A stretch of DNA of 38,686 nucleotides from assembly GCA_019510095.1 (NCBI GenBank), contig JAEKLB010000027.1, positions 1 through 38,686 of the forward strand. Direction: 5' to 3'. Made by a program: the position numbers and the translations under genes. Of the stretch, positions 1-38,686 are shown in pieces. This stretch comes from Acidobacteriota bacterium (GTDB lineage Bacteria; Actinomycetota; Acidimicrobiia; Acidimicrobiales; CADCSY01). Numbering within the stretch: position 1 is the stretch's first letter; the number at the start of each line of letters is the position of its first letter. The notes below the pieces were generated by a model. It had not been told where the DNA came from and ran no database searches. It was given only the letters and a program-made list of their open reading frames with translations.

Positions 1-92
1 CCGGTCTTGGTGTCGTCGTCGAGCAGCTCGACGGAACGTGGTGCGGTCGGCGCGCTGTAGGGGAAGCCGGGCCGGGGCAGCCGCAACTTCAC
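1..92 (-). CDS. Partial gene, unknown product (5' end only)
   Basis: The first 30 codons of a gene that leaves the window. A GTG start overlaps the stop of the upstream LarA-like gene in a GTGA arrangement, and the frame stays open to the window edge. The peptide begins VKLRLPRPGFPYSAPTAPRS and continues with an acidic VELLDDDTKTG stretch. The overlap implies translational coupling and membership of the same minus-strand operon. The fragment is too short to assign a family; given the acyl-reductase-like partner a lipid enzyme is possible, but that is only context. Confidence 0.55.
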   Translation of the reverse strand, partial: MKLRLPRPGFPYSAPTAPRSVELLDDDTKT

Positions 93-1675
93 GAGACTTC
101 GGCCACCAGGATCGGCGGTGCGTGGAGGTGGGTGATCGACGGATCGCGGCCGACGACGTCCTCGGCCATCTCCAGCGCGTCGCGCAGCGTCGACGCCGGC
201 TTGAAGCCGAGGCGGCGCACTGCCTTGGTGTCGCCGCCGATGATGATCACGCCTCCCAGGTGCTCGAGGGCGTGCGCACCCCAGTACCACATGTAGAACG
301 GATGCACGCCGTGGTAGGCGTAGCTCGTCCGGTACAGATGGCGGTACCACTCGTCCTCGGCGAACGACTTCTCGTACTTCTTCTCGATCTCGATCGGATC
401 GGTGGTGTCGGCGAGGACCTGTTCGAAGAAGTCGATGTAGCTCGGGTGGTGCACCGGATGGAAGGCCCATGGGGTCGGGTGGCTCATGATGAGCACGCCG
501 CCCTCGCGCACCAGTGGCTTGTTGCGGTAGAGGTTGAAGAAGTAGCCGAGCCCGAGGCACATGACCAGGATCGGGTTCATCACCGAGTTGACGTTGTACG
601 GGCAGATGTAGGGCAGCCCCATGGTCAGGATGTCGCTCTGGCCGTCGACGTGCACGAGCTGCTGCTCGAACACCTTGGCCGTTGTCAGCTCGTGCACGGC
701 CTCGATCTCGCCGGCGTTCACACCCGTGAGGTTGTGGGGCGCCTCGATCGAGTTGAAGATCGACCGCTTGATGCGGTCGGGGGTGCGGGCCAGCGAGCGC
801 GACGAGGCGACGAAGGTGGCCCGGTCCTTGGCCGACCACTCCCACTCCCGCTTCTGGAGGAAGTCGAACGGCTTCGGGAACGTGTCGTTGTTGAGCGTGG
901 TCTCGATCTGGAAGATCTTCACGCCGGCCTTGCGGAGGACCTCGCCCATGCGCCAGTTCGACGAGTGCAGCTCGGAGTGGCGCTGGTCCATGAACGACCG
1001 GCTGTGGCGCATGGTCTTCACGTTGTGGTGGTGGCGGAGGCTGCGGTACGACGCCAGTCCGGTGGCGGTCGACTTGTGCCCGCCGTCCATGGCGACGAGG
1101 TTGATGTTGACGTAGACGAGCAGGTCGGACTCGGCCGCCCGCTTGTTGATCTCGACCTCCTCGCCCTGTGGCGTCTCGCCGATGAAGAGGAGGTTCTCGG
1201 GGTCCTCGGCGTCGTGGTTGTAGAGGAGGCCGCGAGGCGCAAAGGCGTCGTAGACGCGGTCGCCGAGGGCGTGGCGCAGCTCGGCCTCGGTCATGCGGCG
1301 GTGGAGGGCCAGCGCCGCGATCAGGTGCACGTCGTCGACGCCGGCGTCGGCCGCCATGTCGAGCACCGCCTCGATGACCCGCTGGCGGACGTCGGGCGCT
1401 CGCATCGGCGGCAGCGGCAGCGAGATGTCGTCGAAGGCGATGGTGAGCTTCATGCCCGGGAACAGCAGGGCCGGCAGCGGGTCGGTGCCGACCGGGTTCA
1501 GCAGTGCGTGCCTGATCGCGCCTTCCGGGTCGTTCAGGAGGGGCAGGGCCTCCGACGGGTAGACGATGCGGCTGCCGACGGGCAGCCGCTCGAGCGAGAA
1601 GCCCTCGCCCCGCATGAACAGTGTGGGAGGCGTGGAGCGGTCGACCTCGAGGACGAAGCCGGGACGATGTGCCAT
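89..1675 (-). CDS. LarA-like (DUF2088) protein
   Basis: A 528-residue protein resembling the N-terminal domain of lactate racemase LarA and its relatives, which use a nickel-pincer nucleotide on 2-hydroxy acids. Visible family signs are an early DDISLPLPPM segment (LarA-type acidic/Arg-Pro strand), HRRMTEAEL (the catalytic-His neighbourhood), NHDAEDPENL followed by a glycine-rich GETPQGEEVEIN strand, and GGHKSTATG, which carries the lysine that anchors the cofactor in LarA. The protein is longer than LarA (about 425 residues), and the second half, with aromatic-rich stretches such as HPVHHPSYIDFF, is less familiar. The ATG overlaps the TGA of the alcohol dehydrogenase gene by one base (TGATG), so it sits mid-operon. 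Cofactor genes larB, larC and larE are not in the window, so racemase activity is unproven; an epimerase or other 2-hydroxyacid role is as likely. Confidence 0.75.
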   Translation of the reverse strand: MAHRPGFVLEVDRSTPPTLFMRGEGFSLERLPVGSRIVYPSEALPLLNDPEGAIRHALLNPVGTDPLPALLFPGMKLTIAFDDISLPLPPMRAPDVRQRVIEAVLDMAADAGVDDVHLIAALALHRRMTEAELRHALGDRVYDAFAPRGLLYNHDAEDPENLLFIGETPQGEEVEINKRAAESDLLVYVNINLVAMDGGHKSTATGLASYRSLRHHHNVKTMRHSRSFMDQRHSELHSSNWRMGEVLRKAGVKIFQIETTLNNDTFPKPFDFLQKREWEWSAKDRATFVASSRSLARTPDRIKRSIFNSIEAPHNLTGVNAGEIEAVHELTTAKVFEQQLVHVDGQSDILTMGLPYICPYNVNSVMNPILVMCLGLGYFFNLYRNKPLVREGGVLIMSHPTPWAFHPVHHPSYIDFFEQVLADTTDPIEIEKKYEKSFAEDEWYRHLYRTSYAYHGVHPFYMWYWGAHALEHLGGVIIIGGDTKAVRRLGFKPASTLRDALEMAEDVVGRDPSITHLHAPPILVAEVS

Positions 1676-2826
1676 CAGTTGCGAACCTTTTCGTTGCGGA
1701 GGTCGAACGCGATCTTGACCGCGCCGCGGCGGCCAGCCTCGGCGGCGTGGCGAATGGCGTCCTCGAAGCGGTCGAGGGGATAGGTGGCCGACACCAGCTG
1801 GCCGAGGCGGGCCTCGGCGACCAGGCCGAAGGCGGCGGTGAAGTCCTCGGCCGAGTAGGCGTAGCGGCCGACGATGGCGACCTCGCGGTGCCACAGCGAC
1901 GTGAGGTCGAGGGAGACGTGGGCGGGCATGCCGACCAGGTCGACGACACCACCAGGCCGGACGATGCGGAGGGCCTGCGCCAGCGACTCCGACGAGCCGA
2001 CGCAGTCGAGCACCCGGTCGGCGCCACCGGTGAGCTGCGCGCCGGCCTGGAGGGAGCCGGTTGCCCGGCGGACAGCCCGTTCGACCTCGCCCGGCTCCAC
2101 GACCATGTCGGCGCCGAGGGCGGCGGCCAGTCGTCGCTGCTCGCTGTAGCGGGCGGTGGCGACGATCGGTCCGCGGGGATCGACCAGGCGACGGAGGGCG
2201 GCGATGGTGAGGAGCCCGATGGTGCCGGCGCCCAGCACGACCGTCACTCCTTCGGTGCGGTGTGCGACAGCAGCGTGTACGGCGCAGGCGGTGGGCTCGA
2301 CCATGACCGCTTCCTCGTCGGACATGCCGTCGGGCACCGTCCGCAGCTGGAGGGTGTGGGCGACCATCGACGTCGACCAGCCGCCGCCGGTGTCGGCGCA
2401 GTACCCGGTCTGGAGGCCGGCGTCGAGGTGGCCGAAGGCCACGCGCTCGCACCGGTTGATGTGGCCCGCCGCACACCAGTCACACACCGGGTCGATGCCA
2501 CGGACGGCGCAGTGCAGCACCGGCACGACCACGGCTCGCGTCCCGTCGTCCAGATCGCCGACCACCTCGTGGCCGGGCACGAACGGGAACGACACGATGG
2601 GCTCGAAGTAGCGAGACGACGCACCGTCGACCGTTGCCAGATCCGACCCGCAGATGCCGGCGAGCCGGGGCCGCAGCCGCACCCAGTCGGTGGTCGGCAG
2701 GTCGGGCAGGTCGATGTCGACGAGCCGCAGGGGCCCCACGGTCGCGCCGCGCCCAGGGGCCAGCATCCCCGCCACCTTGGCGGCCGCGAACCGGGGCAGC
2801 GACCGCTCGAACCGCAGCGCCCTCAT
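1675..2826 (-). CDS. Zinc-type alcohol dehydrogenase (MDR family)
   Basis: A 383-residue medium-chain dehydrogenase/reductase that should oxidise an alcohol or reduce an aldehyde/ketone with NAD(P). The N-terminal GroES-like domain shows the catalytic zinc ligands in GICGSDLAT and the FVPGHEVVG motif. A cysteine cluster (CAVRGIDPVCDWCAAGHINRC) matches the four-cysteine structural-zinc lobe, with altered spacing. The Rossmann domain has VVLGAGTIGLL and a later DCVGSSESL strand. The ATG at 2826 was chosen because it overlaps the upstream TGA (ATGA) and begins MRALRFERSLPRF, a normal family start; the frame stays open further upstream, but only as antisense-like low-complexity sequence. Lying between an acyl-reductase-like fusion and a LarA-like protein, it probably handles the aldehyde or alcohol made by the reductase. 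Substrate unknown. Confidence 0.88.
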   Translation of the reverse strand: MRALRFERSLPRFAAAKVAGMLAPGRGATVGPLRLVDIDLPDLPTTDWVRLRPRLAGICGSDLATVDGASSRYFEPIVSFPFVPGHEVVGDLDDGTRAVVVPVLHCAVRGIDPVCDWCAAGHINRCERVAFGHLDAGLQTGYCADTGGGWSTSMVAHTLQLRTVPDGMSDEEAVMVEPTACAVHAAVAHRTEGVTVVLGAGTIGLLTIAALRRLVDPRGPIVATARYSEQRRLAAALGADMVVEPGEVERAVRRATGSLQAGAQLTGGADRVLDCVGSSESLAQALRIVRPGGVVDLVGMPAHVSLDLTSLWHREVAIVGRYAYSAEDFTAAFGLVAEARLGQLVSATYPLDRFEDAIRHAAEAGRRGAVKIAFDLRNEKVRN

Positions 2827-5153
2827 CGGCGCACCAGCGAGCGGGAGATGGGGCCGATGGGGAGGAGGGGGCGGGGGCCGCCGGGGGACTTGGCCCACTG
2901 CTCGACCAGCCAGCCCCGCTTGCGGGCGATGGCCGACAGCCGGGTCTCGGGATTGACGGCGACGGGGAAGCCGACGGCTTCGAGCATGGGCAGGTCGGAT
3001 GCCGAGTCGGCGTAGGCCACTGACTCCTCGAGGCGGAGGCCCTCGGCCTCGGCGTACTCCTGCATGAGCAGGGCGCGGGCCTCGCCCGTGGGCGGGGCGT
3101 CGTCGAGCTCGCCGGTCCAGGTGCCGTCGGGTGCGACGGCCATGCGGGCGCAGATGATCTCGTCGAACAGGGGCCGCAGGTTCTCCTCGACCACGACATC
3201 GAGGGCGCCGGTGATCAGCACGGTGCGATGCCCGAGGGCGCGGTGCTCACGGACGCGCCGCCAGCCGGCCGGGAAGCCCTTGGTGAGGATGAGGCCCGAC
3301 AGCAGCTCGCGGCTGTCCTCCTCGAGCTGGGCGAGGGGCGCCCCTTCGTACCGGCGGTAGAAGTGGCGGAGGAAGTCGCCGCGGTCCCGGCGATCGAGGG
3401 CGAGCAGGCCGGGCGCCTCGGAGAGTGTCTTGAGCACGAACTTCAACCGGTCGTCGGGGGGAAGGCGCCGGGTCGCCAGCCACGAGTACGAGTCGACGAC
3501 GTTCGACGCGATCAGCGTGTTCTCGAGGTCGAACGCGGCGATGTGGCGATCGGGCGACAGCACCTGGCGCCGCAGCCTGGTGGAGCGCTGCTCCCGGTTG
3601 GTGCCGGCCGCCGTGGTGCGCACGCGGGCGTGCTCGACGATCGACGGCAGGTGGACGTGGTGGGCGTAGTGCGTCCAGTCGATGACCCGGGGATCGAAGG
3701 CGAAGTCCCGGCGGTCGGCGTCGTCGAGCGTCGACCACCGCTCGAGCAAACGGTCGACCTGGAAGATGGCTTCGGTCTCGGCGTAGGCGCCGTAGAGCTC
3801 CACATAGCCGAGGGCCCGGTCGATGTCGGTGCGGGTCTCGTCGAGCTGGGCCGACCATCGGGCCTGGGTGCCGCGCAGCGGAAGCTTGGCCAACACCGTC
3901 TCGGCCCGATCGAGCACCTTGCTGGCCCGGTCGAGCTGGCGCAGCACCTTGCCCCGCGCCGGGAACGACCAGTCGGGGACGATGATCGGCCGGCCCTTGG
4001 TGTCGTAGAGCGGGTGCTCGCCGAACCAGCTCTGCACCAGATCGACCAGGCGCCGGTACTTGAGCGGGTTGACCGCGCCGGAGGCCACCTGCACGATCGT
4101 CGGCTCGGGCTCCGATCCCCGGGCGGCGGCGTCGAGCACCGCTCCCACCACGAGATCGACGGGGATGACGTCGACGACGCCCTCGGGGATGCCGGGGAAC
4201 TGCTTCAGCAAGCCCCGGGCGTAGGAGATGATCACCGGCTCGGCCATGCGGAAGCCACGGATCCAGCCAGGTCGGGGCTCGAGCAACGCCGACTCGATGA
4301 TCGACGGCCGGACGATCGTGACCGGGATCTCGCCCCGGGTCTCCAGCAGCGCCTGCTCGCCGAGCGCCTTGGTGTAGGCGTAGGCGTCGGGCCAACCCAG
4401 CGAACGGGCTCGGGCCCGGCCGGCCTCGACCAGCTCGTCGGCGACCCAGTCGGCCCGCAGCCGCTCGGCCTTCGACGACAGCAGCGGCACGCCGGCGGCG
4501 CCCAGCTCGCTGCGGGCGCCCTTTTGGAACCGGGCCAGCCGATCGGGCGTGCGGCTGTCGGCCTCCACGTCGGCGCGGGTGCGACGAGCGGCGGCCACCT
4601 CGGCCCGCCAGTCGACGTCGGGGGTGAACGGTTGGTCGCGCAACGGCAGCTCGGGTGAGCGGCCCCGGCGGTTGCCGGCCACGTAGCAGGTCGACACCGC
4701 GACCAGGTGGGCGGTCGAGCCAACGGCGCGCAGCGTCTCGGCGATGCGCGATGGACCGAGCAGATTGACCTCGACGGCGCTGTCGAGCGGCGAGTCGAAC
4801 GCCACCGTCGCTGCCGAGTGGATGACGATGTCGACCGATGCGAGGGCGGCGCGCCCGGCATCGTCGAGGCCGAGGCCGTCGGTGCCAACGTCGCCGCCGA
4901 TCACCGTGATCCGGCGGGCAACCTCGTCGTCGAACCCGTCGCCGAGCCGGGCCCGCACCCGGTCGAAGGCGTCGTTGCGCAGGACCTCCCGGCGCACCCT
5001 GGCCTCCGCGGTCGAGCGCCGCCCGGGCCGCACCAGCAGCACGATCTCGCAGCCCGGCACCGAGTGGACCAGCCGCTCGACCAGGGCGGTACCGAGGAAG
5101 CCGGTCGAGCCGGTCACGAGCAGGCGCTTCCCGCCCAGCGCCTCGGCGATCAC
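2823..5153 (-). CDS. SDR/fatty-acyl-reductase-like domain fused to HAD-IB hydrolase
   Basis: A 776-residue two-domain protein. Residues about 1-400 form an extended SDR of the male-sterility/fatty acyl-CoA reductase type: TGSTGFLG at 14-21 binds NAD(P), the active-site YAYTK is at 258-262, and IVRPSIIES follows. Residues about 405-520 form a helical linker. Residues about 535-760 form a HAD-IB phosphatase-like domain with motif I FDLENTL (Asp542), motif II LITG (Thr648) and motif IV YADSASD (Asp716/Asp720). The usual second aspartate of motif I (DxD) is Glu544 here. The GTG start at 5153 is the first gene of the minus operon and ATGA-couples to the dehydrogenase. HAD-IB domains are known fused to acyltransferases in actinobacterial lipid synthesis; the SDR fusion suggests reduction of an acyl thioester with phosphate release on a linked substrate, which is inference. 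Confidence 0.8.
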   Translation of the reverse strand: MIAEALGGKRLLVTGSTGFLGTALVERLVHSVPGCEIVLLVRPGRRSTAEARVRREVLRNDAFDRVRARLGDGFDDEVARRITVIGGDVGTDGLGLDDAGRAALASVDIVIHSAATVAFDSPLDSAVEVNLLGPSRIAETLRAVGSTAHLVAVSTCYVAGNRRGRSPELPLRDQPFTPDVDWRAEVAAARRTRADVEADSRTPDRLARFQKGARSELGAAGVPLLSSKAERLRADWVADELVEAGRARARSLGWPDAYAYTKALGEQALLETRGEIPVTIVRPSIIESALLEPRPGWIRGFRMAEPVIISYARGLLKQFPGIPEGVVDVIPVDLVVGAVLDAAARGSEPEPTIVQVASGAVNPLKYRRLVDLVQSWFGEHPLYDTKGRPIIVPDWSFPARGKVLRQLDRASKVLDRAETVLAKLPLRGTQARWSAQLDETRTDIDRALGYVELYGAYAETEAIFQVDRLLERWSTLDDADRRDFAFDPRVIDWTHYAHHVHLPSIVEHARVRTTAAGTNREQRSTRLRRQVLSPDRHIAAFDLENTLIASNVVDSYSWLATRRLPPDDRLKFVLKTLSEAPGLLALDRRDRGDFLRHFYRRYEGAPLAQLEEDSRELLSGLILTKGFPAGWRRVREHRALGHRTVLITGALDVVVEENLRPLFDEIICARMAVAPDGTWTGELDDAPPTGEARALLMQEYAEAEGLRLEESVAYADSASDLPMLEAVGFPVAVNPETRLSAIARKRGWLVEQWAKSPGGPRPLLPIGPISRSLVRR

Positions 5154-5164
5154 GCCCGACTGTC

Positions 5165-5176
5165 TACCAAATGGTA
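5165..5176. promoter_or_regulatory. Candidate operator TACC-N4-GGTA between divergent operons
   Basis: A short inverted repeat (TACCAAATGGTA) lies in the 46-base gap between the divergent starts at 5153 and 5200, just upstream of the plus-strand -10 box. Its place would let one regulator, for example the TetR protein encoded at 7634, act on both operons. The arms are only 4 bases long, so the call is weak. Confidence 0.3.
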
Positions 5177-5187
5177 AGGCGCTGGCC

Positions 5188-5193
5188 TAGCGT
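5188..5193 (+). promoter_or_regulatory. -10 box TAGCGT, leaderless start of the SDR gene
   Basis: TAGCGT fits the actinobacterial TANNNT -10 consensus and ends exactly 6 bases before the GTG at 5200. Transcription would start at or next to the first base of the codon, with no Shine-Dalgarno. Confidence 0.55.
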
Positions 5194-5199
5194 GTCGTC

Positions 5200-5997
5200 G
5201 TGGCCGCACCGGAGCCGACCAGCGACAACCCGTTCTCCCTGCTGGGCCGGACGGCACTGGTCACCGGCGCATCCCGGGGGATCGGGGCGGGCATCGCCGT
5301 TGCCCTCGACCGGGCCGGCGCCCGGGTGGCGGTCACCGCCCGCGACCGTGGGTTGCTCGAGAAGGTGGCCGGCGAGCTGGGCAACGATCCGGTGGTGCTG
5401 GACGGCGATCTCGCCGACCCGGCCACGCCCGGTCGCCTGGCCCGGGCAGCCCTCGACGCCATGGGCAGCGTCGACATCCTCGTCAACAACGCCGCGGCCG
5501 CGGCCAGGCTCGACACGGTCGACACCACCGCCGAGCTGATCGACGGCATGAACGCCGTCAACATCAGGGCGCCGCTCCTGCTCGTGGCCGCACTCATCCC
5601 GTCGATGCGGGACCGCGGTCGCGGGTCGATCGTCAACGTGTCGTCGGTGTCGGGACTGGTGGGCACGCCCCGGCGGGCGTCGTATGCGGCCTCCAAGGGC
5701 GCCGTCGACGCCATGACCCGATCGCTGGCCATCGAGCTGGGACCCATCGGCATCCGCGTCAACGCGGTGGCGCCCGGCGTGGTCGACACCGATCTGTGGG
5801 CCAAGAACAAGGCCATCCCCGGAGTGATCGAGCAGATCGAGGCGGCGACACCGCTCCGGCGATGGTCCCAACCGGATGACATCGCCGATGTGGTCGTGTT
5901 CCTCGCCTCTGATGCCGCGAGGTTCGTCACGGGCGAGACGATCTCGGCCGACGGCGGCATGGCGCGCACGCTGGACCTGTACGGCGGCAGTGTCTGA
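5200..5997 (+). CDS. SDR family oxidoreductase
   Basis: A 265-residue classical short-chain dehydrogenase/reductase (3-oxoacyl reductase type). It shows the NAD(P)-binding TGASRGIG at 22-29, NNAA at 97-100, catalytic Ser149, Tyr162 and Lys166 (the last two in YAASK), and the C-terminal ISADGGM typical of FabG-like enzymes. It is followed 54 bases downstream by an acyl-CoA synthetase gene, so it most likely oxidises or reduces a hydroxyacyl- or ketoacyl-CoA. The GTG at 5200 is supported by a -10 box 6 bases upstream, implying leaderless translation. Exact substrate cannot be read from sequence. Confidence 0.9.
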   Translation: MAAPEPTSDNPFSLLGRTALVTGASRGIGAGIAVALDRAGARVAVTARDRGLLEKVAGELGNDPVVLDGDLADPATPGRLARAALDAMGSVDILVNNAAAAARLDTVDTTAELIDGMNAVNIRAPLLLVAALIPSMRDRGRGSIVNVSSVSGLVGTPRRASYAASKGAVDAMTRSLAIELGPIGIRVNAVAPGVVDTDLWAKNKAIPGVIEQIEAATPLRRWSQPDDIADVVVFLASDAARFVTGETISADGGMARTLDLYGGSV

Positions 5998-6051
5998 CTT
6001 CGTGGAACAATCGGCGCCCGGGCGAGGCAGAGAGCTTGAGGGGGACATGAC

Positions 6052-7617
6052 GTGAAGGCGGAGATCCCCGACCTCGGGTACACGCCGACGATCGGCGAGA
6101 TCACCCGGCGGGCCGCGGCTGCATGGCCGGACAAGGACTTCGTGGTGATGCCCGACCGGCGCATCACCTTCGCCGACGCCGAGCGCCAGTCGCGGGTGCT
6201 GGGCAAGCGCTTGCTGGCGGCCGGCTACGGCAAGGGCAGCCGCATCGGTGTCTTCGACACCTACTCCACCGAGTGGGTGATCGTGTGGTTGGCCGCGGCG
6301 CGCATCGGCGCGCTGATCATGCCGTTCTCGAGCATCTACAAGCCCGCCGAGCTGCGGACGGTGCTGCGCATCGGCGATGTCCAGCTGCTGTTCGCCCCGG
6401 CCAGCTTCCTCGGTCGCGACGTCCCCGCCTTCCTCGAGGAAGCGGTGCCCGGCCTTGCCGGCGCCAGCGCCGGTCCGCTGCTCCTCAACGACATGCCGTA
6501 CCTGCGCGAGGTCTGGATGTGGGGTGGCGCGGCGCGGTCATGGGCGACGGCGGTCGACGTGCCGAGCACCGACGACTGTGGCGTCAGCGACGAGCTGTTC
6601 GACGCGGTCGAGGCCGAGGTGGTGCCGGCCGACCTGGCCCAGGTGACCTACACGTCGGGATCGAGCGCGCTGCCCAAGGGCGTCGTGCACAGCCAGGCCG
6701 CCATCGTGCGCACGACGTACTTCTTCGGCCAGAACCGGCTGGCGCCGGAGAGCGACAAGTACGAGTCGAAGATCCTGTGCGGCTTCCCGTTCTTCTGGAT
6801 CGGCGGCACGTTGGTGCTCGGCGGCGCGCTGCAGAGTGGGATCACGGTGTGCGTGATCGAGAAGTTCGACGCCGGTCCCGCCCTCGACATGGTCGAGAAC
6901 GAGCGGTGCACGAGCGTGGCGGCGTGGCCGTCGCTGGTGCAGTCGATGAAGGCGCATCCGACCTTCGCCAGCCGCGACCTCGATTCCATGCCGAGCCTGA
7001 CCGAGCCCGGACCGTCGGACTTCGCCCTCATCGGCTCACCGGTGCCCGGCATCCCCCGTCATCGCGGGATGAGCGAGACGGTGGGCAACTGGTGGGGAGC
7101 GGAGCGCAAGATCGTCAACCCCGAGACCGGCGAGACGCTGCCCGACATGGAAGAGGGCGAGCTCTGGATCCGGGGGCACGGCGTTATGCAGGCCTATTAC
7201 AAGCAGGAGCGGGAGTCGGTGTTCGACGCCGACGGTTGGCTGCACACCGGCGACCGATGCTTCATGTTCGAGAACCAGCCCTACTTCGTCGGCCGCTTCT
7301 ACGAGATGATCAAGTCCCAAGGCGCCAACGTCTCACCCCGTGAGGTCGAGCTCTATCTCGAAGGGTGGCCCGAGATCGAGCACGCCCTGGTGTTCGGGCT
7401 CCCGCACCCGGTCCTCGAGGAAGAGGTCACGGCCGTCATCGTCTTCAAGCCCGGCATGCGGATGACGCCGCAGGAGATCCAGGACCGGGCCCGCAAGGAG
7501 ATCTCGTCGTTCAAGGTGCCCTCACGCATCGAGATCATCGACGACGAGGCCGACATCCCGTGGCTGGGCTCGGGCAAGCCCGACAAGCTCGCGGTGCGCG
7601 CCCGCCTGATCGCCTGA
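6052..7617 (+). CDS. AMP-dependent acyl-CoA synthetase/ligase
   Basis: A 521-residue member of the ANL superfamily that should activate a carboxylic acid with ATP and join it to CoA. The AMP-binding loop is YTSGSSALPKG at 200-210 (Lys209), a mild variant of TSGTTGxPKG; GFPFFWIGG and MSETVGNWWG are the substrate/adenine regions; DGWLHTGDR is the ATP-ribose motif; and Lys509 in GSGKPDK is the position of the catalytic C-terminal lysine. GTG at 6052 is preceded at about 8 bases by a run of five G in a GAGGGGGA context, a good ribosome site; an ATG at 6046 is out of frame. It lies between an SDR and a TetR gene on the same strand, consistent with a small fatty- or aromatic-acid catabolic operon. 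Confidence 0.9.
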   Translation: MKAEIPDLGYTPTIGEITRRAAAAWPDKDFVVMPDRRITFADAERQSRVLGKRLLAAGYGKGSRIGVFDTYSTEWVIVWLAAARIGALIMPFSSIYKPAELRTVLRIGDVQLLFAPASFLGRDVPAFLEEAVPGLAGASAGPLLLNDMPYLREVWMWGGAARSWATAVDVPSTDDCGVSDELFDAVEAEVVPADLAQVTYTSGSSALPKGVVHSQAAIVRTTYFFGQNRLAPESDKYESKILCGFPFFWIGGTLVLGGALQSGITVCVIEKFDAGPALDMVENERCTSVAAWPSLVQSMKAHPTFASRDLDSMPSLTEPGPSDFALIGSPVPGIPRHRGMSETVGNWWGAERKIVNPETGETLPDMEEGELWIRGHGVMQAYYKQERESVFDADGWLHTGDRCFMFENQPYFVGRFYEMIKSQGANVSPREVELYLEGWPEIEHALVFGLPHPVLEEEVTAVIVFKPGMRMTPQEIQDRARKEISSFKVPSRIEIIDDEADIPWLGSGKPDKLAVRARLIA

Positions 7618-7633
7618 GCGGCTGAACCGTTCC

Positions 7634-8239
7634 ATGGCTCTCGCTACTGCCGCGCCGTCGACCCGGGACCGAATCCTGGGCGCCGCGCTGGTGTCGTTCG
7701 GCACGCGAGGTGTCGAGGCCACCTCGCTCGACGCGCTGGCGTCGGGCCTCGGGCTGCGCAAGCAGACGATCCTGCATCACTACGGGTCGAAGGACCGTCT
7801 GGTCGACGCCGTCGTCGACCGCTCCGCGACCGAGCTGGCCGAGGCGCTCGAGGGAGCCCTCCTCACCGCTGGCTCCGGCTTCGCCCGGGTCGAGGCGCTC
7901 GTGCGGGCGGTGTTCCGGGTGGCGGCCCGCCGGCCCGAGCTGCTGGGCCTGGTGCGGGAGATCAGCCGGCCCGGCTCGGCGACCGCCGCCCGCTTCGCCC
8001 GGTCGATGGAGCCGCTGGTCGAGCGGGCCCGGTCGTTCCTGGAGGCCGAGATGGCGGCAGGCACGATGCGGGTGCACGACCCGCGAGTGCTGCTGCTGTC
8101 GGCCTACTCGGCGGTGATCGGGGTCGCCACCGAGGTCGAGGTGTTGCGAGCGCTCGGCATCGAGCCCACCGCCCGCTCCCTCATCCGCCGCCGCACCGAG
8201 CTCCTCGGCTTCCTCCGCTCCGCCCTCGTCGCCGACTGA
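7634..8239 (+). CDS. TetR family transcriptional regulator
   Basis: A 201-residue TetR repressor with an N-terminal helix-turn-helix (TSLDALASGLGLRKQTILHHYGS region, about residues 27-52) and a divergent ligand-binding C-terminal half. It follows the acyl-CoA synthetase by 16 bases on the same strand, so it is probably co-transcribed and may repress its own operon and perhaps the divergent SDR-HAD operon in response to an acyl-CoA. The effector is not deducible. Confidence 0.88.
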   Translation: MALATAAPSTRDRILGAALVSFGTRGVEATSLDALASGLGLRKQTILHHYGSKDRLVDAVVDRSATELAEALEGALLTAGSGFARVEALVRAVFRVAARRPELLGLVREISRPGSATAARFARSMEPLVERARSFLEAEMAAGTMRVHDPRVLLLSAYSAVIGVATEVEVLRALGIEPTARSLIRRRTELLGFLRSALVAD

Positions 8240-8252
8240 GCCCCGTTCTTCT

Positions 8253-8303
8253 CGTTCTCGGTGCACCAGCGCCGCTACCTCCGGCGCTGGTGCACCGAGA
8301 ACG
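8253..8303. terminator. Convergent-gene hairpin 1 (22-bp perfect stem)
   Basis: Two perfect 22-base arms (8253-8274 and 8282-8303) with a 7-base loop lie between the TetR stop and the ddl stop, 5 bases from the ddl stop codon. The base of the stem is CGTTCT/AGAACG. No T-tract follows on either strand, so it is not a canonical intrinsic terminator, but its place between convergent genes fits a bidirectional terminator or mRNA 3'-end stabiliser. Two related hairpins occur at 28527 and 33772. Confidence 0.75.
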
Positions 8304-8308
8304 GGTGG

Positions 8309-9349
8309 TCAGGCGATGCCGCGGCCCTTACCGGTGTGGGCCTGGCGGCGGTGGAAGCGCTCCTGGGCCAGCTCGACCAGCCGGTCGATCAACGCCGCAT
8401 AGGGCAGGCCGGCCGCTTCCCAGAGCTGCGGGTACATCGAGAAGGGCGTGAAGCCGGGGATGGTGTTGACCTCGTTGATCAGCAGGCCGCGGCCGCCGGC
8501 GTCGTAGAAGAAGTCGACCCGGGCCATGCCCTCGCACCGGAGTGCCTTGAAGGCGGCGACGGCGAGCCGTTGGCCCTCGGCCATCACGTCGTCGGGCAGA
8601 TCGGTCGGCACGATCAGCTCGGCGCCCTCGCCGGAGTACTTGTCGTCGTAGTCGTAGAACTCGTGGGAGGGCACGATCTCGCCGAGGAGCGTGGCCTGAG
8701 GATGGAGGTTGCCGAGCACCGCGCACTCGACCTCACGCCCGACGATGGCTTCCTCGATGACGATCAGCTCGTCGTACCGAAGGGCGAGCGTGCAGGCGTC
8801 GCCGAGCTCGTGCTCGTCGTGCGCCTTGGTCACGCCGACCGACGAGCCCATGTTGGCGGGCTTGACGAACACCGGATAGCCCAGCGCCCGCCCGACCTCG
8901 AGCGGATCGGGGAGCGCGCTGGCGTGCGCCGTCTGCCACGCCGCCTGGGGGAGCCCAGCGCGTGCCAGCACCTCCTTGGTCATGGCCTTGTCCATGGCGA
9001 CGGCGGAGCCGAGCACGCCGCTACCGACGTAGGGAACGGCGGCTACCTCGAGGAGGCCCTGCACTGTGCCGTCCTCCCCGAGCGGGCCGTGCAGCAGTGG
9101 GAGCACCACATCGGCACCGGCCACCGCGGTGAAGGGCTCGACCGGCCGACCCTCAGCGAGCAGGGCACCCGGTCGCTCAGCGGCTTCGACCCACGCTCCC
9201 TCGGGCGTGATCCCGATGGGGACGACGTCGTACCGCGCCCGGTCGACCGCCGCCAGCACGCACGCGGCGGTGACGCACGAGACCTCGCGCTCGGCAGAGC
9301 GCCCGCCGAACAGGACGACGAGCCGGGTCCGGTGGGCGGGCTCGGCCAT
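8309..9349 (-). CDS. ddl: D-alanine--D-alanine ligase
   Basis: A 346-residue ATP-grasp ligase joining two D-alanines for peptidoglycan in the cytoplasm. It opens with the Ddl hallmark VVLFGGRSAEREVS, continues with LPLLHGPLGEDGTVQG and MDKAMTKEV, carries the ATP-grasp signature YPVFVKPANMGSSVGV, and ends with INEVNTIPGFTPFSMYP, the metal- and D-Ala-binding loop. The ATG at 9349 gives the normal N-terminus; the much longer open frame upstream is antisense to murF. The gene is head to head with murF, whose enzyme consumes the dipeptide. A TACGTT -10 box ends 7 bases before the ATG, suggesting leaderless expression. Confidence 0.95.
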   Translation of the reverse strand: MAEPAHRTRLVVLFGGRSAEREVSCVTAACVLAAVDRARYDVVPIGITPEGAWVEAAERPGALLAEGRPVEPFTAVAGADVVLPLLHGPLGEDGTVQGLLEVAAVPYVGSGVLGSAVAMDKAMTKEVLARAGLPQAAWQTAHASALPDPLEVGRALGYPVFVKPANMGSSVGVTKAHDEHELGDACTLALRYDELIVIEEAIVGREVECAVLGNLHPQATLLGEIVPSHEFYDYDDKYSGEGAELIVPTDLPDDVMAEGQRLAVAAFKALRCEGMARVDFFYDAGGRGLLINEVNTIPGFTPFSMYPQLWEAAGLPYAALIDRLVELAQERFHRRQAHTGKGRGIA

Positions 9350-9355
9350 CCGTGG

Positions 9356-9362
9356 CAACGTA
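9356..9362. promoter_or_regulatory. Overlapping divergent -10 boxes of ddl and murF
   Basis: The 7-base sequence CAACGTA reads as TACGTT on the minus strand (9362-9357), 7 bases before the ddl ATG, and as CAACGT on the plus strand (9356-9361), 6 bases before the murF GTG. Both match xANNNT at the distance used by the other leaderless genes here. The two boxes share five or more base pairs. Confidence 0.45.
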
Positions 9363-9367
9363 CCCGC

Positions 9368-10669
9368 GTGAGGTTCACCGCTAGCGACGTGGCTGCCGCG
9401 ACCGGCGGCGAGCTGGTGGGTCCCGACGTCGAGATCGACGGCGTCTCGGTCGACACCAGGGCCGAGGTGGCCGGCCGGCTGTTCGTGCCGATCGTCGCAG
9501 CTCGCGACGGCCACGACTTCATACCGGCTGCCCTCGCTGGCGGCGCGGCGGCGTACCTCACGGTTGGCCCCGCCGAGGGCGGGACGGCCATCAGGGTCGA
9601 CGACACGCTCGTGGCGCTTGGCGCGGTCGGCCGGGCCGCCCGCGACCGGCTTCCCGACGTTGTCGTGGGGATCACCGGATCGGTGGGCAAGACCAGCGTG
9701 AAGGACCTGCTGGCCGCAGTGCTGGCCCAGCGCTTCCGGACGGTGTCGAGCGAGCGGTCGTTCAACAACGAGATCGGTGTGCCGATCACCCTCGCCAACG
9801 CGCCCGGCGACACCGAAGCGGCCGTGGTCGAGATGGGTGCCCGCGGCATCGGCCACATCCGACTCCTGTGCGGCATCGCCCGGCCGGTGGTCGGTGTGGT
9901 CACCGCCGTCGGCCACGTGCACACCGAGCTGTTCGGCACCATCGACGACGTCGCCATCGGCAAGGGCGAGCTTGTCGAGGCGCTGCCGGCGGACGGCACG
10001 GCCATCCTCAACGCCGACGACGATCGCGTGGCGGCGATGGCCGTCCGGTCGTCGGCACCGGTTGTGTCGTACGGGCTCGCCGGCGCCGACGTCACCGCCG
10101 AGCACGTGGCGCTCGACGACGACCTGCGGGCGTCGTTCCGGCTGTGCTCGCCGGCCGGCACCGTCGAGGTCTCGCTCTCGGCCCGCGGCGCCCATCAGGT
10201 GTCGAACGCGCTGGCGGCGGCGGCGGCCGGTCTGGCATGCGGGGTCGAGCTCGACGCCATCGCCGCCGGGTTGCACGACGCCGCCCTGTCGCCGTGGCGG
10301 ATGGAGCTCGCTCGCACCCGCACCGGCGCGCTGGTGCTCAACGACTCGTACAACGCCAACCCGATCTCGGTGGCGGCTGCGCTTCAGGCATTGGCCCACT
10401 TGCCGGCTCGCCGCCGGGTGGCAGTGCTGGGCACCATGGCCGAGCTCGGCGATGTGGCCGACCGTGAGCACGCCCAGGTCGGGGCGCTTGCCGATCGGCT
10501 TGGTCTGCGGTTGGTGGCGGTGGGCGAGTCCCGTTACGGCGGTGAGCTGGTGAGCACGCTCGACGACGCGGCGACGCTCCTCGGCGATCTCGGTGAAGGG
10601 GACGCGGTGCTGCTCAAGGGAAGTCGGGTTGCCGGGCTCGAGCGCCTCGCCGAACGGCTGCTGGGATGA
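9368..10669 (+). CDS. murF: UDP-N-acetylmuramoyl-tripeptide--D-alanyl-D-alanine ligase
   Basis: A 433-residue Mur ligase that adds D-Ala-D-Ala to UDP-MurNAc-tripeptide in the cytoplasm. It shows the N-terminal MurF domain with GVSVDTR and a GRLFVPIVAARDGHDF segment (about 25-51), the ATP P-loop GITGSVGKTS at 101-110, the family strand ERSFNNEIGVPITL, the magnesium-binding VVEMGARGIGHI, and the C-terminal VLNDSYNANP motif. The GTG at 9368 begins MRFTASDVAAATGG, the usual MurF start. The next gene overlaps it by 4 bases (ATGA). Its partner ddl is divergent and 18 bases away. The usual dcw partners (mraY, murD, ftsW) are not adjacent. Confidence 0.94.
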   Translation: MRFTASDVAAATGGELVGPDVEIDGVSVDTRAEVAGRLFVPIVAARDGHDFIPAALAGGAAAYLTVGPAEGGTAIRVDDTLVALGAVGRAARDRLPDVVVGITGSVGKTSVKDLLAAVLAQRFRTVSSERSFNNEIGVPITLANAPGDTEAAVVEMGARGIGHIRLLCGIARPVVGVVTAVGHVHTELFGTIDDVAIGKGELVEALPADGTAILNADDDRVAAMAVRSSAPVVSYGLAGADVTAEHVALDDDLRASFRLCSPAGTVEVSLSARGAHQVSNALAAAAAGLACGVELDAIAAGLHDAALSPWRMELARTRTGALVLNDSYNANPISVAAALQALAHLPARRRVAVLGTMAELGDVADREHAQVGALADRLGLRLVAVGESRYGGELVSTLDDAATLLGDLGEGDAVLLKGSRVAGLERLAERLLG

Positions 10670-11577
10670 CCGTCGCCGTTTCCGTCGTCCCCGAGGACGC
10701 CCCCGCGTGGGTCGTCGACGCTGTCCGCGCCGGCGGCGGCATGATCGTCCCGCTCGCCGAGGCCGAGGCGTTGGTGTGGGCCAACCCGTGGCAGCCCGAT
10801 CTCCTGGGCCGGGTCGTTGCGGGCGCGCCCCAGCTCCGCTGGGTCCACCTGCCCTTCGCTGGCGTCGAGCCCTACATCGACCTCATGACGCCTGACCGGG
10901 TGTGGACGTGCGGCAAGGGCGTCTACGCCGAGCCGGTCGCCGAGCACGCCTTGGCCTTGGCGCTCGCCGGGCTGCGCTGCCTGCCGACGAGGATCACGGC
11001 GCGGGAGTGGGGCGCCCACGACGGGCGGTCGCTGTTCGACCGGCCGGTCACGATCGTGGGTGGTGGCGGCATCACCGAGTGGTTGGTCCGGCTGCTGGCG
11101 CCGTTCCGGTGCGCGGTCACCGTCGTGCGCCGCCAGGACGTGCCGTTCGCTGGTGCCGACCGCGTCCTCACCGTCGACCACCTCCACGAGGCGCTCCCCG
11201 GTGCCGCGGTGGTGTTCCTGGCCCTGGCGCTGACGCCGGCGACGACCGGGATCATCGGTGCCGCCGAGCTGGCGGCCATGGATGCCGAGGCCTGGTTGGT
11301 GAACGTGGCCCGCGGCCGGCACGTGGTGACCGACGACCTGGTCGCGGCGCTGCGCGATGGCGTGATCGGGGGTGCCGCCCTCGACGTGACCGACCCCGAG
11401 CCGCTGCCGCCCGGGCATCCGCTGTGGGAGCTGCCGAACTGCATCATCACCCCACACACGGCCAATACGGTCCCCATGGCCCAGCCCCACCTGGCGGCCC
11501 GGCTCACCCAGAACGTGGCCGCCTACGCCGCCGGCCGGCCGCTGATCGGCACCGTCGACCTGGCCGCTGGCTACTGA
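10666..11577 (+). CDS. D-2-hydroxyacid dehydrogenase family protein
   Basis: A 303-residue NAD-dependent 2-hydroxyacid dehydrogenase. The C-terminal catalytic features are present: VNVARGRHV (Arg), DVTDPEPLPPGHPLW (Glu) and ITPHTAN (His). The dinucleotide loop reads VGGGGITEWL in place of the usual GLGxIG, so the third glycine is a threonine. The substrate-binding domain is shorter than in typical enzymes (about 330 residues). It is ATGA-coupled to murF, so both are made from one message; a link with cell-wall D-amino or hydroxy acids (for example D-lactate) is possible but unproven. Confidence 0.85.
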   Translation: MTVAVSVVPEDAPAWVVDAVRAGGGMIVPLAEAEALVWANPWQPDLLGRVVAGAPQLRWVHLPFAGVEPYIDLMTPDRVWTCGKGVYAEPVAEHALALALAGLRCLPTRITAREWGAHDGRSLFDRPVTIVGGGGITEWLVRLLAPFRCAVTVVRRQDVPFAGADRVLTVDHLHEALPGAAVVFLALALTPATTGIIGAAELAAMDAEAWLVNVARGRHVVTDDLVAALRDGVIGGAALDVTDPEPLPPGHPLWELPNCIITPHTANTVPMAQPHLAARLTQNVAAYAAGRPLIGTVDLAAGY

Positions 11578-11618
11578 CGGGACCCAGGCCTGTTCCCTGG
11601 TTGACGATGCGTTGGCCG

Positions 11619-11624
11619 TAACGT
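11619..11624 (+). promoter_or_regulatory. -10 box TAACGT upstream of the J-domain gene
   Basis: TAACGT fits TANNNT and ends 6 bases before an ATC codon at 11631 that opens the full J-domain frame. An in-frame TGA at 11625-11627 closes the frame just upstream, so no conventional start lies between the box and the domain. Confidence 0.5.
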
Positions 11625-11630
11625 TGAGCC

Positions 11631-12290
11631 ATCGCCATCCAGACGCTCTACGACGTGCTCGGCGTGCAGCGTCGAGCCACTCCGGAGGAGATTCGGCGCG
11701 CCTACCACGACCTGGCGCGGGTGCTGCATCCCGACCGGCTCGAGGGACGGATGGGTCCAGAGCGGGTTGGCGCCGAACGGCGGATGCAAGAGATCAACGA
11801 GGCCTGGCGGATCCTGCGCGATCCGGGGTCACGGGCCGCCTACGACCAGTCGCTGGGCATGCGGGCGGCCAAGCCGCCTCGGCCCCAGGCGACGCCGAGC
11901 GCCCGGGACGACGACGACGACCTCGACTTCGACACGCCCTTCCAGGGGAAGCCGGCTGAGCCGGGAGACCTCACCGTGTCGGTGGCCCGGGCCCTGCCGT
12001 GGCTGGTCATCGCCGTGGTGCTCGGCGCCATCTTCATCTTCACCGCCTTTGCCCGCCACAGCACGTCGGAGGCGCCCAAGCCGAGCTCGCTGATCGGCCA
12101 GTGCATCACCTCGAGCGGCGGGGGCATGGTGGCGGTGCCCTGCGCCGGGCCCAACGACGGCAAGGTCATCGACGTCGAGCCCGAGGCGTCGGCCTGCCCG
12201 TCGGGCAGCAGCGCCCGGTCGGTGTCGGCCAAGGAGTGGATGTGCCTCGAGCCGGTCGCCCAGGGCGCCACCGGCACCACGTCCCCGTAG
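11631..12290 (+). CDS. Membrane-anchored J-domain (DnaJ-like) protein, likely ATC start
   Basis: From 11631 the frame encodes 219 residues. An N-terminal J domain (about residues 5-65) begins QTLYDVLGV, contains the HPD motif in VLHPDRL, and ends EAWRILRDPGSRAAYD; J domains stimulate Hsp70 ATPase. An acidic linker (DDDDDLDFDTPF) leads to one transmembrane helix (LPWLVIAVVLGAIFIF, about 120-140) and an outer tail with a few cysteines. The only GTG in range (11655) would cut off the conserved Tyr-Asp of helix I, and an in-frame stop sits at 11625, so ATC at 11631 (IAIQTLYD) or possibly ATC at 11637 is the best start, placed as for the other leaderless genes. The stop TAG forms part of the next gene's -10 box. 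Confidence 0.75.
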   Translation: MAIQTLYDVLGVQRRATPEEIRRAYHDLARVLHPDRLEGRMGPERVGAERRMQEINEAWRILRDPGSRAAYDQSLGMRAAKPPRPQATPSARDDDDDLDFDTPFQGKPAEPGDLTVSVARALPWLVIAVVLGAIFIFTAFARHSTSEAPKPSSLIGQCITSSGGGMVAVPCAGPNDGKVIDVEPEASACPSGSSARSVSAKEWMCLEPVAQGATGTTSP

Positions 12291-12293
12291 ATT
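12288..12293 (+). promoter_or_regulatory. -10 box TAGATT, leaderless start at 12300
   Basis: TAGATT ends 6 bases before the GTG at 12300. Its first three bases are the stop codon of the J-domain gene. Confidence 0.55.
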
Positions 12294-12299
12294 GACGCC

Positions 12300-12965
12300 G
12301 TGACCGCGCCGGTCGCCCCCTGGCCGCTCAGTGGCGAGTGCATGGTCGCACTGGCCCGGTGCCCCGCGACCCGCGGCGACCTGCCCCACGGCATCAGCCC
12401 GCTTCGGGGTCGAGTGCTCATCGTCGCCGCCCGTTACGACGCCTCACCCGTCGGGGCCTACCGCGAGCTGGCCATCGGCGAGCCGGCCCGTCTCGGACCC
12501 CGGCTGGGTTGGTGCTTCACGACGGTGGTGACGACCTCCAACGAGGCGCGGATGGGCGGCCGGCTCAACTGGGGCTTCCCCAAGGAGCTCGGCACGCTCG
12601 ACTGGTCGGCCGACGGCAACCTCCGCACCCTCCGATGGGTCGAGCGCGATGTCGTGGTCAGCGGATCGGTCTCCCGCCGCCTCCTGCCGATGGTGCTCCC
12701 GGTGCGGGCGCTCCAGCGCCGCAACGATGGCCCGGTCGTGGTGCCATGGTTCTTTCGCGGCCTCGGCCGCCTCGCTCACGTGTCGGTCGAGACCCCGCCC
12801 GACGACGGGCTGGCCCCGCTCCAGGGTGAGCATCGAGGTGTCGACGTGGCCAGCACCCACTTCGTCATGCGCCCGGCACGGCACCCCATTGGCATCGCGT
12901 CGACCTTCCGGGCCCCCCTTCGTGCGCCCGAGCCCGCGCTATCTTTGTCCGCCCCGGGCGATTAG
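12300..12965 (+). CDS. Acetoacetate decarboxylase-like fold protein
   Basis: A 221-residue protein resembling the acetoacetate decarboxylase-like superfamily: a hydrophobic-rich barrel with VGAYRELAIGEPARLG, the diagnostic TTVVTTSNEARMGGRLNWGFPKELGTLDW stretch (about residues 74-102), and paired strands after it. The catalytic lysine of true decarboxylases aligns near GFPKELG, but I cannot confirm the active site, so the reaction is uncertain. The GTG start is leaderless by position. The 3' end is unusual: the last ten bases, including the TAG stop, are the first ten bases of a tRNA-Val gene, whose -10 box is also inside this reading frame. Confidence 0.75.
   Translation: MTAPVAPWPLSGECMVALARCPATRGDLPHGISPLRGRVLIVAARYDASPVGAYRELAIGEPARLGPRLGWCFTTVVTTSNEARMGGRLNWGFPKELGTLDWSADGNLRTLRWVERDVVVSGSVSRRLLPMVLPVRALQRRNDGPVVVPWFFRGLGRLAHVSVETPPDDGLAPLQGEHRGVDVASTHFVMRPARHPIGIASTFRAPLRAPEPALSLSAPGD
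12940..12945 (+). promoter_or_regulatory. -10 box TATCTT for tRNA-Val
   Basis: TATCTT lies 10 bases upstream of the mature tRNA 5' end, inside the end of the preceding coding region. This is a normal distance for a tRNA promoter. Confidence 0.55.
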
Positions 12966-13027
12966 CTCAGCGGTAGAGCGCTGCCTTCACACGGCAGAGG
13001 CCCGCGGTTCGAGACCGCGATCGCCCA
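12956..13027 (+). tRNA. tRNA-Val (anticodon CAC)
   Basis: A 72-base cloverleaf. The acceptor stem GGGCGAT pairs with ATCGCCC; the D arm is GCTC/GAGC with an AGCGGTA loop; the anticodon stem CTGCC/GGCAG encloses TTCACAC, giving anticodon CAC for valine GTG; the variable loop is AGGCC; the T arm CGCGG/CCGCG encloses TTCGAGA. The discriminator is A and the 3' CCA is not encoded (genomic CCG). Its first ten bases are also the end of the upstream coding region, and an integrase gene follows about 120 bases downstream. Confidence 0.96.
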
Positions 13028-13053
13028 CCGGGAATCCGCAGGTCACGGCATGT

Positions 13054-13081
13054 GAGGCGAGTCTTCGGACTCGCCTCTTCT
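13054..13081 (+). terminator. Intrinsic-type terminator after tRNA-Val
   Basis: A 10-bp GC-rich stem (GAGGCGAGTC/GACTCGCCTC) with a TTCG tetraloop is followed by TTCT, 27 bases after the tRNA. A related hairpin with compensated stem changes occurs at 16834, in front of a related repeat. Confidence 0.75.
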
Positions 13082-13082
13082 G

Positions 13083-13189
13083 CTGATCCCCCGCGGAAAA
13101 CCCGCGAAAACCCGCGGACATTGGCGGTCACCCGCGGGGCATGACGGTCATCAGAGGCCAAGGCCCTGCCCTCTGCCGAGCTCATCGAG
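13083..13189. repeat. Island repeat, left copy
   Basis: About 107 bases covering the end of the integrase gene and its downstream region are imperfectly repeated at 16861-16958. The best core is 36 bases (13116-13151) with three mismatches to 16884-16919. It begins with GGACATTGGCGGTC and ends TGACGGTCAT; the block also contains several CCGCGG/CCCGCG units that may be integrase arm sites. Confidence 0.7.
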
Positions 13190-14284
13190 TCGGTCGATGA
13201 CCTCGCGCTCGTGTCCCGGGAAGAGATGGCCGTAGCGGTCGAGCACGACCGCGACCGACGTGTGGCCGGCCCACGTCGCGATCTGCTTCGGGCTGGCGCC
13301 GGCAGCGATCCAGAGCGACACGGCGGTGTGGCGAAGGTCGTGTGGCCGCAGTGGGTCGACGCCCGCCGCCTTGATGGCGGGGTTCCAGTGACGTTGCCGC
13401 CACTGGGAGGCCCGGAGGATGCCGCCGTCAGAGCCAGGGAAGACGAGCCCGTCGGGAGCTGGTGCCGCATACGTGTCGAGATGGTCCCGGAGGGCGTCGA
13501 CGACGAGGCGGGGGAGTGGGACGTCGCGTCGGCCGGCGTTGGTCTTGGGCGGGCCGTGGAAGATCCCTCCCCGGACCTCGACGGCGATCTGGCTGACCCG
13601 GACGACTCGGCGCTCGAGATCGAGCTGTGACCGCCGGAGCCCGGCCAGCTCGCCGAGCCGAAGGCCGGCGTAGGCATCAAGGAGGACCAGGGCGCGGTAG
13701 CGGGGTGTGATGGCTTCGGCCAGGCGTGCGATCTCGGCGGGCGCTATCACCCGCATCTCTCGGCGCTCGATCCGGGGCAGTGAGATCCGGTCCGCCGGGC
13801 TTCGACGGATCATCCCGGCGTCTACCGCGCCACGGAGGAGCTTCGAGAGCGTCTGGAACACCTTGTGCACCGTCGCCGGCGCCAGGCCGCGGCCGTGGAG
13901 CTCGGTCACCCATCGGCGGATCTCCATGTGTGTGAGCTGACCCAGGGGGACATCGCCGAACGCGGTGAGCACGTGATTCCGGAGATACGACTCATCCCGC
14001 GCCCGCGACGACGGCCGGAGGCTCACATCGGAACGTGTGAACTCCTCAGCCCAGTCCCGCAGAGGCATCCGACCGCCAGCGGGGTCGAGCCACTCGCCTC
14101 GCTGCCGGTCGGCCTCCGTCCGTGACAGGAACCACTGCGCCTCCCGCTTGGTGCCGAACCGTCGAGAGCGCTCACGGCCGTCGGGCGCCCGATACCGAGC
14201 CTCCCAACGCCCCGACTCCACCCGGCGCACATGTCCCACAGCCGCCGATGATGAAGACGACCACTCACTGGTTGTCTCACACAC
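13151..14284 (-). CDS. Tyrosine recombinase/phage-type integrase
   Basis: A 377-residue site-specific recombinase. The N-terminus has an arm-binding-like strand (GRWEARYRAPDGRERS), then a SAM-like core-binding domain (LRDWAEEFTRSD to the TVHKVFQTLSKLL helix), then the catalytic domain with all expected residues: Arg in AGLRLGELAGL, His-x-x-Arg in HDLRHTAVS, His in AGHTSVAVV and nucleophile Tyr in LDRYGHL. It looks intact. It sits just downstream of tRNA-Val and reads toward it, the usual layout for an element using that tRNA as its target. The GTG start at 14284 gives a serine-rich leader; GTG at 14239 is an alternative. A diverged remnant of a similar C-terminus lies at the island's far end. 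Confidence 0.9.
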   Translation of the reverse strand: MCETTSEWSSSSSAAVGHVRRVESGRWEARYRAPDGRERSRRFGTKREAQWFLSRTEADRQRGEWLDPAGGRMPLRDWAEEFTRSDVSLRPSSRARDESYLRNHVLTAFGDVPLGQLTHMEIRRWVTELHGRGLAPATVHKVFQTLSKLLRGAVDAGMIRRSPADRISLPRIERREMRVIAPAEIARLAEAITPRYRALVLLDAYAGLRLGELAGLRRSQLDLERRVVRVSQIAVEVRGGIFHGPPKTNAGRRDVPLPRLVVDALRDHLDTYAAPAPDGLVFPGSDGGILRASQWRQRHWNPAIKAAGVDPLRPHDLRHTAVSLWIAAGASPKQIATWAGHTSVAVVLDRYGHLFPGHEREVIDRLDELGRGQGLGL

Positions 14285-14439
14285 GCGCTCACGTGAGTGG
14301 CGTCTTGCGGGATGGCCAGTCCCTGTGATCGGGGCAGTCAGCTGGATTGAGCTGGAGTCCAGGGAATCGGTCCTGGATATTCCCGCGTACCCGGCGGCGG
14401 TGTTCGTGCGTCGTGTTACCTAGAGAGCGAGGAGCACGG

Positions 14440-15432
14440 ATGGTGGAACAGGACAGCCTTGAGGAGGAGCTGGGTCGCCTTCTCGTTGGTCTCGCTGCGG
14501 GACCGGTGGAGATGGACAGCGTCGAGCGGGTGCGGGCGTCAGCGATGCGGATACGCCGACGTCGCAGGTTGGTCGGCGCGATCGGGATCGTGACCGCTCT
14601 CCTGGGGCTCGGCGCGGCAGTGACCGAGAGCACGCGCGGAGCAGACGAACGGAACATGGAGGTGCTTTCGGCCGGGTCCGAACGGCTCCTTCCCAGTTGG
14701 GTGCCTTCGAGGATGGTGTTGCGCAGCGCGCGGCCCCCGGTCACGGCGCCAGTCGTTTATCAGGCGGTGTACCGAGACCGGCCCGGCCGGCGCTGGGTCA
14801 CCCTGACCGCCATCGCCGCCACCGACACCGGAGGTCCCGGAGGTTCACCGGAGGAGTTCCGAACCGCTGACGGTGCCCGCGCCACCCTCACCCATAAAGA
14901 GCACGTCGAGTCCTGGTGGTTCGCGGTGCGTGCCGACTCTCACATCAAGGTCGACGCCACGTTTCAGGGCTTCACGCACGACGAAGCGCTCGCCGCGGCC
15001 AAGACGATCCACCCGGCCGCTGGCAGTGGGCCCGACGCCTTCGAACTCGACCCGGGAGCGGGCATGACGCGCACCCTGGCTGGCTCACCGCCGTGGAAGG
15101 CCCATCGCATGACCATTTCCTACGCCGACAGGCCCGGGAGCGGCCGCTACCTACAGATCGACACCTATCGAACCACCGCCGCGATCACCGATCTCTTCCG
15201 GGCAAACTCCATCCTCGACCGGATCGTCAGCGTTCGGGGCCACAAGGCAGTGGTATTGCGCCCAGGACCAGCGACGACAACGACCGCAGTCGCTTGGACT
15301 GAGGGCCCCGGCGTCGTGGTGTCGGTCTCGACCAAAGGCCTCGGAGCGTCCGCAACGACCAAGATCGCTCGCAGCCTCCGACAAGTCAGCGACGCCACGT
15401 GGAAGCAACAGACTTCACGAGTGCCCCGGTGA
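14440..15432 (+). CDS. Membrane-anchored protein paired with ECF sigma factor (possible anti-sigma)
   Basis: A 330-residue protein with a short cytoplasmic N-terminal segment (about 40 residues, acidic then Arg-rich AMRIRRRRRLVG), one transmembrane helix (about 44-62, IGIVTALLGLGAAV), and a large extracytoplasmic domain with beta-rich, Trp/Thr-rich character. This is the topology of an anti-sigma or sigma-associated sensor, but no zinc-binding anti-sigma motif (HxxxCxxC) is visible in the N-terminal segment. ATG at 14440 has AGGAG 5 bases upstream; the frame is open further upstream without a better start. It overlaps the sigma gene by GTGA. The order (membrane protein first, sigma second) is the reverse of the common layout. 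Island cargo; family not recognised. Confidence 0.65.
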   Translation: MVEQDSLEEELGRLLVGLAAGPVEMDSVERVRASAMRIRRRRRLVGAIGIVTALLGLGAAVTESTRGADERNMEVLSAGSERLLPSWVPSRMVLRSARPPVTAPVVYQAVYRDRPGRRWVTLTAIAATDTGGPGGSPEEFRTADGARATLTHKEHVESWWFAVRADSHIKVDATFQGFTHDEALAAAKTIHPAAGSGPDAFELDPGAGMTRTLAGSPPWKAHRMTISYADRPGSGRYLQIDTYRTTAAITDLFRANSILDRIVSVRGHKAVVLRPGPATTTTAVAWTEGPGVVVSVSTKGLGASATTKIARSLRQVSDATWKQQTSRVPR

Positions 15433-15956
15433 CCGACCCCATAACGACGGACGAAGCGCCCTCAGCCCCACATGTCGACCAAGCGACATTTGAGGAGCTG
15501 TTCCGCTCCCGTCGAGTGGAGATGGTCCGACTGGCGAGGGCGATCGTCGGCCCGCACGGCCCCGTCGAAGACCTCGTCCACGACGCCTTCACCCGTACGC
15601 TCCTGCATTGGAACAGCATCGACAGTTCGAGCGGCTACCTGCGTAACGCCGTCATCAACGCCTGCCGAAGCGAACTCCGCCGCCGAGCGCTCCGTCCTCG
15701 CGTCGGGCAGCTCGCCACGAGCCGCGAGATGGAGCCGCCGGACTACCTCGCCGACGCCCTCGCACAACTACCGAGCCGGCAAAGGATCGCCGTCGTGCTC
15801 CGCTATTACGCACAAGCAACCGAGGCTGAGATCGGCCAAGCACTCGGGTGCCGACCCGCTGCGGCCGGCGCCCTGCTCCATCGCGGCCTCACGAGACTCC
15901 GCGGCAGCCTTAGCGATCACGCGGCCGTCAGCCCGAGCCGTGGGTCATCGGCGTAA
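15429..15956 (+). CDS. ECF-type RNA polymerase sigma factor
   Basis: A 175-residue sigma-70 family protein. Region 2 is visible in FRSRRVEMVRLARAIVG with the following VEDLVHDAFTRTLLHW helix, and region 4 in ALAQLPSRQRIAVVLRYYAQ with a helix-turn-helix EAEIGQALGCRPAAAGALLHRGLTRLR. Regions 1 and 3 are absent, as in ECF factors. GTG at 15429 overlaps the stop of the membrane-protein gene (GTGA), pointing to translational coupling; GTG at 15399, ten codons earlier, is also possible. It probably directs the polymerase to island or host genes upon an envelope signal. No clear ECF -35/-10 pair was recognised upstream of 14440 or 16111. Confidence 0.85.
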   Translation: MTDPITTDEAPSAPHVDQATFEELFRSRRVEMVRLARAIVGPHGPVEDLVHDAFTRTLLHWNSIDSSSGYLRNAVINACRSELRRRALRPRVGQLATSREMEPPDYLADALAQLPSRQRIAVVLRYYAQATEAEIGQALGCRPAAAGALLHRGLTRLRGSLSDHAAVSPSRGSSA

Positions 15957-16097
15957 CGCAAGGCGGTCGATTGCGGTGAACTGGAATGCGGTTCGCCATT
16001 CCTCGGGCGGCCGCGGTTGTCGCTATCGAGTGCATCGGCGCAACTCCGACCGACAGGATGATCCCTACGGGCCATGGACCGACGATGACGGTCTGCA

Positions 16098-16103
16098 TAC
16101 CTT
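16098..16103 (+). promoter_or_regulatory. -10 box TACCTT, probable leaderless start at 16111
   Basis: TACCTT ends 7 bases before the ATG at 16111. An AGGA directly abutting the ATG is too close to act as a ribosome site. Confidence 0.4.
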
Positions 16104-16110
16104 CACAGGA

Positions 16111-16689
16111 ATGCCCCGCCTTTGCAGCCTTCTCGTCGCCAGCGTCCTCCTGGTCGCGCCAGTCGTCGCGGCTTCACCAGCTTCCGGGTGTCCTGCTGGC
16201 ACCTATCAGAACGTCAGTCATAAGTGCGTTCCAAGCCCAACGAAGGCACCGAAGGCTCCCGTGGGCGCCTCGGCTCGTTGCCGTGATGGGTCGTACAGCT
16301 TTAGTCAGCATCGAAGCGGCACATGCTCGGGCCATGGCGGCGTGGCGGTGTGGCTCACCGCTACGTCGACTTCAACGACGCGGCAGCTCACAGTTGTTAC
16401 CGAGAACCGACTGTTAGCGACGACGACGACCACCCAAGTTGCGACCACAGCGCCAGTTACGACCAGTATCTCGTCCTCGAGTACGAGCACTACATCCACG
16501 ACCCTTCGGGCAACGACCACGACAACGCTGGCCGTCTCCACGACCACCGTCCCTGCGATCACGACATCGACCACCGTTTCGGCAACTCCGAGCGGAGCCA
16601 CGGCGATCTGTAAGGACGGCAGCCTTAGCTACAGCTCGACGCGTAGCGGGACCTGCTCGCATCACGGCGGCGTGGCGATTTGGTTGTGA
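16111..16689 (+). CDS. Secreted protein with two DUF3761-like motifs
   Basis: A 192-residue exported protein. Residues 1-22 form a signal peptide (MPRLCSLLVASVLLVAPVVA). A short Cys-containing stretch follows (CPAGTYQNVSHKC, about 27-39). Two copies of a 26-residue motif, beginning C-[RK]-D-G-S and ending with T-C-S-x-H-G-G-V-A-[VI]-W-L, lie at 57-82 and 167-192. The spacer between them (83-165) is almost pure Ser/Thr, as in glycosylated or wall-spanning linkers. The pattern matches what I know as DUF3761; function unknown. The frame is open far upstream over the sigma gene, but signal peptide and -10 box position favour 16111. Third positions and amino-acid use differ from neighbours, consistent with island origin. 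Confidence 0.75.
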   Translation: MPRLCSLLVASVLLVAPVVAASPASGCPAGTYQNVSHKCVPSPTKAPKAPVGASARCRDGSYSFSQHRSGTCSGHGGVAVWLTATSTSTTRQLTVVTENRLLATTTTTQVATTAPVTTSISSSSTSTTSTTLRATTTTTLAVSTTTVPAITTSTTVSATPSGATAICKDGSLSYSSTRSGTCSHHGGVAIWL

Positions 16690-16833
16690 AGCGCCCGAAG
16701 GTGACTCCACGCAGACGGTCGACGATCTCGGTGGCCGGATCCTCTCTTGTCCTGGTGGGTCAGGGCTGGGTGTCGCCGCGAAGAGCTCTCGGCCCCGTAA
16801 GACAACCAAGGTGCGTGCCGTAGCGCCGTCATG

Positions 16834-16857
16834 AGGTGGCTCCGCGGAGCCACCTTT
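16834..16857. terminator. Terminator hairpin at the island's right end
   Basis: A self-complementary AGGTGGCTCC/GGAGCCACCT stem with a 2-base centre, followed by TT. It could end transcription of the 16111 gene. It corresponds in position and flanks to the post-tRNA terminator at 13054, with a different but fully paired stem. Confidence 0.65.
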
Positions 16858-16860
16858 CCG

Positions 16861-16958
16861 CTGATGCCCCGCGGACGACCGCCGGACATTGGCGGTCGCC
16901 TGCGGGGCCTGACGGTCATGGGCTCGGCCGGGACCCTGCCCTCTCCGAGATCATCGAG
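16861..16958. repeat. Island repeat, right copy, containing an integrase-tail remnant
   Basis: A diverged copy of 13083-13189. On the minus strand bases 16958-16929 translate as LDDLGEGRVP, matching the integrase C-terminus LDELGRGQGL; upstream of this the integrase similarity stops abruptly inside the MFS gene. It is probably the debris of a second related integrase or of an earlier integration. Confidence 0.65.
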
Positions 16959-18624
16959 CGGATCCGCCCTCGTAGGCCGGGACCAGGACAGCCTCGTCGA
17001 GGTTGTCGGGATCGAAGGCGGCGTAGACCGCTTCGGCCTGATCGCCGTCGACGATGTCCTCGAGCACCTCCTCGTGTCGGTCGGGCCCGCGGAACCACAC
17101 GAAGGCGGCAGTGGCCAGGATCAAGGTGGCGCCGATCACCATCGACAGCCGCATGCCGGCAGTGAACGCATCGCGCGCAGCAGTCGCAAGGGCACCACCG
17201 CCATTGGTCAAGCGGTGGGCTGCGTCGAGGGCGAGGCTCGGGGCTTCCCGTGCCTGGCTGGCGACCGCGGTCGGGAGGCCGCCGAGATGGTCGTCGATGG
17301 CATTGCGGTAGCCGGTGTTGAACATGCTGCCCATGAGGGCGATGCCGAGCGCGGTGCCGATCTCACGTGTCGTGTCGTTGACCGCGCTGGCCACGCCTTG
17401 CTTGGCGGTTGGGAGCGAGCTGACGATGGCGTTGGTGGCGGGGGTCATCGCCAGGCCGATGCCGACTCCGAGGATCATCTCGGCGACAAGCAGCGCGCCG
17501 AACCCGCTGGTGGCGTCGAGAGTGGCGAAGCCGACCATGCCGATGGCGGTGAGGGTGAGGCCGAGCCCGCTGATCACCTTCATCCCGTAGCGCATCGACA
17601 GTGGGGCCGCGACCGCCGAGATCGGGATCATGAGGAAGGTCAACGGCAGCAGGGCCACCGCCGACTTGAGCGCGCTGTAGCCGAGCATGAGCTGGAGGTA
17701 CTGGAGGATCACCAGGAACAGGCCGAACAAGGCGATGAACAGGACCAGCAGCGAGGCCGAGCCCACGGCGAAGCCCCGGTAGCGGAACAGGCGGGGATCG
17801 AGCAGGGGATGGTCTATGCGCAGCTCCCAGAGGATGAACCCGACAGCGAGGATCACGCCGATGGCGAGGGCGGTCATGGTGAGCGGCTCGGTCCAGCCGC
17901 GGATGGGACCCTCGATGATGCCGAGCACGAGGCCCCCGATGCCGACCGCCGACAGCCCGGTGCCCACTGGGTCGAGGCCGACGTGCTCAGTGGAGCGAGT
18001 GGTGGGGACGAAGGCGAGCACGGCGACGAAGGTCAACGCCGACACGGCGACCGTCGCGTAGAAGATCGACGGCCACGACCAGTTGCCCAGCATCCACCCG
18101 GCGGCCAACATGCCGAGCGTCCCGCCGGCCCCCGCGAAGCCGGCCCAGATGCCGACGGCCCGGGCCCGTTCCTCGGGCGGGAACACGCTCGTGATGGTGG
18201 AGAGGGTGCCGGGCATGATCAGCGCGCCGCCCAAGCCAGTGAGTCCTCGGAAGGCGATGAGTGCGCCGCCGGACGTGGCGAGCGCCGACAGCAGCGAGCC
18301 GGTGCCGAAGAGGGCGATGCCGACGAGCAGCGCGCCCCGCCGGCCGTAGCGGTCACCGAGAGCGCCGGCCAGGAGCAAGAGTGACGCCAGGGTCAGGGCG
18401 TAGGCGTCGGCCACCCAGGTCAGGCTGGTCTGGCTGAGGCCCAGGTCCTTGGCCACGCTCGGGAGGCCGACGGCGAGCATCGAGACGCCGGCGATGACGA
18501 GCACGAGGGCGAGGCACATGGCGGCCAGCACGAGCATGCGCTGGCGAGGCCCGGCCACCTCGGCTGCCGGGCCGGGTGGGTCGGGGGGCGTTTCGGGGCG
18601 TGCGCGTTCCATCGTGGTGGCCAC
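16951..18624 (-). CDS. MFS transporter, DHA2-type drug exporter
   Basis: A 557-residue, 14-helix major facilitator (EmrB/QacA type), proton-driven efflux of toxic compounds across the inner membrane. Motif A is GALGDRYGRRGAL between helices 2 and 3; motif C-like glycines are in GFAGAGGTLGMLAAG; the WVADAYALTLASLLLLAG segment of helix 2 is typical. The GTG at 18624 has an AGGAAGGA ribosome site 5-6 bases upstream. A TetR gene is divergent, 190 bases away, and is the likely repressor. The last two codons and the stop (CGA TGA) lie in the integrase-tail repeat, so the C-terminal end seems to have been recast by the island's right boundary. Confidence 0.92.
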   Translation of the reverse strand: MATTMERARPETPPDPPGPAAEVAGPRQRMLVLAAMCLALVLVIAGVSMLAVGLPSVAKDLGLSQTSLTWVADAYALTLASLLLLAGALGDRYGRRGALLVGIALFGTGSLLSALATSGGALIAFRGLTGLGGALIMPGTLSTITSVFPPEERARAVGIWAGFAGAGGTLGMLAAGWMLGNWSWPSIFYATVAVSALTFVAVLAFVPTTRSTEHVGLDPVGTGLSAVGIGGLVLGIIEGPIRGWTEPLTMTALAIGVILAVGFILWELRIDHPLLDPRLFRYRGFAVGSASLLVLFIALFGLFLVILQYLQLMLGYSALKSAVALLPLTFLMIPISAVAAPLSMRYGMKVISGLGLTLTAIGMVGFATLDATSGFGALLVAEMILGVGIGLAMTPATNAIVSSLPTAKQGVASAVNDTTREIGTALGIALMGSMFNTGYRNAIDDHLGGLPTAVASQAREAPSLALDAAHRLTNGGGALATAARDAFTAGMRLSMVIGATLILATAAFVWFRGPDRHEEVLEDIVDGDQAEAVYAAFDPDNLDEAVLVPAYEGGSAR

Positions 18625-18762
18625 GGCGGTCCTTCCTGTTGTCGGGGCGCGCGCCGTCAGCGACGCAGGCCGAGCTGTTCTCGACCGGAGGAGCGGAGGG
18701 GTGAGAGGGGTGCTGGCTCCGGTGTCCCCTCACCATGCCAGGATGCAAAACGAAAAGCAACG

Positions 18763-18807
18763 TTACCGATAAGGAATATTTCTGAATCCTGCCTTACCGG
18801 TTAGCAT
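18763..18807. promoter_or_regulatory. TetR promoter and candidate operators (TTACCG pair)
   Basis: TAGCAT (18802-18807) ends 7 bases before the TetR ATG and suits a leaderless start. Two direct TTACCG copies (18763-18768 and 18794-18799) stand 31 bases apart in a locally AT-richer stretch; the second touches the -10 box and forms the near-palindrome TTACCGGTTA. These are plausible sites for autoregulation and exporter control. Confidence 0.45.
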
Positions 18808-18814
18808 TGGGGTC

Positions 18815-19411
18815 ATGGCCGAGGAACAGGTGGTCGGTGGGCCGACAGGGGCCGCGCCCCGGCGGGGCCGACGGTTGTCCGAGGAGCGCAGCGAGCACAT
18901 CCTCGGCACCGTGCTCGAGGTCCTGCACGACCAGGGCTACGACCAGATGCGGATGCAGGACGTGGCCGACCGGGCCTGCGTCGGGTTGTCGACCATCTAT
19001 CGCAGGTGGCCGACGAAGCAGGACCTGGTGCGGGCCAGCCTCGAGTGCGAGCGAGCCACGGAGAAGTACGTCGTCACCGGCGATCCCCGGGCCGATGTGA
19101 AGGCGTTCCTGATGGGGCTGGCCGACGACCTCAACGGCGACGGAGCCCAGGTCATGCTCGGCTTCCTCGCCAGCCTGCGCACCGATCCCGAGCTCCTCGG
19201 TGTCTACCGAGAGACCGCTATCGCTCGGATGCACGAGCACCTGAAGTCCCTGTTGGCAGCCGAGCTCGGTGACGACTTCCGCGACCTCGACCTCCGGGCC
19301 GCTGCCGGCCCGGCGATCCTCATCTACACCGCCGCCGTCTGCGGCCAGCCGATGGAGCCCGAGGAGATGGCCACCCGCCTCACCGGGCTGATGTTCTCGC
19401 CAGTGCCGTGA
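18815..19411 (+). CDS. TetR family regulator of the MFS exporter
   Basis: A 198-residue TetR repressor. The helix-turn-helix covers about residues 32-62 (MRMQDVADRACVGLSTIYRRWPTKQDLV), with the TIYRRWPTK recognition-helix form common in this family; the C-terminal half is a helical TetR_C-like ligand domain. It is divergent from the DHA2 exporter, the classic arrangement for drug-responsive efflux. It converges with the next TetR gene, 15 bases away. Confidence 0.9.
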   Translation: MAEEQVVGGPTGAAPRRGRRLSEERSEHILGTVLEVLHDQGYDQMRMQDVADRACVGLSTIYRRWPTKQDLVRASLECERATEKYVVTGDPRADVKAFLMGLADDLNGDGAQVMLGFLASLRTDPELLGVYRETAIARMHEHLKSLLAAELGDDFRDLDLRAAAGPAILIYTAAVCGQPMEPEEMATRLTGLMFSPVP

Positions 19412-19426
19412 ACGGCCGGGCCGCGG

Positions 19427-20077
19427 TCAGTGGACGGCGCTCGGGGCGGTGACCATTGCGGCGGCCACGTCGAGGAGGTCGCTGGTGAACGATGCGGTGC
19501 GTGGCGTGCCCGGCAGGTGGCGCTCGAGGGCGACGTAGTGGTTGGCCAGCGAGCTGACGACGAAGCCGGTGATGAGTCGGGCCCTGGTCATCCGGAGACG
19601 GGACGTTGCCAGCGGGACCCGCTGCGCGATCAGGCGGAGGCTCTCCTCGGCGCTGTCGGTCAGGGTCGGCGAGGTGTTCCAGAAGGGGTGGGATTCGCGG
19701 TTGTGGTGTGAGAGGCGGGCGAGGAAGCCGACGTAGTGGCTGTCCGGCGTGGCCGCCTCCTCGATGAGCGGGACGGCGTAGGCCTCGACCACGCCGCGGG
19801 GGTCGTCGAGCCGGCCCTCCTGTCGGAGCTGCTCGAGCATGGCGTGCCGCCGCTGGTTGAGAGCGGGAAGCCGGAACGCGAAGACGGCGCCGACGAGGCC
19901 GTCCCGGTCGCCGAAGTGGTAGCGCACCGCCGCGGTGTTCCGTTGCCCAGCAGCGGCCGCCACCTCGCGCAGCGACACACCTTCGACCCCGCGCTCGGAG
20001 ATGAGCCGCTCAGCGGTGCGGACGAGGAGCTCGCGGGTGGCCAGGCCGCTGGCGTAGGGGGCTCGGCCGGCGATCAA
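19427..20077 (-). CDS. TetR family regulator downstream of the dioxygenase
   Basis: From a TTG at 20077 the frame encodes 216 residues. The HTH is GVSLREVAAAAGQRNTAAVRYHF (about residues 31-53), close to the group with an RNTAAVRYHFGD recognition helix. The TTG overlaps the dioxygenase stop (TTGA), so the two are co-transcribed; the frame is open upstream, but only inside the dioxygenase gene in another frame. It may control the dioxygenase operon. Ligand unknown. Confidence 0.82.
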   Translation of the reverse strand: MIAGRAPYASGLATRELLVRTAERLISERGVEGVSLREVAAAAGQRNTAAVRYHFGDRDGLVGAVFAFRLPALNQRRHAMLEQLRQEGRLDDPRGVVEAYAVPLIEEAATPDSHYVGFLARLSHHNRESHPFWNTSPTLTDSAEESLRLIAQRVPLATSRLRMTRARLITGFVVSSLANHYVALERHLPGTPRTASFTSDLLDVAAAMVTAPSAVH

Positions 20078-20886
20078 CTCGGGCGTTCGGTCCCGCGGAT
20101 CTGCACCCGCTCCATCAGGCGCGGGTAGTCGCTGTCGTAGACGAGAGCGTGTTGGGTCGACCGGTTGTCCCACATGGCCACCGTGCCGGGCGCCCACCTG
20201 ACCCGGAGCTGGTACTCAGGATGGTGCACCTCGTCGTAGAGCAGCCGCAGGATTGCCGCGCTCTCGACCGGGCGCATGCCGGCGATGCCGGTCGTGAAGA
20301 CCGAGTTGACGAAGATCGACTTGCGACCGGTGACGGGATGGGTTCGCACCACCGGGTGCTCGACCGGCGGCAGGTCGTGCTCCGCTTGCTCGTCCTTGCC
20401 CGCCGCCTTGGCGCGCTTGGTGAAGATGTGGCGCCAGTCGTGCACGCCGCGCAAGCCCTCGAGGCTCCGGCGGAACGGTTCCGACAACCCCGCGTAGGCG
20501 GCCTCCATGTCGGCGAACATCGTGTCCCGCCCATAGGCAGGGATGTCGATGGCTCGCAGGATCGAGCCGAGCGGCGGCACCTCCTGGAAGGTGACGTCCG
20601 AGTGCCAGTTCTCCTTGGCCTCGGTGCCCGTCGAGTCGATCACGGCCACGTCGCCGGCATCGGGCGCCGGGGGATAGAAGGGGTGCACCTCGAGCTCGCC
20701 GAACCGACGGCCGAACCGGGCAAAGGCCGGCGCGGTGAGGTCGTGCTGGTCGCGGAACAGCAGCACCTTGTGCTCGACGAAGGCGGCCTGCAGCTTCTCG
20801 AAGGCGGGATCGTCGATCTCGGCGGTGAGGTCGAGGCCCATGACCTCGGCACCGAAGACGCCGGTGATGGGCTGGAGCTCGAACAT
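20074..20886 (-). CDS. TauD/TfdA family Fe(II)/2-oxoglutarate dioxygenase
   Basis: A 270-residue dioxygenase. The iron ligands are His95 and Asp97 (NWHSDVTF) and His246 (STQHALVYD); an arginine in PRLMERVQIRG should bind 2-oxoglutarate. The N-terminus ITGVFGAEVMGLDL and the HKVLLFRDQ strand are standard for TauD-like enzymes that hydroxylate sulfonates, sulfate esters, aryloxyacids or similar substrates. ATG at 20886 has AAGGAGG 5-6 bases upstream, and a TAGGTT -10 candidate sits on the minus strand at 20927-20922. No sulfonate transporter is nearby, so the substrate is open. Confidence 0.92.
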   Translation of the reverse strand: MFELQPITGVFGAEVMGLDLTAEIDDPAFEKLQAAFVEHKVLLFRDQHDLTAPAFARFGRRFGELEVHPFYPPAPDAGDVAVIDSTGTEAKENWHSDVTFQEVPPLGSILRAIDIPAYGRDTMFADMEAAYAGLSEPFRRSLEGLRGVHDWRHIFTKRAKAAGKDEQAEHDLPPVEHPVVRTHPVTGRKSIFVNSVFTTGIAGMRPVESAAILRLLYDEVHHPEYQLRVRWAPGTVAMWDNRSTQHALVYDSDYPRLMERVQIRGTERPS

Positions 20887-20975
20887 GTGGCCTCCTTGGG
20901 CCGCCAGTGCGGCGCCAGCTCAACCTAAACCATGTGAGTCATTTCGTCGAGGGGAGCGAGCCAAGACGATGGCGA

Positions 20976-21149
20976 TCACTCCTCCTCGTCGACGCCCCCA
21001 TCGTCGTCGCCACGGCGCGATGCCATGTCCTCCAGCGCTTCCTCTTCGGCGTGGGTCTGGGGATCGTCAGCGGGGATCGCGTCGGGTGCCGGCCCGTCGT
21101 CGGGACGTCCCACCGCCGAGTCCTCGGTGCCCGCCGGGCCTGGCTTCAC
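20976..21149 (-). CDS. Small acidic protein (57 residues)
   Basis: A GTG overlapping the stop of the 51-residue membrane gene (GTGA) opens a 57-residue frame rich in Asp, Glu, Pro and Ala, ending GGVDEEE. It has no membrane segment or known motif. The coupling overlap and strongly biased composition favour a real gene, but an unconstrained frame in GC-rich DNA could look similar. Confidence 0.4.
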   Translation of the reverse strand: MKPGPAGTEDSAVGRPDDGPAPDAIPADDPQTHAEEEALEDMASRRGDDDGGVDEEE

Positions 21150-21301
21150 CACCGATACCAGCGCGTGCTCTCCGTGCTTCGAGCGAAGCCGAGCAACCAC
21201 AGCACGAGCAGCACCACGGCGACGATCCAAAGGGCGTGCAGGGCGAAGCCGGCGCCCCCGAAGAGCAGAATCAGCAGCAAGACGAGCAACAGCGCTCCCA
21301 T
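21146..21301 (-). CDS. Small hydrophobic membrane protein (51 residues)
   Basis: A 51-residue protein that is nearly all membrane: two hydrophobic segments (ALLLVLLLILLF and IVAVVLLVLWLLGFA) joined by GGAGFALHALW, ending TRWYRW. This resembles the short 'hydrophobic protein' common in Actinobacteria. The ATG at 21301 has a strong AGGAGG 6 bases upstream. Function unknown. Confidence 0.75.
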   Translation of the reverse strand: MGALLLVLLLILLFGGAGFALHALWIVAVVLLVLWLLGFARSTESTRWYRW

Positions 21302-21376
21302 GGCGCACCTCCTGATCGGCGTAGCCGTCGTCTACCCACCAGCGGCAGTCCTCGATCCGGGCCAGCGTCGGCTCGA

Positions 21377-21553
21377 TCAGCTCTTCGGTTGCTGGTGCCT
21401 CCAGAGGGCCCGTGCGAGGAAGAGCACGCTGCACACGGCTCCGGCCACCAGCACGAGGATGTACGCCGTGCCTGGCGCCAGACCAAAGAGGATCCCCAGG
21501 GCGACGAGGCCAACGGTGGTGACGATCTGGCCTACTCGGCGCCCGGGGGTCAC
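21377..21553 (-). CDS. Small membrane protein (58 residues)
   Basis: A leaderless-type GTG opens a 58-residue protein starting MTPGRRVGQIVTTVGLVALG, with two hydrophobic helices (about 8-26 and 30-48) and a basic tail ending WRHQQPKS. A TAGCGT -10 box lies exactly 6 bases upstream. It is followed on the same strand, after a 75-base gap, by the 51-residue membrane protein, suggesting one short transcript. Family not recognised. Confidence 0.65.
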   Translation of the reverse strand: MTPGRRVGQIVTTVGLVALGILFGLAPGTAYILVLVAGAVCSVLFLARALWRHQQPKS

Positions 21554-21559
21554 GCCGGG

Positions 21560-21565
21560 ACGCTA
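21560..21565 (-). promoter_or_regulatory. -10 box TAGCGT for the small membrane genes
   Basis: On the minus strand TAGCGT ends 6 bases before the GTG at 21553, the same hexamer and spacing as at 5188. Confidence 0.5.
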
Positions 21566-21583
21566 CCGGGCTGCTGCCGGCGG

Positions 21584-22027
21584 TCAGGTGGTGCCGAACA
21601 CCCGCTCCGGCGAGATGAGCACGGCCACTCGGCGTTCCGCGGCCATGACGCGGTCGTACTCGTCCCAGTTGTCGTGAGCGCCGCCCGCCGCGCTGAAGAT
21701 GGCGCGGAGCAGAACACGGAGCCCGTCGCCGTCGACGCCGGGAAACGGATCGTCGGGGCCGACGAGGTCGACCGGCCCCTCGATGCCCGCCCACTGCCAC
21801 CCGGCACGGATCACAACGGTGGCGCGAGGACGGGCCCGGAGGTTGCGCAGCCGCGTGGCCGAGCCGGCAGAGACGAAGCCGACGACCGGCTCGCCCGTGA
21901 CCGGATGGTCGAGCACGCCTGCATTCCCGACCGACGACTGGACGGTGCCGTCGGCGCGGCTGGTCGACAGGACCACGAGCCCGTGGTCCTGGGGAACGAG
22001 GCTGGCGAAGGCGGCGAGATCGTTCAT
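21584..22027 (-). CDS. PPOX-fold (pyridoxamine oxidase-like) protein, probably F420- or flavin-dependent
   Basis: A 147-residue split-barrel protein. It starts MNDLAAFASLV, and shows the GLVVLSTSRADGTVQSS strand pair, FVSAGSATRLRNLRARPRATV (the typical phosphate/cofactor region of actinobacterial PPOX-class F420-dependent proteins) and a C-terminal WDEYDRVMAAERRV helix with final RVFG. Such proteins reduce or bind diverse substrates. ATG at 22027 has GGGAG about 8 bases upstream. It is divergent from the GntR-ABC operon with a shared palindrome between, so it may be co-regulated. Confidence 0.82.
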   Translation of the reverse strand: MNDLAAFASLVPQDHGLVVLSTSRADGTVQSSVGNAGVLDHPVTGEPVVGFVSAGSATRLRNLRARPRATVVIRAGWQWAGIEGPVDLVGPDDPFPGVDGDGLRVLLRAIFSAAGGAHDNWDEYDRVMAAERRVAVLISPERVFGTT

Positions 22028-22072
22028 GGATGCACTCCCTAGTCGACGCTCCGGGCACGGCGCCGTCCAATT

Positions 22073-22088
22073 CACTAGCTCCCTAGTG
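22073..22088. promoter_or_regulatory. Palindromic operator CACTAG-CTCC-CTAGTG
   Basis: Perfect 6-base arms separated by 4 bases stand just upstream of the GntR -10 box and 46 bases from the divergent PPOX start. YtrA-type GntR repressors bind short palindromes at their own promoters, so this is the likely autoregulatory site. Confidence 0.6.
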
Positions 22089-22089
22089 A

Positions 22090-22095
22090 TATGGT
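22090..22095 (+). promoter_or_regulatory. -10 box TATGGT of the GntR-ABC operon
   Basis: TATGGT ends 6 bases before the GTG at 22102, the second of two adjacent GTG codons, favouring 22102 over 22099 as a leaderless start. Confidence 0.5.
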
Positions 22096-22098
22096 GAA

Positions 22099-22488
22099 GT
22101 GGTGATCGTCTTCCGGTTGAACCCGTCGTCGGGGGTACCGCCATACCTCCAGCTCGCGCAACAGGTCCGGCAGGCGCTCTCGGCGGGGGTCCTCGTGCCG
22201 GGTGATCAGCTCCCGACGGTGCGCGAGGTGGTCAGCCAGGTGGCCGTCAACCCCAACACGGTCTTCAAGAGCTACCGCGAGCTCGAGCGGGAGGGCTTGG
22301 TCCAGGGCCGGCCGGGTGCGGGCACGTTCGTGCTCCGCCGCCCCGATGGCCCGCCGCCGGGGACACACGCTCGCCTGGCCAAGGGACTCGCTCGCTGGGT
22401 CGACACTGCTCGCACTGCAGGGATGAGCGACTCGGCCATCGAGGCGCTCGTGCGCACCACGCTCGACCGCGGCGAGGCGGTGGCGTGA
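22099..22488 (+). CDS. GntR family regulator, YtrA-like
   Basis: A 129-residue (128 if 22102 is used) short GntR repressor. The N-terminal winged helix is complete (PPYLQLAQQVRQALSAGVL, DQLPTVREVVSQVAVNPNTVFKSYRELEREGLV, GRPGAGTFVL), followed by only about 50 helical residues, the YtrA pattern. YtrA-like regulators control ABC transporter operons and respond to cell-envelope stress. The gene is GTGA-coupled to an ABC ATPase, and a perfect palindrome lies at its promoter. Confidence 0.9.
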   Translation: MVIVFRLNPSSGVPPYLQLAQQVRQALSAGVLVPGDQLPTVREVVSQVAVNPNTVFKSYRELEREGLVQGRPGAGTFVLRRPDGPPPGTHARLAKGLARWVDTARTAGMSDSAIEALVRTTLDRGEAVA

Positions 22489-23363
22489 CCGCTCTGCCGA
22501 TCACGACGACGGGGCTGGGGAAGCGGTTCGGGCGCACGTGGGCCCTGCGCGACTGCACCTTCGAGGTGCCCGAGCACTCGCTGTGCGCCCTGGTCGGTGG
22601 CAACGGGGCGGGGAAGACGACCCTGCTGCGGATGCTGGCCGGGCTGTCCCGGCCCACCACTGGTGAGCTCGAGGTCGCCGGGCGCCGGCCCGCCGACGAT
22701 CCGGCCTTCCTGGCCGACGTCGGCTTCCTCGCCCAGGAGATCCCGCTCTACCGGCGATGGACGGCCGAGGATCACCTCGCCTTCGGCGCCCACCTCAACC
22801 CCCGCTGGGATGGCGCTGCCACCCGGGATCGGCTGCGCCGGGTGAACATCCCGCTCGAGCGTCGCATCGAGGCGCTCTCGGGCGGCATGCGGGCGCAGGT
22901 GGCGCTCGCCCTCGCCCTCGGCAAGCGACCGCGGGTGCTGCTGCTCGACGAGCCGGTGGCCGCCCTCGACCCGCTGGCCCGCCGCGACTTCCTCGGCACC
23001 CTCACCGCCGCCGTCGCCGACGAGGACCTCACCGTCCTGCTGTCGAGCCATCTGCTGGCCGATCTCGAGCGGGTCTGCGACCATCTCGTGCTCCTCTCGG
23101 CGGGTCATCTCCACCTGTGCGCCGACATCGAGGAGATCGTCGCCGCCCACAAGGTGCTCACCGCCCCCGCTCGCGAGACCGCTGCGCTCGAGCGGGACCA
23201 CCACGTGATCCACGTCGACCGCACGCCCCGTCAGGTGAGCGTGCTCGCCCGGATGGGGATCGGTCCGATCGAGGACGGTTGGCATGTCGAGGACGTCGGC
23301 CTCGAGGAGATCGTGCTCGCCTACCTGGGCCGCACCGAGTCGCGCGAGGTGGCAAGCCGATGA
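22485..23363 (+). CDS. ABC transporter ATP-binding protein
   Basis: A 292-residue ATPase with Walker A GGNGAGKTT (about 38-46), signature LSGGMRAQ, Walker B VLLLDEP, D-loop ALDP and switch His in LLSSH. The Q-loop region is GFLAQEIPLYR. A C-terminal extension of about 70 residues resembles those of YtrB/BcrA-type exporters. It is coupled upstream to the GntR gene and downstream (ATGA) to its permease. Probable role: export or extraction of a lipid or peptide antibiotic. Confidence 0.93.
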   Translation: MTALPITTTGLGKRFGRTWALRDCTFEVPEHSLCALVGGNGAGKTTLLRMLAGLSRPTTGELEVAGRRPADDPAFLADVGFLAQEIPLYRRWTAEDHLAFGAHLNPRWDGAATRDRLRRVNIPLERRIEALSGGMRAQVALALALGKRPRVLLLDEPVAALDPLARRDFLGTLTAAVADEDLTVLLSSHLLADLERVCDHLVLLSAGHLHLCADIEEIVAAHKVLTAPARETAALERDHHVIHVDRTPRQVSVLARMGIGPIEDGWHVEDVGLEEIVLAYLGRTESREVASR

Positions 23364-24283
23364 CGTGGGTGCTGTGGCGCCAACACCGCACGCAGGTGGC
23401 GGTCCTCGGGGCGATCCTGGCGGTGTTCGCCGTCCTCATGGCCATCACCGGCAACCAGATGGCCCACGACTACGAGGCGATTCGTCATTGTGGTGACTGC
23501 CGCGGCTTCGGTCTCACCCGGAGCTACAACCTGCCGCGCACGGTCGTGAACCTCAGCGTCGGGGTGCCGGTGCTCCTCGGCGTGTTCCTGGGCGCAGCGA
23601 TGATGGCCCGTGAGGTCGAGCAGGCGACCAACGTGCTGGCCTGGACCCAATCGGTGACGCGCCGTCGCTGGCTGGCGACGAAGTTGGGCACGGTCCTGCT
23701 CATCACGGTGGCGATCGCGGGCGGGATGGCGGCGCTCGTCACCTGGTGGTCCCGGACGATGAACAGCCTGCAGGACTACCGGTTCGAGGCGCTCCAGTTC
23801 GACATCCAGAACCTCTCGCCGGTGGCCTACAGCCTCTTCGCGGTGGCGCTCGGGTTCGCGGCGGCAGCCATCCTGCGCCGGATGCTTCCCGCCGTCGGTG
23901 TCACGGTGGGCGGCTTCTTCGCCGTTCGACTGTTCATCGAGCTGTCCGTCCGGCCGCACTACGCCGCCACACGCCATGCCACCTTCGCCCTCTTCGCCCC
24001 CACGGTGCGGCCACGCGGCGCCTGGATGGTGGGCACGAAGCTCTTGGACGGCAACGGCGACGTGGTGCGGGGCCCCCTGCGCATGCCCGCGGCATGCCGG
24101 GCGGCGGTCGACCGCCTCTCGGCCGACCAATGCGTGAGCAAGCTCGGCTACAAGGTGGTCAGCAGCTTCCACCCCGCTGATCGCTACTGGCCGTTCCAGT
24201 GGATCGAAGCGGGGATCTTCGTGGCGCTGGCGGCCCTCCTCGTCGCCGTGGGCGCCATGGTCGTGCTCCGGCGCGACGCCTAG
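23360..24283 (+). CDS. ABC transporter permease
   Basis: A 307-residue membrane protein with about six helices (for example AVLGAILAVFAVLMAITG, VGVPVLLGVFLGAAMMA, LLITVAIAGGMAALVTW and a last ALAALLVAVGAMVVL). A roughly 110-residue mostly polar loop before the last helix (about 175-285) is probably extracellular and contains cysteines (PAACRAAV, DQCVSK). This layout matches ABC-2-type permeases of YtrA-linked systems. It ATGA-overlaps the ATPase gene. Confidence 0.88.
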   Translation: MTWVLWRQHRTQVAVLGAILAVFAVLMAITGNQMAHDYEAIRHCGDCRGFGLTRSYNLPRTVVNLSVGVPVLLGVFLGAAMMAREVEQATNVLAWTQSVTRRRWLATKLGTVLLITVAIAGGMAALVTWWSRTMNSLQDYRFEALQFDIQNLSPVAYSLFAVALGFAAAAILRRMLPAVGVTVGGFFAVRLFIELSVRPHYAATRHATFALFAPTVRPRGAWMVGTKLLDGNGDVVRGPLRMPAACRAAVDRLSADQCVSKLGYKVVSSFHPADRYWPFQWIEAGIFVALAALLVAVGAMVVLRRDA

Positions 24284-24336
24284 CGGGTTCGTCGCGATCA
24301 CGGCGACACCGGGCCAGGCCGAGTGGGATCGACCTC

Positions 24337-24342
24337 TACGAT
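24337..24342 (+). promoter_or_regulatory. -10 box TACGAT, leaderless start at 24350
   Basis: TACGAT ends 7 bases before the GTG at 24350. An earlier in-frame GTG (24323) lies upstream of the box and is therefore unlikely. Confidence 0.5.
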
Positions 24343-24349
24343 CCCGCCC

Positions 24350-25147
24350 GTGGCGCTGAGCGGGTTCGAGCTCGACGGGCTTCGGCTCGGCCTCGCCGGT
24401 AGCGCCTTCGTGTTCGGGCTGCGGCACGGCATCGACTGGGACCACATCGCGGCCATCACCGATGTCACCAGTGCCCAGGAGACGCCGCGCCGAGGGATGC
24501 GGGTCGCCGCTGCGTATGCCGCCGGGCACGGTGTCGTCGTGTTCGGCCTTGGTGTGGCCGCCATCCTCGGCGGTGACCTCCTGCCGGCCTGGCTCGACGC
24601 GGCGATGGGGCGGGCCGTCGGCGTCACCCTGATCGCGCTGTCGATCTACGTGGTCTGCGGCTTGCTCCGTGACCGGCGCGACTTCCGGCTGCGCAGCCGC
24701 TGGATGCTGGTGGCGGCGGGCGTGAGGCGGGCTCGCCCCAGCCTCGAGCGCGCCGGCCGTAGGAGCGTGGCGCTCGACCACGGGCACGACCACCGCGCCG
24801 TGGCGGTCGCGCCCGCTGATCCGGTGGCGGCCACGACGACCCGGGCAGCGGCGGTGCTGGGGACGATCCACGGTGTCGGTGCCGAGACCCCGACCCAGGT
24901 CGTTGTCTTCCTGGCCGCCGCCCATGTCGCCGGGCGCGGCGCTGCCGTCGCCCTCCTGCTCCTGTTCATTGCCGGGATCTTCATCTCCAACGGCGCCGTC
25001 GCTGCCGTCTCGAGCTTCGGCTACCTCAACGCCAACCGGAGCTTCCGGGTCTACGCCGGGGTGTCGCTCGTCAATGCTGCCTTCAGCCTGGTGGTCGGCG
25101 CGATCTTCCTCGCCGGTGGCACCCTGCCGACGATCATCGGCGGCTGA
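24350..25147 (+). CDS. NiCoT-type nickel/cobalt transporter
   Basis: A 265-residue membrane protein with the family signature RHGIDWDHIAAI (His26, Asp29, Asp31, His32), the metal-selecting helix of high-affinity nickel/cobalt permeases. It has about six to seven helices and a central His-containing cytoplasmic loop (DHGHDHRAVAV). It is shorter than the classical 330-residue HoxN/NixA. It converges with the YHS permease gene, only 3 bases between stops, the two TGA codons falling in a CTGAC-G-GTCAG palindrome. It could supply nickel for the LarA-like protein of this window, but the link is only by function. Confidence 0.82.
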   Translation: MALSGFELDGLRLGLAGSAFVFGLRHGIDWDHIAAITDVTSAQETPRRGMRVAAAYAAGHGVVVFGLGVAAILGGDLLPAWLDAAMGRAVGVTLIALSIYVVCGLLRDRRDFRLRSRWMLVAAGVRRARPSLERAGRRSVALDHGHDHRAVAVAPADPVAATTTRAAAVLGTIHGVGAETPTQVVVFLAAAHVAGRGAAVALLLLFIAGIFISNGAVAAVSSFGYLNANRSFRVYAGVSLVNAAFSLVVGAIFLAGGTLPTIIGG

Positions 25148-25150
25148 CGG

Positions 25151-26689
25151 TCAGTCGCCCTCGACGCCCAGCGCCTGAGCGACGTAGCGATCGGGGTCGG
25201 TGTCGAAGGTGTCGGCGCAGCCCGGGTTGCAGAAGAACCAGTTGCGGTCGGCATGGCGACGCGTGGCCGGCGCGTCGGTGGGGTCGACGGTCATGCCGCA
25301 GACGGGATCGATGGCCATGGGGTCCTCCTCGTGATGGTGGGCGTGAGACGCAGCAGCGGGGGAGTCGAGGTAGCGCTGCGGGTCTCGCTGGAAGCGGTCG
25401 AGGCAGCGATCGGAGCAGAAGTAGATGGTCGTGCCGTCGCGGGTGGTCCGGGCCGGGGCGTCGCTGGTGCGCACCTGCATGCCGCACACCGGGTCGAGGG
25501 CGTAGCCCTCACCGCCGCCGAACCGGGCGCGGTTGCGGTGCAGCCAGTACAGGCCGGCGAAGACGACGAGGAACACAAAGTTCAGGTAGGTCGTGTAGTT
25601 CCACTCGAAGCGGGTGTGCACGACCTCGTGGTTCGACTGGGCGGGGATGATCCCCAGCACCGAGAAGAGGCCCTCGACGGTGAGGCCGGCAACGGACATG
25701 ACCGCCCAGAAGGTGAGGGCCAGCCGCACGGCCAGTCGGGTGCCGTAGTACTTGCGGTAGATCAGGAACAGCGGGAACGTGACCAGGTCGGCGAAGATGA
25801 ACGAGATCACGCCGGCGAAGCTGATGCCTCCCGCCCACAGGGCGGCGGCCAATGGGACGTTGCCGATGGAGCAGACGAAGCTCACGAAAGCGATGACCGG
25901 CCCCAGGGCGGCGTTCTCGAGCACGGTCCAGAAGCCATGGCCGTGGAGGAAGAGGTCGTTCCACGCGCCCATCGGGACCACCACGGTGAGGACGCCGGCA
26001 ACCAGGTAGCCGAACGCCAACTCCTTCCGGAGCATGGTGATGTCGGCCATGGTGTAGCTGGCGGCGTCGGACCACGCCGCCTTCGAGGTGAGCTTCTGGC
26101 GCCACGGCTGCGCCTCGAGCTCGGCTTGGCGATCGTGACCGACCCCGACCATGGCCTGGTGGTCGTGCCCGCCCACGACACCCTGCTGGAGCCGTTGCCG
26201 GGCGGGATCAGTGACTCGCCGGTGGAACAGGTAGCCGCCGATCGCGGCGAAGAGCACGATCATGACCGGCCCGCCGACGAACTCCGCTGCCGCGAACTGC
26301 CAGCCCATCAGGATCAGGAGCACGACGCCGAGCTCGACCACCAGGTTGGTGCTGGCGAACATGAAGACCATGGCGGTGACGAAGTCGGCGCCCTTCTGGA
26401 ACAGCGACTTGGCCATCGCCGTCGCCGCGTACGAGCACGACGACGACACCATCCCGAAGAAGCTGGCGCGGGCGACGGTCGCCGGCCGGTGATCGCCCAT
26501 CACCCGCTGCATGTCGTCCTTCGAGACGAAGGCCTGCACGGCGCCGGAGAGGCCGAACCCGAGGATCAGCGCCCACAAGGTCTCCCACAGCATGAAGAAG
26601 CCCATCTTCAGGCTCTCGGTGACGTTGCCCCAGCCACCCGGGTCACGGCTGTGGGGGACGTGGTGAACGACGGTCGCTGCGAACGACAT
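25151..26689 (-). CDS. Permease (DUF318/COG0701 type) with two C-terminal YHS domains
   Basis: A 512-residue protein. Residues about 1-395 form a polytopic permease with the family signatures VSSSCSYAATAMAKSLF and SIGNVPLAAALWAGG, and a His-rich cytoplasmic loop (GGHDHQAMVGVGHD). Residues about 396-457 hold a YHS domain (LDPVCGMQV, YFCSDRC) and 458-512 a second (IDPVCGMTV, FFCNPGC); YHS cysteines bind heavy metals. The ATG overlaps the CsoR stop (TGATG), so expression should follow copper-type induction. Likely role: moving Cu or another soft metal across the membrane after capture by YHS. The second YHS starts at a methionine with its own ribosome site. Confidence 0.86.
   Translation of the reverse strand: MSFAATVVHHVPHSRDPGGWGNVTESLKMGFFMLWETLWALILGFGLSGAVQAFVSKDDMQRVMGDHRPATVARASFFGMVSSSCSYAATAMAKSLFQKGADFVTAMVFMFASTNLVVELGVVLLILMGWQFAAAEFVGGPVMIVLFAAIGGYLFHRRVTDPARQRLQQGVVGGHDHQAMVGVGHDRQAELEAQPWRQKLTSKAAWSDAASYTMADITMLRKELAFGYLVAGVLTVVVPMGAWNDLFLHGHGFWTVLENAALGPVIAFVSFVCSIGNVPLAAALWAGGISFAGVISFIFADLVTFPLFLIYRKYYGTRLAVRLALTFWAVMSVAGLTVEGLFSVLGIIPAQSNHEVVHTRFEWNYTTYLNFVFLVVFAGLYWLHRNRARFGGGEGYALDPVCGMQVRTSDAPARTTRDGTTIYFCSDRCLDRFQRDPQRYLDSPAAASHAHHHEEDPMAIDPVCGMTVDPTDAPATRRHADRNWFFCNPGCADTFDTDPDRYVAQALGVEGD
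25316..25330 (-). promoter_or_regulatory. Internal ribosome site and start inside the YHS permease gene
   Basis: On the minus strand GAGGAGG (25330-25324) stands 5 bases before an in-frame ATG (25318-25316). Translation from it would give a free 55-residue YHS protein (MAIDPVCGMT...) in addition to the full-length permease. Confidence 0.5.
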
Positions 26690-26970
26690 CAGCTCTTGAT
26701 CAGGCGCTCGACCGCGGCAGTGGCCTCGGTGATCTTGGCTTCGGCGACCGGTCCGCCCTCGCCGATGGCGTCCGTCACGCAATGGCGGAGGTGCCCGTCG
26801 AGCAGGCCGACGGCGACGCTCTGGAGGGCCTTGGTCGCCGCCGAGATCTGGGTGAGGACGTCGATGCAGTAACGCTCGTCGGTCACCATCTGCTGGAGTC
26901 CCCGCACCTGGCCCTCGACGCGACGGAGCCGGCGCAGCAGGGCGTCCTTGTCAGCCTCGTATCCGACCAT
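26689..26970 (-). CDS. csoR: CsoR family copper-sensing repressor
   Basis: A 93-residue four-helix repressor. Cys35, His60 and Cys64 (ERYCIDVL, LLDGHLRHC) are spaced as the Cu(I) ligands of CsoR; the second-shell GQVRGLQQMV helix is typical. In Cu(I)-bound form these proteins leave the DNA. The ATG is placed 6 bases after a TATAGT -10 box, so the message is leaderless, and a palindrome covers that promoter. It is followed by the YHS permease in the same operon. Confidence 0.93.
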   Translation of the reverse strand: MVGYEADKDALLRRLRRVEGQVRGLQQMVTDERYCIDVLTQISAATKALQSVAVGLLDGHLRHCVTDAIGEGGPVAEAKITEATAAVERLIKS

Positions 26971-26976
26971 GCTTGC

Positions 26977-26996
26977 ACTATACCCCCTCAGGGTAT
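26977..26996. promoter_or_regulatory. CsoR promoter (TATAGT) and operator ATACCC-N5-GGGTAT
   Basis: On the minus strand TATAGT (26982-26977) ends 6 bases before the csoR ATG. The perfect inverted repeat ATACCC/GGGTAT (26980-26985 and 26991-26996) overlaps its first bases. GC-rich repeats of this form are known CsoR sites; bound repressor would block the promoter and could also affect the divergent CDF gene at 27049. Confidence 0.7.
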
Positions 26997-27048
26997 CACC
27001 CCGGCCGGATGCCAGGCGCTGGCCGAGTTGCCTTGGCACACTGGTTTC

Positions 27049-28116
27049 GTGTCGACCCACGAGCCCCACGACCACGGGCACGGCGGGCACGCGCACGACC
27101 ATGACCACGACCACGAACACGAGCACGAGCACGAGCACGGGAATGGCCTGATCGGATGGGCGAAGGGCCTGCTGCACCCGCACAGCCACGATCACGGCGA
27201 GTCGGTGGGCATCACCGCCAGCAAGGAGGGCACCCGGGCGCTGACCGTGTCGCTCGTCGGTCTGGGCATCACCGCGGTGGTGCAAGTGGTGATCTTCGCG
27301 GTGTCCGGCTCGGTGGCCCTGCTGGCAGACACGATCCACAACTTCTCCGACGCCTTGACCGCGCTGCCCCTGGGACTGGCCTTCTGGTTGAGCCGCCGGC
27401 CCCCGACCCGGCGCTACACCTATGGCTTCGGGCGGTCGGAGGACCTGGCGGGGATCTTCATCGTGCTGACCATCGCGGTGAGCTCGGTCGTTGCCGCCTA
27501 CGAGGCGATCGACCGGCTGGTCCATCCGCGGGAGATCAGCAACGTGGGTTGGGTCGCCCTCGCGGGGGTCATTGGCTTCCTGGGCAACGAGCTCGCCGCC
27601 GTGTACCGGATTCGGGTCGGGCGGCGCATCGGCTCGGCGGCCCTCGTGGCCGACGGCTATCACGCCCGCACCGACGGCTTCACCTCGTTGGCCGTGGTGC
27701 TGGGCGCGGTGGGCGCCTGGATGGGCTGGAAGGCGGCCGATCCCATTGCCGGCCTCGTCATCTCGGTTGCCATCGCCGGGGTGGTGGCGGTGGCCGCCCG
27801 TGACATCTACCGGCGTCTCATGGATGCCGTCGATCCGGAGACGGTCGACGAGATCGAGCGCATCACCGGCGGGGTCGAGGGGGTGATGGCCGTCGACAAC
27901 GTTCGCCTCCGGTGGATCGGTCACGAGCTCCGCGCCGACGTCGAGCTGACCTGCGACACCCACCTCGGCCTGGCCGACGCCCACGCCGTCGCCGAGGTCG
28001 CCCGTCATCGCCTGCTCCATGAGGTGCCCCGGCTGGTCGACGCGCTGATCCATGTCAGCCCCGATGCCCACCATGGCGACCCGCATCAGGTCACCCGGCA
28101 CCACTTCGCGAACTGA
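27049..28116 (+). CDS. Cation diffusion facilitator (CDF) exporter
   Basis: A 355-residue six-helix metal/proton antiporter exporting divalent metals such as Zn or Co. The N-terminal about 48 residues are His-rich (runs of HDHDH and HEHEH). The transport-site motifs are HNFSDALT and HARTDGFTS (HxxxD in helices 2 and 5), and a cytoplasmic ferredoxin-like C-terminal domain (about 270-355) carries further His residues. The GTG at 27049 begins MSTHEPHDHGHGG and lies 6 bases after CACACT, a weak -10. It is divergent from csoR across 78 bases holding the operator, so copper-type control is possible. Confidence 0.9.
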   Translation: MSTHEPHDHGHGGHAHDHDHDHEHEHEHEHGNGLIGWAKGLLHPHSHDHGESVGITASKEGTRALTVSLVGLGITAVVQVVIFAVSGSVALLADTIHNFSDALTALPLGLAFWLSRRPPTRRYTYGFGRSEDLAGIFIVLTIAVSSVVAAYEAIDRLVHPREISNVGWVALAGVIGFLGNELAAVYRIRVGRRIGSAALVADGYHARTDGFTSLAVVLGAVGAWMGWKAADPIAGLVISVAIAGVVAVAARDIYRRLMDAVDPETVDEIERITGGVEGVMAVDNVRLRWIGHELRADVELTCDTHLGLADAHAVAEVARHRLLHEVPRLVDALIHVSPDAHHGDPHQVTRHHFAN

Positions 28117-28129
28117 ACCTCCGGCCGTT

Positions 28130-28135
28130 TAGCTT
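28130..28135 (+). promoter_or_regulatory. -10 box TAGCTT, leaderless start of FKBP
   Basis: TAGCTT ends exactly 6 bases before the ATG at 28142. Confidence 0.55.
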
Positions 28136-28141
28136 TCGGGC

Positions 28142-28630
28142 ATGCCCGAGAACGAGAAGCCCGCTGTCGACGTCGCCACCGGCGAGGAGCCGCCCGCCAC
28201 CCTCCAGGTCGAGGACATCGTGGTCGGCGACGGCGACGAAGCCACCAAGGGATCCTCGGTGGAGGTCCACTACGTCGGGGTGGCGTGGAGCAATGGGCGC
28301 CAGTTCGACGCCTCGTGGGATCGCAGCGAGACCTTCCGCTTCGGCCTCGGCCGGGGTGAGGTCATCAAGGGCTGGGACGACGGCGTCGCCGGCATGAAGG
28401 TCGGTGGCCGCCGCCGGATCACCATCCCGCCCGCGCTGGGCTATGGGTCCGCCGGCGCCGGCGGCGTCATCAAAGGCGGCGAGACCCTCGTCTTCGTCGT
28501 CGACCTCCTCAGCATCCGCTGTCTGACCGTTCTTTGGCGAGTTGCCCGCACAGTGTCCGGGCAACTCGCCAGAGAACGGAGCAGGATCAGTGCTTGGTGG
28601 GGGTGGCCAGCAGCTCGTAGGCGGGGTTGA
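28142..28630 (+). CDS. FKBP-type peptidyl-prolyl isomerase with anomalous C-terminus
   Basis: A 162-residue open frame. Residues about 20-126 are a complete FKBP domain (VEVHYVGVAW, QFDASWDRSETFRFGLGRG, VIKGWDDGVAGMKVGGRRRITIPP, LGYGS, FVVDLLSI). FKBPs of this size stop right after this last strand, near 28519. Here the frame continues 36 residues through the convergent hairpin and into the end of the potassium transporter gene. A TGA at 28524-28526, in the +1 frame and directly before the hairpin, looks like the original stop. Cytoplasmic by lack of a signal peptide. Confidence 0.85.
   Translation: MPENEKPAVDVATGEEPPATLQVEDIVVGDGDEATKGSSVEVHYVGVAWSNGRQFDASWDRSETFRFGLGRGEVIKGWDDGVAGMKVGGRRRITIPPALGYGSAGAGGVIKGGETLVFVVDLLSIRCLTVLWRVARTVSGQLARERSRISAWWGWPAARRRG
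28527..28579. terminator. Convergent-gene hairpin 2 (22-bp stem, one G-U)
   Basis: Arms 28527-28548 and 28558-28579 pair over 22 positions with a single G-T wobble and a 9-base loop, 7 bases from the potassium transporter stop. The base is CCGTTCT/AGAACGG as in the hairpins at 8253 and 33772; the 5' arm shares CGTTCTTTGGCGA with the latter. Confidence 0.75.
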
Positions 28631-30938
28631 GCACCGCGAGGCGGCCGTGGTGGTCGACGGCGGTGCCTTCGACGCGGAGGCGGGTGCCGACGGTGATGCC
28701 GGCGATCTCCCGGCGGCCGTGGAACACGGCGCTGATCGAGCCGGTGTCGTCGCTGATGACGCACTCCATGCTCGGGATGTCGGCGAGCGGCAGGACTCGT
28801 AGGGCGGTGACCCGGCCCTGGATCGACACTCGTTGCCGCCACTGGGCGTTGGCGACGAAGTGGGCGGTGCCGAGCGGGACCGATGGGTGGCCGTTGGAGG
28901 CAGCTGCCGGCTGACCCATCGCTTCCCGGATGACGGCGGGGGCGACCTCCTGGCGGGCCGCCTCCCGTGCCCCGAAGTGGAAGGGCACCGTGGTGACGTT
29001 GCAGTGGGCCAGCCGTGAGAGGTCGCGCACGAAGGCGTCACCGGTGCGGTCATGCAGGACCCGCCCCCACACCCCGTGGAACTGCCGCTGGGGCAGGAGC
29101 ACCGACACCTCGGTCTCGCCGTCGGCGAGGTCACGGGCCACCGCGCTGATGGCGGCGTTGGTGAGGCGGCGGTCGGGGCAGTCGACCAGCTCGAGGGGAA
29201 TGCCCGAGAGGCCCAGCTGGCGCCAGGACTCGGCGAGCTCCTCGGCCTGGTGCAGATCGATCACGAAGTGCACGGCGCGGAGATCACTCGGGTGCAGAGT
29301 CCGGGCGTACTGGATGGCCCGGGCGGCGGCGAGGTCGAGCCGGTCGACGAAGACGAGGACCACATGGCGGCGCAGCACGGGGGCAGTGGCCGCCGCCGGC
29401 ACGTCGTGGGCGAGCGCTTCGTCCTCCATCTCGTACTGGCGGGCCAGGCGGACGAGCACGAACACCATCACCGGAACGAGGATGATCACGAACCAGGCGC
29501 CGTGGGTGAACTTGGTGATGGCGATGATGACGTCGACCACGAACGACAGCGCGGCGCCGGTCCCGTTGATGAACAGCCCGGTGCGCCAGCCCTCTTCCTT
29601 CTCGGTCACGTGATGCTTGGCCATGCCGGCCTGCGACAGCGTGAAGCTGGTGAACACGCCGATGGCGTAGAGGCCGATCAGGTTGTCGACCTTGGCGTCG
29701 GCGACGACGACGAGCACAGCCGAGGCAACGGCCAGGAAGATGATGCCGTTGGAGAAGACCAGCCGGTGCCCGCGCTTGGTGAGCTGACGGGGCATGAAGT
29801 TGTCGCCGGCGTGGAAGCTGGCCAGCCGGGGGAAGTCGGCGAAGCTGGTGTTGGCGGCCAGGATGAGGATCAGGGCAGTGCCGGCCTGGAGGCACAGATA
29901 GAGCGCGGTGCCAGAGGCGGAGCGGCCGTACACCAGCTTGCCGATCTGGGAGATCACCGTCGGCGTGCCCGCCTCGTAGGGGGCCACGTGCATCTTGGCG
30001 GCGAGGATCGACAGGCCCAGGAACATGGCGCCGAGGGTGCTCCCCATGATCACGAGGGTCTCGCGGGCGTTCTTCCACTCAGGCACCCGGAACGCCGGCA
30101 CGCCGTTGGAGATCGCCTCCACACCAGTGACGGCGGCGCCGCCGTTGGCGAAGGCGGTGAGGACCTTGAACACGGCCGCCCCCATGAGCAGGCCGCCGCC
30201 CGCCCCACCGAACGGCACCATGCCGGCGGGGTGGGCGTGCTCGACGGGCAGGTGGCCGAACATCAGGCGGACGAGGCCGTAGCCGAGCAGCACGATCATG
30301 TCGAAGATGAAGAAGTAGGTCGGGGCGGCGAAGAGCTTCCCCGACTCCTTCACGCCCCGGAGGTTCCCGAAGGCGATGAGGGCGATGAAGGCCACCGAGA
30401 CCGGCACGGCCCACGGTGCGAGCGGCGACCACGCCGATGCCAGTGCGGCCGTTCCGGCCGAGACCGACACGGCGACGGTGAGGATGTAATCGGTGAGAAG
30501 GGCGACCCCGGCGACCTGGGCGGGGAGCACCCCGAAGTTGTCGCGGGTGACGATGTAGGCGCCACCCGCGGTGGGGTAGGCCTTGATCGTCTGCCGGTAC
30601 GACAGGATCAGGAACCCGAGCACGACCAGCAGCGCCAGCGTCACCGGGATGACGAGCGCGAAGGCGGCGACGCCGATCACCGGCACGAGAACCTTGAGGA
30701 TCTCCTCGGTGGCGTAGGCCGACGACGAGAGGTTGTCGGAGGCGAAGACGGCAAGCGCCGTCGGCTTGCCGAGGCGCTCGTGGGCGAGCTCCTCGGTGTG
30801 CAGGGGCCGGCCGAGCAGGCGTCGCTTCATGCGGTACACGAGCGGGTCGGGCGGCAGGTCGATGCCCGGCTCCGGCGGCAGGGGCGCCGGGCCCTGGCGC
30901 TCGGGCTTGGCGGTCGGGCGAGGCAGCACGGATGTCAC
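28587..30938 (-). CDS. KimA/KUP-like APC-superfamily potassium transporter with USP and OB-fold domains
   Basis: A 783-residue protein. Residues about 60-500 form a 12-helix APC-fold transporter (ASDNLSSSAYATEEIL, YPTAGGAYIVTRDNFG, GVEAISNGVPAFR), closest to KimA-type potassium importers. About 520-680 form an alpha/beta domain like universal stress proteins (HVVLVFVDRLDLAAARAI), also seen in KimA. The last 83 residues (701-783) form an OB-fold (VSIQGRVTALRV, ECVISDDTGSISAVF, GTRLRVEGTA), a fold usual in nucleic-acid-binding proteins and unexpected on a transporter. GTG at 30938 begins MTSVLPRPTAK; longer starts add only low-complexity sequence. A Kdp-type sensor/regulator pair is divergent, 103 bases away, supporting the potassium assignment. 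Confidence 0.82.
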   Translation of the reverse strand: MTSVLPRPTAKPERQGPAPLPPEPGIDLPPDPLVYRMKRRLLGRPLHTEELAHERLGKPTALAVFASDNLSSSAYATEEILKVLVPVIGVAAFALVIPVTLALLVVLGFLILSYRQTIKAYPTAGGAYIVTRDNFGVLPAQVAGVALLTDYILTVAVSVSAGTAALASAWSPLAPWAVPVSVAFIALIAFGNLRGVKESGKLFAAPTYFFIFDMIVLLGYGLVRLMFGHLPVEHAHPAGMVPFGGAGGGLLMGAAVFKVLTAFANGGAAVTGVEAISNGVPAFRVPEWKNARETLVIMGSTLGAMFLGLSILAAKMHVAPYEAGTPTVISQIGKLVYGRSASGTALYLCLQAGTALILILAANTSFADFPRLASFHAGDNFMPRQLTKRGHRLVFSNGIIFLAVASAVLVVVADAKVDNLIGLYAIGVFTSFTLSQAGMAKHHVTEKEEGWRTGLFINGTGAALSFVVDVIIAITKFTHGAWFVIILVPVMVFVLVRLARQYEMEDEALAHDVPAAATAPVLRRHVVLVFVDRLDLAAARAIQYARTLHPSDLRAVHFVIDLHQAEELAESWRQLGLSGIPLELVDCPDRRLTNAAISAVARDLADGETEVSVLLPQRQFHGVWGRVLHDRTGDAFVRDLSRLAHCNVTTVPFHFGAREAARQEVAPAVIREAMGQPAAASNGHPSVPLGTAHFVANAQWRQRVSIQGRVTALRVLPLADIPSMECVISDDTGSISAVFHGRREIAGITVGTRLRVEGTAVDHHGRLAVLNPAYELLATPTKH

Positions 30939-31026
30939 TCGTTCAGTTGAGGACAGCGGGGCGTCAAGCCGTCGACAAGAACGACCCACCAGCCGTCAAG
31001 ATTCCGTCAAGGGCCAGGCCGGGCCG

Positions 31027-31032
31027 TAGCGT
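31027..31032 (+). promoter_or_regulatory. -10 box TAGCGT of the kdpDE-like operon
   Basis: TAGCGT ends 9 bases before the GTG at 31042, slightly longer than the spacing of the other leaderless genes; no ribosome site lies between. Confidence 0.45.
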
Positions 31033-31041
31033 CACCCCTCA

Positions 31042-33069
31042 GTGTCAGGCTCTCTCACCGGCGAGCTGCGCGTCTACCTGGGGGCGGCGCCGGGCGTGGG
31101 CAAGACCTTTGCCATGCTCGACGAGGCCCGGCGTCGCGCCGCTCGTGGCACCGCGGTGGTCGTGGCCGTCGCCAACACCCACGGCCGGACCCGCACCGCC
31201 GAGCTGCTCGATGGGTTGCCGGTGCTGGCGATGACCGCGTCCGGCGATGTCGACGTCGACCGCGTGCTCGATGCACGGCCCGCGGTGGCCGTGGTGGACG
31301 GCCTTGCTCGTCACCATGGAGCAGTCGAGCGATTGCTCGACGCGGGCATCACGGTGCTGACGACGCTCGACATCGGTGAGATCGAGTCGTTGCGCGGGGC
31401 CGTCGAGGAGATCGTCGCCACGCCCCCGGCGGCGACCGTGCCCGATGTGTTCCTGCGGGGCGCCCAGGTCGAGCTGGTCGACATGACGCCGGAGGCCCTC
31501 CGCCGGCGACTGGCCCACGGCAACGTGGTGCCCGCCGAGGAGTTGGACGCCCGCCTGGCCAACCGGTTCCGCAGCGAGAACCTCGCCGCCCTGCGGGACA
31601 TCTCGCTGCGGTGGGTTGCCGACCACGCGGCGCCCGCTCGGGATGCCCAGGTCGACCGCGCCAGCCAGCTGGTGCGCAACCTGCCGCCGACGTCGCCGCG
31701 GTCGGCAGTGCTGTCCGCCCGCCGGCAGCTGATCGGTTGGCTGCTGGCGGCCGCCCTGCTCCCGCTCCTCACCCTTTTGCTGACGCTGCCCGACCAGTCG
31801 CTCGAGCTCTCGAGCACCCTCTTCGCCTATCTGGCGGTGGTGGTGCTGGTGGCGTCGATCGGCGGGATACGGCCGGCCCTGGTGACGGCACTGGTGGCAT
31901 CGGCGCTGGCCAACTGGTTCTTCACCCCGCCAGTTCATCGGTGGCGGGTCGAGAAGGCCGAGGACGTGGTCGCCCTGCTCGTGTTCATGGCGGTCGGCAC
32001 GTTGATCGGATCGATGGTGGCCACGGCGTCGCGGCGGTCGACCGAGGCGGCGCGGGCCCGGGCCGACGCTGCCACGCTCGCTCGCCTGGCCGCCACCTCG
32101 ATCGCCGACGATCCGGTCGAGATGCTGGTCGAGCAGCTGCGCGGCTCCTTCGCCCTCGACGCCGTCACCGTCCGCCGCGACGGGATGGTCGTGGCCACGG
32201 CTGGACCCGTGCCGGCGCCGGAGCGGACGGCGCTTCGCCTCCCGCTCGGCGACGAGGGCGAGCTGCTGATCGGCGGGGGCGCACTGGCCGCCGACGACCG
32301 AGCAGTCCTGGCTGCCTACGCCGACCAGTTGCAGTCGGCCTTGCGCTCTCGCCGGCTTCGCGAGCAGGCGGCCACCGCCCGCGCCCTGTCCGAGGCCAAC
32401 GAGCTGCGAACCGCTTTGCTGAACGCGGTCTCGCACGATCTGCGCACACCGCTCGCGTCGATCAAGGCGTCGGTGAGCAGCCTGCTGCAGGACGACGTCG
32501 AGTGGCCGGCCGAGGCCATTCGCGAGTTCCTCGCGACCATCGACGCCGAGACCGACCGCCTCGATGGCTTGGTCGGCAACCTCCTCGACATGAGTCGCCT
32601 CCAAACGGGAACCCTCGAGCTGCGGTCGCGGGCCGTCGGGCTCGACGAGGTGATACCGGCTGCGCTGGCCAGCCTCGGGCCGGTGGGCGACGAGGTCGAT
32701 GTCGCCGTTCCCGAGTCGTTGCCGAGGGTGCGGGCCGATGCCGGGTTGCTCGAACGAGCGGTCGCCAACGTCATCGCCAACGCCGTGCGCTACTCGCCAC
32801 CCGGGCGCCCGGCGAGGATCGACGCCGCCGCCATCGGACCCTGGGTCGACATCCGGATCGCCGATCGCGGCCCGGGGATCGGGCCGGCCGATCACGAGCG
32901 GGTGTTCCTGCCGTTCCAACGCCTTCGTGACGCGGGTGACGGCGGGGTCGGCCTGGGCCTGGCCGTCGCTCGTGGCTTCGTGGACGCCATGGGCGGCACC
33001 ATCACCATCGAGGACACTCCCGGCGGCGGGCTGACGATGGTGTTCCGGCTGCCGGCGGTCGAGTCGTGA
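31042..33069 (+). CDS. KdpD-like sensor histidine kinase lacking the USP domain
   Basis: A 675-residue kinase. Residues 1-215 are the KdpD N-terminal domain with Walker A GAAPGVGKT (14-22). Four helices at about 230-330 form the DUF4118 membrane region. A short GAF-like region (about 345-435) precedes the HisKA helix (phospho-acceptor His465 in NAVSHDLRTPLASIKA) and the HATPase domain (VIANAVRY, DRGPGIG, GVGLGLAVARG). Full KdpD is about 900 residues and has a universal-stress domain between N-domain and membrane; here the link is only a short helix. It probably senses potassium or turgor and phosphorylates the coupled response regulator (GTGA overlap). No kdpFABC is present; the likely target is the divergent transporter. 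Confidence 0.88.
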   Translation: MSGSLTGELRVYLGAAPGVGKTFAMLDEARRRAARGTAVVVAVANTHGRTRTAELLDGLPVLAMTASGDVDVDRVLDARPAVAVVDGLARHHGAVERLLDAGITVLTTLDIGEIESLRGAVEEIVATPPAATVPDVFLRGAQVELVDMTPEALRRRLAHGNVVPAEELDARLANRFRSENLAALRDISLRWVADHAAPARDAQVDRASQLVRNLPPTSPRSAVLSARRQLIGWLLAAALLPLLTLLLTLPDQSLELSSTLFAYLAVVVLVASIGGIRPALVTALVASALANWFFTPPVHRWRVEKAEDVVALLVFMAVGTLIGSMVATASRRSTEAARARADAATLARLAATSIADDPVEMLVEQLRGSFALDAVTVRRDGMVVATAGPVPAPERTALRLPLGDEGELLIGGGALAADDRAVLAAYADQLQSALRSRRLREQAATARALSEANELRTALLNAVSHDLRTPLASIKASVSSLLQDDVEWPAEAIREFLATIDAETDRLDGLVGNLLDMSRLQTGTLELRSRAVGLDEVIPAALASLGPVGDEVDVAVPESLPRVRADAGLLERAVANVIANAVRYSPPGRPARIDAAAIGPWVDIRIADRGPGIGPADHERVFLPFQRLRDAGDGGVGLGLAVARGFVDAMGGTITIEDTPGGGLTMVFRLPAVES

Positions 33070-33770
33070 GCCGCGTCCTCGTCGTCGACGACGAGCCCCA
33101 GATACGGCGGGCGCTGGTGAGCAACCTCACCGTGCGCGGCTACGAGGTCGACCAGGCCGGGACCGGGGAGGAGGCCCTCGACCTGGCTGCCCACCGCCGC
33201 CCCGATCTCGTGATCCTCGATCTCGGTCTCCCGGGGATCGACGGGATCGAGGTGGTGCGGGGTCTGCGGGGCTGGACGACGGTGCCGATCATCGTGCTCT
33301 CCGTGCGCGACTCCGAGGCGGCCAAGGTCGAGGCCCTCGACGCCGGTGCTGACGACTACGTCACCAAGCCGTTCGGGATGGGCGAGCTGCTGGCCCGCAT
33401 CCGGGCCGCCGAGCGGCGGCACGGCTCGGCCGGGGACGAGGCGCCGACGGTGGTCACGCCCGACTTCACCGTGGATCTGTCGGCCCACATGGTGACCAAG
33501 GACGGGGCCGAGGTTCGGCTGACGCCGACCGAGTGGAGCCTGGTCGAGCTGCTCGTCCGCAACAGCGGCAAGTTGGTCGCCCATCGCCAGCTCCTGCAGG
33601 ACGTGTGGGGCCCTGGCTACGGCACCGAGACCAACTACCTGCGCGTGTACATGGCCCAGATCCGTCGCAAGCTGGAGCGCGATCCCGCCCATCCCCGCTG
33701 GTTCCTCACCGAGCCGGGCATCGGCTTCCGCTTCGTCGCCCCCGCGCCCGCCCCCGACCCGTCCGACTGA
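33066..33770 (+). CDS. KdpE-like OmpR-family response regulator
   Basis: A 234-residue regulator. The receiver domain has acidic Asp8/Asp9 (VVDDEP), phospho-acceptor Asp52 (VILDLGLPGIDG), Ser78 (VLSVRD) and Lys100 (YVTKPF). The C-terminal winged helix is of the OmpR/PhoB type (TPTEWSLVELLVRNSGKLVAHRQLL, ETNYLRVYMAQIRRKLE). It is GTGA-coupled to the KdpD-like kinase, so both are made together. Most likely target: the potassium transporter promoter in the 30939-31041 gap. Confidence 0.92.
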   Translation: MSRVLVVDDEPQIRRALVSNLTVRGYEVDQAGTGEEALDLAAHRRPDLVILDLGLPGIDGIEVVRGLRGWTTVPIIVLSVRDSEAAKVEALDAGADDYVTKPFGMGELLARIRAAERRHGSAGDEAPTVVTPDFTVDLSAHMVTKDGAEVRLTPTEWSLVELLVRNSGKLVAHRQLLQDVWGPGYGTETNYLRVYMAQIRRKLERDPAHPRWFLTEPGIGFRFVAPAPAPDPSD

Positions 33771-33771
33771 T

Positions 33772-33822
33772 CGTTCTTTGGCGACTCGTGGACATCACGG
33801 CGACACGAGTCGCCGAAGAACG
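33772..33822. terminator. Convergent-gene hairpin 3 (19-bp stem, one G-U)
   Basis: Arms 33772-33790 and 33804-33822 pair over 19 positions with one G-T wobble and a 13-base loop. It begins 2 bases after the regulator's stop and ends 7 bases before the next gene's stop on the other strand. The base CGTTCT/AGAACG is shared with hairpins 1 and 2. Confidence 0.75.
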
Positions 33823-33829
33823 GTGGTGG

Positions 33830-34246
33830 TCAGGCGCCGAAGGTGGTGGTGATCTCGTCGGCGAGGGCGTCGATCTTGGTGGCGAAGTCGGGTGACTTGG
33901 CTTGGTCGGCGGCGATGAGGGCGTCGACGTCGTGCAGCAGCGCGGTGCGGGCCGACGCCGGTTGCCACGGTGCGCGGCCAAAGGCCTTGGCCACCTGGGT
34001 GCGCGTGCGTTGCAGCACGAGGCGGGCGCCGACATCGCCGGCTCCAGCCTGCTCGTGGAGGGAGATCACGCGCAGGCCGGCGGCGATCTCGCGCGCCTCC
34101 GTGCGGACGCTCCTCACGCGGTCGTCGACCGTCGGCGCGGTGGCGCGGCCGAGGCCGAAGCCGGCCAGCAGTCCCACGAGAAGCACGGCCGCCGAGCTGA
34201 GCAGCAGCGACCGACGCCGTCGGCCGGCGGGTACGTAGATGGCCAT
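33830..34246 (-). CDS. Small membrane-anchored protein, unknown
   Basis: A 138-residue protein with a basic N-terminus (GRRRRSLLL), one helix (about 14-34, SAAVLLVGLLAGFGLGRA) and a helical extracytoplasmic domain of about 100 residues without cysteines, ending TTTFGA. It starts 3 bases after the hydantoinase gene and is the last gene of the FTR1 operon. The short helical outer part could act beside the helical N-terminal domain of FTR1, but I recognise no family. Confidence 0.7.
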   Translation of the reverse strand: MAIYVPAGRRRRSLLLSSAAVLLVGLLAGFGLGRATAPTVDDRVRSVRTEAREIAAGLRVISLHEQAGAGDVGARLVLQRTRTQVAKAFGRAPWQPASARTALLHDVDALIAADQAKSPDFATKIDALADEITTTFGA

Positions 34247-34249
34247 TGG

Positions 34250-36313
34250 TCATTCCCTCCCGATGACGACGACGGCCTCTGGGGATGCCCCCGCGACTTG
34301 GCGCGCCAGATCGTCTCCTGTGACCTCACCGAGCTCGGTGAGCCGATTGCCGTCGAGCATCCAGGCGACGGGCGAGAGGGTGACCGGCCCGAGGTGCCGC
34401 ACCCGCCTGGTCACCGCCAGCTCGAGCTGGCTGGCGCGATCGCCGTTGTCCATGGCGACCACGTCGCCCCTGACGTCGAGCACGACATCGCCGAACCGGT
34501 CGACGGCCATCACCCTGCTGGCCGACGCCTCGGCGGCCAACCAGTAGGAGCCGACTCGCCGGACGCCGCCGCCGACGCCGCCGAGCTCGGTGATGCCCGC
34601 TGCCTGCTGCTCGTCGATCGGCGGGCGCCCGGGCGCGACGCCGGAGCCGAGCGCGAGGGCGCCGGTCGCCACCACTCGAACGGCCCCTCGCTCAGAGATC
34701 TGGCTGATCGCCACGTCGAGCGACGACGGGCTGGCGCCGGCGGCAAGGGCGTCGGACTCCACCTCGGCGATGAGCGCATCGAGCTCGGCGGGGGACGGGC
34801 TCTTCGGGAACGTCTTCTCCCGCTCGGCCCGCACGAGCGACAGCGCGTCACCGATGGAGCTGATGATCTCGGCGGACGGTGGGATCACACACTCGAGGTG
34901 CATGGCGTCGGCCAGCGCCCGCCCGACACCGCCGGCCCCACCGCCCACGGCAACCAGGGTGGGATGCTCGATCCCGTGCTCGGAAGCCACCTCGGCCACC
35001 AGGTCGCCGAGGTGCTGGGTGGTGGCGACGAGCATGCGGCGGGCAATCTCGTCGCCCGCCAGTCGTAGCGATCGCCCGACGATCTCGAAGGCGGCCCGGG
35101 CGGCGTCGCCGTTGCCGGTCGCGTAGTCGCCCGGTTGGGTCACCCCCAAGGCGTTGGCCGCGCAGGTGTTGGTGAGCGCCACTCGCGCGCCATCGGCGAG
35201 GCGGAGGACCATGTAGTCGGGTGGGTCGTTCGGCCGGGGCGAGACCGTGGTCGCCTCGGCGCCATCGAAGTTGCGGGGGGAGAGGAAGCAGGCATAGGGG
35301 AGCCCGGCGATGTGGGCGCTCCGGGGACCGACGCCGTAGACCTGGCCACGGCGAACGCGGAGCATCGAGCCACCAGCGACACCGGCCACGCGGACATCGA
35401 GAGCCCGGATGGCGGTTGAGTGGCGACCGACCCGGACGTAAGAGAGCACCGGCCGCCCGGCCTTGATGGCGGCGATGTTGGTGGAGGTGCCGCCGACCTC
35501 GATGATCACGGCGTCGTCGATGCGACCGGTGCGCAGGGCGCCGGCGACCGACGCGGCCGGCCCCGAGTAGAGCGTGCGGGCCGGCGCCCGGCGAAAGCCG
35601 CTGAGGTCGGTGGCGCCGCCGTCGCCGCGCATCACCATCACCGCACCCGGCACCCCGACGCTGGACACTCCGGCACGCACCAGCTCCGCCGTCTGCATGG
35701 CGATCGGGAGGATCGAGGCGTTCAGGGCCGCGGTGATGGTTCGCAGCTCGAGGCCGTAGAGGCCGGTGAGCTCGGCCGAGGTGGTCACGGGCAGGCCCAT
35801 CTCGGCGGCCATGGCCGCCACTGCCAGCTCGTTGGTCGCATCGTCGGGCGCGAACGCCTCGGCCACGCAGACCGCCTGGGCCCCGGCGCCGACCAACCGC
35901 TGCAGCGCCGACCGCACCTCGTTGGCATCGAGCCCGGGCGAGATGTCGAGGAACTCGTGCACCGTTCTCAGCGCCCGACCGTCGGTGAGCTCGATGCGAT
36001 CCAAGGCCGTGCGCTTGCGGGCCTTCCGCACGTTGGGCGCGGTCGCCATGCCCAGGATGCCCACCACCGCCACGTCCCCTTCGAGGAGGGCGTTCACCGC
36101 CTGCGTGGTGGAGTGCGTGACCAGGTCGATGTTGGCGGCGCCGACCTTGGCCGCCAACTTGGCCACCACGTCGACGACGCCAGCGGCCACACCGTCGGGG
36201 TGCTCGTGAGTGGTCGGGACGATGGCAGTGGCCACCGCCGTGCCGCTCCCGTCGACAGCGACGGCCTTGGTGAAGGTGCCGCCGACGTCGACGCCGACGC
36301 GTACGTTGGCCAC
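34250..36313 (-). CDS. Hydantoinase/oxoprolinase family protein, A subunit type
   Basis: A 687-residue ASKHA-fold protein. It begins VANVRVGVDVGGTFTKAV (phosphate-1 loop), and has VTHSTTQAVNALLEGDVAV, the oxoprolinase-type AFAPDDATNE region, SGPAASVAGAL and EVGGTSTNIAAI (phosphate-2 loop), and a glycine-rich AVGGGAGGVGRAL near the C-terminal third. Known relatives use ATP to open hydantoins, 5-oxoproline or to carboxylate ketones, usually with a B subunit; no B gene is adjacent. GTG at 36313 lies 5 bases downstream of the FTR1 stop. Being in an iron-permease operon is unexpected; function there is open. Confidence 0.88.
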   Translation of the reverse strand: MANVRVGVDVGGTFTKAVAVDGSGTAVATAIVPTTHEHPDGVAAGVVDVVAKLAAKVGAANIDLVTHSTTQAVNALLEGDVAVVGILGMATAPNVRKARKRTALDRIELTDGRALRTVHEFLDISPGLDANEVRSALQRLVGAGAQAVCVAEAFAPDDATNELAVAAMAAEMGLPVTTSAELTGLYGLELRTITAALNASILPIAMQTAELVRAGVSSVGVPGAVMVMRGDGGATDLSGFRRAPARTLYSGPAASVAGALRTGRIDDAVIIEVGGTSTNIAAIKAGRPVLSYVRVGRHSTAIRALDVRVAGVAGGSMLRVRRGQVYGVGPRSAHIAGLPYACFLSPRNFDGAEATTVSPRPNDPPDYMVLRLADGARVALTNTCAANALGVTQPGDYATGNGDAARAAFEIVGRSLRLAGDEIARRMLVATTQHLGDLVAEVASEHGIEHPTLVAVGGGAGGVGRALADAMHLECVIPPSAEIISSIGDALSLVRAEREKTFPKSPSPAELDALIAEVESDALAAGASPSSLDVAISQISERGAVRVVATGALALGSGVAPGRPPIDEQQAAGITELGGVGGGVRRVGSYWLAAEASASRVMAVDRFGDVVLDVRGDVVAMDNGDRASQLELAVTRRVRHLGPVTLSPVAWMLDGNRLTELGEVTGDDLARQVAGASPEAVVVIGRE

Positions 36314-36318
36314 GCCGG

Positions 36319-37584
36319 TCAGGCGGAGCGCGCGGGCACGGCGGCTGCGCCCCGTTGCAGCCGCGGCCGGATCAGGAACACGTAGAGCGCCCCGCTCAGG
36401 TAGACGGCAGCGAGCACCGCTTGGGCGACGATCGTCTGGACGCTCGGCCAGTAGCCGACCGCCTGGGCGAGGAAGATCGGGGCGCGGGGCCAACCGTGGA
36501 GCGTCGTGAGCCGCAGCACGTCGGCCTCCTGCAGGGACCGCACGGCGTTGCCGAGGAACGCCACCGAGGTGGCCATGAGGAGGGCGACGGCGGTGGTGAG
36601 AAAGGTCTTGATCGGGATGCGGCGCCCGAGCTTGAAGATGGCGTAGGAGACGATGGCCAGCGCGACCAAGCCGAGGGCGAGGCCGAGCATGATCCAGGGC
36701 GCGAGCCCGTGGCCGAAGGTGACGAGCGCTTGGTAGAAGAGCGCCGTCTCGAAGCCCTCGCGGTAGATGGCGGTGAAGCCCACGAGCATCAGGGCCGTCG
36801 TCGAGCCGGCCGACACCGCGCTCCAGACCCTGGTCCGCAGGAACTCGAGCCATCGCTTCTGCTCCAGCCGGGCGATGAGCCAGAACGACACGTAGAACAG
36901 CACGGCAACCGCGGCGATGGCGACGACGGCCTCGAGCACCTCGCGGCCGAACGGCAGGGCGCTGAGCACCGCCCGCAAGAGGACGAAGGTGACGACGGTG
37001 GCGACGACGGCCGCCGCCATTCCCGTCATGATCGGCTTCCGGTACTGCGACGCCTTGGCGGCCTCGAGATACCCGAGGAGCGCCGACAGCAGCAGCACTG
37101 CTTCGAGGCCCTCGCGGAAGATGATCATGAACGACTGGCCGGCAACCACGGCCGGGGCGCTGAGGCCGGTGTCGGTGAGCTTCCGCTCGGCGTCGTCGAC
37201 CAGGCGGCGAAGCTCGATGATGTTGTCGCGGACCGCAGCAGTCGAGGCGCCGGTCGAGATGAGGCCGCGGATCTCGGCGAACTTGGTCTCGGCGTCGGCG
37301 GTGAGCCCCGGGTCGGCCACCCGCAGCGGGATCTCGACCAGCTCGAAGTGCTGGAGGTACCCGGCCTTGGCCTGGGCGAAGGCCTCCCCGGCGTGACCGG
37401 CCTTGACCAGGGCGAGGGTCTCGTCGATGGAGTGACGGACGACGTCGAGCTGCTCGATGGCCGCTGTCTTGGAGACGTTGCCGTTGGCGGCCCCCGCCGG
37501 CATGGCGGCGAGGACGACGACGGCCAGGCAGCCGAGCCCGACGAGCGCCGCCCGCCGGCACCACGTCGCCCCACCGTTGTTCAC
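36319..37584 (-). CDS. FTR1 family high-affinity iron permease
   Basis: A 421-residue iron importer. Residues 1-32 form a signal peptide (LVGLGCLAVVVLAAMPAGA). About 35-140 is a helical outer domain rich in charged residues. From about 145 there are seven helices with the two iron-binding motifs REGLE (157-161) and REGFE (275-279). GTG at 37584 has GAGGAG 6 bases upstream; the frame extends further upstream but over the promoter. A DtxR/IdeR-like box covers the promoter, so iron repression is likely. Partner multicopper oxidase or cupredoxin genes are not seen nearby; hydantoinase and a small anchored protein follow in the operon. Confidence 0.93.
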   Translation of the reverse strand: MNNGGATWCRRAALVGLGCLAVVVLAAMPAGAANGNVSKTAAIEQLDVVRHSIDETLALVKAGHAGEAFAQAKAGYLQHFELVEIPLRVADPGLTADAETKFAEIRGLISTGASTAAVRDNIIELRRLVDDAERKLTDTGLSAPAVVAGQSFMIIFREGLEAVLLLSALLGYLEAAKASQYRKPIMTGMAAAVVATVVTFVLLRAVLSALPFGREVLEAVVAIAAVAVLFYVSFWLIARLEQKRWLEFLRTRVWSAVSAGSTTALMLVGFTAIYREGFETALFYQALVTFGHGLAPWIMLGLALGLVALAIVSYAIFKLGRRIPIKTFLTTAVALLMATSVAFLGNAVRSLQEADVLRLTTLHGWPRAPIFLAQAVGYWPSVQTIVAQAVLAAVYLSGALYVFLIRPRLQRGAAAVPARSA

Positions 37585-37626
37585 GACTGGCTCCTCACCG
37601 GCGTCAAGGCCCTCGATCCCGGAATG

Positions 37627-37645
37627 GTAGGGAACCCTAACGATA
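37627..37645 (-). promoter_or_regulatory. DtxR/IdeR-like iron box at the FTR1 promoter
   Basis: The 19 bases GTAGGGAACCCTAACGATA match the classic iron box at 12 positions, including TAGG and CCTAAC at the right spacing. The box overlaps a TACCAT -10 candidate on the minus strand (37629-37624), about 40 bases upstream of the FTR1 start, a position suited to repression by iron-loaded regulator. Confidence 0.55.
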
Positions 37646-37723
37646 GACCCGGTGAGGGCCAAAATGGCGGTTGGGCCAGGTCGTTGCCATGTCGCGCCCG
37701 GTTCTGGGACGATCGAGGTGCAC

Positions 37724-38686
37724 ATGGCCGACACCCACGACCACGACGATCACGAGCATCACCACCACGTCCACCTGCCGACCGGCGGCGCGGCCCAGCG
37801 GCGAGCCTTGCGGTGGGCCCTGGCGGCGAACGGGGTGTACCTGGTCGTCGAGGTCGCCGGCGGGCTGGCCTTCCACTCGCTCGCCCTCCTGGCCGATGCC
37901 GGCCACATGCTCTCCGACGTCGCCGGGCTCGTCGTCGCCCTGGTCGCGGCTCGCCTCGTCGAGCAGCCGGCCTCCGAGCGGCACAGCTACGGCTTCCAGC
38001 GAGCCGAGGTGCTCGGCGCCCAAGCCAACGCGGTGGCCCTGCTGGTGGTGTCGGGCGTCATCGTCGTCACCGCGGTCGGGCGCATCGGCGATCCGGTCGA
38101 CGTGCGCGGCGGGGGGCTGGTCCTCGTTGCCGCCGTCGGCCTGCTGGTGAACGTCGCCAGCGCGGTGATGCTGGCCCGAGCCGCCGGCCAGAGCCTCAAC
38201 ATCCGCGGCGCCTACCTCCACATGCTCCTCGACGCGGCCGGTTCGGTTGCGGCGATCGGGGTCGGCATCGCCGTCGCCGCCTGGCAGGCCGACTGGACCG
38301 ACCCGGTGGTCTCGATCGTGCTGGCGGCCCTGGTCCTGTGGTCGGCATGGAGCCTCCTGCGCGAGACGGCCATCGTGCTGTTGGAGAGCACGCCCCGAGG
38401 CGTCGACCCCTCGGCGGTGGAAGGCGCCTTGCGTGACGACCCTGCCGTCGAGGCGGTGCACCACCTGCACGTCTGGAGCCTGGCATCCGATGTCCCGGCC
38501 CTCTCGGCGCACGTCGTGCTCACGGGCGAGCTCACCCTGCACGAGGCGCAGGCCGAAGGGGAGCGGCTCAAGGTCCTGCTGGAGGACCGGTTCGCCATCA
38601 CCGACAGCACGCTCGAGCTGGAGTGCCATCCCTGCGACCCGGCCAACGACCACGTCGCCCGGGTGCCGGAGTCGTCCCGGCACGGC
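37724..38686 (+). CDS. Cation diffusion facilitator (CzcD-like), partial at 3' end
   Basis: 321 codons are in the window without a stop, so the gene continues off the edge but should be near its end. The N-terminus is His-rich (MADTHDHDDHEHHHHVH). Six helices carry the transport-site motifs GHMLSDVAGL and YLHMLLDAAGS (HxxxD), and the C-terminal domain ends with His/Cys residues (VHHLHVWS, LECHPCDP) as in zinc-binding CzcD-like exporters. ATG at 37724 is favoured; GTG at 37718 is in frame too. It is divergent from the FTR1 gene over 139 bases holding the iron box, so iron could influence both. Confidence 0.88.
   Translation, partial: MADTHDHDDHEHHHHVHLPTGGAAQRRALRWALAANGVYLVVEVAGGLAFHSLALLADAGHMLSDVAGLVVALVAARLVEQPASERHSYGFQRAEVLGAQANAVALLVVSGVIVVTAVGRIGDPVDVRGGGLVLVAAVGLLVNVASAVMLARAAGQSLNIRGAYLHMLLDAAGSVAAIGVGIAVAAWQADWTDPVVSIVLAALVLWSAWSLLRETAIVLLESTPRGVDPSAVEGALRDDPAVEAVHHLHVWSLASDVPALSAHVVLTGELTLHEAQAEGERLKVLLEDRFAITDSTLELECHPCDPANDHVARVPESSRHG

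Follow-up and report, generated by a model that had tools for sequence, protein, structure and literature searches.

The J-protein gene and its neighborhood

The window analyzed here, a 38,686-nt stretch of DNA from the order Acidimicrobiales, carries a gene for a membrane J protein on its plus strand (11631–12290). As judged from its translation, a PF00226 match and an alignment of its orthologs, the product consists of a J domain with an HPD motif, a linker, one hydrophobic segment and a Cys-containing C-terminal domain. The J domain matches PF00226 with an E value of 1.5e-18 and has HPD at +26 from a conserved Tyr; four conserved cysteines follow the transmembrane (TM) segment in the tail (12000–12287) of the aligned orthologs. 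An identity as a type I DnaJ chaperone was rejected because the full-length model TIGR02349 gives 64 bits against a cut-off of 377, with the match confined to the J domain. A Septum_form (PF13845) match in the C-terminal domain, seen in one of 12 members (E 0.006), is a weak lead.

Where does this gene begin? Its frame, open to a TAG at 12288–12290, is closed upstream by an in-frame TGA (11625–11627), which rules out an N-terminal extension of the protein. From this TGA to the first in-frame GTG (11655–11657) there is no ATG, GTG or TTG, and from 11631 the frame reads ATC GCC ATC CAG ACG CTC TAC GAC. This first ATC (11631–11633) is the putative start codon, to be read as fMet, and the putative 5′ end of a leaderless mRNA; it follows TGAGCC (11625–11630), preceded in turn by TAACGT (11619–11624), a candidate −10 promoter box of the form TANNNT. 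When the window was re-read, a preliminary description of this DNA proved exact as to the TGA, the box, the ATC and the first GTG. A −35 reading of TTGACG (11601–11606) was dropped, as it lies only 12 nt from the −10 box.

Upstream lies a D-2-hydroxyacid dehydrogenase gene (10666–11577, plus strand; profile match to PF02826), which ends 53 nt before ATC 11631. The dehydrogenase immediately precedes the J gene at 51 of the 168 orthologous loci, among them 19 of the 28 with ATC. Downstream, an acetoacetate decarboxylase-like gene (PF06314; 12300–12965, plus strand) has a canonical, leaderless-like GTG start in the arrangement TAGATT-GACGCC-GTG. The TAG that stops the J gene is the first part of this putative −10 box, so that stop and promoter overlap (12288–12302). 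Farther on (12956–14284), a tRNA-Val(CAC) is followed by a minus-strand tyrosine-recombinase-like ORF (13151–14284), a layout that resembles a mobile-element integration site. The 6-nt spacing between box and start, which the preliminary description had likened to that of neighboring leaderless ATG and GTG genes, does recur in the window, at GTG 5200 (TAGCGT), GTG 12300 (TAGATT), GTG 22102 (TATGGT) and ATG 28142 (TAGCTT).

Start codons across the J-gene family

Searches of relatives, of the whole order and of single families yielded 170 distinct orthologs with the same architecture (a J domain, one TM segment and a Cys-rich tail); a scan of genome contigs gave only distant relatives. When J-domain starts were aligned across these relatives, as the preliminary description had suggested, 49 of the 170 turned out to have no usable ATG, GTG or TTG and to carry ATC (28), ACG (16) or ATT (5) where others have ATG or GTG. 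This set was built from 45 orthologs that lack the three canonical codons between codons −10 and −2 relative to the conserved Tyr, one of which (L072) probably starts at an upstream GTG, and from five added by hand: in four of these (three genomes of genus g47, and L219) the sole canonical codon falls within the −10 box or ahead of it, and in the fifth (L199) it lies 5 codons upstream. Many of the remaining orthologs have ATG or GTG, and 19 of 125 have a box 6–7 nt upstream; with ordinary ATG or GTG in some orthologs, the weak start is not universal in the J-gene family.

The non-AUG orthologs span at least eight families (f1, f3, f7, f18, f27, f40, f44 and f53, and less surely f6) and occur in single-contig genomes, with ATC in G017 and G351 and ACG in G272 and G098. 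Codon and context come in several combinations. Of the J genes sampled in family f7, those of genera g14, g195, g94 and g198 have ATC, and those of genus g183 have ATT, in most cases with an SD-like AGGT upstream; the ACG orthologs are leaderless-like in families f18 and f40 and follow an SD-like sequence such as AGGAGG in f3 and f53. The median protein identity among ATC orthologs is only 39%, a sign that the codon has survived deep divergence. Non-AUG starts cluster on the tree (FastTree, 168 proteins), which needs about 17 gains or losses.

Two further observations concern variation among close relatives. In genus g158, some of the species compared (L176, L181 and L211 vs L224 and L234) have a leaderless-like ATC; in others an ATC or ATT survives, with an ATG a few codons before it (e.g., ATG ACC ATC GGA GCT CAC), as if the start had moved or been rescued. 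The genome bin G385 holds two copies of the J gene (L164 and L219), one with ATG and one with ATC, the only canonical codon of the latter being a TTG inside the −10 box.

Evidence that the site is a start codon

Is it the codon or the residue that is conserved at this site? Position −4 from the conserved Tyr holds ATC in 24, ACG in 16 and ATT in five of the 49 non-AUG orthologs, the other four having an ATC shifted upstream. Residues on either side of −4 vary freely; in the TH-Y-..-LGV stretch downstream, the amino acids are kept and the codons change synonymously. Thr at −4 is encoded by ACG in 16 of 16 cases, Thr at −2 by ACG in 10, ACC in 15 and ACT in one of 26 (Fisher p 3e-5): since the Thr at the site is always ACG while the Thr two codons on varies, it is the codon that is conserved, not the residue. 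TANNNT lies 6–7 nt upstream in 25 of the 28 ATC orthologs vs 0.07 expected, a count mildly biased by the preference given to an ATC with a box wherever there was more than one to choose from; the box-to-ATC geometry is more than chance. In 24 of the 49, an in-frame stop is found no more than 13 codons from the Tyr; this stop is often the TAA or TAG of the box itself.

That an error of sequencing or assembly turned an ATG into this ATC, a miscall raised in the preliminary description, is hardly credible: although the window comes from a draft genome in 227 contigs (2.95 Mb), two dozen other genomes, the single-contig G017 and G351 among them, have this codon with the same distance to its box.

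Translation might instead begin at GTG 11655, the first canonical start and the one that standard gene finders would pick, to give a J domain without its first residues. In 33 of the 49 non-AUG orthologs, however, the first downstream ATG, GTG or TTG lies eight or more codons past the Tyr, with the loss of helix I, and in 18 it lies beyond HPD as well; moreover, the residues ahead of 11655 are kept even where their codons differ synonymously. A start at this GTG is very improbable, and the comparison marks it as an internal Val codon of helix I. The window J gene almost certainly starts translation at AUC 11631, not at AUG, GUG or UUG; the AUC start put forward in the preliminary description is thus strongly supported by the orthologs, through both their codons (49 of 170) and the box geometry (25 of 28). 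At the level of sequence comparison, the site is shown to be a start codon, non-AUG and an inherited trait of the J gene.

The non-AUG start follows the gene

Is AUC tolerated simply because the mRNA is leaderless, as first supposed? If so, the lineage would accept non-AUG leaderless starts generally, and the J gene would not be special. Leaderless genes are indeed common in the order, as counted by box and spacing over 1.72 Mb, but TANNNT with a 6-nt spacing precedes ATG 45 times, GTG 40 times, ATC three times, ACG once and TTG, CTG or ATT never; among the three ATC cases, one is the window J gene and two have ATG as the next codon. A homology control looked for other conserved genes without a canonical start. 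Its first version was noisy (shadow ORFs, alignments into non-coding DNA); a tightened version left 66 candidates, which a coding-frame filter reduced to five among 643 genes whose own frame was best, and none of the five was convincing on inspection. An isochorismatase-like gene in G017 with an apparent ACG start was set aside because an in-frame ATG lies 8 codons upstream. Together, the box counts and the 643-gene control assign the non-AUG trait to the J gene. Furthermore, SD-led J orthologs use ACG or ATT, so the property follows the gene and not the leaderless mode, and in mycobacteria it is the leaderless mode that is the stricter of the two, not the more tolerant (PMC4633059). Leaderless tolerance as the reason for AUC is not supported, and a general laxity of the lineage is quite improbable.

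The gene for IF3, infC, offers a control: it starts with AUU in E. coli and with ATC in Streptomyces, and is autoregulated by IF3. Read by eye in the 19 relatives in which its start was readable, infC in no case has a canonical start adjoining the conserved N-terminus. Among the 20 relatives compared (L262–L281, the window's own genome being L267), most have ATA at the start site, ATC being found there in at least three (L272, L273 and L278), and the upstream sequence is typically CAGGAGTGAT. An ATA or ATC start of infC in these genomes is as expected for an IF3-autoregulated gene, and its recovery indicates that the clade has a classical IF3-discriminated gene and that the method finds it. 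It is unusual in itself for AUA to prevail as the infC start of a lineage.

Proposed initiation at a leaderless AUC

In the proposed mechanism, RNA polymerase would use the TAACGT box and begin transcription at the A of ATC 11631 or at an adjacent base, producing an mRNA with neither a leader nor an SD site; the ribosome would then place initiator fMet-tRNA on AUC and make a protein that begins fMet-AIQTLYDVLGV.... Alternatively, the mRNA may not be leaderless: transcription could come from farther upstream, perhaps with the dehydrogenase, whose gene ends 53 nt before the ATC and lies upstream in 51 of 168 loci, with AUC being reached by coupling or reinitiation. Against this stand the lack of an SD sequence before the ATC and the TANNNT at 6–7 nt in 25 of 28 ATC orthologs. 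Coupling is unlikely, and would in any case leave the AUC start itself intact.

A leaderless AUC invites comparison with mycobacteria. Like Mycobacterium leaderless genes (PMC4633059), the J gene has a putative −10 box just ahead of its start codon, at the 6–7 nt spacing (TAACGT plus 6 nt), and no SD. The difference is in the codon: leaderless translation in M. smegmatis required a 5′ ATG or GTG, with ATC as the inactive negative control, whereas on leadered mRNAs ATT worked well and ATC weakly (PMC4633059). The codon at 11631, ATC, departs from the mycobacterial rule of a 5′-terminal AUG or GUG; if the mRNA is leaderless, AUC contradicts that rule. Either Acidimicrobiales differ in this respect, or expression from a leaderless AUC is very low and sufficient.

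A weak start kept on purpose?

AUC, ACG and AUU are all near-cognates that IF3 discriminates against. The retention of ACG or ATT by SD-led orthologs points to weak initiation, not leaderlessness, as the conserved feature. The presence of a non-AUG start in dozens of related bacteria suggests that the weak signal is deliberately retained as a means of limiting or regulating the protein; the weak codon would hold synthesis of the membrane co-chaperone low and responsive to IF3 or to the state of the ribosome. IF3 represses infC and Streptomyces sigR at their non-canonical starts, that of sigR being a GTC for which repression was established by experiment (PMC5472188), and by analogy the J-gene start is probably IF3-sensitive too. 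High IF3 in E. coli also inhibits leaderless mRNAs (PMC9031893). With IF3 acting against both non-canonical starts and leaderless mRNAs, an mRNA that is leaderless and starts with AUC might be sensitive on both counts.

How close are these parallels? Like infC, the J gene keeps a near-cognate non-AUG start (infC having ATA or ATC here) across a lineage; unlike infC, its product is not IF3 and there is no obvious autoregulatory loop, and its ATC is leaderless-like whereas infC is SD-led. Like sigR, it is an actinobacterial gene, other than that of IF3, whose non-canonical start is conserved and was missed by annotation; unlike sigR, which has an SD and encodes a sigma factor, it uses ATC, ACG or ATT and not GTC, and its repression by IF3 is proposed where that of sigR is experimental. 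As in both known cases, no canonical start lies between the in-frame stop and the conserved N-terminus, and a near-cognate is conserved across species. By its start codon, on which membership rests, the J gene appears to work like the infC/sigR class.

The codon might also be a genuine start yet a neutral or slightly deleterious state reached by drift, with no regulatory purpose. Each of the codons observed differs from ATG by one or two bases, and gains and losses recur (about 17 changes on the tree); on the other side, non-AUG starts persist in whole genera at a median identity of 39%, and the 643 other genes include no clear case. Drift is a minority reading that deserves to be taken seriously. 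A regulated start is favored: with good confidence, we hold that the J protein is made from AUC 11631, on what is probably a leaderless mRNA, and that this is a conserved, gene-specific, deliberately weak start, probably sensitive to IF3 like those of infC and sigR. A bolder form of this proposal, somewhat short of an even chance, is that Acidimicrobiales ribosomes initiate gene-specifically on the 5′-terminal AUC of a leaderless mRNA, breaking the AUG/GUG rule and tying the membrane J protein to IF3 or ribosome state in a conserved circuit of translational control.

To our knowledge, very few bacterial genes keep a start other than AUG, GUG or UUG through evolution (infC, sigR and a handful more), and literature searches on the J gene found no published description of its non-AUG start. 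It appears to be an additional gene in this class, with three codons and two initiation contexts in one family. Because the codon is ATC, ACG or ATT, the real start in these orthologs is invisible to gene callers that accept only ATG, GTG and TTG. With leaderless and SD-led variants in one gene family, the effects of codon and leader become separable by natural comparison. If the proposal is true, a chaperone cofactor with AUC, ACG and AUU variants joins the non-AUG genes, and both the use of AUC in leaderless initiation and the setting of membrane J-protein amount by the level of IF3 become testable.
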